From Sphagnum magellanicum (taxonomy: Eukaryota > Streptophyta > Sphagnopsida > Sphagnales > Sphagnaceae): DNA of 64,000 nucleotides. The position numbers and the translations under genes were made by a program. Positions 1 through 64,000 of this stretch are shown here, piece by piece. The notes under the pieces were generated by a model that was not told the DNA's origin, ran no database searches, and was given only the letters and a program-made list of their open reading frames with translations. The stretch covers positions 11,686,146-11,750,145 of the forward strand of contig CM038921.1 in assembly GCA_021904315.1 (NCBI GenBank), read 5' to 3'. The stretch's first letter is position 1. Every line of letters begins with the position of its first letter.

Positions 1-39
1 GAAGAGACTCTAGGGTTTGCTTCTTCTTTTACTACCCTG

Positions 40-378
40 ACTGGGACTTGTCTGCTTGCTCCTTCGATGTCTGTGGTTGGGTGCTTAAGGATCATGTCTG
101 GTTCTTTGAAAAATCTATGGATGCAGCTTGCTCCATCTGTAGAGGACATGTCTGCTTAAACTCAGATGTCTGTGGGCGCTTGAGGATCATGTCTGGTTCT
201 TTGAAAACTCTAGGGATGCTTGCTCCATCTGCAGAGGACATGTCTGCTTGGTCTGTGTGTGCTTGAGGATCATGCCTTGTCCTTTGAGAAATCTACAGAT
301 GCTCGCTCCATCTGCAGAGGACTTGTCTGCTTGACCTTGGATGTCTGTGGGTGGGTGCTTGGGGATCATGTCTGGTTC
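40..378. repeat. Degenerate tandem repeat, about four units of 85-110 bp
   Basis: Four successive blocks repeat the phrases 'gaggatcatgtctggttct', 'ttgaaaa-tctagggatg', 'cttgctccatctg(c/t)agagga' and 'catgtctgcttg'. Units differ by substitutions and by short insertions, so the array is old. Short open frames run through it on both strands because the unit has few stops; I see no protein family in them. The left end may extend beyond the window. Confidence 0.8.
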
Positions 379-1620
379 CAATGAAAGGCTGCATGAGCTC
401 TTGTAAGCTGCTGCATTGATCAACATCAATTAGAGACAATGTCCAAGTGTCAAATCAGTTTGAGCACTTTTTTTGTTAGGAGTCCTTGCAGCTGGAGTTT
501 AGAGCTTTACAGATGCTTGCAGATCTATCACATGCCATGGATCATCATCTGGAAGCTGTTGCAAAATTGTATTCTCTCTTTTCCATTTCTTCTTTAGCTT
601 AATAAAACAGTATCAATGACAAGCTGCCTTTTGGTTTGTTGCAGTCCTGAAGTGGGAAGAGTTTGAAGCACTTGCTTGTTCTTTAATTAGCTTGTTCTCT
701 CCATTCCACCCACACATACATCCTCCACAAGATACTAAAGGATGCCAAGCAGAGTTCAGGGTCAAGAGATTGATTGCAACAGGGAAAAAGTATATTATGG
801 TATCCCTTGGGCCCAGGAGCTTGGAGAAGCTGCAACAGATGGTTTTGATGATTTGGTGAGCTTGAAGATTGACATATGCAATCTCAAGCCTGATGAACCA
901 GCTCAGTCGACACAGGCAATTCAGCAGCAACCTGAATTATGAGCTGATCCTTCTGAAGTTTGTGGCATGCTGAGGACCTGGGTTCAAAGGTGTTTGACAA
1001 TTGCTAGTGCTGAGGGGACTTGAGCTTCCTTCGCTCATGGACTTGGCAGCAGCTTGCAGCCTTCTTGGGAAGGCCCAAAACTTGGTGAGGTTTGGAAACT
1101 TATATAAGCAAGTAAACTCAGTACTCTAAAGGGCACCACGGTGATTTTCTGGTCATCCTCCAGAAATGGCTCTTCTTACATAAATCAAGCATGGTAACAG
1201 ATACTCCAAGATCTAATCATCTGTACATTCTGTTAAAGATTAAAGACTAGGGTGCTTGACTGTGCAAAGATCATGGACACTCAACTTTTGGATTTGACAA
1301 CCACTGCTTCAATGGTATGGAAGCTCTGATACCAGTGTGGAAATTGCCACGGGCAGTTTGTGGAGATTGAAGGATACCCATATACAAATATATGTATGTA
1401 GATGGGCATTACAGTGCTCTGCAGGTTGCCCATGCTAATATAACAAATTTGCTTGCAGGTTGTGGTGTTCTTCCTTTTACAAATGGGGGCCATTCTAGTG
1501 CAGTGTATGGAGCTCATAATTGTGATCCACATGTGAGGGGAATGGAGCTTTGTGCAATTCATACACATTTTATAAGAGCAAATCCTGCAACAAAATTTCA
1601 GCTTCTTCCCCATGCAAAGG
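379..1620. other. Intergenic stretch, no supported gene
   Basis: A 66-codon frame at 742-942 (+) has ordinary composition but matches no family I recognise, so it is not called. The 12 bases at 1323-1334 read, on the minus strand, as TGGTATCAGAGC, the plant initiator-Met tRNA primer-binding sequence typical of Ty1/copia elements. The base order next to it fits an LTR edge, but no second LTR could be matched. Confidence 0.4.
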
Positions 1621-1623
1621 TTT

Positions 1624-2558
1624 TTCATTGGTTGAAAGACATTCTTTGTAGCAGATTCTCAATGATAGACTTGGGAGAAGTGGAGTGCATTTTAGGACTT
1701 CAAGTAACCAGGGATAGATCCCAAAGAAGCATTATGTTGGGTCAGCATAATTATATTGCAAGAGTCCTAACCAAGTTTGAGATGGATGCATGCAAACCCA
1801 TCACTACACCTCTAGATCCGGGTGCTAGATTTTCAAAGAGTCGAAGTCCAAGTTCAGCAGAAGAAAAACATTCCATTCAAGAAGGTTGTAGGATGTATTG
1901 CATGGTCGGCACAAGACTAAACATAGCTGCAACTATTGGAATTGTTGCTCAGTCCTTCAATAATCGTGGACTACTGCAATGGTAAGTTATCAAGCGACGA
2001 CTGAGATACTTGCAAGGTATCCAGAACCTTGCATTATGATATTCACCAGACCCCCTTGAAAAGAACATTAACATAGCATTACATGGTTTTTGTGACTCTG
2101 ACTAGGGAGGTGACAAGGTGACATAGACACTAGAAGATCAACAAGTGACCATGTGTTTATTCTTGGTGGGACAACTATTTCTTGGGCGAGCAAGAAGAGA
2201 GCTACAATAGTTCTTTCTTCTACAAAGAAAGAGTACATGGCTTGTATTCAAGTAACTAAAGAGGCTCTTTAGCTTAGAAGATTCCTAGGAGAGGTTGGAT
2301 ATAAATAAGAAAAACCAACCTTGATCATATTTTCTGACAATCAAGGAAGTTTGGCTTTGCTGGAAAAATCCAATGCACCATTCACGCACAAAACATATAG
2401 ACATACAATTCCATTTTGTTAGGGAACACATCTCCTCCAACAAGGTTGAGTTTCAATATCTTTTAGAGGAGATGATTGCTGATATTTTTACAAAAGGAGT
2501 TGGTAAAGATAAATTCGAAACTTATAGGAGCAAGTTAAGATTAGTACACCTTAAATAA
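1624..2558 (+). mobile_element. Ty1/copia retroelement relic (end of RT plus RNase H)
   Basis: Translated pieces carry the hallmarks of the C-terminal half of a Ty1/copia polyprotein: the reverse-transcriptase tail with 'DLGEVECILGLQVTRDRS' and 'ACKPITTPLD', and, about 750 bp on, the RNase H end with 'TKHIDIQFHFVREHI' and 'ADIFTKGVGKDKFETY'. The order and spacing are those of a copia pol gene on the plus strand. It is a broken fossil with several breaks; the upstream gag, protease and integrase are not seen. Judging by its decay it is old. A possible 3' LTR follows. Confidence 0.85.
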
Positions 2559-2577
2559 AAAGCTTGACATCATTGAG

Positions 2578-2771
2578 TGTTAAGATTGTAATGAGTTGTC
2601 AAGCTTATCTATAGCTAATTGATTTATGTGGTGTTAACTAATTTCTTTGAAGGCCTTGTGACGACATCTATTATTTTGTTACGTGATTTTTTTGACTTTT
2701 CTAGGTGTATTAATTGATTGAGCTATATATAATGTGTGCTAAGGATCAATAAAATTATCCTTTTCTTTGAC
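2578..2771 (+). repeat. Possible 3' LTR of the copia relic
   Basis: Directly after the RNase H end, a stretch starts TGTTAAGA and ends TTTGACA. It contains a TATATATAA box followed by an AATAAA-like signal, a layout typical of a short copia LTR. No second copy was found in the window to fix the borders, so the limits are guesses. Confidence 0.35.
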
Positions 2772-3089
2772 ATTATTGTACAATGCCAAACAAAGCACAA
2801 ATGTGTGTTTAGTAATGGACAACATATTTGGTAGTAGATTTAAGTTTACTTCTAGCTACAAGTTTTCATTGTGTAGTGGCTTTGTATCCTGCAATAACAT
2901 TAAACAAAATGCACTTGCACATTCCTTTTCCAAAGCCACATGCTAATAGAAGGAACAAAAAAGATTCTTTAAATTAAACAACTCTTACAAGAACTAGGCA
3001 TGAATCTCTAAAAAGTCAATCATAATGTTGTGTGATAACCAAAGTGCAATTAAAATGGTAAGAAATCAATAGGTTGTCATTATTAATTA

Positions 3090-3267
3090 GTTATAAATAC
3101 TTAGGTTAGTTAAATCTAACAATCTTGTTAGACCAATTAAATTAGTTCAAGTGGTTAGTAATTATGTTTAAGTTTGCTATGCTTGGTGTTCCCTGAATAC
3201 TTATTATTCTATGCTTCTTTTGTGCATTAGAAGGATGTACATTTTATTTCTCCTTAAGTAAACAACA
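3090..3267 (+). repeat. Copia LTR-like 3' portion (inverted partner of 6049-6226)
   Basis: About 175 bp match, in inverted orientation and with moderate divergence, the sequence at 6049-6226. Shared landmarks are 'aatacttaggttagttaa', 'tcttgttagaccaattaa' and 'gatgtacattttattt'. The stretch ends GTAAACAACA, the same terminus that abuts a primer-binding site in the other copy. It is probably a remnant or solo LTR of one copia-type family; the 5' part is not delimited. Confidence 0.6.
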
Positions 3268-4431
3268 CCTCTCAACACCTTCATGTAAGTTGCAAGCAAG
3301 CAATATAACAATTACTCCCAAAGATCTATGACTTGCATTCCATCTACTGCATTATCTAATCCTCCATTGTAATTCAAACTTCATCTATTGTCATATTTGT
3401 TTGAACTCTTGTATCCATTTTCATGTTGCTTGAGAATATTTTACAAGAATTACAAACCTAGTTTTTTCCTAAACTCAAGTGAACAAGCCATGCTATGGCT
3501 TGTGATAAAGAAATAATGCATGATTGATATTGGAGAAATTCCATCTAAAAAAGGGTGGCTTGGAGAAAACCTTTGCTATGAATCATTTGGGTAAGTAAGG
3601 ACTAATGTTCAATAAATTGAGACTATCTGCCGCAAGTGGGTCTTATGTGATTTGGATCTTCAACAAATGTTTGTGGGCTACTAACCAATGAGAATTGCAA
3701 CTAGGATCATAATTTTGACAATTACCAATTGATGGAAAAATATTGATTGCATGCATGTCATTTCTTACTCACCAACTTGCTTTTGGACAAAATGGAAGAG
3801 TGGGAAAGAGGTGTGTATCATGTAGTGGTGGCACCCAAGGCTACTCCACTTGATTATAGTAATGTCATTCACTTTCATAAGATACATGATGCAAAGAGGT
3901 AAAATAAATTTGAAGATCTTTAAATCAAAACCTCAAACTTTTAAGTTTTGCTTGTAGTTTGTAAGAGCAACTCCACCAACACATTATAATTTGTAAGAAC
4001 ATATTTTGGATCTAAAACAATAAAAACTTCACAAGTTAATTAGTTTTTCAAATGGTTTTAAGATAACATATTTGCAGAGGATAAGATGTAGTGGTTAGCA
4101 AAAATCATTACACAATTTAAATTATGTTATGAATTGACTAAATTGTTTGATTGGTCCCCACAACAGTCTCCCATTGTTGTTGATTAGTAAATTATATGAT
4201 TGGTCCCTCACTTTGTGATATGTAAATAATTAGTGATGGATGTGAAAAATATTGTTGCAAGCCTATATACCAAGTGTGGGTGGAGTTGTTTTAAAATGTT
4301 TTAAATTAAAAAGGGATTTACATGATGCATCCCAACCTAGCTACCAAGGAGGATTTTGATTGTAAAATGTCGTTTGAAAAGTTTCAACTATTGAATCTCA
4401 TTAGACACATGTGCAAAAGCAATAATAACTT
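3268..4431. other. AT-rich intergenic DNA
   Basis: No frame of meaningful length, no recognisable element end and no tandem structure was seen in this stretch. Confidence 0.5.
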
Positions 4432-4578
4432 ACATTATGTCAAAACATGGCATCCATGATTAGGATTATACAATTAAAGATAACATAAAAGATGAGTTTG
4501 ATTTGAATAAAAATAACATAAATGACAAGTCCTTAGTTGGAAAATACCAATCATGAATGCCATGTTTTGACATAATGT
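4432..4578. mobile_element. Small foldback/MITE-like element, about 147 bp
   Basis: Nearly perfect terminal inverted repeats of about 33 bp bound it: the left arm begins 'acattatgtcaaaacatggc' and the reverse complement of the right arm begins identically, with two or three mismatches over the full arm. The interior is AT-rich and non-coding. I could not identify a convincing target-site duplication, so the superfamily is unassigned. Confidence 0.65.
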
Positions 4579-6036
4579 CATGAGTTCCCCTTGCTTTCAA
4601 ATGACATGGTTCATCCCATGTGTGAAATTATGAGCAATGTTGTTTTGGACTAGAGATCACCCCACCCAATGTTCAGTAAGTGGCTTTAAGATTGATGGTT
4701 ACAATGCATGCCGATATGATGGTAGTGATGCATGATACGTCCAATGAGACTGCAAAAATGACACGGGCCCATTTTTTTTTTTTCATATGTCTTTTCCAGT
4801 CTGCTCCTTTGTCCTAGTTGCACTTGGTTTCAAAAGTTCATGTTTTGCATATGCATCACCAACATTTCCTCCTTTGGCGTAAACACTAGATCCTTTGGAC
4901 AATACTATCACCTTATCTCCTCTTGCAATAGTTGTGCTGACACTCGGTTGAAAGTAGGCAACTGGGTTTAAACATTAAAAACTTGAAAAATTGAATAAGC
5001 TAAGGGGAGCTCCATGGTTCCTAGCTTATTCACTTTTGACATTGGGTTAGCGTTGGTCATATTGACTGAACTAGAAACACCTTGGGGTGAAAGCGTGGTA
5101 AAGTATACCAATTGTTGATCCCTACCAACAAGTAAAAGTAGATTTGGAATCTTTTGCATCTTAAGCATTTTAGTCATGCCATAAATTTTGGGATGTATTT
5201 ATCATATTAAATAAACCACATATGACCATTCTTAACATATATTATTACTCTCACTAATTTATTTATTTATTGAAAGTTTATTACTTTGGTTAATATTGCA
5301 CATTTTCCAAATCAAACAATTCAAATGAGGTCTTACTAATGTTTGAGCCATTATGCACCTTGATACACATTTTTTAGAATTTGAATTTTCTGGATTATGA
5401 CAATGTGAAGTCCCTAAAATTATTTTTTTTCATAAACTTATATTTGATATTCGAAACATGTTTTTTGATATGATATTAAAGTGCATTGCATGTGCTTGAT
5501 TCATTAAATCATGTCCCAAACCTTTTCAAAATACACCATATTAATGAAAATACAACTTTTGAAACTTTCAAAAACTTCAACATATCACATTTGATATCCT
5601 CATATAATTCAAAAAGACAATTTTAAGACATCACCTACTTTCTAATCTACTTGCCACAAATTTGTGTTTTTTTACTTGGGAGGACTACTTTTTTTTTGGT
5701 ATACTTTAGCTTGCTTTCACAGCTTGACCCACTCTGAAAAATATCAATTGATATGAAAACAAACAGAAAAATTACACAATCTTTGGACTTCACGTATGTG
5801 TCTCTTGATTTACTCTTATTTCTTGCATTTCTTAATGAGTTACAAATGACTGCTGTAGAACAGTGTTCATACACTTTAGTGCTTCATCCAGTTAACAAAA
5901 ACTGAAAAGGAATGTCATAGAACAATGCTCATATGCACATATCAGCAAAGCATGGCTCATATTGACTTTACACAGAACGAAAAACTTGATTGACAGACTG
6001 AGCATGGCTCACGAACTTCTCATGAAAGTGCCTAAT
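4579..6036. other. AT-rich intergenic DNA
   Basis: Only short chance frames lie here. The part nearest 6036 would be the start of the internal region of the minus-strand copia remnant whose primer-binding site is at 6037-6048, but no coding motif is readable. Confidence 0.4.
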
Positions 6037-6226
6037 GCTCTGATACCATGTTGTTTACTTGAGAAGAAATAAAATGTACATCCTTCCTTCCAGTGCACAG
6101 AATAGGCACAGAAGAATAAGTACTCAGGGAACATCGAGCACAGCAGACTTAAACATAATTAATAACGACCTGAATTAACTTAATTGGTCTAACAAGACTG
6201 TTAGACTTAACTAACCTAAGTATTCG
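6037..6226 (-). repeat. Copia-type LTR end with adjoining tRNA-Met primer-binding site
   Basis: On the minus strand an LTR-like stretch ends ...GTAAACAACA at 6049 and is followed at once (6048-6037) by TGGTATCAGAGC, complementary to the plant initiator-Met tRNA 3' end. This is the standard LTR/PBS junction of Ty1/copia elements. The same LTR end recurs at 3090-3267 on the plus strand. The 5' limit of the LTR is not clear and no coding part is attached. It is an old fragment. Confidence 0.7.
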
Positions 6227-7140
6227 AGGCTCAGCAGCAATCACGTCGGCATCTACTACCGTTACCAGCAGCTCCTTACCTGTGAAGATGGCCGTGAATG
6301 CCTGCAAGTCCATACCAGCCATGACTTGCTCAGGAGTGGTGGTGGATCCATACCTAGTGGGTCCAGCCAAACCTCTCGCATATACTGCAATGTAAACACA
6401 CCCTAGGCGCCATGGTCGCTTGCAGTACTAGTATGAAAGCTGCAACACTGACTGGTGATCACGCGGATATCTGCCAGAGATCTCCACGACTAGTGGAATC
6501 TCCTCCGCGACCACCTGCTGCAACAAGCTGCTGGCTCATTTCAGTAGCAGCAGCTAGACCTCTCTTCTTCCAGCTCCTTTCCAGCTTCCGCCTCACTATA
6601 AGTCTACTGATCTCAGATCATTAACCAGAAAAACAAAAGTAACCCTTTACGACTACGCATAATACAAGACACTAGCTGATCAGTCCAAATTGTGTTCCGC
6701 TAGAATGAATTCCCACAGCAGCTCTGCCAGACTGCAGCAACTAAGTACCAATGTCTAAAGCCCCTGATGATCAACAATGCAACAAGCTTCGATTTTGGAT
6801 CGCGCAGGCCTTTGGGTAGGTGCGAATCCGTCGGAATCATTTATGCAATCTCGATGAGTAGTCAGTCTCGACTCTCTTTGTCAACAAACTTCAGCTTCTT
6901 AATCTTCTTCTTCTGCTTCAATTCATTATTGATCTAGAATTGAAATTCCAGCTCCTGCACAAATTACTAGTAAATGAATTTTCTTTTTGGAAGAAGATCT
7001 GGTCCTGCAGCTCTGAAGTACTCTTTTACTGCGCCAGATCTACGTATAGAAAACAGTCCTCCAAAATGCCTAGCGGGATATTACCTGTTGTAAACACTCC
7101 TCCAACTACACTAAGAATTTCTTCAGAGGTTTTAGGAGAG
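6227..7140. other. Intergenic DNA with no supported gene
   Basis: Short frames on both strands between 6150 and 6620 are somewhat GC-richer than their surroundings but carry no motif I recognise. A (GA)n microsatellite starts near 7137. Confidence 0.4.
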
Positions 7141-7149
7141 AGAGAGAGA

Positions 7150-8060
7150 GATGGGTCGGAACTCTGCAAGAGACTATTTCTGGTAAATAATATTCCAGGT
7201 TGATTTTTAAATCTCATTTCTTTTTTAAAAATTGATTAAAATTATATTAAAAATTTTTGGATTAAAATTTTTTTTTTCATTAAAATTTTAATTTTTTTCT
7301 TTCGGATTTTAATTTTAATTTCCTTTTGATTAAATTTTTCATTTCTTAGTTTATCTATTTTTTCTTTTGGATATTACATTTAAACAGTGTTGGTCTGGTA
7401 TATACCCTTGTGCCCGGTATCAACACTAGTAGCAAGGACCCTATATAACAGGCTGGTATGAGCCAAGGCCATGCGAGCCTTATAACCAATACCAGCCTCG
7501 AATGAAGGAGAAAAGAAAAGCTCCCATACCAGGTTCGGGCTGGTATCTATGTTCAAAAATTGTTTCCAGACTAACACTAATAACAAAATCCTTACGGGAT
7601 CAGCTTTTGTGCAAAATTGACCATTTAAACACAAATTATTTGTTTTGAATAGACCTTTGGAGTGGGAATAATGGGCTGGAACTTTGGAAGTGACTAATTT
7701 TGGTGAGTTTGTGGTTTAATTTTTTAGTTTTTTAGAATTCTAAAATTTAATTAAGCTTTGAATTTTCAATTTTATTCTTATTTATTAATTTATTGATTTA
7801 TTTCCTTTGTATTGACCCTTAAAGACCAAGTTTTGTGCAAAATCAACCAAACAATGTATTAAGAGGCCACATTTTGTTTGCCAGTTCCTTTTGAATAGAG
7901 CTTTGAGTGGGAGTAAACGGGGTGGAACTGTGGAAGAGACTATTTTTTGGTGAATTCTGGGTTGAATTTTTTTTGAAATTTCTGATTGTTATTTTTTAAT
8001 TTTTTAAAATTTTATTCATTTATTTAACCTTTTCCCTTGTAATTTAAACCAATGTTGGGA
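7150..8060. repeat. Three diverged copies of a roughly 245-bp unit
   Basis: The phrase 'ggaact-tg-aag(a/t)gacta' followed by 'ttttggtgaattc' and a long T/A-rich tail recurs near 7155, 7680 and 7928; the last two copies are about 246 bp apart and also share 'ttttgtgcaaaat(t/c)(g/a)acca' near 7605 and 7834. The first and second copies are separated by an unrelated block (about 7385-7595) rich in the motif ctggtat. This reads as an old tandem duplication later interrupted. Confidence 0.6.
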
Positions 8061-8099
8061 GGTTTTCTCCTTTTGGAACTTGAAACAAATGGGTAAAGG

Positions 8100-8760
8100 T
8101 AGGATATATGAGTAGGGTATATGTACACCTTCACTGATCATTCTCCACAATCAAAGAACCAGTTTGGACACTTGACAGGCAATTCTCAAAAATCATAGAA
8201 CCGGTTTTGACCCTTAACCAAGGCTCTACAAAATCCAAAGAACAAGGTCAAAGAACTTACCCTAAACAGCTGATTCATTCATGAGAACCACCAGTTCTTT
8301 GATTTTAAAAACTCAAATAACCACCTAGAAAATGGCCAGTTCTCTCATGAAACCCAGAGATCCTTTAAGTGTTTCCACATACCCAGAACTGAAGGTTCTT
8401 TGATTCTGATTTTTTCGAATAACTGGAACAGATGGCTATTGAAAAATCAAAGAACCGTCTCCACACTGGTTTAAACCAGCAGCACTCAAAGTCGGAAATG
8501 TCCCATGAAGTTACTAAAAATGAAGTCCAGTTTTTCAGAGTAACATTTTATGAACATTCCTCAAAATGTGAGACCAAAAGGAAACTACATCATTACAGAG
8601 TCTCTCCCTCGTAGGCAGAGTCAAAAGAATTCACATGTGTATTATACCAGATCAGGGCGGGTATTAGAATTTGCACCAAACCCCAGATGGGTATCAAATT
8701 TTATATCCATGGGTATCAAAGAAATCAAATACCATTTACTATATAAAACCATGGTTCTCA
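8100..8760. repeat. Dispersed repeat with inverted relatives at 12.75-13.05 kb
   Basis: The stretch is built from the motifs 'agttctttgatttt' and 'cctagaaaa(t/c)(g/a)gc', and includes 'gcaccaaacccc' followed by 'atgggtatca'. The reverse complement of 12750-13050 contains the same motifs, with diverged order and spacing. Looser relatives lie near 11220-11340. The family is unknown. Confidence 0.45.
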
Positions 8761-10560
8761 TTTTTTTTTTGAATGGAGATAAGTTGAATGGATAATCCTC
8801 CGAATTAATTATGTGAACTTGAGTGAAGAACATGTAAACTGAGGCATGAGTTCAGTTTAGTAATACTTTAGTTTGAGTTTGTTTGGGAATCTTGCTTTAA
8901 GAGCAAGTATGAATTCTTTTTGGAAAATCTTGTTTTTCTTAAAATTACAGATGGTGATTTTCTTGTGTTACAATTAGGACAGGGCCTCTCTTGGCAGAAC
9001 TGCTTGTTTTTCTTTCTTACAAGAGGGAGTCAACAGTGGCTTTCAACTTCTTGATGATGTAGGCCTTGTAACCAGACATAGTTGTGACCCACTTCAACCA
9101 TGGAATGAATTCACCAACAAAGCATAGTTAAAGATGCAAATAATTCAAAGCTTAGATCCTTGAACCTTTGTGCTTCCAATTCACCAACTTCATCCACATC
9201 CCAAAAAAACTACAAATTGAATCACCAACTTGTAACCATGATCAGTTGCATTCTTTAACAACAAAACATTTTCATGCCCATATGCAGTATATGCATATCA
9301 CATAAATGATGAAAGGTTTTGCGAGCCTAAAACTAGTTTTTATTTTCAAAGTATTCCATGGTTGGATGGTATGTATCTCTTGTTGAGCAACATTCAAGTG
9401 ATGCTATTGCTAGTGAGATGCTGAGCTTCTTCAAGTCAAGATTCATCACATAAGTCTGTTGTAGGCAACTAGAGGTTTTTTCCTAGGGATTATTTCACGC
9501 CTCATTTGTCTCAGAACTGCTGCAGTTCTGTTTCAGGAGAAAGCTAAATTGTTTATCATTAGATTTAGATCTCTCATTTCTCAAGTGCTTGTTTTGCACT
9601 TGTTAATGTTGTGTTGGAATCTCAACACATGATAACATCTGCCTTAGTGTTTAGGGTTATTTGGTTCTGGGATGAATGTAGTGGTCATGTTCAAGAGATT
9701 TGAAAGCCATCCAAGTCAACACCTCTGAATAATTCCCTTTTCTGTGCTCTAATGACATTTTTTGATTCAGCACTTAAAGTCTCCTTGACAGCCTCCATTC
9801 CACCTTCCACAAACCCATTTAGCTCCAAATTATGGAACATTAGAAAGCCTATAGACAAGATGGGCACGACACTTACAAGTGTAGGGTAAAAGCTTGAGGG
9901 GGCAGGGTTTATGGGGAAGAAGGAGGCCATGAGGTGAAGTTGAGCATAGCCCAAATTCCAAGAAAGCACGCCCCCTAGGGCACTTATAAAAAAATGTCAT
10001 GGTTTTCTTAATGAAAAATTCTTGTGATGAAATCCAGTGGGTACCCATTGGATACTCACCATGAGAGAACCATCTACCTAAAAATTATGCGCTTTTTTTG
10101 TGAACAAGTTCCCATAAAAAGTGGCAGGTGTGTTCCCAAATCTTTGTATGCACAGGTTGTGAGGTGGAGATCAGAATAGAAGTTTTCATGGAATTGGCTA
10201 TGTGCCTAGCTATCTTTGTCTGGAATGCTAGTTTTTGAGAGATACAGTATGCACATACACAACAATGTTGTGCGGTTTTGACATTGAAAATTTTGTGTGG
10301 AGTTGTCTACTACTGTAGTACATGAGCTAATTAGGCATTACATAATTATTTTTAGAATTGCCAGAAAATTCTGAAAAGTATTTGCTTGCCATGCCGAAAA
10401 TCTGAAAGAAACTTTCGAGCATACTAGTTTCATTATTTAGTATAGTGCCTAATTATAAAATATTACCATTTTTACTTCTGAAAGTAAATGACCAAAAAGA
10501 ATTATTGGTCACCTCGCCGCCAAAACAGCACGGGTACTATGGTAACTATTGTTTTGATAA
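8761..10560. other. Intergenic DNA, nothing recognised
   Basis: There are only short chance frames, no element termini and no tandem repeat. A minus-strand frame at 9691-9969 was examined and shows no domain. Confidence 0.4.
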
Positions 10561-10589
10561 TTCTTTACAAATGTGTTGGCAATTAATGC

Positions 10590-10890
10590 AATGTCTTGTG
10601 ATGCTCATCACTTTGGCTACATCACAAAATTAAAGCTAAAATTTGGACTGCAAATTGATGGGAGATTACTAATAGCGAATCACGCGGACCAAATTATGTT
10701 TGGCCAACGAAGAGCATCAGTAAACAGTCAGATCATATTTATTACACTCTTCCCTGACATGTGTTAATATTTGTTCAACCAGCCTCAGCAAACTCTGCAA
10801 AACTACTGGGCCTAAGCCGTTTTGCTGAGCAAAATCGCATGTTTTGACTTTTTCTCATTCAATTTTCATTTGCAGGGTCTTTCTGCAACC
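10590..10890 (+). mobile_element. Diverged PIF/Harbinger-like MITE (family B), partial
   Basis: Internal phrases of the better preserved copies at 41292-41674 and 60742-61119 recur here in the same order: 'gactactaatagc(a/g)aa(c/t)ca', 'atttattacactcttt' and 'tttgcagg'. The terminal inverted repeats are too eroded to fix the ends. Confidence 0.5.
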
Positions 10891-12030
10891 ATGGAGTTGA
10901 ACCCTGGGCATATATCAGATACCTTTCAATGGCTGGTCTGACTAATAATACCAGTTTTTTTTTTTTTTTTCCAAATTTGTGAAGTAGGAGGGTTGGAGAC
11001 CATGCATAAGAGGACTTGGCCAAATTTGGATAGAGAGTAGAGGGCAAAGTAGAGAATTTTAAGATTCCTTCTCTAAATTGGTGACTTGTAGGACCTAATC
11101 CTTATATATATGATTAGTTTAATTTGTTTTGCTCATAATGTGGCAACTTGAACAAACTCTTACCATACATGTTCTTGGAACCCTTTTAAATTTCACTACC
11201 ATTTGCCATTATACCGAAGCATTGATGTAAAGAACCACCCAACATCAGTTTCAACCAGTGTGTGGTGGTTCTCTAATTTCTAAAATTAAGGCTGGTTCCA
11301 GGTATCTGAAAACTTAAGAATCAAAGAATCCCCAGTTCCAGTAGGGTAGAGCAGGCCTTTGCCGTTCAGGGGCTGGTGGGTGAACACCAAAAGAGTGACC
11401 AGTCAAGATTTTTTCGTTGTTCATTAATGTATCTATTATCGAACATTTGACGAAATTTTCTAGTGTTCCAATTTTTGGCCTGTGTTTTTGGGGGGAGGTG
11501 GTGGGGGGGGGGGAACTCTTCTCTGAATGGTGTAGGGGGTAGATTCAGATTGCTTTTTTTTATAAAAATTGAGTGCTTTTTAAGATTATGGTGTGTGCTA
11601 GAGGGTATAAGATGAATAGTTGTGCATGTTTATTTGACCCAAAAAAGATATTCATGTGTGGTGTTGGTTTGGCCATTCAGAGATGAGTGTTTTTGCAAAT
11701 GGATTTATAATTTTTTTTTGGCAATTTGCCAAGTTTGAGCTCATTTTTTTGCTTTGCAGATTTGTCAAGTTCGATAATGGGTGTTCTATGGAACATTTAC
11801 AAAGGTTTGAGGGTTTGGTTTAGGGGTGGAGGCTTGCACATTTAGTAATAAATCTAGACAACCTTAATCAAGAATAAATGCAAGAAAAACAAATTTCTTT
11901 GAACTTGATTCAAAATACCACAAGAATGCACTAGCTTTTGCTGTTCTGTCATCTATTTTGAAAACAAACCATACCAAAGGAAAGGATCCCTTAGTGGACT
12001 ACTCATGATCTCATGTCGTAGGAAGACAGA
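10891..12030. other. Intergenic DNA with homopolymer runs
   Basis: It includes a T17 run near 10955 and a G-rich run near 11490-11513. No gene-like frame was found. Confidence 0.4.
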
Positions 12031-12039
12031 AAGATCACC

Positions 12040-12215
12040 AACAACTAAGACCATAACCAGGAGGATCGCCATCAACTATAACCAAGACCACAAGGATGAA
12101 GACTATGAATATCAAGATCACGACTAAAAGGATCACCAATAGTTGCAAGCATAAGGATCAAGACAAGGATCAAGATCTGATTAGGAGGATCGCCAATAGT
12201 TGCAACTAAGAGGGA
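12040..12215. repeat. Degenerate short tandem repeat
   Basis: Loose repeats of 'aggaggatcgcca-(t/a)(c/a)(a/g)a-t(a/t)g-aac-aag' and 'aaggat(c/g)aagac' run for about 175 bp with irregular spacing. No coding sense was found. Confidence 0.45.
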
Positions 12216-13585
12216 ACAAGCTTGAAATGTTTGAGCTTCACGTGATGTAGCTCAAAAGTTGTACTAATAATATCACAATCGCCTAAGCTCCAAAGAGAGA
12301 AAATGTGCACAAAATTTTGGTAGATGTAGCTGGAGGAGGAGGTGGCAATGGTCAAGAGTGTACGATAAAATTAGGGTTTTGCTCTTTCTTAACCCCATCA
12401 CCATTGATTAAATTTTTTGTTTTTTTTTAATCTTGTGTGTTGAAACCAAAGATGAACATTTTTGTGCCCTTTTTTGTTCATTCTTATGCACATCCAATAT
12501 TTGTGAATGAGGGTAGGTAATGTTTGGTCATGGATCATTGAGCATTTGCTCATGCATGATCATGCATGGATGGTGTTCATGCGTTCTCAAGTGATCAAGG
12601 AATTTTTTTGGGTGTGTTTTTGACCCCCAACACTAAAATATGCATAACTCGCTCATTTCTTGAGCTTTTTTTTATGATCAAGCGCCCTTGGGTGTGCAAT
12701 TCTTAGCTCTACAACTTGAGATGTTGCTACAATGGAGCAACATCTGAGATGCATCAGCTCTCCAAGCCCTTAAGTGTTCATTCCCTGGCTGCTCTAACCT
12801 ATTTGAAAAAAATCCAAAATCAAAGAACTGCCAGTTACATTGATTTCAAAAACTTCAAAGAATCATTGGGTGTCATGAAAGAACTAGCTGTTTTCTAGGC
12901 AATTATTTGATGTTTTCCCTCAAAGAACAAAACAATTATATATCAGAACTAGGTATTTGATTTTTGATCTCAACTCACAAAACCTCCCTGATACCCATGG
13001 GGTTTGGTGCAGTTTCTAATAACCACCCTCACATTGGTTTAAACATTTTTGACGACTTGTTGGGCATGTTAATGAGTGCTTGTCAAGGCTCATTTTACCT
13101 GGAAAAGTCGTGTTCACACAAGAAATGAAAAACCATGGATGGTGGTGAGTCATGGGACACTTCTGGAAGCAGCATGATACCTATCATGGGGATGCACCTA
13201 ATCTTGGCCAGAAAATATTCATTCACCCTTGATGTCTCATCACTTGTCTAGTGTGTTTTGTTGATGATGAGGATGCCAGATGGGCTTGGGGAGAGAAAGA
13301 GAGAGATTGTACAAAAATGGGTCATCACCAAAAACACTTAATTTCTAGAAAATTTCGGTGAAGAATGTGTGTATTCAAATACCATGTTCTAAACTGTAAT
13401 TCTCTATCACCTAGTTGAGAAGGTTATTCATTCTTGATGCAGGGCATTTTGTTCCATGGTGCGATCTTCCATTCCATGGTAGGATCTTCTAGGTGAGTTC
13501 TTCCATTCTTGGAGTGGGTTGTTCCATTTCCTATAATCTTAGCTATAGGCAAAATCAAGAAATTTTTTACATCTTCACATGGGGC

Positions 13586-13684
13586 AATGCCCTTGGACAA
13601 GGGCATTACCAGAATTGGGCTAGCACTCAACTATTGTCTTTCTCTGCCCTTCCTTCTTGTAATGCCCTTGTCCTTGGGCATTAC
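13586..13684. repeat. Pair of palindromes forming a nested foldback
   Basis: 13586-13607 is a perfect 10-bp-stem palindrome (AATGCCCTTG-GA-CAAGGGCATT in two halves). 13659-13684 has a perfect 9-bp stem GTAATGCCC/GGGCATTAC with an 8-base loop. The two blocks are also inverted copies of each other with few mismatches, so the whole 99 bp can fold in two ways. Confidence 0.8.
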
Positions 13685-13719
13685 CCTACACTTAAACATA
13701 CATAGATCATGAGGCATAG

Positions 13720-13860
13720 GAGGTGGTAGGTTCTTGCACCTACTCCTTAAGAGTGGGAGTGATCTTAGACCTATATAAGTAGGCATAATTTCTCTCTCCC
13801 ATGCTCAAGGAGTGGGTGCATATGATCCTTCATCTCTCTGAGGAGGGAGATTCATGGATG
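13720..13860. repeat. Repeat related to 56.5-57.2 kb
   Basis: 'cttgcacctactccttaagagtgggagtgatcttag' is echoed, diverged, at 56535-56575 and in the tandem units near 57031-57187. Only the shared wording is seen; the family is unknown. Confidence 0.35.
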
Positions 13861-14126
13861 TACAGTGCCCTCCAAATCCGTTAGGAAATAATTTTTTGTT
13901 CAATGCTTTACTGGGTAGCAAAGGAGGTTGTACATAGTTGCTTATTAAGGTGTAGAAACAGGATTCCAACAAATTTGACCTAATGTGGTGGTCATCAAAT
14001 ACATGTGAAATCCATAGGGTGAAGTAAGAAAGCCTCTAGTTTTGTGCAAGATTCAATGGGCTCATGTAGTAGCAGCTAATGTCGAATGCAATGGAGTTAG
14101 TTAATATATTATTCTGACTGTTCATC

Positions 14127-14263
14127 ATGGCTGATGAACAGAATAGTGGCTACTCATCAACAGGAACTCCCATTGAAATTCCAAGACAAGTGTCAAATGA
14201 ACTGCAGCAGCCCACTGCAAGTAGCCCAGATTGTTATGTCACGAACCACACAGCCCATAGGAA
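14127..14263 (+). other. Coding-like fragment of unknown origin
   Basis: An ATG-led frame beginning MADEQNSGYSSTGTPIEIPR has balanced composition, unlike the chance frames around it. It runs into a MITE remnant and a second coding-like piece (14666-14830, containing 'SWLKDARSKFTPQFD') follows on the other side. I do not recognise the protein. It may be a gene fragment interrupted by the MITE or two exons of a small gene; no consistent splice phase could be found. Confidence 0.25.
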
Positions 14264-14585
14264 GATCTTTCCATTAGGTTGTTCTGATGCAGCAGCTTTT
14301 TACTTTTTTTTTTCTAGCTAACTTAGCTTTGCTTACAGTCATCTCATAACTCTATTGGTCAAGGATTGATCAATAGCAAAAGTTGTGAGAGTTGTGAATC
14401 AAATAGTGCCCCACAATAAATTGACATTTGTCATTTTTTTCATGAGAAAAACCGTGTTCCCAGAGTTCTTAACATGTTTAATTTCATATTTTCAAGGCAC
14501 TTGTAGCTCTCCAATGGAAAGTCATTGTCCTTGTAGCAAGAAAAAGATACCTTGTCAGTGGCATTCCATTATGCTGCTCTTGGTC
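14264..14585 (+). mobile_element. Diverged PIF/Harbinger-like MITE (family A)
   Basis: It follows the copy at 19393-19721 in order: 'atctttccattagg', 'gtcaaggattg', 'gttgtgagag(t/c)tgtga(a/g)t', 'catgaga', 'tcttaacatg(t/a)ttaat', 'caatggaaagt(c/g)a(t/c)tgt'. The 5' inverted repeat is readable; the 3' one is eroded near 'cattccattatgctgct'. Confidence 0.65.
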
Positions 14586-14899
14586 TTCTTCTCATCATAG
14601 TTAGATCAAAAGATTGAATAATAATTTTACGTGGGGTTGTGCATCTCTGTTGCTTGCTTCCACAGGTGGACAAGAAGTAACTCAGCATTCCTCAATCTCT
14701 CACCAGAGGCATCATGGCTGAAAGATGCAAGAAGCAAATTCACTCCTCAGTTTGATGTAGCAGCAAACTTGGCCAGCTACTTGCATCAAATGTACTCTCA
14801 TGATCAGTCAAGCTCCTCAGCCTCCCTCTGGAAAAAAAAAAAAACAAAACAAAACACAAAACTCTTGTTGGCAACAGACCACCCTCAGTTGGAAATCTG

Positions 14900-16970
14900 A
14901 CCTCATATTTGTCATGTGGTGGAGATAATTCTTTTGCCAATTCTTTGTAATTTGCCAGTTTGTGTGTATGTATAGAGTACAAGTTGGGTTCTTGAGCAAC
15001 TGCACTGAATGTTTGGTCTAAGTTTTATAGTAACTTTGTATTTTTAGGGTTCATGCAAGATGCTTGAATGGACTGTGATATAACGGAAACATCTCTGTTT
15101 TCATGTAGATTCATTGCTAAGATTTTAGCAAACTACAGTGTGAATATAGCAACATAAGTCATTACAAGTGTAACCATTGCTCTTATTTTTATATATTGAA
15201 AACATTAAAAATGTGTGATGCATTTATACAACAATGTTTTCAACTTATTATTATTGTTGTTATTATCATCATCATCCTTAATACAAACATCGAAATCGAG
15301 TCAAGCAAGCAAAGCCCAAATCTAATATGCATTAGCTTGGTGAAATAGAATTCAACGTATTCTAAGAGGTGCTTGTACTCGTCATTTGCCAACAACACTA
15401 TTCACCAACAATGTGAAGAGATCTTCATCTTGCCCTCTTCCATCAACATGGCCCTTGACTTCTTCAATACAACCCATAGCCTTTAAAATTTGCACATCCT
15501 ATGAGTCTTCTTCTAGCATGAGGACTAGACAAGTTCCCAACATGTGCGTTGAAACTTTTCTATTCGAAATTGGAGCTTGAAATCAAGCTCACACAAGCAA
15601 TGTACACTCATAAAATTCAATATAAAGAATTAAAAGTTGAATCAAGCTATTAGACCATCATCAATATTTTTAATTCATAATAACATTGTAATATCTTAAA
15701 TGCTTTTGTTGCATACGAAAATCAATTAGTGTAATTTTAATGGTCTACAATGTGGAGTGTGAAGCCTAGTGTATCTTATTGCCTTGCCTATGAAATTTTG
15801 ATATTGAGTTAAATTGAAAAGCTCATGACTGAGGATTTTTTTGTTTTTCTTTCCAAATAAAATGAAGGAATGTTTTATAGAGAGGTGCCCTTTACAAACA
15901 AGCCTCATGGCTATCCTTTTTATCCGGGACACCTTATGGCTATCCTTTTGCCCATCAATTTGGGCAAATAGGGAAGTTGATTGACCCAAACCACAATAAA
16001 AGAAATACCAAAAAATTAAATAAAATCATAACAATAAATTTGTGGAAGAATGATTGTTGTAAATAATGTGCCTTTTTGGTGATTCAATTTTTTTGAACCA
16101 TTGGAAGTTGGAACATTATTCATGGGGCTTGTAGATAGGCTACATGTAATTTGATTATCATAGGTTCACATGTTAATTCATTTTAGAGCAAAAACATTAA
16201 CATTTGAAAATTTGCCAATATGGAAATAGAGTAATAAAACCACTTCAATTTATTTAAGAATCCATAGATTGAACCTTATTAACCTATATACAAATAATAT
16301 TATATGTTACCAATCATTAGCACCAATTCAACATATGTCGATTATTTAAACACAAATTTGGCCAAGAAAGTTCATTACATTAATAATAACAAGCATCCCA
16401 ACTCTCAACCTTCAGCCCCGCACCTTAGGGCAAGTGTAAATGTTTGATGAAGTTCCCAAAAAATGAACTCACACTTGGTGAACATTCCTCACCCACCAAA
16501 TGAGAATTCCATGGTTCCCTAGTCTCACCCAAAAGCGGAAAACCCAATTAAACATATGCAACCTTGCTGTAATCAAATTATGATAATCCTTTTTGCCAAT
16601 AAAACAGTCCCAAATGCTCCCACACCCATATTGTAGTATCATGGCAAGTCCAACATTTTAATGTCAATTAAATATTTTATTTTGAAGATTCCAAGTTGAA
16701 AAAAAACATAGTATTCTAAAACGTTTCAAAAGATTCTCTATTTTCCTTCACAAAATTTTCATTCTTTAAAAAAAAACCACGGATACTACGACATGCAGTA
16801 CAAGGTTCACTAAGGACATGAAATTCCTATCTTTGTCAGCTATGTAGGTATCCTTCCTTTATCTGTGGGATAAGAGCTTCATCCCGAGCAAGTGGGAAAG
16901 TTAGTTAGTTGGGCGAGGTACATCCTAACCACAAAGAAGGTATGAAAAACAAAAACACAAATGGGACCAT
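14900..16970. other. AT-rich intergenic DNA
   Basis: No gene, element terminus or tandem array was recognised. A (tta/att) microsatellite lies near 15247-15275. Confidence 0.4.
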
Positions 16971-16978
16971 ATCTTTTA

Positions 16979-17228
16979 GGGGAGGGGGGGGGGGGAGGGG
17001 GGGTTGTGGAGCAATAGTGTACAAGAATTTCTATGGCTACCTTGTGTTCCTCACCATTTTTGGCATAGGCTAATGCCAAAAATGTGGGGCATGAATTGTG
17101 GGGACATGGCTTTTTTTTTATCTATAAATTTGTTTTATTCCTCTTGGGGGGGGGGGGGGATACAGGAATTTCTATGGCTAGGTACTGTTCGTCACGGGGT
17201 TTGGCATCGGCTTATGGCAAAGGCATGA
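16979..17228. repeat. Two-copy tandem duplication, each copy led by a long poly-G run
   Basis: A G-run (16979-17003, with two interrupting A) precedes 'aca(a/g)gaatttctatggcta', then a poorly conserved segment and 'ttggcat(a/c)ggct-atg'. The same order recurs 142 bp on, led by a pure G14 at 17146-17159. Long G-runs are G-quadruplex candidates. Confidence 0.7.
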
Positions 17229-17370
17229 GTTAGTTGGGGGTCAACTTGTACATCCAACAAAACATTAAAAAAACCCCCAATAAATAAAAATTCCCTACAC
17301 GCATGCATACCCACAGGTACAAGTTACCCACCAAGAGTATGGGGGCTAATCACAAACGAGACCAAACCGG

Positions 17371-17395
17371 CGGGGTCGCGGGATTCGAACCCGGA
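17371..17395 (-). repeat. tRNA-like T-arm with perfect B box (SINE or tRNA relic)
   Basis: On the minus strand a 4-bp stem CGGG/CCCG encloses TTCGAAT, and GGTTCGAATCC is an exact match to the pol III B-box consensus. No matching A box or acceptor partner could be found upstream, so this is not a whole tRNA gene. It could be the head of a tRNA-derived SINE or a tRNA fragment. Confidence 0.4.
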
Positions 17396-17756
17396 ACCTA
17401 TTGCGTTTCAGATTTTTTTTCTCCTCTCTATAATTGGTGAATTTGTCACCACAGAAAATCCACATGCCATGCAGAGGCCCGGTCTCTCCCGACCACCCAA
17501 TCGCTACCACATACGAGGTGACAATTCCGTTGGACCAATCCCCGTGGCTACACGATACCCTGAACGTAATCCCTTCCACGCTCCTGATTGGTCGAACTCG
17601 TTACCACACCTCGACCGCACAGTGCGCGCTTGGTGCAGCGCCATTTGCGCGCCTCTGGGCCAAGTGTCGAAACTAGCGCCTGATCTCTGCCCCCTTACCC
17701 ACATCTCAGCCGTCTGTACGATCTCATCGACGGTCGATCCGTGTCCCTACTTCCCG

Positions 17757-17766
17757 TATATAAAAA
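17757..17766 (+). promoter_or_regulatory. Probable TATA box of the Mpv17-family gene
   Basis: TATATAAAAA sits in a GC-rich stretch about 590 bp before the start codon, with pyrimidine-rich sequence 25-35 bp downstream where transcription would begin. This implies a leader of about 560 bases. Confidence 0.55.
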
Positions 17767-17964
17767 GCCCGTCTTCTTCACCTTCGCCCTGTTCTTGTCC
17801 GTGGTTCCGTCGTCGAACCGCTTGCGTGCCCGCTTCCTCGCAGAGGTGCGGTGCGGTTCTGTTTTCCTCTCCTCTAGAACAATTTTGTTGCAGTGCCGTC
17901 GCATTTGCGCGGCGGCAGTAAAATAGCAAAATCCTCTTTTCTGTATTTCAAGAGGAATTTTTTG

Positions 17965-18299
17965 ATGTCTGATTCGATACCTTCGGTTGCAAATCCTGCA
18001 TAATTTTTTTGCATTTTTACAAAGGTTGTTCTTGTTGGCGATCGAAGAACGGTCAAGCTTCGCATGTCTTTCTGTCTCTCTGAATTTTGCTGCTGAACCC
18101 CTGCTTCCTTGTCTGTCTTTCAGCGGGAGAGGTTTTTCCGCGCTTATTGAAGAAGCCGGAATTTTTTTCCTTTGTTTTTTTTGAGATTTTTTGGGGATTT
18201 TTTTTGGTGTTATTGTGAGGGATCTGGGAGATTTTCTTGATAGTTTTTATGTATTTTCGTCTACAAGAAGAAGGTTGCTATTTTTCGGGCTCTTTTTGA
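17965..18299 (+). promoter_or_regulatory. Three short upstream reading frames in the leader
   Basis: Between the inferred transcription start and the main ATG there are three ATG-led frames: 17965-18003 (12 codons), 18064-18096 (10 codons) and 18249-18299 (16 codons). Each closes before the main start codon. If the leader is unspliced, all three would be met by scanning ribosomes and could dampen translation of the main frame. An intron in the leader could remove them; I see no convincing pair of splice sites. Confidence 0.45.
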
Positions 18300-18346
18300 A
18301 GTGCATAGTTCGAGAGCTCGTCGGACGCTTGTGAGACTTAGTTGCG

Positions 18347-21300
18347 ATGGCGGCGGCTGTGAGTCAATCGGGCACAACGAGGATGTTAGGCCAATCGAGT
18401 ACTACTGCTCCGGGTTTGGATCGGCGGCCTTCCTGTAACTACCGGCGCAGTAGGAGTAATATGAGAGGTTATACAGTGCCAGAGAGGGTTTTGTCTGGGA
18501 AGCACTGTTGTTCTTCTTCTTCTGGTGTCGTCGCCGCTGCTGGCCTGGATGCAAAGAGCAGGAGTAGTATATCTGTTTCAATGACGAAAAACGCTTGTAG
18601 AGGAGTAAGTACGCATGTCCTCTTGCCTCTCATAGGATCTGGTCAGTGCTGCACCGTCAGGTGTTCCAACTTGCCAGTAGAATCTGCAAATTCCAGGGGT
18701 TTTGGTAGCAATCACGGCTTGAAGAATCTTCGGTGGACGGAGGAGGACGTTCAAGAATTGTCTGGGAATTCCGATACTACCGTAAGTGGCAGAAGAAGAA
18801 GAAGAGCTGCTATCACGTCTATTATGATCAGAGCTCTTTCCGAGGACATGGAGGCGAATCCGTCGCAGCTGGAAGGAGCTTCTGATGATCAAGCACATGG
18901 CCAAGGATTCGTCAACAACACCTTGACAGACGTCGTTCTGGAAATCGAAGCGCGTCCGCAGCCGATTTCGGCAGCATCGTTTGCAAATAGTAGTAATAAC
19001 AATCAGTTGTCAATGGAGATTGTCATGGGCGGCGGCTCCACATCAGAGGCACAAGTCATGGCTGCGCCTAGGACATACCACCCCAAGCTTGTTTGGTTTG
19101 CGAAATCAGAAGAAGAGGAGAATAAGTACTTGGATAGGGCCATCAATGCCACCTTAACCGGTGCTGCTGTCTCTTACGCCATTACCAAAATTGTCACAGT
19201 CGATCACGATTACTGGCAGGTACTTTACATGTTCAGCTATCCCTGTTACCTCGTGCAATGATGTCTGAACTTCAGATACAGTTCTCTTCAGTGGCTGGTA
19301 GTTTGTTGTCGGGTTACATACTGTAACAATCTGTTGCTGAGTTGCATCTGAGTGACATGATTGAGTGAATATGTATGTAGCTGGGTAAGTAAGGGCATCT
19401 TTCCATTAAGCTGCTGTGATCACAGATTTTGTGACCACAACACGTTTCCATTATGTTTTTTCAAGTAGCTGTGCTCACAATCATGTTACAGTTCTACCGG
19501 TCAAGGAGTTGTGAGAGCTGTGAGTTAATCTGTGACTCTCCATACAATGGCATCATCTGTCCTTTTCTCATGAGAACATATGTTCTCAGAGTTCCTAACA
19601 TGATTAATTACATATTTCACCACAGTTGCAACTGTCTAATGGAAAGTGACTGTTCCTACAACAAGAAATAAAGCCCCATGTGAGTGGCTTTCTATTAGGC
19701 TAACCCAATGGAAAGAGACCCTAATCAGTGGAAGAAAGGGATCTGTTGTTTCTGAAAGCCGAGAGATTGATTATGTGCAGCAGTTGTCTCATTTGGTGGG
19801 CATTTGGTAGTAGTGTTCTCATCCTGTGATATATCATGCATGCAGGGCTGGACAGTTTTTGAGATTCTGAAATATGCACCGTTGCATAACTGGAAGGCTT
19901 ATGAGGAAGTTCTGAAGGTCAACCCAGTGTTGGCAAAGATGATGATCAGTGGAATTGTTTATTCGATAGGTGACTGGATTGGCCAGGTAAGGAGAAAAGC
20001 TCGCTCACATAGTTTTTTTTTCCCCTCCCCCTGGTTTATTTTGTGATATTTTTGTTATTGTATGTGTTGTAATGTTGTTCATGTTGGGCAGTGAGCTATA
20101 GGTGTAAATAAAACGGCCTCAGCAGCAATCCCTCTGGTGGTTTCTTTACAGTTCAAGAAAGTGCTAAATATATTATGCCCTTGCATCATCGTCAGTTTGG
20201 CTGATGAGATGAAGTGGGTTAAGGGACCATCATCTGGAGCCAATCAAATTTTTTTTATCTTTTGATGTGTGCTGAGAGTGAGTCTTGTGTATCTCGTCTT
20301 GCAGTGTGTGGAAGGTAAACCTGTTCTGGAGTTTAGCAGGGTGCGGCTTCTAAGATCAGGCCTTGTGGGGTTCTGCCTGCATGGATCCTTGTCACACTAC
20401 TATTATTATATCTGTGAGGTAAAAATCAACTCTTGCTAGTTTTCTGATATAATTCCTGGTCAATGTGTCATATGTCTTGTGTGTTTTTGCTCATCTTGCA
20501 TGTAGTTGTTATTTTTAGTGGAACTTGTTTCTTTGAGTTGTGATTTCAAAAGCTTTTTGTTTTGAAGTTGATTTTAATTAGCGTGTGTACTCTCTTGTGT
20601 GCAGTATCTCTTCCCTTACAATGGCTGGTGGGTAGTTCCACTAAAAGTTGCATTTGACCAGACTATTTGGTCAGCGATCTGGAACAGTATATACTATGTG
20701 ACTTTGGGATTGTTGCGGCTCGAATCACCAGCTAGAATCTGGAAAGATTTGACAGCCACGTTTTTCCCTCTTCTCACTGTACGTTTCTCTGAACTCAGGC
20801 TTTGGAGATGGCAAGTCCTTCTTTCTAGGTCTTATCAATTGTGCAAACAACATTCTGATTCAGGAGGATTTTACAGCTTAGCTAATACTTTTCCTCTTTG
20901 TGTCCCAATGCAGGCTGGCTGGAAGTTGTGGCCATTCGCACATCTTGTGACATATGGCTTAATTCCAGTTGAGCAGCGTCTACTGTGGGTGGATTGTGTT
21001 GAAATAATTTGGGTCACTATCCTTTCCATGTAAGTGGACATGGAACTTTTACTTTTCTGTCGATCTTGTATTCTTGCATCTGAGAGAGATTGGGGTAAAA
21101 TATTGTTTGAAAGGCTGGATTGTAGTTTCTATGATGAATCTGGATTTGCATTGCTGTTCCTTGGTTGATGTATGATCCTCTGAAGTGTGGGTGGGCGTGA
21201 GCATATTTAAGTTATATCAGTGCAAATGAAAAAAGATGGCTGAAATCTGTACACACTTCTAATACAGTGGTAGATTGGTGTTTTCAGGTTTGCAAATGAA

Positions 21301-21399
21301 AAGGCTGAACAACGCTTGGAATCTGGTGAAAACAATCCAGAGACAGTACTGTTGTTGTCATCTGATACTGTTGAGGAAAATATGACTAATGAGTCATGA
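18347..21399 (+). CDS. Mpv17/PMP22-family membrane protein, plastid type
   Basis: Coding exons are 18347-19219, 19846-19986, 20305-20418, 20605-20778, 20914-21029 and 21288-21399, all with GT-AG introns and consistent phase, giving 509 residues. Residues 1 to about 240 are rich in Ser, Arg and Ala and look like a plastid transit peptide plus a poorly conserved linker. From about residue 245 the protein matches the family I recall as Arabidopsis AT1G52870 and its relatives: 'AINATLTGAAVSYAITK', 'NPVLAKMMISGIVYSIGDW', 'RLLRSGLVGFCLHGSLSHYY', 'WWVVPLKVAFDQTIWSAIWN', 'AGWKLWPFAHLVTYGLIPVE' and 'LLWVDCVEIIWVTILS'. That is the complete four-helix Mpv17_PMP22 domain. These proteins sit in organelle membranes and are thought to form small channels; the substrate is unknown. 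The unusually long first exon and an acidic tail are the only oddities. Intron 1 contains a MITE. Confidence 0.93.
19393..19721 (+). mobile_element. PIF/Harbinger-like MITE (family A), complete, in intron 1 of the Mpv17 gene
   Basis: The 329-bp element is flanked on both sides by TAA (19390-19392 and 19722-19724). Its ends are inverted: the left starts GGGCATCTTTCCATT and the reverse complement of the right starts GGGTCTCTTTCCATT. A 3-bp TAA duplication with such ends fits PIF/Harbinger (Tourist-like) MITEs. The interior is non-coding. It lies wholly inside the intron, well away from both splice sites. Confidence 0.85.
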
Positions 21400-22140
21400 T
21401 AAGGGTTGAAAACACAGAGGTGGTATGTAAAATACCTGTTTACCACCTTCTGTATCATTGCAATTTTTGACAGAATAAGCTCAGCCCTAATGCCCTTTAT
21501 GCAGTTAGGATTGTACAGTAAACATGATTGACTACCTATGTGTTAGATTGGTGTTTGATGTCTCCAATAGTTGTAATAGTACAAGTACAGTTCTTTCCTC
21601 TGAATTCAGGGGGGTCATGGTGGTAGAAAAATCCTGTATTAGGTGAAAGATAAAAGAGTGTGCTATTGAAAGCACCCTCAAGAAACCATTGTTAACTTTC
21701 TGCCCAAAGAAAACTTGTGTGCATTGGGTTCTGTCTGTTTGTTTGCTGTAGCATGAAAGCCACCATGCTCCTTGCCAACTTTTGTGTGTGTGTGTGTGTG
21801 CGTGTGTAGCACCTGTATCTGCAAATGGGAAGTTGACACAATTCCAGCCCATGCATTTTGTGGAAATGTGAGAATATCTCACTTAATTGGTAGAATATGA
21901 ACCTAACCAAACACTGCCTCAAATGGAAGAAAGTCAATTCTATTTCATAATATGCTTAAGAATTAGATCTCTGATGAATTGTATATACACTGTAATGGTA
22001 TGAAGTAAATGTAGTCTGCAATTTAAGCAAACCTTCAAAACACAAATGAATTATACCTATTTGTCTTCTGCAGTTTACTCCAAAAAAAACACTAATAACC
22101 TCCTCTGCAATTCCCTTTGTAAGTTGATGTACCACCCCAA
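21400..22140. other. 3' flank of the Mpv17 gene, no further gene
   Basis: It presumably holds the 3' UTR; an AATAA-type signal is near 21474. A (GT)n microsatellite lies at about 21783-21807. No other coding sequence was recognised. Confidence 0.4.
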
Positions 22141-22158
22141 GTGAGATAACTTCCACTC

Positions 22159-22265
22159 AAGAAATTCCCTTTGTTATGAGATATTGCCCCAAGCAAAAAA
22201 TTTCACTTGAGAAAGTTCCCCTTGTTATTTGAGAGAACTCCCCCAAGCAAAATTTCCCACTCAAG
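22159..22265. repeat. Two-copy tandem duplication, about 52 bp
   Basis: 'agttccccttgttattt' / 'aattccctttgttatg', then 'gccccaagcaaaa-ttt' and 'cac(t)tga', repeat once with about 15-20% divergence. A second simple repeat, 'ccaccctcg(a/g)ttcc', follows at 22398-22512 in three copies. Confidence 0.6.
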
Positions 22266-22519
22266 GCTAGTGCAAAGGCGGTTTTTTGTAGCAGCACCCT
22301 GGTAGGGGTTGGCTTTTACTGGCATGGAACCCTAAATGTTCGGTACAATTCAAGCACCTGGAAAGGCCTTTTTGTCTTTTACACTTTCGACCTCCTCGAG
22401 CTCCACCCTCGATTCCCAAGACCTCCCAAGACCCCGACCTTTCCAAAAGGGCATACCTTTGGACCTCAAGCTTCACCCTCGGTTCCCAAGACCTTCATCT
22501 CCACCCTCGGTTCTGGAGT

Positions 22520-24130
22520 ATTGTAAGCCCCAACATCAGGGGTTTCCTCATACGAAATCCATTGGCAAAGCTCTACTATCCGTAATGCCCATGACCCAGA
22601 ATTTGTTCAGTAACGGTAACTGTTTAGATCCAAGAATCTGCAGTACACTCAAAACCTGAAACCCACTCACTTTTGTGAAAAAGAAACCTTTGCATATTAA
22701 ACTACAAGTGAGGCTGAGAGAAAGAGCAAATTGCATAGCATGCTGCCTGTGTACGAGTTTTGAAGGATGGAAAAAATGGGGACCCACTTTTGTGCCTTCC
22801 ATTGGTGCGTGAAACCTTGGTTGAAAAACCACAAGGTAAATTGGGGGACTTTCCCAACCATAACAATCTCAGCTGAAAATCATAGTGTAGTTTTGGGGAC
22901 CTTCACAACCACAATTTCTTGCTTTTTATTATTTTTCCACCACTACCACCTCCGCACATGCCCACATAGTACATACCAGATAAGAATTTTATTACATGGT
23001 ATAGAATTGTGATTATATATACAATTGTGTGGAAATGTTAGAGACAGATGGTTGGAACTTGGGAACTTTGGCAATGGATGGAATTACATATCGCCACGTC
23101 TTGTGTGGAGCATGGTAGAAAAGATGATACTATTGATATATGTCGTTGCAAAATAGATTTGCACATGGATTCTGTCTTTTAGACTAGTGAAAAATCTTTG
23201 GCAGCTGCTGCCACATGTTGAGTGGAATTGAATGGAAGTAGATTTTATTGATATCCAATAAGCTGGGTGACAGATTTGCGAGCTGGATGTTGAAAGTGTA
23301 CTAGAGTGTGGGCAGGGTTTGGTTGATTCCAGCTCCTTGGCCATGGATGAGCTAGGAGCCAGAATGGGCAAACCTACCCACTCCCTGGCATTAACATATG
23401 GTATAGCTCTGCAAGAATCTGCAAGGTTTGCTGATTAGGTCTACAGAATCATAGCCAATTCTGAATGCGAATTAGTTAATTAGAAGAGAATAAGACCTTG
23501 CAGCTGTCACCAAAAAATGTGTCATATTTAGATGAATAGGGCATCATTATGCTAAAAAGCTGCAAACCAGAGCTTTCCAATGCCATATATCAACCTTGAG
23601 TATGCAAATTGCTTTCTACATACATTTAATTTTACAGGTATTTTGTGTGTCAAATTTTCATATCATGCCAACAAACATGTCACAGTTATTTCAAATATTT
23701 CTTCAATGACATCCAAAATAATTCAAGTTGAAAGAAGATTTGTCCTTTGGAATTCTGAAATTTTAATATTGTAAGTTGATTTCAGGCTATTTTGAGTGAG
23801 TTTGTCATAAAACACCTACAGCAACCTCCATAATTATAATCTTTGAAATTAAAATCAAACCAGATAGTTAAGTTGACCACAAGAACCACAATGGAGGTGT
23901 AGATGAAAATGGATTATGTGACCCAGCACCCACTAGAGCACCATACATCTTTGGTGCTACAAGTGGGATAGGCATGAAACCCATACACCAGGGACGTTCC
24001 ATGGCCATCTTTTAAGTGGGACCACATCTGATACCAGTGTTGAACTTCAACCATGTTACAATACCACCAGACATGCTACTGTAAACAAAAAGAACTTGAT
24101 ACAGTGATTGACAAGACCGACTACTGTGCA
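22520..24130. other. Intergenic DNA downstream of the PPR pseudogene
   Basis: No recognised gene. 24031-24042 reads close to the reverse complement of a copia primer-binding sequence, but no LTR could be matched. Confidence 0.4.
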
Positions 24131-25173
24131 TCACCAATAGTCCATGCAAGAACAAACATCATCTTCAAAGTGATGAAAGTGATTGGCATCCCTTACCATG
24201 ATTGCTCTCTCAACTATTCTTGAAATGAACTTTTTGTGGAAATGTGGCAATCTTCAGAGACCCGGAGACTATTTCTTATTCAGAGAGGAGTACCAGGAGC
24301 TGTGTTGATGAGCCCCAATGCAATAGCCAGCTTCTCACTATGGTGACACAAATGCAACACCTTTTCTTCTTCTTCTTCTTCCACATCATGCAGAACAAAT
24401 TTAGTGTCAGGCCCTGGAAATCTCTGCGGTTCTGCACAGATTTCAATCATCGGAGGGTGGTCTTCACTGCCTACTACAAACATATGCACCTCATTATTCA
24501 CTTTAATCCAGGTGTGACCTGGCTGTTTCTTCACACCTTTTTCCTTTCACTGCCATTGAACATTCTCATAGAGATGCCTGTCGCCAGCAGCAGGATTTGA
24601 CAGCAGCATTTTCAGGCTCCAATTTAAGAATACATTTGGCAATGCATTTTTCCATCTCCACAGTACCATGAATTCTGTAAGCACTGAGCAAAGCCCTTCA
24701 TGCACTCACATGTGGTTTACAGGGTATTGCCTTGATCATATTCTCTGCCTCCTGTAGATGGCCAGAATGACCAAGAAGGTCTACCATGCAGGTGTAATGT
24801 TCCAATTTTGCAGAAATCCTATAGTCTGTGATCATTGAAGCATAACATCAAACACCTTCATCCACCAAACCTGCATGGCTGCATGCGGACAGATGACGAA
24901 CAAAAGTGGTATCATCCGGCTGGTACACGTTCACACATCTGTTGAAAATGTATAAGAACATGCCCATATATGGCACATCCTCCAAGTATTGCATTCCAAG
25001 TGACCAAATCTCAAGATGGAACACTCTCCAAGAATCCTCAGGGCTCCCACATTGGGCGCATGTCCACCCAGCTACTCCTCACAAAGACATCAGACTAACA
25101 ACCACTTTGAATGATCTGCTCACGAACTGTCCTACTCTCTTCAAAGAGCAACCACACTGGCACATGCATTCAG
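24131..25173 (-). pseudogene. PPR-DYW protein pseudogene, 3' part (last PPR units, E, E+ and DYW domains)
   Basis: On the minus strand translated pieces give, in the family's order, a PPR unit, 'PDDTTFVRHLSACSHAGLVD', 'LEHYTCMVDLLGHSGHLQEA', the E-domain start 'CKPHVSA' and 'YRIHGTVEMEKCIAK', the PG box 'KKQPGHTWI', the DYW hallmark '[20 protein letters not shown]' and the C-terminal '[20 protein letters not shown]' with a TGA at 24131. Live members are organellar C-to-U RNA-editing factors with a cytidine-deaminase-like DYW domain. Here the frame is broken repeatedly: for example, after APGTPL a stop follows, and the downstream DYW end is in another frame, with an in-frame stop after the LVDEGV segment. 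It is clearly dead. The 5' part continues beyond the LINE at 33168. Confidence 0.92.
25157..25173. repeat. Target-site duplication of the LINE, 3' side
   Basis: ctggcacatgcattcag is repeated exactly at 33168-33184 on the far side of the LINE. The 17-bp length is usual for target-primed reverse transcription. Confidence 0.95.
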
Positions 25174-25209
25174 GGTGAACCCCTTGCGGGGAGGGAGGCA
25201 ACAGCCCCA
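25174..25209 (-). promoter_or_regulatory. LINE 3' UTR ending in a GNRA-loop hairpin
   Basis: The sense sequence after the ORF2 stop runs 36 bases and ends CCCCGCAAGGGG-TTCACC directly at the target duplication. CCCC/GGGG can pair around a GCAA tetraloop. There is no poly(A) or simple repeat. In stringent LINEs such as eel UnaL2 or silkworm SART1 a 3' stem-loop is recognised by the element's own reverse transcriptase; a similar role here is inference. A four-pair stem could arise by chance. Confidence 0.6.
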
Positions 25210-28200
25210 TCAATCATTATCGAAATTCGAGAAGTACAATGGCGGGAGGAAACGCCACCTGATGGTGGTGTTATCACTCCCAAAGATATTCAAATGCAAC
25301 CATTCAGATTTAAAAGCTAACTCAATCCTATCTTGGATGTCTAGGTCTTTGTCGGGCCTAGGGGCTCTGATGGCCTTCCAGGTGGCCATGCCGACTTCGA
25401 TAGTGGCCACCCAGGCTTGCTGGAGCACTTTGTTGAGGGAGTAGCTGTCGTCGAAGTGCTTACAACACCTCTTGGACCAAAGGTAGTATAGAATGAAGGT
25501 TCGGAGGATGTCGAGAGGCTGCCTAAGGTAGGTGAAGCCGCCAATGTGGTAGGCGTGGAGTCCAGGAGGGTCGTCTTCACGTTCGATGGAGGCCTCGCCA
25601 AGCAAAGCGAAGGGCTAGTTGATGGTGATGCCCTCGGGAGCTTTCCATTCCTCCCAAACTCTTCTGAACGCACCCCAGGCGCGTTGCGCGAAAGGGCAGT
25701 CCAGGAGGGAGTGCTGAGGGGACTCAGGAGTCCCAGCATTGCAGGTGTTACAAGTGGGAGAGATCCCCATCACTTGCAGCCAGGTTCCAATCGGAAGACC
25801 CTGGTTGAGAGTTAACCAAATTAGGGTGCCCACCTTCCTTGGGCGGGCGTTGTGCCAGATCCTGGCAACCACCTGAGGAGTAGTGGAGTTCCTAAAATTG
25901 AGATTGTTGATGAACGTGATGATTCTAGGGGAATGTGATGGCCCCTTTGCATTCTTGTACCCTCTTTTAGCGGTGTACCCAAAGAAAGGCGCGTCACCTA
26001 GGGGGTGCGTTTCTCTCCAGTGCCACTCCCTTGGATCCCAAGGGAGATTTTCGATGAAGCCGGATTTAAAAATCCAGTAGGTTGTGTTTCTCTGGCTGGC
26101 AGAGGGAGGATCTCTGTCGATTTTGAGGGTAGTTCCGTGTCTTTCTTGAAAAAGAACTCTGACTGAGGTGTGGTTGTCGAGGAGGAGGGAGTGTTTCTAG
26201 TGGCTCGTGGCCCGGAGCTGTCCGCTAGTAGAAACTCTTCTGAATTCTAGTACCAAGACTTTGTCGGGGAGGGATTCCAACACGTAATAGACCCATTCCA
26301 GCAGGGCACCCGAGCGAGGGGCAATGCTGCTGATCCAGTCACCTAGTTGAGCACGGGAGCTAAAGGAGTCGGGCCGCCTGGGGATGCTCTCAAGGATGAT
26401 GTCTTTGGAGGCTCTGTTAGAGGCATGGAAATGCATTCTCACGTCGGAGAGGTTCTTCCGGTCTTGAGCCTCTTGGTTCCAGAGGTCTCTGACTCTGGTG
26501 TGTCCAAAACGCGCGAAGGCACATCTTTCATTTTGGCTGCTCACTCCAAGCGGCAGCCCTCTTGTGTTGGTGAAGGATGGATTTCCAAAGAGAGGTTGTC
26601 TAAGCATTTCCACCCTGCTTGTTGGATCTTCCTTGGTCAGGCCTAGTCGTACATTGATCCATGCCCCCAGGATGCTCTTCCACATGGAGCAGGGTGTCCT
26701 TTTTAGCTTGGGCGCGGCAAAAATCCAATTGATGTCTAGTGTGTCGGGTCCTTTTCCATGGACTGGGAGCTTGGTCTAATTAGCATGATGTCTGATCAGT
26801 TCCTTCCAAGGTTCCCCGTCGGGCGCCAGGCCCCTGACCAGCAGCTTTGTGAGGAGTGCCTCCGATTGAATTTTGGGGTTGATTATGCCCAGTCCGCCTT
26901 TGGCAATGAGCAAGGTGAGGGTGTCCCATTTCACCTTAGCCCGAGCGGGCGTGGCTTTACTACCCCATATAAAATTTCTGACCACCCCACATACCTGGCT
27001 GCACATTCTAGGACTGTTAGGAATAAATCCAGCTTAGGGGATATGCACACAAGCAAAAGAAAAATAAAGGACACGAGATTTTACATGGTTGAGCAAAAGC
27101 CTACATCCACGGAACGCACCCGCACTCAACTCACACTATGAAATCGATAATTACAATAGTGAAAAACTATCTCTCTCAACTCTCACAATTTTATCACTTC
27201 TCTACTTGGCACTCCACACCACTTGTAGAGATATTACAATGAAAACTATAAGAGTATTTATAGTTTCAAGTTCACCAACCAATTGCCACCAACTCCCACC
27301 TACCAAGTTCACCAACCAAGTTCACCAACTACCATTAAACTTAGACAATGGTGGTTGGTTGTTAATTTGGTAGGGACGGTGCAATTAATTTGATAGGCTT
27401 GGGTGGTGCAATTAATTGATCAGGCTTCACACACAACAAGGATTTGGGTTCCAGCATGCAGCCAGGTACCACATTGAAGTTAGAAGTACCTGGTTGGCCA
27501 CTAAAATCCTCCCCGCGAACGAGAGATTGTTGTGGCTCCAGCTGATCAATTTTCCTTTCAGTGAAGCCATCATTTTATCGAAATTGGCCTCTATTGGGAG
27601 GCGGAAGCCTACTTGAACCCCTAGATATCTGACACCCTCGCCTTCGGGGATCCATTTGAGTCCGACTTCCTGTCCCCAACTCCATGCTCTCTTTTTCTCC
27701 TGCTCGCCCAGATGGCGACAGATTTATTCCAATTGATCTTGGCGCCCGATGCCTTGCAAAAGGTTTCCAACACTCCATGGGTCTTGTCCAAGTTTGTTTG
27801 TTCACCTTTGAGATTCAGAGTTGTATCATCGGCAAACGTTTGGTCCCTGATTCTACCCCCTCTTGGCAGAGTTAGACCTTTGATGGCATACCTGGGGTCT
27901 TCCAACATGTGCCCCAAAACGTCGGTAGCTATGATGAAGAGGTAAGGCACTAGGGGGCACCCCTGGCGGACTGATCGGGCAAGCTGAAAGACTGGCCCCG
28001 CCTCTCCATTAATTTTGATTACTGAGGAGGCTTCGTGGTGTAGGGTGTGGACCCATTGCACCCAGGTGCTACTAAAACCGAGTTTGGTCAGGGCGGTGAA
28101 TAGAAAATCCCATTCTATTCTGTTGAAAGCCTTTTCAAAGTCCAACAGGAGGAGTACTAGATCCTAGTCACTCTCCACAGCCCAGTCCAGGGAGTCCTGA

Positions 28201-30141
28201 ACGATAAAGGCATTGTCGAATATGCTCCTGCCTTCTACAAATCCAATTTGATTCGATCTAATAATGCCTAGGAGGAAGGCTTGCAGCCTCCCAGCGAGGG
28301 CTTTAGCTAAGATTTTGTAAACACTCCCCAAAAGAGTAATCGGTCTTTAGTTCCTAAGCTTGGAGCGATCCCTAGTTTTGGGAATTAGGGTGATGAGCCC
28401 CCTATTGATGAAAGTCGAGGCCTCTCCTAAGGCCAGCATGGCTGTGTAAGCCTTGAGTAGCGTGGGCGCTACTTCGTTAGCGCAAGCCTGGAAGAATTCG
28501 ATTAGGATTTCATTGTGGCTAGGAGTTTTGCTTTTGGGCAACGCCTGAATCGCTTTGAGGACCTCATCCAGAGTGAGTTTCTGGATGAGGGAGGCATTCG
28601 TTTCGGCTGTGACTTTCGCCGGAACGCTGTCCCAACAGCGGGCTTGCACTTCCTGGGTGCCCGGGAGATGCGCTTCCGAGGAGTAGAGTTTTGTGCAGAA
28701 TTCGGTGACGTATTGGGTGAAGTCGGGTTAACCCCTGATCGCGCCACTCTCTGTCTCCAATTCTCTCAACAGGGTTTTTTTTTGGCCTAACTTGTGAAAA
28801 TCAAAGAAGTTCTTTGAACAAGTGTCGCCGTACTTGAACTAATTCGCTGAGGATAAATGTTGGTTACGCGACACTTGGTTCTGATAAATTTCTGCCAGCT
28901 TTGCCTGTGAGTCAGACAGGATGTCCCTCACCCTTTCGTTGGTCGGGTCGCCTTGCAGTTGGGCCTCTGCCAGTTGAATTTTTTTTTTGTGTGTTCTGAT
29001 CGTGGCTCCTCTGAGTCGTTTCTTTGCTTTTGTTAGGCAATTGTTGCAGCTCATAACCTTGCCTATGGCCGCTTCCAGCCAGGGTGCCCAGCCTTGGTCA
29101 CTGGATGGGGTCGGGTATCTCTAGCCCAGGCTTGGAGCAGTGCTGTTTTACCCTCCGCTTCCTCCAACATGGAGGTGTCAAAGTAGCGTGCTGGGTTGCC
29201 TGTGTCAGTTGCCTACCCCCAAATTGAGATGAGAAGGGGGGAGTGGTCCGAGAATTTCTTGATGGAAATTGTTGATTCAATCCTCCCCCCTCTAGAATCC
29301 AGATCTTGGGAGACCATAAATTTGTCGATTCCGGATACCGCGGAGCTGGCTCCAAATCTTCCATTGTCAAAGGTGTAGGCCTTCTTTGACATTTTCCGGA
29401 AGTTGTCTAAGCACCAGGCATCGGATAGTCCATACTGCAGAGTCATGTGGTGCCAGGAGGCTGCCTCCCTCCCGTGCATCTGTCTTCCACTGGCGATGCC
29501 CCTACAAGAGGTTTCCTCCTGGTGATTGAAGTCTCCTATTATGGTGTTGTCTGAATCGAATTCGGCTCTGCTTATGGCTTTCCATAAGAAAGCTCTGTTT
29601 CTAGAAGTTTGGGCTACATATACATTAACAATAGTAAGTGTGCCGTTGCCGGCAGCTTGCAACTTGATAAATTGTGCCCGTCCCTCCATCAAAATTCAAC
29701 CAAAAGGGCTGTCATTCTGTCTACAAGGATGGCGATGCTTGCACTCATTCTTTGAGAGGGGCCCATGGGTATTCCAGGGTTCCAGAAGGAACCCCCTTCC
29801 AATACTCTATTCTTTTCCCAGCACTCCTCATGCCTTCTTGACCCAGGTGATATTCCTGGATGAGAAGGATTTGGGGGGGGGGAGGGAAGAGAGGCTAACC
29901 AGAGTTTGATCGCCTTCTGCTTTGGCGAATTGATCCCCAATCCTCTAACATTAAGGGACGCCAGGGTGAGGGTTTTTCCAAACATGTGTGTGTGGGTTCT
30001 GGGCGGCTGGTGAGCTGATCGATCCCATATTTGTGCACGCAGTTTGACCTGCTTCCTCCTGGCCTGCTCCTTGGGCTTCTTGGTCATCCACGGAGCTGAA
30101 AGGAGTAACCGTGCACAGGGGCTCCAGTTTGGAGAGGTCAA
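25210..30141 (-). CDS. LINE ORF2: APE endonuclease, reverse transcriptase, zf-RVT (interrupted)
   Basis: On the minus strand the first ATG of this frame is at 30141; a second, at about 30024 ('MFGKTLTLASLNVRGLG'), is where L1-type endonucleases usually begin. Endonuclease motifs 'IIGDFNHQ' and 'SDHSPLLIS' lie at about 29580-29215. Reverse-transcriptase motifs are 'FEKAFNRIEWDFLF', 'RSVRQGCPLVPYLF' and 'FADDTTLNLKG' (about 28145-27800). The connection region has 'VVRNFIWGSK' (about 26990). The zf-RVT knuckle, with 'CNTCNAGTPESPQHSLLDC', is at about 25740, and the frame ends at 25210. The frame is broken by several stops or shifts (for example between 28347 and 28145) and by the LTR-like insertion at 27015-27438. 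It is dead as it stands. Confidence 0.88.
27010..27443. mobile_element. Solo-LTR-like insertion inside the LINE
   Basis: 27015-27438 (424 bp) starts TGTTAGG and ends ACAACA, and is bracketed by 5-bp direct repeats (aggac at 27010-27014, aggat at 27439-27443) that differ by one base. On both sides the LINE reading resumes around 'CWNPNP' and 'RMCSQV'. It contains wording common in plant LTRs ('gagattttacatggtt'). It is best read as a solo LTR of an LTR retrotransposon, family unassigned, younger than the LINE. Confidence 0.8.
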
Positions 30142-31087
30142 GCTTGATGAATCTTTTCTTCCTAATTGCTTGAGGGGACGCCAGCAGGCTGGCTGATGCG
30201 CTTTTGCATACTTGGCGATCTGTGCTTACGGGGCCGGATTTCAACAAAAGACTGTGTGCCGGGCCCGAGAACTCAATGTCATTGTTCATGCTTGTCAAGG
30301 AGTCACACATCCTCCAATGGAGGTGTCTCTTATTATTCACACTAATGGCGCTGGTGCTTGTGCTGATGTGTGTGAGTATGGTGCATTCCCATCCTCCTTT
30401 GGTCTGTTCTTCTTGCCAGCTCCATTCCAAGGAGACGCGATCCTTGAGGTTTAGACTGTATCTGAGGACCTTGTCCTCGAGCTCTGATTCGGTGCTCTGG
30501 GTGATATCTACAAGGGCAGACGCATGGGTCCATTCTTCCTCTGATGAGCCCGTGATCTTGATTTTAAGTGGGAGGCTCGGCAGGGAATTGTTCCTGGCGT
30601 ATACTAGAATCTCTTTCTGGTCGTTTTTTTCTCTGGACAAAACCAGCCAGATCCTTGTTCTGGCGTGCTTTTGGCCTGGTGGTACAGAGATGCTTAAGGA
30701 GGTGAAATAGGAGCGATGTACTTCTGAGTGCATTCGTTTCCTTCTTCCCCTTGGTGTGACTTCATGGTTTGGGGTGGGAGTTGGGGACTGAGGCAAGGCC
30801 GGCCTTGGCGAGGCGATCCTAGGAGTGTGTTTCTTTCTTCCCTGGATGGTCCAACTCTCCCTCAAATCCTCTTGATTATCCTTTGCGTCCTCAGCTTCTG
30901 GGTTGACAGCCTCCAGAGCCACGAACGGGTTTGTGTTTGCAACTGAGTAAAGAGCCTGGTGGCTGTTTGCCTCCCGGAAACCAAAATTGAGCTTTGCTTT
31001 GGATGTGTAGGCGCTTTCTAAATGCCTTCTGGTCACTAGGTTGGGCCTGTCGTGATTGAGACCTGGGGAGCTTGCAAATTCTGTCAT
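29951..31087 (-). CDS. LINE middle frame, 378 codons, function unknown
   Basis: This is the longest uninterrupted minus-strand frame in the LINE. Its ATG (31087-31085) overlaps the ORF1 stop TGA (31086-31084) as ATGA, and its 3' end overlaps ORF2 in another frame from 30141 to 29951. The protein has a Ser/Pro-rich first third ('SPRPALPQSPTPTPNHEV'), then a central globular-looking part with 'ARTRIWLVLSREKNDQKEIL' and 'LPLKIKITGSSEEEWTHASA'. I recognise no domain. It could be the C-terminal part of ORF1 fused through a lost frame, a linker before the endonuclease, or a true third ORF. That it stays open while its neighbours are broken is suggestive only. Confidence 0.6.
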   Translation of the reverse strand: MTEFASSPGLNHDRPNLVTRRHLESAYTSKAKLNFGFREANSHQALYSVANTNPFVALEAVNPEAEDAKDNQEDLRESWTIQGRKKHTPRIASPRPALPQSPTPTPNHEVTPRGRRKRMHSEVHRSYFTSLSISVPPGQKHARTRIWLVLSREKNDQKEILVYARNNSLPSLPLKIKITGSSEEEWTHASALVDITQSTESELEDKVLRYSLNLKDRVSLEWSWQEEQTKGGWECTILTHISTSTSAISVNNKRHLHWRMCDSLTSMNNDIEFSGPAHSLLLKSGPVSTDRQVCKSASASLLASPQAIRKKRFIKLDLSKLEPLCTVTPFSSVDDQEAQGAGQEEAGQTACTNMGSISSPAAQNPHTHVWKNPHPGVP

Positions 31088-33059
31088 GATGTGATCAACT
31101 TTCGAGCTCCCTGGTACTTTGATCTGGCTTGAACCCCCGGTTGTATTTCTGCTCTATGGAGCTTATCGAAGCAATTGGCGATGGCTGAGTCAATGGGGTG
31201 CTCTAATTGGCTGCGAGCTTCTGAGTGCAACGGGTTCTTTCGAGTGCGCGTTTGGTTGCTCCTGACATTTTGAAGTCGAGGTTGTCTGCCAACCTGATCC
31301 TGCTTTGGCTGAGAAGCTCCTTCTCCTGACTTCTTTCCATCTGTTCCGCTTGTGGAGAGGGGGCCGTTGGATGGTGGCACCCCTTCCCAGGGTATACTTC
31401 TGTTAATGGTGCAGATCCGGGCGTGATGGCCGAATCGCCTACATTTTCTACACTGATTCGGTAGTCCAGAGTATAGAATTCTCTGTGCTACCATGTCGTT
31501 GGTCTGAGCTCCTTCCGCCATTGACGAAATTCTAATGTAGCCAGGAAGCTTGGAGATATCTCTCAGCTCAATTGTTATCATGGGCCCGGCTAACCTTTTG
31601 ATATAAGAATCGGTTGCTTCAATTTCCAGGACCTCCCCGAGCTTGCTGGCCATGATGGTCAGGGCTCTTGTGTTCTGAAATTGTTCGTGCAGGTCGGGGA
31701 ACTACACCTTGATAGCGTGAGTAAGCTGAGTTTCTGCTCCTTGCGAGCTTGCGTCGAAGTTCGGGATGTATCATGAGAAGGAATGACCCAAGCCACTCCA
31801 TTCGACTGCCGTCAGTCATCTGGTGGCCTTCGCGCCCTCCTCATCTTCAAGCAGAATCTCAAAGTATCACCTTGTGAGGAGAATAACCGAGACGAGAGGG
31901 GCCGGGAGGTGAAGTTTGAGACAATCGAACAACGTCTTAAAGGTTACTCTGCCCCCTAAAGTTCTACCGATTACGGTTCGCCTTGCTTTCTTAGCAACGT
32001 TTTCTTGCATTGTGAGCACCAAATCCTTTGGAAAATCCGCCTCAATTTCCAGATTATAATCGACTGGCGATGGGCCTTGGGTTGCCTCCCCCGAAGGGGA
32101 GGCAGCATCTATCCCGCTGCCTGGTTGCGCGATCAAAGGGTGGAGGGAGGGGGTCGTCACTAAGTTGATCGAGTTCTTGCGTTGGAGCTTCTCACTCTCG
32201 GTGCTTTTACTCTGGCAGCGGAGAGGTCTTCCCTCTCCGATTACCTGGCTGCAGCAGCTTCCGAGTTCTCCGAGCCCCTTCCAAGACCAGCAGATGCAGA
32301 GAAAATATCTGACTTGCAGGGATGAGGAGAGGATCCTTTCGGAGGTACCTGATGGGTGCGAGGTCCGTCAGAGCATTCGATCTTACTCTCCGGGAATTTC
32401 GTCACGACATCCAGAGAAGTGGATGTCGAAGATGACCGTTGGAGAAACTCTCCGTGTGGTCCGCCATCGCTCCTGAGCAAAAGAACTTGCGCTTCCTTAC
32501 TTGTTTGCTGGAGTTTCGTCTGATCCTGGAGAGCAATCGAATTCGCCTGAGGGGTGCGCAGTCCGTCAGAGCTTTCGATCTTGCTCTCTGGGAGTTTCGT
32601 CGCGACATCTAGAGGAGCGATTGGCGAAGATGACCGTTGGAGAAGCTCTCCTCGTGGTCCGCCATTGCTCCTGAGCAAGAAAGCTTGTGCTTCCTTGCTT
32701 GTTTGCTGGAGTCTCGACCGATCCTGGAGAGCGATCGAATTCGCCTGTTCTGAACTCGCAATCCTTCCCTCCTTGCAGATCATTTCCCTAGAATGGAGAG
32801 AGATCGGCTTGGCAGGAGCTTCGCAGAGTTCTGGCGATGCCGGATCAATAGAGCCGTTGGTTGGAAGTAAGTTCTTTTTGCCCGTTGGAGAGGAGGCTCG
32901 GGCGCCGCCGACGTTCTTTGGTCTCAGTTTGAATTTGCTGAGTCCCGGCCGCGCACTACATCCAACTTTCCTAATCCTGTGAGCTACCAAAACGAACTCG
33001 TTAAGCTTGGCGGTCTGAGGATTAGCAGCTTCTGAGCAAATTTCCATCATTGTTGACAA
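31084..33059 (-). CDS. LINE ORF1: gag-like RNA-binding protein (DUF4283 plus CCHC), interrupted
   Basis: The frame opens at 33059 with a low-complexity N-terminal part containing two 66-residue repeats. The DUF4283-like region follows ('RRTVIGRTLGGRVTFKTL', about 32060, to 'GPMITIELRDISKLPGYIRI', about 31550). Then comes the knuckle 'CRKCRRFGHHARIC' (about 31460-31420), a plant zf-CCHC_4. It ends TGA at 31084-31086, overlapping the next ATG. One frame change lies between 32241 and 32160 and at least one stop between 31867 and 31653. Plant L1 ORF1 proteins bind the element RNA; the domain order is standard. Confidence 0.85.
32350..32750 (-). repeat. 198-bp tandem duplication inside LINE ORF1
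   Basis: Two adjacent copies, exactly 198 bp apart (for example ccgccat at 32461 and 32659), encode two 66-residue repeats beginning 'QANSIALQD'. The period is a multiple of three, so the frame is kept. The copies have diverged at roughly one residue in five. Confidence 0.85.
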
Positions 33060-33167
33060 GAAGCGCTTAAGAATCAGCTAAAAAAAGGTGCATTCGGACA
33101 AGAGAATCATGAGCCTCTCTGATACACGTCCAGACAGCAGAGAGCTCCCATCGCCCTAAGTTATCCC

Positions 33168-33700
33168 CTGGCACATGCATTCAGCACCCCCACAAAAGTA
33201 ACAGACTTTGGTAGCACACCCTCCTGTTGCATTTGTCAAAATGCCTTTTGCACTTGCCCACATTTCACATGCCCCATATCATTGCATTCCAACTGACCAC
33301 ATTTGGAGATGGCATGTCGTTGAACACTCTCCAAGTGTCCTCAATGCCCACATTTTGCATACATGTCCACCAAGCTACTCCCCACAAAGACATCAGACCT
33401 GCAACCACTTTGAATGAGCTGTTCATGAACAAGCCTGTTGTCTTCAAGTGCTCCTAAACCAGCACATGTGTTAAATCACATTAACAAAAGTCAATTTGTC
33501 AGGACTGATCCCTTCTTGTCACATTGGTTGGAAAAGTTGCATCACCTTCTCAGGTTGCCCATCCTTCACATATTTTGCAAGCTTCTGATTCCATGGAAAA
33601 AGGTTCAATTGCACTGTGCCCGGTGCCATTTCAGCCATCTCTGCTGCCACCTATGGCAGGTTTCATCAGTCTTCAAGCCAGAGAGCTTCCCATGTCTTCT
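33168..33700 (-). pseudogene. PPR-DYW pseudogene, 5' part (N-terminus and first PPR units)
   Basis: On the minus strand a possible start ATG at 33636-33638 gives 'MAEMAPGTVQLNLFPWNQKL', followed by 'KYVKDGQPEKVMQLFQ' and 'ISPDKLTFVNVI', then 'SGCRSDVFVGSSLVDMYAKC' and 'IEDTWRVFNDMPSPNVVSWN', two PPR units of the PLS type. The reading changes frame several times and contains stops, so the gene is dead. Its next unit, after the LINE, resembles this one (33340-33440 against 25010-25110), as tandem PPR motifs do. Removing the LINE and one copy of the 17-bp duplication makes the two halves continuous. 33168-33184 is the 5' target duplication. Confidence 0.88.
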
Positions 33701-34145
33701 TGTTTTTGAAATCCAGATACCTTTCATTTATCTACAGCCAGAAGTCCAGGTAAAGATTTTTCAGCAAACAAAACTCATGTACTGTGAGAACCAAGACAGT
33801 AGACAGAGAAAGGAACAAGACAAGAAAGCTTGCAACTGCAGTGAGTATGGCCTCTGTTTCTCTGCAATGAGCTCTGGGAAGAAGAAGTGCAGTGTACTGC
33901 AAAAGTTGGTGATGGGTATAATGCAATTGAGGGTGCACAGAGACACATAGCAGCAAGCTCCTCCTGGTCGACCTCCCTCTTCTTCTCCATGTGGTGGTTG
34001 AGCTGCAGCTGTTGCCTTTGTGCTCTAGACGAAAGTTAGATCTTGAAAATGGCAATTGCGCATGCCACAATAATGATGAAGAAATTGTTGCTGCCTTAGC
34101 AAAATACCTTGGCAATTGCTCTCTCTCCCTCTCTCACAATCCAAG

Positions 34146-34445
34146 AGCATCCCGAGTAGACCCAAATGCACCCAAGTCAATTCCATCTGGAGCATCACAA
34201 GAAGACCCAAATGCAGTTCCCTCTGGAGCATCCCAAGAAGACCCAAATGCAATTTACTCTGAAGCATCCCAAGTAGACACAAATGCAACAAAATGCAATT
34301 CCGTCTGGAGCATCCGAAGAAGAGTCAAATGCAATTCCCTTTGTAGTATCCCAAGAAGACCCAATTCCCTCTGGAGCGTCCCAAGAAGACCCAAATGCAA
34401 ATCCCTCTGGAACATCCCAAATCAACCCAAATGCAATCTCTCTCT
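34146..34445. repeat. Minisatellite, eight units of mostly 36 bp
   Basis: The consensus unit contains 'agcatcccaagaagaccc' followed by 'aaatgcaattccctctgg'. Units run 30-46 bp. Read on the plus strand in one frame, the regular units encode the 12-residue repeat ASQEDPNAxPSG, but unit lengths not divisible by three break the frame. It lies just upstream of the dead PPR gene and is not obviously part of it. Confidence 0.9.
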
Positions 34446-34459
34446 CGACCACTACTACG

Positions 34460-35325
34460 TGTGCATTTGTTGGTGGGAGGAGTCAAGATTGAAGTCGTCC
34501 TGAGGATTCCCTCCTCCGCTTGGAATGGCCCTAAAACCCTCCAAATCCCCCTAAACCCTCAAACTCTAACCCCAAAAAGCTGGAGCAAAGATATTAGAGA
34601 GGGGGCATACTGCGCCCCAGTTTTGCCAAAACTAGGGACGAAAGGAGCAGTTTAGATGGAAAAGTACGCAGGGAAAACTAGTATGTTAAGCTATTTGCAT
34701 TGTTCTTTGTTCTTCATTATGTATTATTTTATTTATTAAACTCTTTGCTTAGTTTTTTATTACATGTTACTTTGCCATTTAAAATTTTTAAGCATGCAGT
34801 TTTATCTTTGTCTTTTTACCTATTACTTTGTTGGTTAAATTAATTATGACGTTTTGTTACACATTATTCTAGCAATTTAGGGTTTTAAGTGCTAAGCTTT
34901 GTGCTTTATTTTTCATTACATGCTCCTTGTTGGTTATGTTATGGTGTTTTATTACATGTTACTATGGTAGTTTAAGGTTCTAAATGTCAAGGTCTTATAA
35001 TGTTGTTGGAATGGCAGATTTATTTAGGGTTTAAAAGAATTAAAATCATAAAATTCACCTACATCTATCACGAAATGTTCACATGCATCCATCGATGCTC
35101 ATGTTGGTGAGGTTGGAACGAGAATGGTGATGGCGATGCATTTCATTTTAACTCTTTTAATGAGTTAGATGCTAAAAGGGAGATTGGCAAGGAGGAGATT
35201 TTGAAAGTTGAAGCAAATGCACAACAATTGTCGTTCTTCCTCCAACTTAAGATGAATAAAAAAAAATTGATTTTTTTGGCACAAAATTACATATACATGG
35301 GTCTTTTATAAACTCAATGATTCTT
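34460..35325. other. AT-rich spacer
   Basis: Nothing recognised. It may include the 5' end of the hAT relic that follows, but no terminal inverted repeat was found. Confidence 0.35.
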
Positions 35326-35329
35326 TTGC

Positions 35330-37770
35330 CATGGATGATTCTTCAAAATCTCAACAAATGCATTATGTTTTCTATCATAATGTCAAGCAAAAGGATTATG
35401 TAGAAAGTAATATTCATCATCATCAAGGCCTTGTCATTTACAACAAAAAAAATGGTACAATCACAATGAATAGACATGTCTTCAATGAACATTTTGATGT
35501 TTTGAAGTTGAACAATGCCAAAAGACTTGCTACTACTACCCCTATCTCAATTGATGCCCAATGGTCTTCCAAGAAGTGGAAAAACCTTACAACCCATTCC
35601 ATTAACCCATTCCATTGCTGGTTTTTTTTTGCTTTGGAGTCCCTTACAAGAAATTTGATCTTTCTCAAGAAAAATTTGTTGAGGATTTATGTTTTTATAT
35701 CACCAAAGGGTACCACCCATTTTAGTCCAATAAAAGGGTGAAAGCATGGTAAAGTATATAGAAAAAGTAGTTAAAAAAAGGCAGTCAAAAAGTGGTCTAA
35801 TTTTTGACACGAGGAAAAAATAGATTGAAAAACAATTTAAATAACATAATAAAAGCATGGTGCTTTTATTTGAATTTAAAAATTGGAGAAACTTTGGCAC
35901 AATAAAAATAGATAATAAGTATGTTTGAAAATGTCTAATCAAATTGAGTTTAAACATACTTTTCCATTAGAAATTTGATGTATTCTACTATAATATTTGA
36001 ACTTTGAAAACTTACAAACACATTTCAAAGCTACATCATGTTGAAAATGATGTAGCTACTTTCACCTAATTCTACAAATTTGAACAACCTAAAAAGTAGG
36101 GTAAAAGTACCATTATTACTTTTTTAGTCTACTTGAATGCATATATAAATATGTGATTAATCAACATCATTGTAATAAAATTAAAGATTATCTTCATGTT
36201 GATCATAAATTAAATAAATAATTTTACTTTCAATACATTAAAACTTATTTATGGCTATTTGTTTTTTTTTACAAGGACTAGAAATTGTCTACTTTACTTT
36301 GTTGGCACCCAAAAACATTTGGTTTAAGAAGCTAATCCTCCAATAATTTGAGAAGTTTATGTTTCCAAACATGAGGCAACTATACAATGAAATAATACAT
36401 AACATGGTCAACAAGTCCATAGAATCCCATGTCATTCCTACCTTGATTGAAGCCACCATAATTACTATCACATTTGATCTTCAAATGTCTTGAGAAGGAT
36501 TTGACATGTTTGTTTTGGTGGTCAATTATTATTACAAAAAGTGAATTCCTTGTCAAATTACTATAGGGATCCTTGAGGTTCATAAAACATCAAGAACTAC
36601 CATGGGTTTGCAATTGAAAGGCCTACTTACCCACTTTGATTTGTGTGACAAGGTCATAGCTTGCATCAATGATGAAAGCACCAACTTGAACATTCTCACA
36701 AATGCCTTAACAAGCATTATGTCATGTGTTACATTAATGTTGACACAACCATATGCTAGTAGTTATTATGGGCATGTTATGTCCAAATGTTGTTAGTATG
36801 TTACTAACAATTTGAAAGTTTATGGTTCCATGAAAGAGGTGTCCATAAAATATGCATATGTGTCATTATAAAAAAACTATTACATGGACCAAAAAAAGCA
36901 AAAAGGGAAGGCGAGAATGGGCAAAAGCTTGTGAAGATGCATCTCTTTAATTTTATAAACTAAAGACACCTATGAAGACTTAACTTGCGTTTAAAGTTAG
37001 TATTTGCAAAAAAAACTTTGGAGTTTTAAAATGCCATTAATTTATATCATTCAACACAAAAACTTGCCTTGTAAAGAAAAATTCTTAACTACCCATAAAC
37101 TTGGGCTATGGCAAAAAACATTAGTGAATTGCTTCATTCAATGGTCATGCAATGCATGTTGAACCAATCCCTATGATATTGGTTACATTATCTAATGCAA
37201 TTGTCATCACCATCATCATGTGTTGTATATGATTGAAAACAACATTTTTGTAATGATTATTCCTATGATAATTTGTGATTTAATGTTTTATGATATTTGT
37301 GTTAATGTTTCCATGAATTGAATTGGGTTTTTACGATTGAATTTTTCAATTGTTTAACAATTTACTGTCCTTTTGCTTGTAGGTTAAGGACTTTGATTTT
37401 GAGTTACATCATCTTAGCCATCTTATGAGGTTTAAGGTGATAACTATGTTGAAGCCATTTTTGGCTTTTGCATCTTCATTGCAACCTTACAGTGCACATG
37501 ACATGTTAGTCTTTATGTTGAACCCTCATTTTTAAAATTTGTAGCCCATTTTAAACTATGTGGGCCTTGAAGTGGCAATGGAAATTGCAACATGGTAGGA
37601 TCATGAGATTTTTGCGTCATTGTCCTTGATTGTCACAATGGTTTTCAACACCAACCCCTTTCAAGATTGAACCTGTGGATGTCATTTTGCCTAAGTCATG
37701 TGTCTTTGGTTCTTTAGCTTCAATGAAGGAAGTTACCATAGCCCTACTTAAAGTTAAGTTCTCATTTTAT
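35330..37770 (+). mobile_element. Decayed hAT transposase (RICESLEEPER/BED-zinc-finger type)
   Basis: On the plus strand, in family order: a BED-finger tail 'YNKKNGTITMNRHVFNEHFD' (35431-35490); 'QEKFVEDLCFYITKGYHPF' (about 35668-35724); 'IPTLIEATIITITFDL' (about 36430-36480); 'MGLQLKGLLTHFDLCDKVIA' with 'NDESTNLNILTNALTSIMSC' (36602-36720), the conserved core of these transposases; and 'LKPFLAFASSLQPYSAHDML' (about 37450-37510). The pieces are in different frames with stops between them. It is long dead, and the hAT 8-bp duplication and inverted repeats were not found. Confidence 0.85.
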
Positions 37771-40700
37771 AATGAACTATAGTGTTAAGTGAAAGTTTGA
37801 GTTCTTTGAATTAGTGGGCAAAACATGAACAACAATTTTCAAATATTGGTTTTCTTACATAGCAAATTATGAGCATCATGGGTTTGTAGATTAAAATTGA
37901 AAGGATTTTTAATATGGCCAAGATTATTACAGGATTGAAGCATTGTTGTCTTGGCTTGGAAAATTTGGACATGTCTTAATTATGAAAAATTAGCCAAATG
38001 ACCTTAGATCAAAGTGCACAATTGGTTGAGGGGTCAAATCAATGGCAGAATATTTGGATGTTGAAAATTGTTTACTTGAAAATAATGAAAAACTAATTAT
38101 AAATTTTAATTTATTTGAAGAAAATTGATTATATTGTTGAACACTATAAAATGCAAAGCACTTTTGATGCAAACAATTACTAAGATAAAAAAAGACACAT
38201 GTAACTTTGGATTTACTTTAGATTTTGTTGACTTCATTTGTTGTTTCAAGTGGTGGTTTTTTTTTAACTATCCATCACGCATATATTTTGCTTTAAATTT
38301 GCTAACCACTAACCAATTGTGATGTTGAAAGTGTGTCATTTATGTATAAATGGGGTTCCTAGGAAACCCACTATAGGTGGCAAACGGCCCTAGTGATGAA
38401 ATGGGTGAAAACAATAATATATAATAATTTTGGATTTTTTAGAGTTTCACACAAGTGATTAAATGTCCTCTTTGTGGTTTGTTCATGTGCTACAATTTCA
38501 TTATTGAGGTGTGATTCTACATGTAGTATTAGAGCAATTTGTGTTTTGCATTTGTGTCGGTTTTCAACTTTCCATGCTATCTTGATTTCATCAACTTCTA
38601 TCTTTTTTCTTTTAGTATTAAAATTTTGAATGTTTAAAGAATGTCAAAGTCAAGGCCTAGTTGAAAAGCTTGTGAATCAAGGTCTATTTTAGTTTTTAAT
38701 AAACTTTAATGTTTTAAAAATCATAGAGATAGATGGAGGTTGTGGTGTCTTGATTTGTATTTTGTTTTTTAAGGTTTTGAAATTTAAGCATTGTTTAAAG
38801 AACAATAGAGTTATAGTGTTTGCTTTTGGTGTTTAAGCTTGAATGTTTAAAGCTATAGAACCATGGGGTTGTATGTTGAAAGAATTGCAAAATTAAAGTT
38901 TGTAATGTTTTGTTTTGCTCTTGTGTTATTTATTTTTTTTTGGTCTTGAATGTTAAAAAACAACAAAGTTAAGGGCTTGAAAATTTTGTGAATTGATGAG
39001 TTTATTTTGAATATTTGTAAATTTACAAAGGGTAAGGTGTTGACAATTGAAAGAACTACAAAGTTAGAGGCTATGTTTGTTTATGTTTGGGTTTTGCAAC
39101 CTATTTATCTCTAAGAAGTCAAGGGAAAAAAAGAGTAACATCAATCTAAAAGTGCATTCTACACCAATCTTTTGTGTGAATCTACCAACACTTTAGTTTA
39201 AGAAAATGATTATGGGGCGAATGCAAGGTATGGTGGCTCATTTTTGGAGTCATAGTAACAATTCTTGCAAGGTGCTTTGTGTTTAAATGCTCATGTTGAA
39301 TAATTTAATATTAAATATATTAAATGATGACTCATTCTAGATTAACAACTTGATTTTGATGACATTTTCACAATTATTTTTTTGCAAATAATGTATTCAT
39401 TATCAATAGTGGATTTTTGAAATTAAAAATATGGACTAATAATTGATTGGATTATTAAAAAATTCAAATTTTCATATTGAATTCACTCCAAATTATTTAT
39501 AGTGATTAAACATGACTTAAAAAATAAAATCATGAAGTTAAAAGTGAAATTGTTTTTTGGTGAAACCTGAACCAAATGGTAGTTATGAAATTTTGAAGGG
39601 TCATAATTGGACCTTGTTTTCAAAAGTCATTTTGAAATTATTATTTTTTCATTGGTCAAAACATTTATGCCCAATGGGTACAAAATTGAAATATTTAAAT
39701 GGATTTTTATTCTTATGGACTTTATGGTTTATATATATATATATATAATTAATTAATTTCATAAGTGATTGAAATTTTAGTAATCAAATATAACGCTAAT
39801 GAAATATCATAATTTAAAATCATATCCATATGGATCATTTATAAAAACTTGCTTGTGACTCTTGTGAATGTTATATTTGCTTAAAATGAGCCATTACACA
39901 ATGCATACACCCAATGGTTACATTCAACATGAGCAACTCCAACTTTTCAAAATGTGTCTTCATCATCCAAAGGTGGGCTACAATCATTATAATTGTGATT
40001 ATTTAATCATTATGCATTGTAGATTGTAACCATTTTGTAATAACTAATGTGATTAAAGTTTAAAGCAACTTTATATGTTGGGTGAAACAATTTTACACCT
40101 TTTATTGTTAGACTTTGGCAAAATGTTCATAACTACAATTCAACATGCACATTGTCTTTGAATGTGTTTTTGCACAAGAAATGATGTCAAATTTTATTAT
40201 GCTTGTCATGCGCATGTTCAAGTCCTTGTTCACAAGGCATCTTACATCTAAACAAATGTTATAAATGTCCAGATGTAAAAGAAAAATTAGTTTGTGTCCA
40301 TGTTTATAAGGCCTAACTTTAACAAAAAACTTTAACAAGCCCATGTCTACTAGGCTTTACATATTACAATTTTTTAAAAAGTTGACATATTACCCTAAAC
40401 ATGCCAACATTGGCAAAGATTAGATTTTGATAGAGAGATCCAAATTAATAATGTACCATTTGTTTGGCTAAACATGTTGTGTGCATCTCAATGTTCAAAA
40501 CGCTTTTTATTAAATTTTTTAAGGTACTTTTATAATATTTTACATTGTACATGAAGTTTAATATTTTATTAATGTATTTTAGGCATTGAAACAATTTGGG
40601 TTTTTTGAATTTAAGTTTTGGCATGATTATAGTGATGATTGATTTATCAATTATTTGTATTATATTTGTGTCATGTTCATATAGTAATAATAATATCTCA

Positions 40701-41291
40701 ATCTTACAGTTGTATTGCATGTGCACCTTTGGGGGGTAAGAGATTTAGTATTGCAACAATATGGTTACAAACTTTACAACAACATTCATTCAATGTAATA
40801 GTCATAATATTCCTTATATATTTATTGATATTCTTTGGCGTTGTTTTTGTGTTTTGATCTATTGTGATGGTTTCATTTGCATTGATATTTATTATTCTTC
40901 TAGTTAATCTATTAAATATTCACACACAAAACTATCTTCATAAATAAAATAACCAGCAAATTTTTTTGCAACAACTAAACCAATTCATATATATATATAT
41001 TTGATATATATTTAAAAACCCATTATTATTACAATTCGAACCTCATGAATTACCTACCAGACTTGGCCACAAGCGCACCAAGAGTAGGAATCTACCGAAC
41101 TCTATGGCCTCCTCCCTCTGGTACTTTAAATAATAATATATGTGATTAATTCTTGAAATGATTTGGACCATTTTATCAAACTTAGATGAGCTCTTCAATA
41201 AGCTTTGTGTGAAGAGATTTTTTCAGGGGTTCTGAAAAGACGTGTAACTAAAATGTAAAAGGGGAAAAGAAAAACCAATGTTATGCACTTA
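37771..41291. other. Strongly AT-rich intergenic DNA
   Basis: No gene or element recognised. Simple (TA)n tracts lie at about 39731-39748 and 40988-41000. Confidence 0.4.
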
Positions 41292-41674
41292 GAGCATCTC
41301 CACTGGTGCTCAGTATGTCACTCTGGATAATAAAATTAAATGTTTAAGTTTAGTTTTTTTTTTTTTTTTGCAACCCCACCAATAAAACTGTAATTGGAAC
41401 TGCATGTATGTGGGGACTACTAATAGCAAACCACCTGGACCAATCATTATAATCGACCAATCAAAAATACTGCAATACTGAGCTACAGTTAGGTCCAATT
41501 TATTACACTCTTTTTTGGAGGTGCACAACTGTGTTGTGCCTTTTACCAGCCATGGCAAGTTGCACGAATTTGGTGCAGAGAAATAAATTTCCTGAGTTAA
41601 ACCGACACATTTTTATTTTTTCACAATGAATTTTACTGTCTAGAGTCACATACTAAGCACCGCTGGAGATGCTC
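41292..41674 (+). mobile_element. PIF/Harbinger-like MITE (family B), complete
   Basis: The 383-bp element is flanked by TTA on both sides (41289-41291 and 41675-41677). Its terminal inverted repeats are 27 bp with 24 matches, both starting GAGCATCTCCA. It is non-coding. The 3-bp TTA target is the PIF/Harbinger signature. Confidence 0.9.
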
Positions 41675-42274
41675 TTAGATCCACCAGCATCATCAATACC
41701 CACTAAAGTAACCTTGGATATCATAGCCTAGCATCACATTCCACATTGAAAAAATGATTTTTTTAAAAAAGTAATTCATTTTTATAAATATGATTTATTT
41801 ATTTTCCCATGATCTACTATGATATTGTCACATAAGGAGAGAAATTATTCATATTTTTAGCCTATGATAATTATGATAGTTTTCAACACCTCAACTTCAT
41901 ATTTTCACAAAGAATCATTTCATTATTTTGAGGATTATTTAATGATGAAACTAATCCTAGAGCCATAATTACCCGAGTCTATAATCACCCAAAGCCTCCA
42001 AAATTAATTAAAAGATCCATCCAAAAGAAACCAGACCAAAACAAAATGATGTTTTAGAAGCTTTTGCTAGTAGTCAGGAGCTATGTATTTTTTCCAAAAA
42101 TTGCTGGGTAATGCCCTAAATTAGGGCCTAATAGTAGTCTTGTTCATGTGTGTCAAATTGACAAATGAGCATAAAAGGATGTTCAGAAAATGTCACTGGA
42201 ATACAACTTTGCTTAGATTGCATGTTATAAATGAATTTGTACATGTTTTCAAATCATAGCTTTTCCATGGTCTA

Positions 42275-42826
42275 TCTTATATATTAAAGCTACAATGTCT
42301 GTCTGTTTGTCTGTCCGAGCAGTGCCTGGAAAATTATTCCAGTCACTGCTCGTTCCCTGTCGTGTGTTTTATAGAAAGGGGGGGGTGGGAAAGTTGAAGA
42401 ATTTCTTGATTTGGGAATTTCGATCTGTGTGACAGTTATTACCCAACTAATAGCTTCGAGGACCTGAACTGAGGTGGCCAGAATCCTCGATAAAGGACTT
42501 GAATCGAGATTCTCAATACTCGGTCCAGACCTCGAGACGAACCTGAAACGAGGTTCCCAGAAAGAAAACCCGTCGTTGGGGACCTGAAACGAGGTCCTCA
42601 GAGAGAAAACCCGTCGTTAGGGTCCTGAAACAAGGATGCACTCTTTTATTCACCAACACTGAATTTGTTTTTTTTTTAAAATTAGTTTTAAAAAATAAAT
42701 ATTTCAAACCCTAAAAGCCGTCTGCTTCCTGTTCTTTGAAAAAACAGGCCAGGGCAACCGCTGCGGGGGGCCGGGCAAGGTGCCACGGGTGGCTGGAGTG
42801 GCGTAGCCACAGGTTGCCCTCACTCG
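42275..42826 (+). mobile_element. Helitron-like non-autonomous element, copy 1
   Basis: It begins TCTTATATATTAAAGC just after a host A, with 'TGTCTGTCTGTTTGTCTGTC' nearby as in many Helitron 5' ends. It ends CTCG before a host T. A hairpin GTGGCT/AGCCAC (42789-42810) lies 12 bases before the end. Canonical Helitrons end CTRR, so CTCG is a variant. The copy at 43530-44063 has the same two borders. Confidence 0.65.
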
Positions 42827-43529
42827 TTTGCATGAAGGATGTCATGTATGAGGTTTGCATATCTTTCAACCTTTCAACTATTCACTTAAAAATCATTCAG
42901 ACAAGAGGTTAGGGTCTTATAATGTTTGGCAACCTAATATTTAGATAACATCATAAAGGGAAAAAAAAAAACTTATGTTGAAGTTAGCAAGTCTAACCTA
43001 AAATGTTAGTTAACTATTTTGATATATATTCACACTTAAATTAGTGTTAAGTTAAATTAGGGTATCAAAGGGTAAAGGAACTTATATTTATCATGATGGA
43101 TTTACACCATCAAGATGAATGTTAGTGATTAGTAACCACAATCAAGATTATTAGAATGAATGTTAAATATGATAAATATTGAATTAGACCCCACAAGTAA
43201 GCCTATGTAACATTGAGTTAAATGGCTGTTTTTGACCTCTTTACATAACATTGAATTAACATCTCAAAACCTAGGCTAGGTTTGAATGCTAACTATCACA
43301 AATGCTATAACATCAAGTGAACACAACAAGCCAACAAGGACACCACATCATTAGCGAACGATGTGAATGCACCCAAAAAATGAAGAAAATCTACCATTGA
43401 CTTAGTTTAGGGTTTAAAATGTCGACTTAGTATGTTCACCTTCAAGACAATTTTTAAATTAAGATCTATGTGTATCTAAAAAATAGTTAAAACTTGCTAG
43501 ATTGTGAAGCTACTAGCATTTTCTAGTTA

Positions 43530-44063
43530 TCCTATATATAAAAGCAAACATGGTGTCTATCTGTCCATCTGTCTGTGGCGACAAAAACAAGACGAGGTCC
43601 TGAAACGAGCGAGGTTCTCAAAACCTTCGAGGACCTGAACCGAGGTGACCAAAATCCTCGATAAAGGACCTAAATCGAGATTCTCAGTACTCGATCCAGA
43701 CCTCGAGACGGACCTGAAACGAGGTTCCCAGAAAAAAAAAACCCGTCGTTGGGGACCTGAAACGAGGTCCTCAGAGAGAAAACCCGTCGTTAGGGTCCTG
43801 AAACGAGGATGCACTCCGACTGGCAGTTCTCGGTTTTGGACATATTGAAGAAGAACCAATAGCCGAACACAAGTCCGGTTCAGTGTTGGGTGGTGCTTTT
43901 GAGTCTTTAAAGAACCACCGGTTCAGGTCCTTTAAATATTTCAGACCCTAAGAGCCCCTTGCTTCCTGTTCTTTGAAAAAACAGGCCAGGGCAGCCGCTG
44001 TGGGGGGCCGGGCGAGGTGCCACGGGTGGCTGGAGTGGCGTAGCCATGGGTTGCCCTCACTCG
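43530..44063 (+). mobile_element. Helitron-like non-autonomous element, copy 2
   Basis: It starts TCCTATATATAAAAGC after a host A and ends CTCG before a host T. It shares with copy 1 a core of alternating 'gacctgaaacgaggt' and 'aacccgtcgtt' phrases and the last 100 bp, while the flanks of the two copies differ. Between the matching parts the two differ by insertions near their 5' ends. Confidence 0.65.
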
Positions 44064-44142
44064 TAAGTTTTAAGCCCATTTGTAAGCCCATTTGTAGCTA
44101 TGCAATGGAAAGCAACTATTACAACACCACCCATGTCAAGAG

Positions 44143-44184
44143 CTTTCCATGGGGCTGTTGTGATCACAACAGCCCCATGGAAAG
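44143..44184. repeat. Perfect 42-bp palindrome, family A MITE terminus
   Basis: The 21 bases beginning ctttccatggggctgttgtg are followed directly by their exact reverse complement, centred on GATC. The outer part plus the following 'agaccc' equals the family A MITE terminus GGGTCTCTTTCCAT. It may be a head-to-head remnant or a very short foldback member. Confidence 0.9.
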
Positions 44185-44189
44185 AGACC

Positions 44190-47100
44190 CTTGCCTGGCA
44201 CAATTGTTGGAATGGTAGAATTATCAGAGGCTTGCCCATTCGCTCATGCATTGTTGATGGAGGAAGTCAGCATGGCTACCTTCGTTGGATCCATAACCTG
44301 CTCTGCACAAGCTGCAAGAATGCCTGGCTCATCAGCTCAATCTTTGATTTCCCAGATATAGGTGAAGGCAGAGTACTACCCTTGATTGAATGTAAAAGAA
44401 CACATGGAAGACTTGATGACTTGATGCCTTGATGACTGACTGGGGGATTTCTTCTACCCTATGGTTGGAATCAGAGCTGAAACTGTGATGGCACAAGGGG
44501 ATAGTGCAACAGAAATGCTTCTCATGGAGTATAAATGCTTGTAAGACACATCAAGTTTGGGCAGTATGTGGAGGCAGTCAAGGTTTTTGCAAAATGCAAA
44601 CAGATGGGATTGACAAACAAGCATGCCAATGCCAAGCACTGACATACAAAAGACGTGACAAATTGACAATGGCATCCACAGAAGGGAGAAGAAGCACACA
44701 TCTCTTTCAAATGTTTCCAGTAATTCAGTTTCAAGTTGGGAAAGAAAAAGATCGATTGCAACACGAAACTAAAACCATTGACAAAGTCTAGGATACCAGC
44801 AAATTTCCTGCTCAAAGTTTTAAGCCATAGGGTTGCTTGTCATAGTCTTATGACTGTTGAACCCATCACTTGAATCCATCCTCATTCACTTGTCATAGTG
44901 TTGCTTAGAAATCAAGCACCCTGTAGCTTTGGCATTAATTGTATTTTTGGCTGGAACTTGACCCAATGTGTGAGTGACCTCATCCATACATGGGTGAATG
45001 ATTATGCCATTGGGGCAAGTTGGCATAATCATTCACCCATAATGCACATAACCATTCACCCAGTTAATCTGTGCATATTATGGATCAGCATGTTCCATAC
45101 AAATTGCATGCATTTAGATGAGAAGCTATCAATCCGGTCAGCGAAGTTTTAAGTTTGAGGTGTGAAGTGCGAACCTGCCATAAAGGCCAGAGTCATCACC
45201 CCATGAGTTGCTTTTTTAGAAGGTATTGAAAATCTCAGGCGGCCCGAAAGATAGGGCCCATATGCTCAACATTCACTGAGCATTTGGGCTCGTTGTAGTG
45301 GAAAACTATCCTCGGGTTACTACACAATTTTGAGGAATCTCATGAAATGTTTAGTGGTCCAAATTGATTTGACAGTTTAAATTCTGGAAGCAGAATTTTT
45401 TTTCCCTACTTACAAACAGATCAGAAACATGGTGCTTGATGATGAAAATACTCTGAAGAGGTTGAACATCTTGGTCTAATTTTGAAGCTTCATCAATTCA
45501 ATTTTCTGTTGTGAATTAGCTGGGTGGTTTGGATTGCGAGAATGTGTTATAACTGGCTTTAATTTCTCTTCAATCATTTTATTCCTTGAAGATGAACACG
45601 ACATAAATCTCATGTTCAGTTTGAATATAAGTACTCCTGATGATGGCTCAGTTTCTGAGTGCAGAATTGCAAAGTGTCTGTCATCAGATAGACATCATCC
45701 AATGGCAAGCAACAATTGGTTTTGAGGACTCTACATGGTGCAAGAGACCAAGAAGACCTTGAAGGATAAGAGACACACAATATGTTGTGGGCTCCTAGAT
45801 GCTTGTGCTCATTACCAAATTCTAGAGAAACTTGCTTGCCTGCTGGATCCACATGCAAATCTCCAATGGAAAAAAAACACCTGCCTTCATTTTCTCACTG
45901 AAGGGGCAGTGTCAAAGACTGTTGATAGGAGAATGTGCTCAGCTGAACATGTGGCTTTCTGGATACCTGTAGATGGCAGCTGTTGCTGTTCCACCAGCAT
46001 TGAAACTGATAGTGCTCCATAATTGGTATGCAGGCTACAGGTATATGTTGGGATGATTGACAAGGAGCTGAATGACAAAGGGTAACTCATTGTCTTCAAT
46101 CCTACAAGCACCCAAATGAGCATTATCAATTAGAGCAGGCTTGTGCTTGCATTCTGTTTCCCAGCATTTGGTCCTACAGCTGAGAGGCTCCAAAATCTTA
46201 CAAAATGGGATTGTTTCTTTGTGCAGGTATATAGTACCTGGGTTGGGTGATGCGAGAGATTGTAGTGTTGGCACTTGACTTCCAGGCCCTGTTGTTGTTG
46301 TACACGCTTGCATCAATATTCCCTGCATCCTCCTCCTCCAAGGATTGTTTGTGGACATTCCACAAACTCACTTTTGTCAAACAACAGATTTGATGATTCC
46401 CCCTATCTTTAGAAATCAAGTTGCTCAGAGCTCAGATATGAGTTCAAAGTTCTGTGCAAACTCAAAGTGTAACTGTAGAGTCCAATTTGGAAGCTCATTA
46501 TTATAACTCCAGATCATGTCCTCCTTTCTCCCATGCGATTACTAGCTTGATGCTAAAGATCCATCACAAGAATGACCAATAATTAATAAATTCTTTAGAG
46601 AGTGTTGTTCTGTTTCAAAGACTTGTATAGTCAGTGGGTACTTGAGTAAGTAGGCTTGCTTGAATTACTTGATCTGAGAATCCTCTCACAATCCATGCAT
46701 GGAAAAAAATAATTTGTAGATAACACAACCGAAATTTTGTTTTGTTAGGCCATATGTCTAGCAATAGCAAATAAAGAATGTCAAAAATATAAATGGAAAA
46801 ACAATGATGTATAACAAAATATGCACAATTTTATGTTTGTTTGGGGGAATTTTTATAAAAAATAATCAGATGAAAAGTGTAATGAAAATTAAAAAAAATG
46901 AAAAATCTAACGGATTATACAAAAAGACATAATTTGTAATCAATTTAGATGTAAAATGACAATATTAAGCATGATTTCCCTAATTAACAATTCAAGGTAC
47001 ATACAATAATGTAATTCAAAATTATAACTTAAGTTTCACAAAATAAACTCATCTTTTCCAATCGATTCATTGTCATTGATAGTGCGTAATAGCGTGGAGC

Positions 47101-47650
47101 CCAAAAATTAATTATTTAAAATACGCATGTGTATCAAAGGGTCCCATATCATCATCAAAATCAACATGCTCAAACCTACTTGCCAAAATCAAAATTCCTT
47201 GCTTTATCCTCTTCACAAGCTAAGGGTTTAGAATTGCAACAACACCACAAATCAATATGCATTCCCAAAGGACACCCATTCCATCCTAGTGACAACCTCT
47301 CTCCCCATGCTTTGCTTCAACATATTAAAACTCCAAACCACAAAACTTTGACTCCAAAAGTTCAATAACTCACACAGAGTTGCCATCCCAAACTTTCGCA
47401 TCACAACTCTTTTTTGGGGGGCAAAAATCGCTGCCTCTCTCTCCCCTCCCCCCAATTAGAGGTCGGTGCATGCCTTGTTTTGACCAAACCCCGCACTTAA
47501 CTATGTGTGAATGAACTTGCTTGATCAGTGTGCCATTTTGGAGCCTATGATGGCTCTCCAAGTGGCCCCCAAAATTTTGAGAACAAATTAAATAAATTTG
47601 TGCTGTATTTGTTTAAAACTAACTAACAAAGCCACTTTTGATTTGTCCCA
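44190..47650. other. Intergenic DNA, no gene supported
   Basis: Frames at 44504-44791 (+) and 45735-46022 (+) give faint PPR-like phrases ('FGQYVEAVKVFAKMQTDG', 'GLLDACAHYQILEK') that are too scattered to call. The last kilobase is AT-rich and empty. Confidence 0.35.
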
Positions 47651-47656
47651 CAATTT

Positions 47657-47835
47657 AGGGTTTATAACATACCCTTATAGGCGGTGATTCACCTTAGCCA
47701 CCTCCAACTACACTAAGGCCCACTTTAGATGAGGTCTAGGGTTTGAAACATACCCTTCAAGGTATGATCATAGGTGCCAATTGACCCTCACCACCTTCAA
47801 CTACTAAGGCCCACTTTAAAATGGGGTCTAGGGTC
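47657..47835. repeat. Two-copy tandem duplication, about 90-95 bp
   Basis: 'gggttt(a/g)(t/a)aacatacccttata/caagg', then 'ccacctccaact' / 'ccaccttcaact' and 'aaggcccacttta', then 'a(t/a)ga/gg-gtctaggg', occur twice in a row with diverged spacing. A related phrase, 'cctcatctaaag', appears twice near 48048 and 48131. Confidence 0.6.
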
Positions 47836-50800
47836 CAAATTCCTAGGAACCAATTTGGACTCATTTGAACCAGATTGAATCCTTGAGTTGGCTATGCTTT
47901 GGACACTAGCTTGCATCTTGGTTCTTTGAAATTGTGAGCTCTCCTTTTTAGGTCTTTTTTTTCCCTTTGGGGTTCCAACCAATTGATGTTCCCTCCAAAA
48001 TGGTGCAATGTAAGTTTAGCCTTGATTTGCCACTTTTTGGTCGTGGACCCTCATCTAAAGGTCATCATGAGTCCAATTTATGGCTCTCATCCAATAGGAT
48101 TGCTCTATTTTCATTGGACCTTAGACCTTGGACCCTCATCTAAAGTGACCCTAAGAAACAATAACCATGTTTTTTTTAGGGTTATTGTTTCATAGGGGAG
48201 GAAAAGCGAAAGTTGGTGGTAAATTACAAAATTATCTCACAAGGTGGATTACAAAGCCTTGAAAAAGGAAGTTGTAAAGGAGCATTGAACAATGGAAATG
48301 GAACAAGTATCCAAAAGGTAACCCTATCTACAAGAGTCAATTTGGCCTTATCTATACTCCCCCCCCACATGAAAGACAATTTCAAAGTCGGATAACACCT
48401 TCCAAAGAGTGAACCAGCACCCACCAGCACACCATCCACTGGATGCCCATTATGACTCGGATGTGGATGAACCTCAACTGAGTTGATATCTGGTTTCACC
48501 TTGGTAACCCATTGTGTTGAACCTTGGGTTCCAGTTCTACACCCTTTTTTTTTTTTGGGGTCTCACAACCTCCCTTGTCATTCCTAGTTTGATTCTTCAA
48601 ATTTGGAAAAAAATCTTCAAATTTGGTGATTTCCAAGAGAAAAAAAAACACCCAAGTTTAAAACCAGGCCCACCTCAACCCCACATTGCACCCCACATTG
48701 CACATGATCCTAGATGTGAATCATATGATATATTGGGCCAGGGAACACTCTACTACTTACTACCTTGGCAGCTTCAACACTAATTATATTATTTTCAAAA
48801 ATGTTGAAAATTTCAAAAACTGATTTTTTACCCAAATTTTTTTTTAAAAATTGTGAAAGAACTCGTAAAAAAATCCAAATCCAATCACACCACCTACCCA
48901 CCACTTTGTCCCTACCTATGAACTAACACATCCAACACTCTAGCCTACTTTTAAAGCTATTATCCTACTTTTACTTGCCAACCAACCTCGCTACTTAATA
49001 AGCTCATCCAAGTCACCATGCCATGAGTGACCAATGAAGCTATCACAATATGCAAGAGGTTGGTATTTGCTTAAGGCCCCTTACTTACATACCCACCAAT
49101 GCCACAAACAACAAATGAGGGTATTGCATATGCATACATTGCCCTCCTTTGATAGCTTGATCTAGTGAAGCCTTTTTTTTTAATGATTTTATGAAAATAC
49201 ATGAAACACCATTCATACGAGTATTGCATACAACGGACCAATCATGATGTGATGAGGACTTAAATGCTAATGGACCAAGTTTTTGCAATACCCTCATATG
49301 GCGTGATGATACATGGGGCATCTACCATTAAATTTAGACAAAAAAAATTAAGTCCATGCAATTCCTACAAGTTGAGTGAAAAATAGAAGGGCATTAATGA
49401 TTTTAAATGAATGAATGTATGTATTGCATTTGGTGGATCAAATGTAGTTGAAATAAAACCTTGGGTGATTGAGAAATATTTTTTTGCAATACTCACATAT
49501 TCAAATCTTACCATGCATTGTGCTAATAATAACTTTAAACTTTCATCAATGAAGGTATTATTCATTCTACCATGGTTCTAGCCAATGTTCTCCTCATGTA
49601 GATGAGGGTATTGCTCATTTGATTTTATGGTTAATGTAAATCATTTGTGATGAATGGAAATATTGTGTGGAAAGGGGATGCTATGTATGTGCAATATGGC
49701 ATAAAATGATCAAGATGCAGAAATTGGGAGTGGAAAGATTTGATTTAGAAAATAAAATGGGTAAAGAGTTACAAAAATGAATATGTGGACAAAAAATGAT
49801 CGAATGACCACATTATAAAAATGTGGTGAAATGCAAAAGAATCTCATCACAACCTATGTTACAATGGTTTGACATTATGCTCTAATGTGCACCCTTGCTT
49901 GAGGAAAATGAATCATAAAAAATATCCTTGTTCCTTTGATAGGTTGCCAAAGTTGTTGTGGCATTTGCCCATGGTGTGGATGAAAAATGATGATGCTGAA
50001 GTGCAAACTAAACCATGTTCATCACTAAGACCTCTTTATGATTCAAAACTTAGTTTAACAAAAGAATAAATTAGTTTCATGATTCAATTGGAGGATGGAA
50101 ACAATGTAAAAAATAACAAATTAAATGTTTGCAAATCTACTAGCCATGAATCGTTTATGATTCATGGTATTTACATATTGTTTACATATCTTTTTCTTAG
50201 TTGTCCTTAATGGATTCCAACCTTTAATTCCAACCATCCTATGATGTAACCTTGAGGGCTTCACATTAACAACCTTGCTTGCTCAAATTCCTTTGGCAAG
50301 GTCATCATCCTTTTCAACTTGTGACAAGGCACTACATGAAATAAATCCCACGCCCCATACAAGAATGGTAGTCAATCTTAACATGTCAAAGGTTAATCGT
50401 ACTTGTAAGGGTTGTTGAACCTCTTGCAAATGTTGTGCCTCAATCTAAAGTTGATCGCATTCAATTTTAGTTTTTTCTTTTTTTGCATTATCAATTGTTT
50501 TCTTCTCATTGTGTGTTTGTATCGCTTGGAGGTTGTTCAAAACATGAACATTCATGGAATGATGGTCTTGTTACTTCGGCTTGGATGACAAGTAAAAGTT
50601 TGCCTAAATTTGTTCCACTCCATGTGAAAACCATATGTTTTGTCTAGATGTTAATGAAACAACTATTTAATCACATAGGAGTTAGTGCATGCATAAACTT
50701 TGCAAATGCACTCCAACTTTTCATGAATCCATGCAACATCTTCCATTGTGTTTCTAGGTCAAAAAAACTCTACATGCTAGCATGCAAAAACAAGTGTGAA

Positions 50801-53140
50801 AAAATTGAGTGCTTGAAACACAATTCATCACTTGATAATGTATGAGAAAAGGTCCACATTTTGGAGAAGGGGAATATATGATAATCTTTTTTCCCTCTCT
50901 TTGTATTCATACTTGAAGCACCTAGAACATTTGGTAATTCTTTGTTTGTTACAAAATTCATCTTATACTTATCAGTGTTAATCAATGTCTTTCCTTGATG
51001 TTTAAGTTGTTTCCAAGGCACGATCCTGAAAAACAACACCATGGTTCATTAACTCTTTTTTTTTAACTTCTTCATCTTTATCTAGAAGAAGAAGGTGGGT
51101 TGTCACCCCAAAAAAACTAACTCCCTTGGCAATGCATTATCAAAACAAGAGAAAGTTCCCTTCGTAGGAAACAATGAAAAAAAAACTGAAACAAAAGTTC
51201 TTCTTATGTGACACCAACAAGAAGAATGATAATTTAGAAGATGAAGAAAAATTCTACAATAATAAGAAAGAGCCTTCTACAATAACAAGCAATTCTTCTT
51301 TTGTGACAAGAAACACCTGAAACAAATTCAAATAAAACAAATATTTTATTGTGATAAATTTTATCATTTTTTTGGGATAATTTTTTTGGGAAATTTTCAT
51401 TATCATGACGAAGAAGAAGAAGAAGAAGAAGGAAAAAAAAAAAAAAAAACCTTTAAAAGAAACCAAAATCCTTCAAGATATTATTATAACTCTATAACTA
51501 ATCTCAAGTTTCAACACAAGCCAAAATATCATCTTCCAAAAAACCCTAAACCGATTTCACATTAGGTGAACCAGTTTCTTTGGTGAAAGTGTTTAGACTG
51601 TTTAGATTGGAACGGATTTTTTTTTGGTGTTCAGAGTGTGGACACAGTAAGTAAGTAGATGTACAACATCTTATCTATTGGCAGGGCCCAGGTTTAGGGT
51701 TTAGGTTTAGGGTTTAGTGTTTGCAATGCCTTGATTTGGATGGTCGAAGATTTGCATGCAAATGCTCAAAGATCCATTCAAGGGATGAAAGCATCTTCCT
51801 AATGCTGAAATATCCGTTCAATGGATGAAAGTATCTTCCTTCCGTGTGGTGTGGAATGTGCTTTTGAAATGCAAAGGAAATAAATTTTGGAGTGCTCATC
51901 ATTTTTATTTTTTTCCTTTGAGGCTTTTTGCAAATGGGAAGAAGCTCCAAAGGAAATTCACTTCACTCCCATGCAAATTTCTCCTTTGGCAACTTACTTT
52001 GTGACTTGGTTTGTTTTTCATCCAAGGAAGAAGAAACCAGCGGGGAATCTTTTGGGGAATATTCTGTAGGTAAATTATAAAAATAATTTTGATTAATATT
52101 CCATGTCAAAAATAGTTAAAATTTAATATATAAATATTTACATGGAATATAATGGACTAAATTTGATTAGTCAGAGAGACAGACATGTCGTCACATTTGT
52201 TGCAATACTTGCACTTGAGCATCACTGCATTTGGGGATAAATTTTTGGCCTGATTTGGGAACCAATTTGGTGGGGGTGACTCAAGGAGACCTAGCTATAT
52301 TATTTGTGTAGCTCCTATATATATTATTTATTTATTTATTTCATTTTTAATTCCAAACTAAGTACCCACTTTTTAAAAATATAATTCAAATTCATTTTGA
52401 ATTGCAAACTAATTTTTTTCATCTATAATCATTTTGTTAGAATCTGCTAGTAGTATAGTTTATAGCCAAATTTGGCTAAATATTCCTAGGGCTGATTGTC
52501 ACTTTTTAGAAATCTTCCTATGACTGATGGCCACTTTGGCTAGCTACAAACAAACATTCCTTTAAAAAAAAGCACTGATTGGTACCATGGTTAAATTTTA
52601 ATTTAAAAATTAAAAATTAAATAAAATAAATAAATAAAACCTTCTTTTGGGTTGCTTCTAGATAATAGATATTCCATCCAGAAGACAAGCATTAGGGTTC
52701 AAATTTGAAGTCCAAATTTTAGATATTGTCAAGGTATCAATCACCATTTGTACGTGTCGGTTTACTCTGTTTGGCCCCCAGTTTTCAGCTCTTCATGAGT
52801 CCAAAAAAAGGTTAGATGTCAACACTAAGGACAACTAACCCTACTAAATTCAAAATGCCTCTCTCCACTTCAATTTTAAAAATTACACACACACACACAC
52901 ACATATTTATTTATTTATTTATTCATATTTATATTTATTTATTTATATTTTTCTATTTATTTATTATTATTTTGACGGTTTTATCAGGTATGTAGAATCT
53001 TCAAGAAGCTGGCTTTGTCGTCTACTTCAAAAGCCACTCGTAGTGTTTTGGATCAGAACTATGTGTAAAATGGCCTTTCGAATATGTTGGAGACGATAAT
53101 TTTTTTTGTTGGGAGAAGGGTTACTAAATTATTCCACACC
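47836..53140. other. AT-rich intergenic DNA with simple repeats
   Basis: No gene recognised. It includes a (GAA)n tract at about 51409-51431, an (AC)n-(TTTA)n compound microsatellite at about 52886-52950, and scattered 'gggtattgc' phrases around 49110-49620. A frame at 49869-50069 has no known motif. Confidence 0.4.
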
Positions 53141-53270
53141 AAATCCTTAGCATGTTTTGACAACACAGGAAGTGAACCCCAAAAGAAGGACGACCATAGC
53201 TATGTAAATCCTTAGCATGTTTTGACAACACACGAAGTGAACCCCAAAAGAAGGATGACCATGGGCATGG
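53141..53270. repeat. Two-copy tandem duplication, 65-bp period
   Basis: The block starting 'aaatccttagcatgttttga' recurs exactly 65 bp later, with only a few mismatches over the whole unit. The high identity makes it young. Confidence 0.9.
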
Positions 53271-54516
53271 GTGCCAAGAAATACTTAGTAGTAGTAGTAG
53301 TATTATAATGTCATCAAAATGTAATATGTCGAATGCATGCCACATGAGCATGGTTGTAGTAGTGTTGCACTCTTTTCTTTGGCTTTATTCCCATCTTCCC
53401 AACTGAAACAAAGTAATTAATTATTATTTTACAACCATTGAAAAAATTATTCAATAATTACCTTACACCCACTGAAATATCCCAATGAAGCTTTTTTCGT
53501 GCTCACAAAGAGACAAAAAAAACACTGTAGCACACACGGTTACAATTTACTTTAGATGTCAACATAGCCCGTGTGATGTATTGCAAGTCCCGGGGGGGCC
53601 CCCACATTCGTACATTCTCCTTCTTCTTTGAGTTTAGTGACTTCTCCTTTGAGTTTAGTGGCTATATGTTTATCTTGGGAAATGATAAATTTGGACTCAT
53701 AAACCTTGATTTGGTCTTAAGGATGGGATATTGTTTACATAATGCTTAGATGTGCAACCCCAAAGACATTTGATGTTTCACAATGGATTATGGATTATGT
53801 GATTAGGGTGCTAGTTCACATAAGGTGGAAATGACATTACATTTGTTGTGCTTGTTCTAGAGTTAGCTTGAGTGATGCATTCTATTTGAAAAAAATATGA
53901 TTATTTCTCACATCCAAATTTTTTATTGTTAAATGTTTAAGTCTCCTCTACCCAAAAAATACTAAACATTTAACAATGTACAATGAAGGAGGAGTATGTA
54001 ATTGTCACACTAGGGTTAATCTTTGTGATTGGCCATTCAGACTCACCTATCCAATAACAATCCATATATTGCCTAATCACTATGGCTCAAATGTTAGAAT
54101 CAATGTTAATTTTTTTAACCATCCATAATACCTTGCACAAATTTCTAGGAGTTCAGCCCATTTTCACACCACTATGATGTTGGACCCTTCATCTTAAATT
54201 TGGGCTTGTGGACCATTTAATTGTTGCAATTGGAACATCCCCACACTGTAACACGGAGTGTCTACTCACTAACATCAAACAAGATTCCGACTTTTTTTAG
54301 GCTCCATAATGATGCTTTGACACCTCAACCGTCTACCCTTAATTAGGGTCCACTAGGCTAAACCCAAGCTTCCAACAAAAGCATATGTTGAGCTCACAAG
54401 TAACATACATACTAAAGTTTACCCAGTCAACAAAAGACGATATTCTAACTCTTGTTAGGCAGGCCCCCACACAACTGAACATTCTAATGCAAAATTAATA
54501 ATCACCCATTACACCA
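53271..54516. other. Intergenic DNA, nothing recognised
   Basis: Short chance frames only. Confidence 0.4.
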
Positions 54517-54678
54517 TCATATATATTAATTCACTTGATCTGTCTGTGACAGTGACTCCCGACTGACAGTGGCCACGGACAGTTGTTTGAAAAAAAAAGT
54601 TTTTTTAGAAAACCAAAAACATCAATCAAACATTGTTGAAATAACACACCTGTGCATTATGCACAGGGTTCACACTAG
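54517..54678 (+). mobile_element. Short non-autonomous Helitron, complete
   Basis: The 162-bp element begins TCATATATATTAATTC after a host A. At the 3' end a perfect 8-bp stem CCTGTGCA/TGCACAGG with loop TTA is followed by GTTCACACTAG and then a host T. A 5' TC, a 3' hairpin and CTAG inserted between A and T is the textbook Helitron structure. It has no coding capacity. Confidence 0.88.
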
Positions 54679-57030
54679 TAATTTTTACCAACAAAGTATG
54701 TCGTGCTCATTACAATAGGTTAGGATTTAAGCATCTTAAGATTTCATTTTAGGATCCCACACTTGATGACTCAACACAGTTAGACAAAAACACGATCCAA
54801 TTACTCACTAAACCATAGTCTTTAGAAAACTTTGAATTTGCTCATGACAAGGAAACTTGATATTCCAACTTTGTAGTGTATGGTGTTCATACTGACACAC
54901 TAAAAAATCCACCCGCTAAACATTCAAATCATTACATACGGGTCATTGTAGTGGTCCCATTGGAGATTCCCTTAAGTCCCCCATAAGCATAGGGTAACCA
55001 ACCCCATCGTAGTGCTCCCATCGGAGCTCCCTTAGGGTGCCTCCCCCCCCCCCAAAAACCATGCCTCCGCATTGTAACAAACCCCACACCGCTAACAATT
55101 ACCCACAAGACCGTAGATTCAATAAAGCCGCGTGTATCACACACCTTAAGTAACACACTTAATTCTAAATATGTAGTGTATTATGTTTCCGGCAACATGC
55201 TTAAAGTTTACCAACCACTAGAAAAAACAAAGATTCTAATCTTTTCTTAGGCCAAGCCCGCCGGCCCATCCACCCCCTTTGTTAGGGGACCCCACTCTGA
55301 AAGAATATAACATTAATTTATGGGATTATTATGTCCCGTCCACCCTACCATTCGGGGGGAGTCGGGAAGAAAAGGAACTTACAATTAGACGAAGTCGGAA
55401 AAGATCTCATGAGTTATATCCCCACTTCCGTATAAAAGCTTCCGCTTGCGTAATAGATTCATATGTATCCAAAAGAAGTGGCGTCATTGCTTACAACATC
55501 TTGCAACTTGTTGTAAACGGAAACTTCTCTCTCTTTTTACGGAATAATAATAATATTTCTTATTATTATAGTACGTGTTCATGGGCTTAGCTTGCGGGAG
55601 CTGGTTACTACCTAATCCGTTTACTCGGTTTTGGATTTTTTTGCTCACGCGGTTTTACATTCCTTGCAACCAAGGGGCCCGTGGATTGGCAACAATGTGG
55701 CGAAAATGATCCGTGGTGATGATGACAATGATGTTCGACCGTAGTGGTGGTGGTGGTGGTGGTGGTAATAATTTCTTACATGAGCTCGCTCTTTCATAAG
55801 AAGGAAGCTCGGGAATGGAACGGAACCAGGGGAGGCCTAATTATATTTTTATAAAATTCATGTTTAGTTCAAAATAAGGTGGGGTCACTTAAATTTCTAT
55901 TAAAAATGCCATCAATTCAAAGTGAAAATATTTCAATATACTACTTTGGAGGTACTCTAATTTTATATTTTTTAAATAATTAAGTTAACCTTGCAAATTT
56001 TCTTGGCAAAATTTGAAATTATAAAATTCAAAATGTAAATAAAGAAATAGTTTAAATCATAGGTGATTCTAACTTATTTATTTATTTAATTATCACAATT
56101 TAGCATCTTTAAGAAATAAATAAAATCTAAATATTGACAATTATTAAGTTTTAAGTATAAGGGAAGGCAATACCAGCTTTGAGTACTTAGGGTGGAGCCC
56201 CAAGACACCATGCTCTCATATCCTTTACCCCACGTAGAAGAAGAGGTTTTACCTACCCTTAAATGTCCCCCCACTCACCTCACAAAGGTATGTGTAATTT
56301 CCCTCTTGGGTAGGCCAATTGGTGTCATCCTCTTCCTCTCAAGTTCTTCCCAAAATAAGGGGGCTAGGATGAGAGGTAGTAGCCAAGTCCACCAAAGCCT
56401 AGGTCCCTTCTTTTTGGAAGGAAGGGACCCCCCCCACCCATGGGCTTTTACCCATAATAAAGCATGAGGTGAACATTATTGGAAGCCTAAACATGGGTAT
56501 GTAGATAGATCACAAGAGATGTAGGAGAGGAGAATTCTTGTGCCTACTCTTTAAGAGAGTGAAAAGGGATCTTATATGTGTAGTAAGATCATTTTTTGGA
56601 AAGCCCATCAACAATTTTTACATTGTGTAAAGCCCACTAAGCAAGGCTTCTATGAAAATTTGAGACTCTCTAGACTCCTCATATAATATTCAAAAGGTAT
56701 TTGGCAAGTACCCAACTAGGTATCACAAGAATTCGTTTTAAGGGGGAAAAAAAAAAAAAAAATCAACAACAATCTCTACATTATGTAAAAACTCATTAAA
56801 ACAAAGCTTTATTTAAGAACATTTTTCAAGCATGGATGAGTCACGAGCAAACACAGACTCACAAGACTCACCATTGTCTGAACTTAAGAAAAGCCACCAC
56901 CAGATGAAATTTCAAGACTCTCTAAACTTTTATCTTGAGATCATTTATTTATGTAAAGGCCTAGTCTTAGGGCTTTACCCCATACACAAAAGAGGCCCAC
57001 ACCTGTAAAATTACTCTCTTTTAAAAAGAT
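54679..57030. other. Intergenic DNA with a patch of unusual composition
   Basis: 55260-55830 has more CpG and fewer homopolymers than its surroundings and contains a (GGT)n tract at about 55748-55766. The 103-codon frame there shows no domain. The remainder is AT-rich with poly-A near 56745 and phrases related to the following tandem repeat. Confidence 0.4.
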
Positions 57031-57187
57031 CATCCCTCTCACTCTTAAAAAGTAGGTAAGTTAGATGTTTAAGTCCTTCTCGCTCTTAAGGACTAGGTAA
57101 AGAGACATAAGATCCCTCTCTAACTCTTGAGGAATAAGTAAAACATCCAATCCCTCCCACCCTTAAGGAATAAGTAAAACATAAGAT
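57031..57187. repeat. Tandem repeat, four units of about 39 bp
   Basis: Units begin '(a/g)atccctctc' and carry 'ctcttaagga(a/c)ta(a/g)gtaaa' in varying states. Related phrases are at 13720-13860 and 56535-56575. Confidence 0.65.
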
Positions 57188-57612
57188 AGGAGTAGGCATA
57201 AGATGTAATCCTTTTTTGTGAGGAAGGATATTCCCAAGTGCCTCCCAGCACACTAACAAATGAATACCCCTCAAAACACTGAGAAGTTATCCCATTAATA
57301 GAGAAAAGTGGACCCCAAAAGTGACCTACATCCCCCTTGCTGATGGGGAGGGGGTGAAAGAGAGGAAGAGAGGGAAGGAGAGAGGGTGGGTTGGTGGTAA
57401 CTTGGAAGGTTGATGATGGGGACCAAGGAGCGCTGGGATAGGAAGCAAGCAAGCTCCTTGCTTACTTGCTTGCTTGCTTCCTTCCTTCCTTCCTTAAACA
57501 ACTGACTTTTTATTTCTCTTTGTACTTTGAAGAACCCCCCCCCAAAAAAAAAAAAACCCTAGGCCCACTGGAAAAAAAACCTACCTAGGTTTACCTCCCC
57601 CATCCGCTTGCT

Positions 57613-57619
57613 TATATAA
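57613..57619 (+). promoter_or_regulatory. Probable TATA box of the DREB2-type gene
   Basis: TATATAA lies 383 bp before the start codon. No ATG occurs between the expected transcription start (about 57645) and 57996, which supports this promoter and start together. The leader is rich in GAGAA and CTTCTT tracts. Confidence 0.6.
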
Positions 57620-57995
57620 TGGCTGCTGCTCCTTGCTTTCCCTTTGTCGTTTGGCATTCCCAACCAGCTCCAGTCCCCCCCGCGCTCCCTTGCACAACAG
57701 AGCAGATTTTGCACAGAGCAGAGCAGAGAAGAGAAGAGAACAGAGTCGGAGAGGAATTGACTGAATCTCCACTTTCTCTGCTGTAATTGCTTGTTTCTTC
57801 TTCTTCTGCACTCTCGTGTTGGAGGAGATAGAAGTGCTTTTTCAGCTGCTGCTGTTGCTGCTTTGCTCAATTAGGAAGGGGACTGGAGGGCAGGGTGAGG
57901 GAGAAGAGGGAGAAGAGCCTACTGAGTTTGGGAAGGTGGAGGAAGGAGAAGGAGAAGGAGAAGAAGAAGAAGAAGAAGGGTGTGAGAAGAGAGGG

Positions 57996-59369
57996 ATGGT
58001 GGCAAGAGTCATGCTGCAGTCAAAAACCGTGGAGCAAGATCAGGAAACAAGCTTGAACAGCAGCAGCTGCTCGGTAGAGAAAAAAAGCAGCAGCAGCAGC
58101 AGCATCAAGAAGGGTGCGGGGAGTCCACGAGGATGGAAGAAGGGTTTGATGAGAGGGAAGGGAGGTCCACAGAACGCGACCTGCGAGTTCAGAGGCGTTA
58201 GACAACGGACATGGGGGAAGTGGGTGGCGGAAATTCGTGAGCCCAAGAAGAGATCGCGACTGTGGTTGGGTTCTTTCGCTAGTGCGGAGGACGCAGCTCG
58301 TGCCTACGATGAAGCCGCGCGCAAGCTTTACGGAGCGCATGCGCATATCAATCTGCCGCAGGAATTCCCTAGTACTCCGCCTATCGACGAATCCCGAGCT
58401 ATGGAACCTAAAACTCTCTTCAGTCGTTCACAAAACGTCCATCGCGCCAATAGATTCCTGAATTCCGTCTCTGATTCCATTACTGCACGGGAAGACGACG
58501 CGGTGAAGCAGAACCCAGAAAACATAAAGCAGCAGCTACCAACTTCTGTGATGAAACTTGAAGAAAATTATGCGGAGACTTCCTATAACACTACTCTGCA
58601 CAGCAGCTTCTTCAGCACGAGTTTTGACGGGATTCCCATCTCTGATTCTATTGCACTCAACAACAAGTTGGTGATGCAGCCTGCTGCGTCTGAAAACATG
58701 ATCTCAGTTGAAGAGCTAGTTGATCATGATGATGATCAATATAAAAATTGTGCTTTGGACGTCGACTGCATTCCAAGCGATTTGGAGTCATCCGCTGCTG
58801 CACCACCACCAGCTGCTACTATTAAATCTCAAGAAACTCTGATCCAGAGACAACAACAACAAAATCAATGTCCTGTGTATGCAGAAGAGTACAGCACCAA
58901 TATCGCCAGCAATTTTGAAGCTGCAGTGGCTGCTGCATCCGGTGATCTTCGGCTTTTCCTTGAAGAATTGGATGCTTTAGAACTTGCTGCTGCTGCTGCT
59001 GCTGCACAGTCCTATAACTATGAAGAAGAAGATGCGGAGATCAGTGATGATAGCTCATCGGATACAAACCGAGGCTTCTTCCACTCGTCTCCTAGGATGC
59101 AGCAGCAGCAGATGATGATGATGATGGATCCTCCTTTTCCTCCTCCTCCTCCTCCTCATCTTCAAGGACTTGCTGCTGCTGCTGCTTCTGCTGATTTTTC
59201 TGTGTCCAATTGGGATACCATGGAACTAGATTATTTTCAGGAGTATCCAAATTTTGACAGTACACCAGGGCAACATGCTTTCCTTGGTTTGGATGCGGAT
59301 CAAAACATTTCCATTTGGGAGTATGACATTACATCTCCCCAGGAGGTAACATTCATGCAACAATCCTAG
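57996..59369 (+). CDS. DREB2-type AP2/ERF transcription factor
   Basis: The protein is 457 residues from the first ATG after the TATA box; an in-frame extension to 57816 begins with GTG and is not used. Residues 51-59 read LMRGKGGPQ, the (K/R)GKGGP motif that marks DREB2 (A-2) proteins and doubles as a nuclear-localisation region. The AP2 DNA-binding domain is at about 64-121 with '[19 protein letters not shown]', 'SRLWLGSF' and '[20 protein letters not shown]'; Val in WVAEIR is typical of DREB proteins, which bind DRE/CRT (core CCGAC). The remainder is low-complexity: Gln, Ala, Asp/Glu and Pro runs, ending in an acidic, aromatic C-terminus ('[17 protein letters not shown]') suited to activation. 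There is no intron, as is common in DREB genes. The family mediates drought, salt and heat responses; the target genes here are unknown. Confidence 0.93.
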
Positions 59370-59580
59370 CAGCAGCACTGCATTTTGTTTCTCTTTTTTT
59401 TCCTCCCCCAGCAGTGGTTTCTTTACACTCAAAAAGCTGAGCTGCCTAACAACAAGCTCAGCATCAATTTTGGTAGCATTTAGGTAGGAGAGAAATGGGA
59501 ATTGCATGATGTTATAAAACTTGCAACAACCCACAGCCCAGAGGCAAGAAGGATTTCCATGAACTCATCTAGTTCGACTT

Positions 59581-59780
59581 AGGAAATTTTGTAGATGATC
59601 ATCAACTAAGAGCCCTTTGAAGCTCTTGGTCACACTCATCATCTAGAGTTTAGAAAATTTTGTAGAGTGGAGAGGAGGAGACTAGACTTAGAGCTCTTTG
59701 AAGCTCTTTTGGTACTCATCTAGATTTTTAGAAAATTTTGTAGAGTGAACTAAGGGCTCTTTGAAGCTCTTGGCAGTTCA
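59581..59780 (+). repeat. Three hairpin-bearing repeats downstream of the DREB2 gene
   Basis: Three units of about 70-77 bp share 'ttagaaaattttgtagagtg' and '(a/g)agctctttgaagctctt'. The second phrase can form a hairpin AGAGCT/AGCTCT with loop CTTTGA in each unit (perfect in the second, with one mismatch in the first and third). They start 212 bases after the stop codon, so they may be in the 3' UTR. Confidence 0.75.
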
Positions 59781-60741
59781 AACCAAGCAAAAAAACCACT
59801 TAGTTATCAGAATCGAATAGGAAGAGATTTAGTGAGCAAAAACTTTAGTTGCCTGCACACCCATGAGATCAAAAGGAGCATTTGAGTTCCAGTTTTGCAA
59901 GGTGATCGATATTGGGGGAAGGCAGAAAAATGAGATCTGTTTTTCCTTTTAGCAACACAAACATACTACATGGGGATGATGCTTACAATCTCCCCCGAGG
60001 AACTTTTGGGTTCAAATTTTTTTTGCACTTTGATAAGCTAGCCAGATTTTGAAACTGAGCGATTTTCCACTTAGCTCAGAAGACTAGTTGCAGTTGCTTC
60101 ATGCATCTTGTTGGCTCATTGGAATTTGGCTCATTGGAACCCTGCAGTTCTAAGACCCAATTCATTGCCAAGTTAGAGAACAAGTGCATGTAGGCTTAGT
60201 TTTGGGGGTTACAAGTTACAACACTGATAATCTTCACAAGCTTGGAGGCAATCATGGAGAGTGGGGGATCTTTGCACTAAGTGGAGAGGGAAAATCCTCT
60301 GGTGCTATTGTTTTGTTGGATGATTCAATGGAGTAAAGATTCCTTGTTTTCCAAAATTACATTGATTATGAAGACGTTATTTTGTAGGCTTTCAGAATTT
60401 GCTATTTTCATGAGGAGGATTAATTCTTTAAGTTGCTATTTTAATGAGGGAGAGTTAATGGAATTTTTTTTTAATTCAGTTGCTATTTTGATGGGGGGTA
60501 ATTTGGAATGAATAATTCTTTTTGTTTCCCAAAATGCTCTACTAATTGTGAGAAAGTGGATTTTGGGTCTTGAATTATCGCCTTGTTTTGATGAGGTCCA
60601 GTAAATGTAGTGCCAGCAAGGGGAAGAACCCTGGTACATACACTTGTACTGGCCCTGGTATCAAAGAACCAATCGGACCTGTATGATCTCAAGCGATACC
60701 CAGCCTCTTCCGAGTACCTGCCTGGTAGACACTTGGGGTAA
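59781..60741. other. Intergenic DNA, 3' flank of the DREB2 gene
   Basis: No gene recognised. 60600-60740 shares 'ctggta(t/c)atac(c/a)cttgt' and other ctggtat-rich wording with 7385-7560, an unclassified dispersed repeat. Confidence 0.4.
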
Positions 60742-61119
60742 GAGCATCTCCACCTGTGCTCAATATGTGACCCTGCAAAAATATTTTTCACATCCAAGTT
60801 TAGTTATTTGCTTTTTTGCAATCTCACCCAGAATGAGATAGCAAATAGGTGGGGGACTACTAATAGCAAACCACCTGGATCAGTCAGTACGATGGGAATC
60901 GTATCATGGACCAATCAAAAACACTGAGTAGCAGTCAAATCATATTTATTACACTCTTTTTTGCAGGTGCACAGCGTTGTAGCGCCTTTCTTACACCAGC
61001 CATCACAAACTGTGCAATTATGCTTGAGCCAAAACCCTTTCATGAGCCAAACTGGCATATTTTGAATTTTCTTCATCCGATTTCACTTTGCAGGATCACG
61101 GGCTGAGTTCCACTGAATC
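60742..61119 (+). mobile_element. PIF/Harbinger-like MITE (family B), complete but older
   Basis: The 378-bp element is flanked by TAA on both sides (60739-60741 and 61120-61122). Its left end, GAGCATCTCCACCTGTGCTC, matches the copy at 41292. The right inverted repeat is more diverged but keeps 'tttgcaggatcac', the partner of 'gtgaccctgcaaa' on the left. Interior phrases match the 41292 copy. Confidence 0.8.
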
Positions 61120-61122
61120 TAA

Positions 61123-63646
61123 TACCAGCTTTATACCAAAGGCTATATCAAGCTCTTATCAACACCTGCCTGGTAGCCATGTGAGGTGATGCCAGATTAA
61201 TATCAGGGCTATATCAGTGTCAACACCAGATATATACTTGCCAAATACCAGCCAAAAATCAGCCTTGGACCCTAATGCCAGGACCAGGCTAGTATGAAAG
61301 GCTTTTTAAAATATCCAATACTAAGTACCTACAAAAGTTGATACTTGCCCACCACTTGTTGCTACTGCCAATTTCTGTCCTGTCTCTTCTTCCCTGGAAA
61401 AAAGATGCTTCTGATGTGAGGGGGGTTCAGAATTATGATGAAACAATTTTATGGATAATTTACTTGAAAGAAAAAGTTGCAAAGCATCCAAAAAGAGAAT
61501 GGAACACCAAAAGGGGATCCCAACTCCTTTGCAAGAAACATCTGAATTCACAAACCTGGCAATTTACATGATCCTTACATTGCACTTTACAGGCATGATG
61601 AAATACGCGTTCTATCTCCTAATAGCTCCCTTTTGCTTGAAATACGCACTCTTGAAATACGCATTCTATCTCCGTAAAATCATGCTGGGCTTTTTGTAGT
61701 GTACATAGAGGCATCATTATACCACGTAATCAATCATCTGATAACCACTGGGCTTTATGAAAACTACGCGTGTCCATGACGATGGACGACTTCACACTTT
61801 TCGTAAAGCCCACCTGCAGTTTTTTAATGTAAAAAAACATCATGATACCCGCCGGTTATCACAAGAAAATAATCATCATCATCATCATAAAAATTTTAAC
61901 CCGCCAGGTCTCACACTGGGTAAAGCCCGCACCACCCCCATGGGCTTTTACCATACACTAATATATCTCCCTTTTCTAGAGGTACATCTCTACTTCCAAT
62001 TCTTCCCAAACCCCAACCCACATTCATCACACTTTTGCATGAAAAGTTTACTCTCTATGAATGAAATACATGGCAATCAACAAAGGCATTTCCTCACTAT
62101 GAATGAATTATATGGCAATTTATACAGGCCTCTCCTCTATATGGATGAATTATCCAGTAGTAGACACATGCATTTGTATTTCCTCTATTCAATTGAATCA
62201 TGCGCCAACAATCAAAAAAGGAAGTGAATTCTGTAGCAACCCAGCGTGGGTGGTGAGATCAGATGTGCCTTCAACTGAAAACTGTTATTTTGATTTGCAT
62301 GTTCATTGTTGGATTTGTGGCTTCAAAAAATCAGAATAACTTATTTTTCCGGACAATTTTAGTTGCTTTTTTTATCCCCCTAAACTAAAAAATTTGGGAA
62401 ACTTTTTGTTTTCTTGTGTAAATGTGACTAATTCTGGTTATTTTTGGAAATCCACTTTGATTGTTAAAATGGTCAAAAGCTTTTCACAAGACGATTCTAG
62501 ATCACAAAATTGGCCTATAAATATAAATAATAAAAATTAAAAACCTGATCAGAATAGTGAAAAGGAAATCAGTTGAGGAATCCAGAAAATGGGTGATTAG
62601 TACACTAATAGGTGAAAGCTTTAAAGCACACCACACCACAAATTTCATTAGTCACTGCACAACAAGCAAAAAGCTTTTGATCAAGTGAGAGACAAATTAC
62701 CCTCACTACTAGGTGATGTTGCATACCTGGTGAATTTTCTTTCGCCCAAAGAGCAGTTTGGTGGTAAGGAACGAATTATTAGCTACAACTATCAACAAGC
62801 TTCTGGAATAATTATACATCAGCAATACAAAGAATGACATTTTTGCTTGCATTGCGTTGAGCCTTCCACTGAAGCAGGCAACGATCACTACTGAACAACA
62901 AAGGAATAACTAAGAGAAACAGCCAACTTGAACACCAATGACAACCCCAATACTTACAGTCCAAACAAAAGTAGGAAAGAGCTTGTGTGATAACAGTTTC
63001 ACCACAGCCTTTTAATCATTTCATCATACTACTGGACAATATAGACTGAAGCAAGCACCATATGATAACGGTGTCACCTTACAAGATGCTGTAACAACTT
63101 CATTCCACCGGATCTGCTGCTCTCAAAAAAGGGGAAACCTCAACCCAAACAGTTGCACTACCTGTACATCTCTGTTGGAGGAGGATGAGTGAAGACACTG
63201 GGATCAATAAAAATAAGTCAACAATACAGAGACTATTTCCTCATGCATTTCTCTCAGAACTAAGTTAGCTGACACATCAACATAGTGCTGCATGCACCAA
63301 GAGAAAAGAAAAATTTCAAACTACAGACACATTATGAACTGTGAGCCAGAAAATGACTCAACACAGGCCACTTCCTGCCTCCCTGGGAGCTACTATATGC
63401 AATATTTGCAGCAATTCCTCATCTACACATGTGGTTGCTATTAAGAAACTATGGCAAACCTTCTGCATTCCATCATCTGTGCATCAACAAGATGCCAAAT
63501 CAAGCCTGCTGGATGAAAGGGCAACCACTCCTATATCTACAACAGTTGGTGGAGGATTGTTCAAACACCTATGATAATCAGACCTTTGTTATCAACAAAA
63601 TTTGCAAGAGAAAGGGGAAAAACCTGCAAATTTGACGAATCTGAGA
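61123..63646. other. Intergenic DNA and probable 3' UTR of the NHX gene
   Basis: 62053-62160 holds three loose copies of a 42-45-bp unit ('tatgaatgaattatatggcaa'). A 156-codon frame at 61757-62227 spans it but shows no domain. The part next to 63646 is presumably the 3' UTR of the minus-strand antiporter gene. Confidence 0.4.
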
Positions 63647-64000
63647 TCACTCTTCTGAGTTAGAATCCTCAAAGGGTTCATCTTCAGGTATGGTTGGTCG
63701 TCGAGAGACTTGCCGAACAAATCCACGACCTCCGAACAAAGGTCTCATGTAAGCATCATCAAAATTCCTCCACACCCGATGAATACCTGATGTTGAGGCA
63801 CCCAGAAGTGCAGTTATAGAACTAGGACGTCTAAGGCCATTTATGATGAAGTTACCCCCATTGTGTTCTTGATTTGCCTCTGAGGCGCCCAAGAGCAGAG
63901 GAACATGGATATCAGAATCAACTGAAACGTCTTTCGGAGAAGGTGGATCTGAGTCTTCACGATAAAGTGTTTTCAGGCGAGCAGGAAGTAACCACCCTAT
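63647..64000 (-). CDS. Vacuolar Na+(K+)/H+ antiporter, NHX class, C-terminal end (partial)
   Basis: The minus-strand frame is open from the window edge (64000) to a TGA at 63647, giving 117 residues. It reads 'IGWLLPARLKTLYRED', then 'SPKDVSVDSDIHVPLL', 'GLRRPSSITALLGASTSGIH', 'VWRNFDDAYMRPLFGGRGFV' and an acidic end. This matches the regulatory tail of class I plant NHX exchangers, where 'RRPxSIRxLLTxPTxTVHxYWRxFDDxFMRPxFGGRGFVPF' is the usual wording. These tonoplast proteins exchange luminal H+ for Na+ or K+ and act in salt tolerance, pH and vacuolar K+ storage. Only the tail after the last membrane helix is in view. The exon's upstream splice site is outside the window or just at its edge. 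Confidence 0.88.
   Translation of the reverse strand: MGWLLPARLKTLYREDSDPPSPKDVSVDSDIHVPLLLGASEANQEHNGGNFIINGLRRPSSITALLGASTSGIHRVWRNFDDAYMRPLFGGRGFVRQVSRRPTIPEDEPFEDSNSEE

Follow-up and report, generated by a model that had tools for sequence, protein, structure and literature searches.

The L1-type LINE on the minus strand at 25174-33167, which with a nested insert measures 7994 bp, was inserted into its target without an A-tail, and we give a probability of about 0.5 to the explanation that it is a plant L1 whose reverse transcription begins at a 3' end other than poly(A), perhaps via recognition of a hairpin. Positions refer to the window, the whole stretch of 64,000 nucleotides of Sphagnum magellanicum DNA that was analysed.

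Identity of the element

The element is decayed, its reading frames being interrupted by stops and frame changes, and its assignment to the L1 type in the initial annotation was borne out by the proteins it encodes. The reverse transcriptase region (27624-28346, minus strand) is in two pieces, either in different frames or split by stops, one matching RVT_1 at E 2.8e-18 and the other at E 1.4e-5, which is below the cut-off. In a search of the PDB this region matched 10 sequences at E up to 0.01; the best were 8c8j, named RNA-directed DNA polymerase (4.5e-19), and four LINE-1 ORF2p entries (9.5e-19 to 2.9e-18), followed by 8gh6, a reverse transcriptase-like protein (3.7e-10), and by entries named R2, the strongest at 3.6e-9, so that the nearest relative in the PDB is L1 ORF2p. 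A zf-RVT domain of ORF2 lies at 25675-25899 on the minus strand (PF13966, E 1.3e-12, 48.6 bits against a cut-off of 27.5), and such a domain after the reverse transcriptase is typical of plant L1 elements. A probable endonuclease domain at 29231-29647 (minus strand) gave weak matches to L1 endonuclease chains in the PDB (best E 0.0078), with no Pfam endonuclease match in the LINE. A probable CCHC knuckle of ORF1 is located at 31408-31455 on the minus strand (zf-CCHC E 0.0077, below the curated cut-off); the domain scan of the LINE gave no match to DUF4283 or RRM, and the ORF1 piece had no matches in the PDB.

Two further features were mapped on the minus strand within the element. A tandem pair of 198-bp units that are about 86% alike occupies 32348-32747 in the 5' region; these are possibly promoter units. 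ORF2 is interrupted at 27015-27438 by 424 bp that are not the LINE's own, with TG...CA ends, a TATAAATA box and flanks, ATCCT and GTCCT, that are alike at 4/5 bases; this is probably a solo LTR that arrived after the LINE. No other full copy of this insert was present in the window, where its best match was 23 nt long (49319-49341, E 0.002).

Boundaries and target site

The 17-mer CTGGCACATGCATTCAG is identical at the 3' end (25157-25173) and at the 5' end (33168-33184) of the LINE. When k-mers of 12-25 bases with starts at 25121-25190 were searched against both strands of the window, all repeats of at least 13 bases were parts of this 17-bp duplication, and one unrelated 12-mer was also repeated. 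With the flanks joined around a single copy of the duplication, each of the three frames runs open through the junction (62, 27 and 27 residues), so an open frame is by itself little proof of an empty site. The junction-spanning frame (EGVLPKSVTFVGVLNACASVVAL / QMQQEGVLPKSVTFVGVLNACASVVAL) gave a weak match to positions 28-49 of PPR_2 (E 0.057), the upstream flank piece at 33268-33354 matched positions 1-13 of PPR_2 (E 9.9e-5) and the piece at 24701-24847 gave a PPR match (E 0.0048), all three under the curated cut-off. Among the six flank pieces in the domain scan, three had PPR matches, two had none and one matched an unrelated family only. As PPR-like matches occur both at the flanks and across the junction, the LINE was most likely inserted into a decayed PPR gene with zero target bases lost.

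The PPR-like gene that the LINE splits (24569-25156 and 33185-33475, minus strand) is itself decayed, with stops and frame changes of its own. Together with the zf-RVT domain, this gene points to a land plant as the host. A tandem array of units of about 36 bp lies at 34146-34445, 5' of the interrupted gene.

A mis-called LINE end is unlikely given the exact 17-bp duplication adjoining TTCACC and the PPR-like empty site, and we consider the position of the 3' end reliable, save for bases possibly common to element and target; the first base of the duplication on the element strand is C (CTGAATGC), a possible shared base of this kind. The initial annotation had taken the exact duplication to fix the 3' end, and with that exception it can be relied on to do so.

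Mammalian L1s favour TTTT/AA-type targets. Here, the nick on the primed strand would be at ATTCAG/CACC, which is not T-rich, and TTAAAA is absent at the target. In the available part of PMC4838847, the TTAAAA target is described as kept even in tail-less L1 insertions. The non-T-rich nick agrees with priming without an A-tail, as far as a single site can.

The 3' end of the LINE

The ORF2 stop codon, TGA, is at 25210-25212 on the minus strand and is followed by a 3' UTR of 36 nt (TGGGGCTGTTGCCTCCCTCCCCGCAAGGGGTTCACC; 25174-25209, minus strand) that is without an A-run or simple repeat and adjoins the duplication. The final 18 nt, CCCCGCAAGGGGTTCACC (CCCC-GCAA-GGGG-TTCACC), stand directly at the duplication, and no A-runs of at least four occur within the last 400 nt of the LINE. 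Both the short distance from stop to end and the tail-less end at TTCACC were therefore as first described. The same description had the element ending in a single hairpin with a GNRA loop, and this needs amendment: CCCC-GCAA-GGGG does fold (25180-25191, minus strand), but the 36-nt fold (-14.9 kcal/mol) consists of two side-by-side hairpins, the second, GGGGC-UGUU-GCCUC, being just upstream of the terminal one (25195-25208, minus strand). In pieces of at least 80 nt the terminal hairpin persists and the upstream helix alters. The tail may resemble the Angio-domain of plant SINEs. Rfam, which includes the UnaL2 and R2 families, gave five chance-level matches at 25000-25400, none of them to LINE elements, and across the whole window no match reached the gathering score; a tRNA scan found no genes.

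The hairpin motif, although uncommon, was selected after the sequence had been read. A stem of 4 bp closing a GNRA loop was present in 925 of the 127,928 36-mers from both strands of the window, in 81/7958 36-mers of the LINE and, after mononucleotide shuffling of the tail, in 0.09% of 200,000 sequences; with the loop free to be any 4 nt, 4-bp stems were present in 13.3% of 50,000 shuffles. Across the 2 x 64 kb there were 37 GNRA hairpins, of which two had an all-GC stem, the terminal hairpin of the LINE being one of these. The tail did stand out beside other pieces of the LINE, which are less rich in GC, with 20/1327 sampled 36-mers and 33/2659 sampled 18-mers as stable. Against dinucleotide shuffles, however, the 36-nt fold had a z of -0.81 and 41/200 were as stable, and in 1000 mononucleotide shuffles at least equal stability was reached by 4.3% for the 36 nt, by 2.0% for the last 24 and by 9.6% for the last 45. 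The folding energy of the tail is unexceptional for its composition, and by itself the hairpin is no evidence of function. The caution in the initial annotation that a four-pair stem could be chance was well placed, in view of these 41/200 folds and of the tetraloop hairpins in 13.3% of shuffles.

Relation to known LINE 3' ends

The expectation that plant L1s end in poly(A) holds as a rule but is not strict. In Table 3 of the review by Ohshima (PMC3747384), (A)n ends are listed for 224/233 flowering-plant L1 families and the absence of a 3' repeat for 9/233, and the same review gives green-algal L1 families as (A)n in 2/15, other repeats in 8/15 and none in 5/15. The families without an A-tail or 3' repeat resemble the LINE described here in that respect, although the table is without end sequences. 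A 3' hairpin that is conserved, with compensatory changes and with SINE partners, is also described there for a single monocot L1 lineage. Given this table and this lineage, tail-less and hairpin-bearing plant L1s each have precedent; as both have been published, the novelty of the present element is less than had been assumed.

The monocot lineage (ME1, or monocot 1a, with maize LINE1-1_ZM, sorghum L1s and the SINEs ZmSINE2 and ZmSINE3), for which stringent recognition has been proposed (PMC3747384; PMC2774510, in the parts available), is a close comparison but differs in several ways. Its hairpin is kept across many elements with compensatory changes, whereas the LINE here is one copy; its stem is followed by CGAG on the 3' side and its loop contains UCU, whereas the LINE here has a GCAA loop and TTCACC and neither feature; and its hairpin is common to SINEs that end in T or A runs, whereas no SINE partner was present in the window. 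UnaL2, ZfL2-1, ZfL2-2 and SART1 likewise have a 3' stem-loop that a LINE protein could read, but they belong to LINE clades other than that of the LINE here. Recognition of the stem-loop has been demonstrated experimentally for ZfL2 (PMC4176376, available in part). UnaL2 and SART1 had been put forward as precedents for a stem-loop end, and the stem-loop itself stands; the review, however, gives SART1 a poly(A) end and UnaL2 an end of TGTAA repeats (PMC3747384), so the stem-loop of stringent LINEs is no substitute for a terminal repeat. Tail-less mammalian retropseudogenes also have a target duplication and no oligo(A), but in the available text of PMC5322556 they are other RNAs copied by poly(A) L1s, with internal priming favoured over truncated RNA and no hairpin signal.

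Explanations for the tail-less end

We propose, at the even odds given above, that reverse transcription of this L1 starts at a non-A end. The ORF2 protein would nick the primed strand of the target at ATTCAG/CACC, and reverse transcription would start on an RNA that stops at UUCACC or shortly beyond it. This RNA may be positioned by one or more short GC-rich 3' hairpins rather than by pairing of an A-tail, perhaps in the way that ZfL2 proteins hold theirs. Observed are the boundaries of the element, the lack of a tail, the sequence of the target and the L1-like protein. The explanation is favoured by the duplication adjoining TTCACC, the PPR-like empty site and the lack of an A-run in 400 nt; by a target without TTAAAA, when tail-less L1 copies reportedly keep it (PMC4838847, in the part available); by the short 3' UTR with its rare GC-only GNRA hairpin; and by the precedent of 9/233 families and one hairpin lineage in PMC3747384, as far as that source was available. 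It is weakened by there being one decayed copy, by the ordinary fold energy, by the 13.3% of shuffles with tetraloops and by the absence both of CGAG and UCU and of a SINE with this tail in the window. Recognition of the hairpin, and a shared end across the family's other copies, are inferred.

Another possibility, and a serious one that we nevertheless lean against, is that an ordinary poly(A) L1 made a one-off tail-less insertion, its RNA having been truncated or internally primed in the 3' UTR, with the hairpin incidental. The 224/233 families ending in (A)n set the prior in favour of a poly(A) family (PMC3747384, Table 3), the hairpin is of ordinary stability, and tail-less insertions with duplications are well documented in the mammalian L1 system, where internal priming has been argued, although the available part of that work (PMC5322556) covers other RNAs copied by L1 and not L1 itself. 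A one-off event would also have to accommodate the missing TTAAAA at the target, and a stop 36 nt from the end demands a chance cut just beyond the coding region. It is very improbable that a tail was once present and was later deleted, perhaps along with a portion of an originally longer target duplication: the LINE is old enough to have acquired stops, frame changes and a nested insert, but the 3' duplication is intact (17/17) and adjoins the element, and the 5' flank is without the A-rich start expected of a longer duplication. An A-rich target was also considered as backing for a lost tail, and there was none at the site. The last alternative overlaps with our preferred explanation: the family would be without poly(A), its end being recognised through primary sequence or without any specific cue, and the hairpin would be idle. 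The ordinary folding energy and the 9/233 families without a 3' repeat, for which Table 3 gives no structure (PMC3747384), are compatible with an idle hairpin, yet known stringent cases use a 3' stem-loop (PMC3747384; PMC4176376, each in the part available), and we think it unlikely.

The preferred explanation, a non-A start of reverse transcription, can be extended to a second stringent type of plant L1 outside the monocot hairpin lineage, which, unlike UnaL2 and SART1, would be without a terminal A-tail or repeat, with an ORF2 protein that reads the GC-rich hairpin pair and TTCACC and with targets that are not A-rich; we hold this extension to be rather doubtful. Shifts of L1 between recognition of a specific 3' RNA structure and use of any poly(A) RNA decide whether processed genes are made and whether A-tailed SINEs are mobilized. 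A second, tail-less hairpin lineage, if true, would bear directly on the proposal of Ohshima, as set out in the available part of PMC3747384, that the plant L1 ancestor was stringent.

Further copies and other repeats

The 18-nt tail, searched with up to three mismatches, had one match in the window, the LINE itself, and there was no SINE with this tail in the window. Comparison of the element with the masked window by blastn gave three short fragments (16-35 nt, E 0.035-0.43) and no second copy. By tblastn, 28 residues matched at 63665-63748 (E 5.7e-4); this match was considered as a second copy and judged spurious, since the query piece was outside the presumed coding frame and the sequence by eye was nothing LINE-like. 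In protein scans, a peptide pattern was found in four stretches of viral contigs and in 73 stretches of prokaryote contigs, none of them confirmed, and the exact tail was found in neither set; these are unlikely collections for a plant LINE, so that the misses say little about a plant family. GGGGTTCACC and retrotransposon were not found together in the literature, a weak negative as sequences are seldom printed, and the available text of PMC5787218 and PMC9033089 had nothing about LINE 3' ends. Elsewhere in the window, a near-identical 41-bp tandem unit (beginning ACCTGAAACGAGGTCCCCAGAAA) makes up two arrays, at 42541-42635 and 43710-43808, about 1.1 kb apart.
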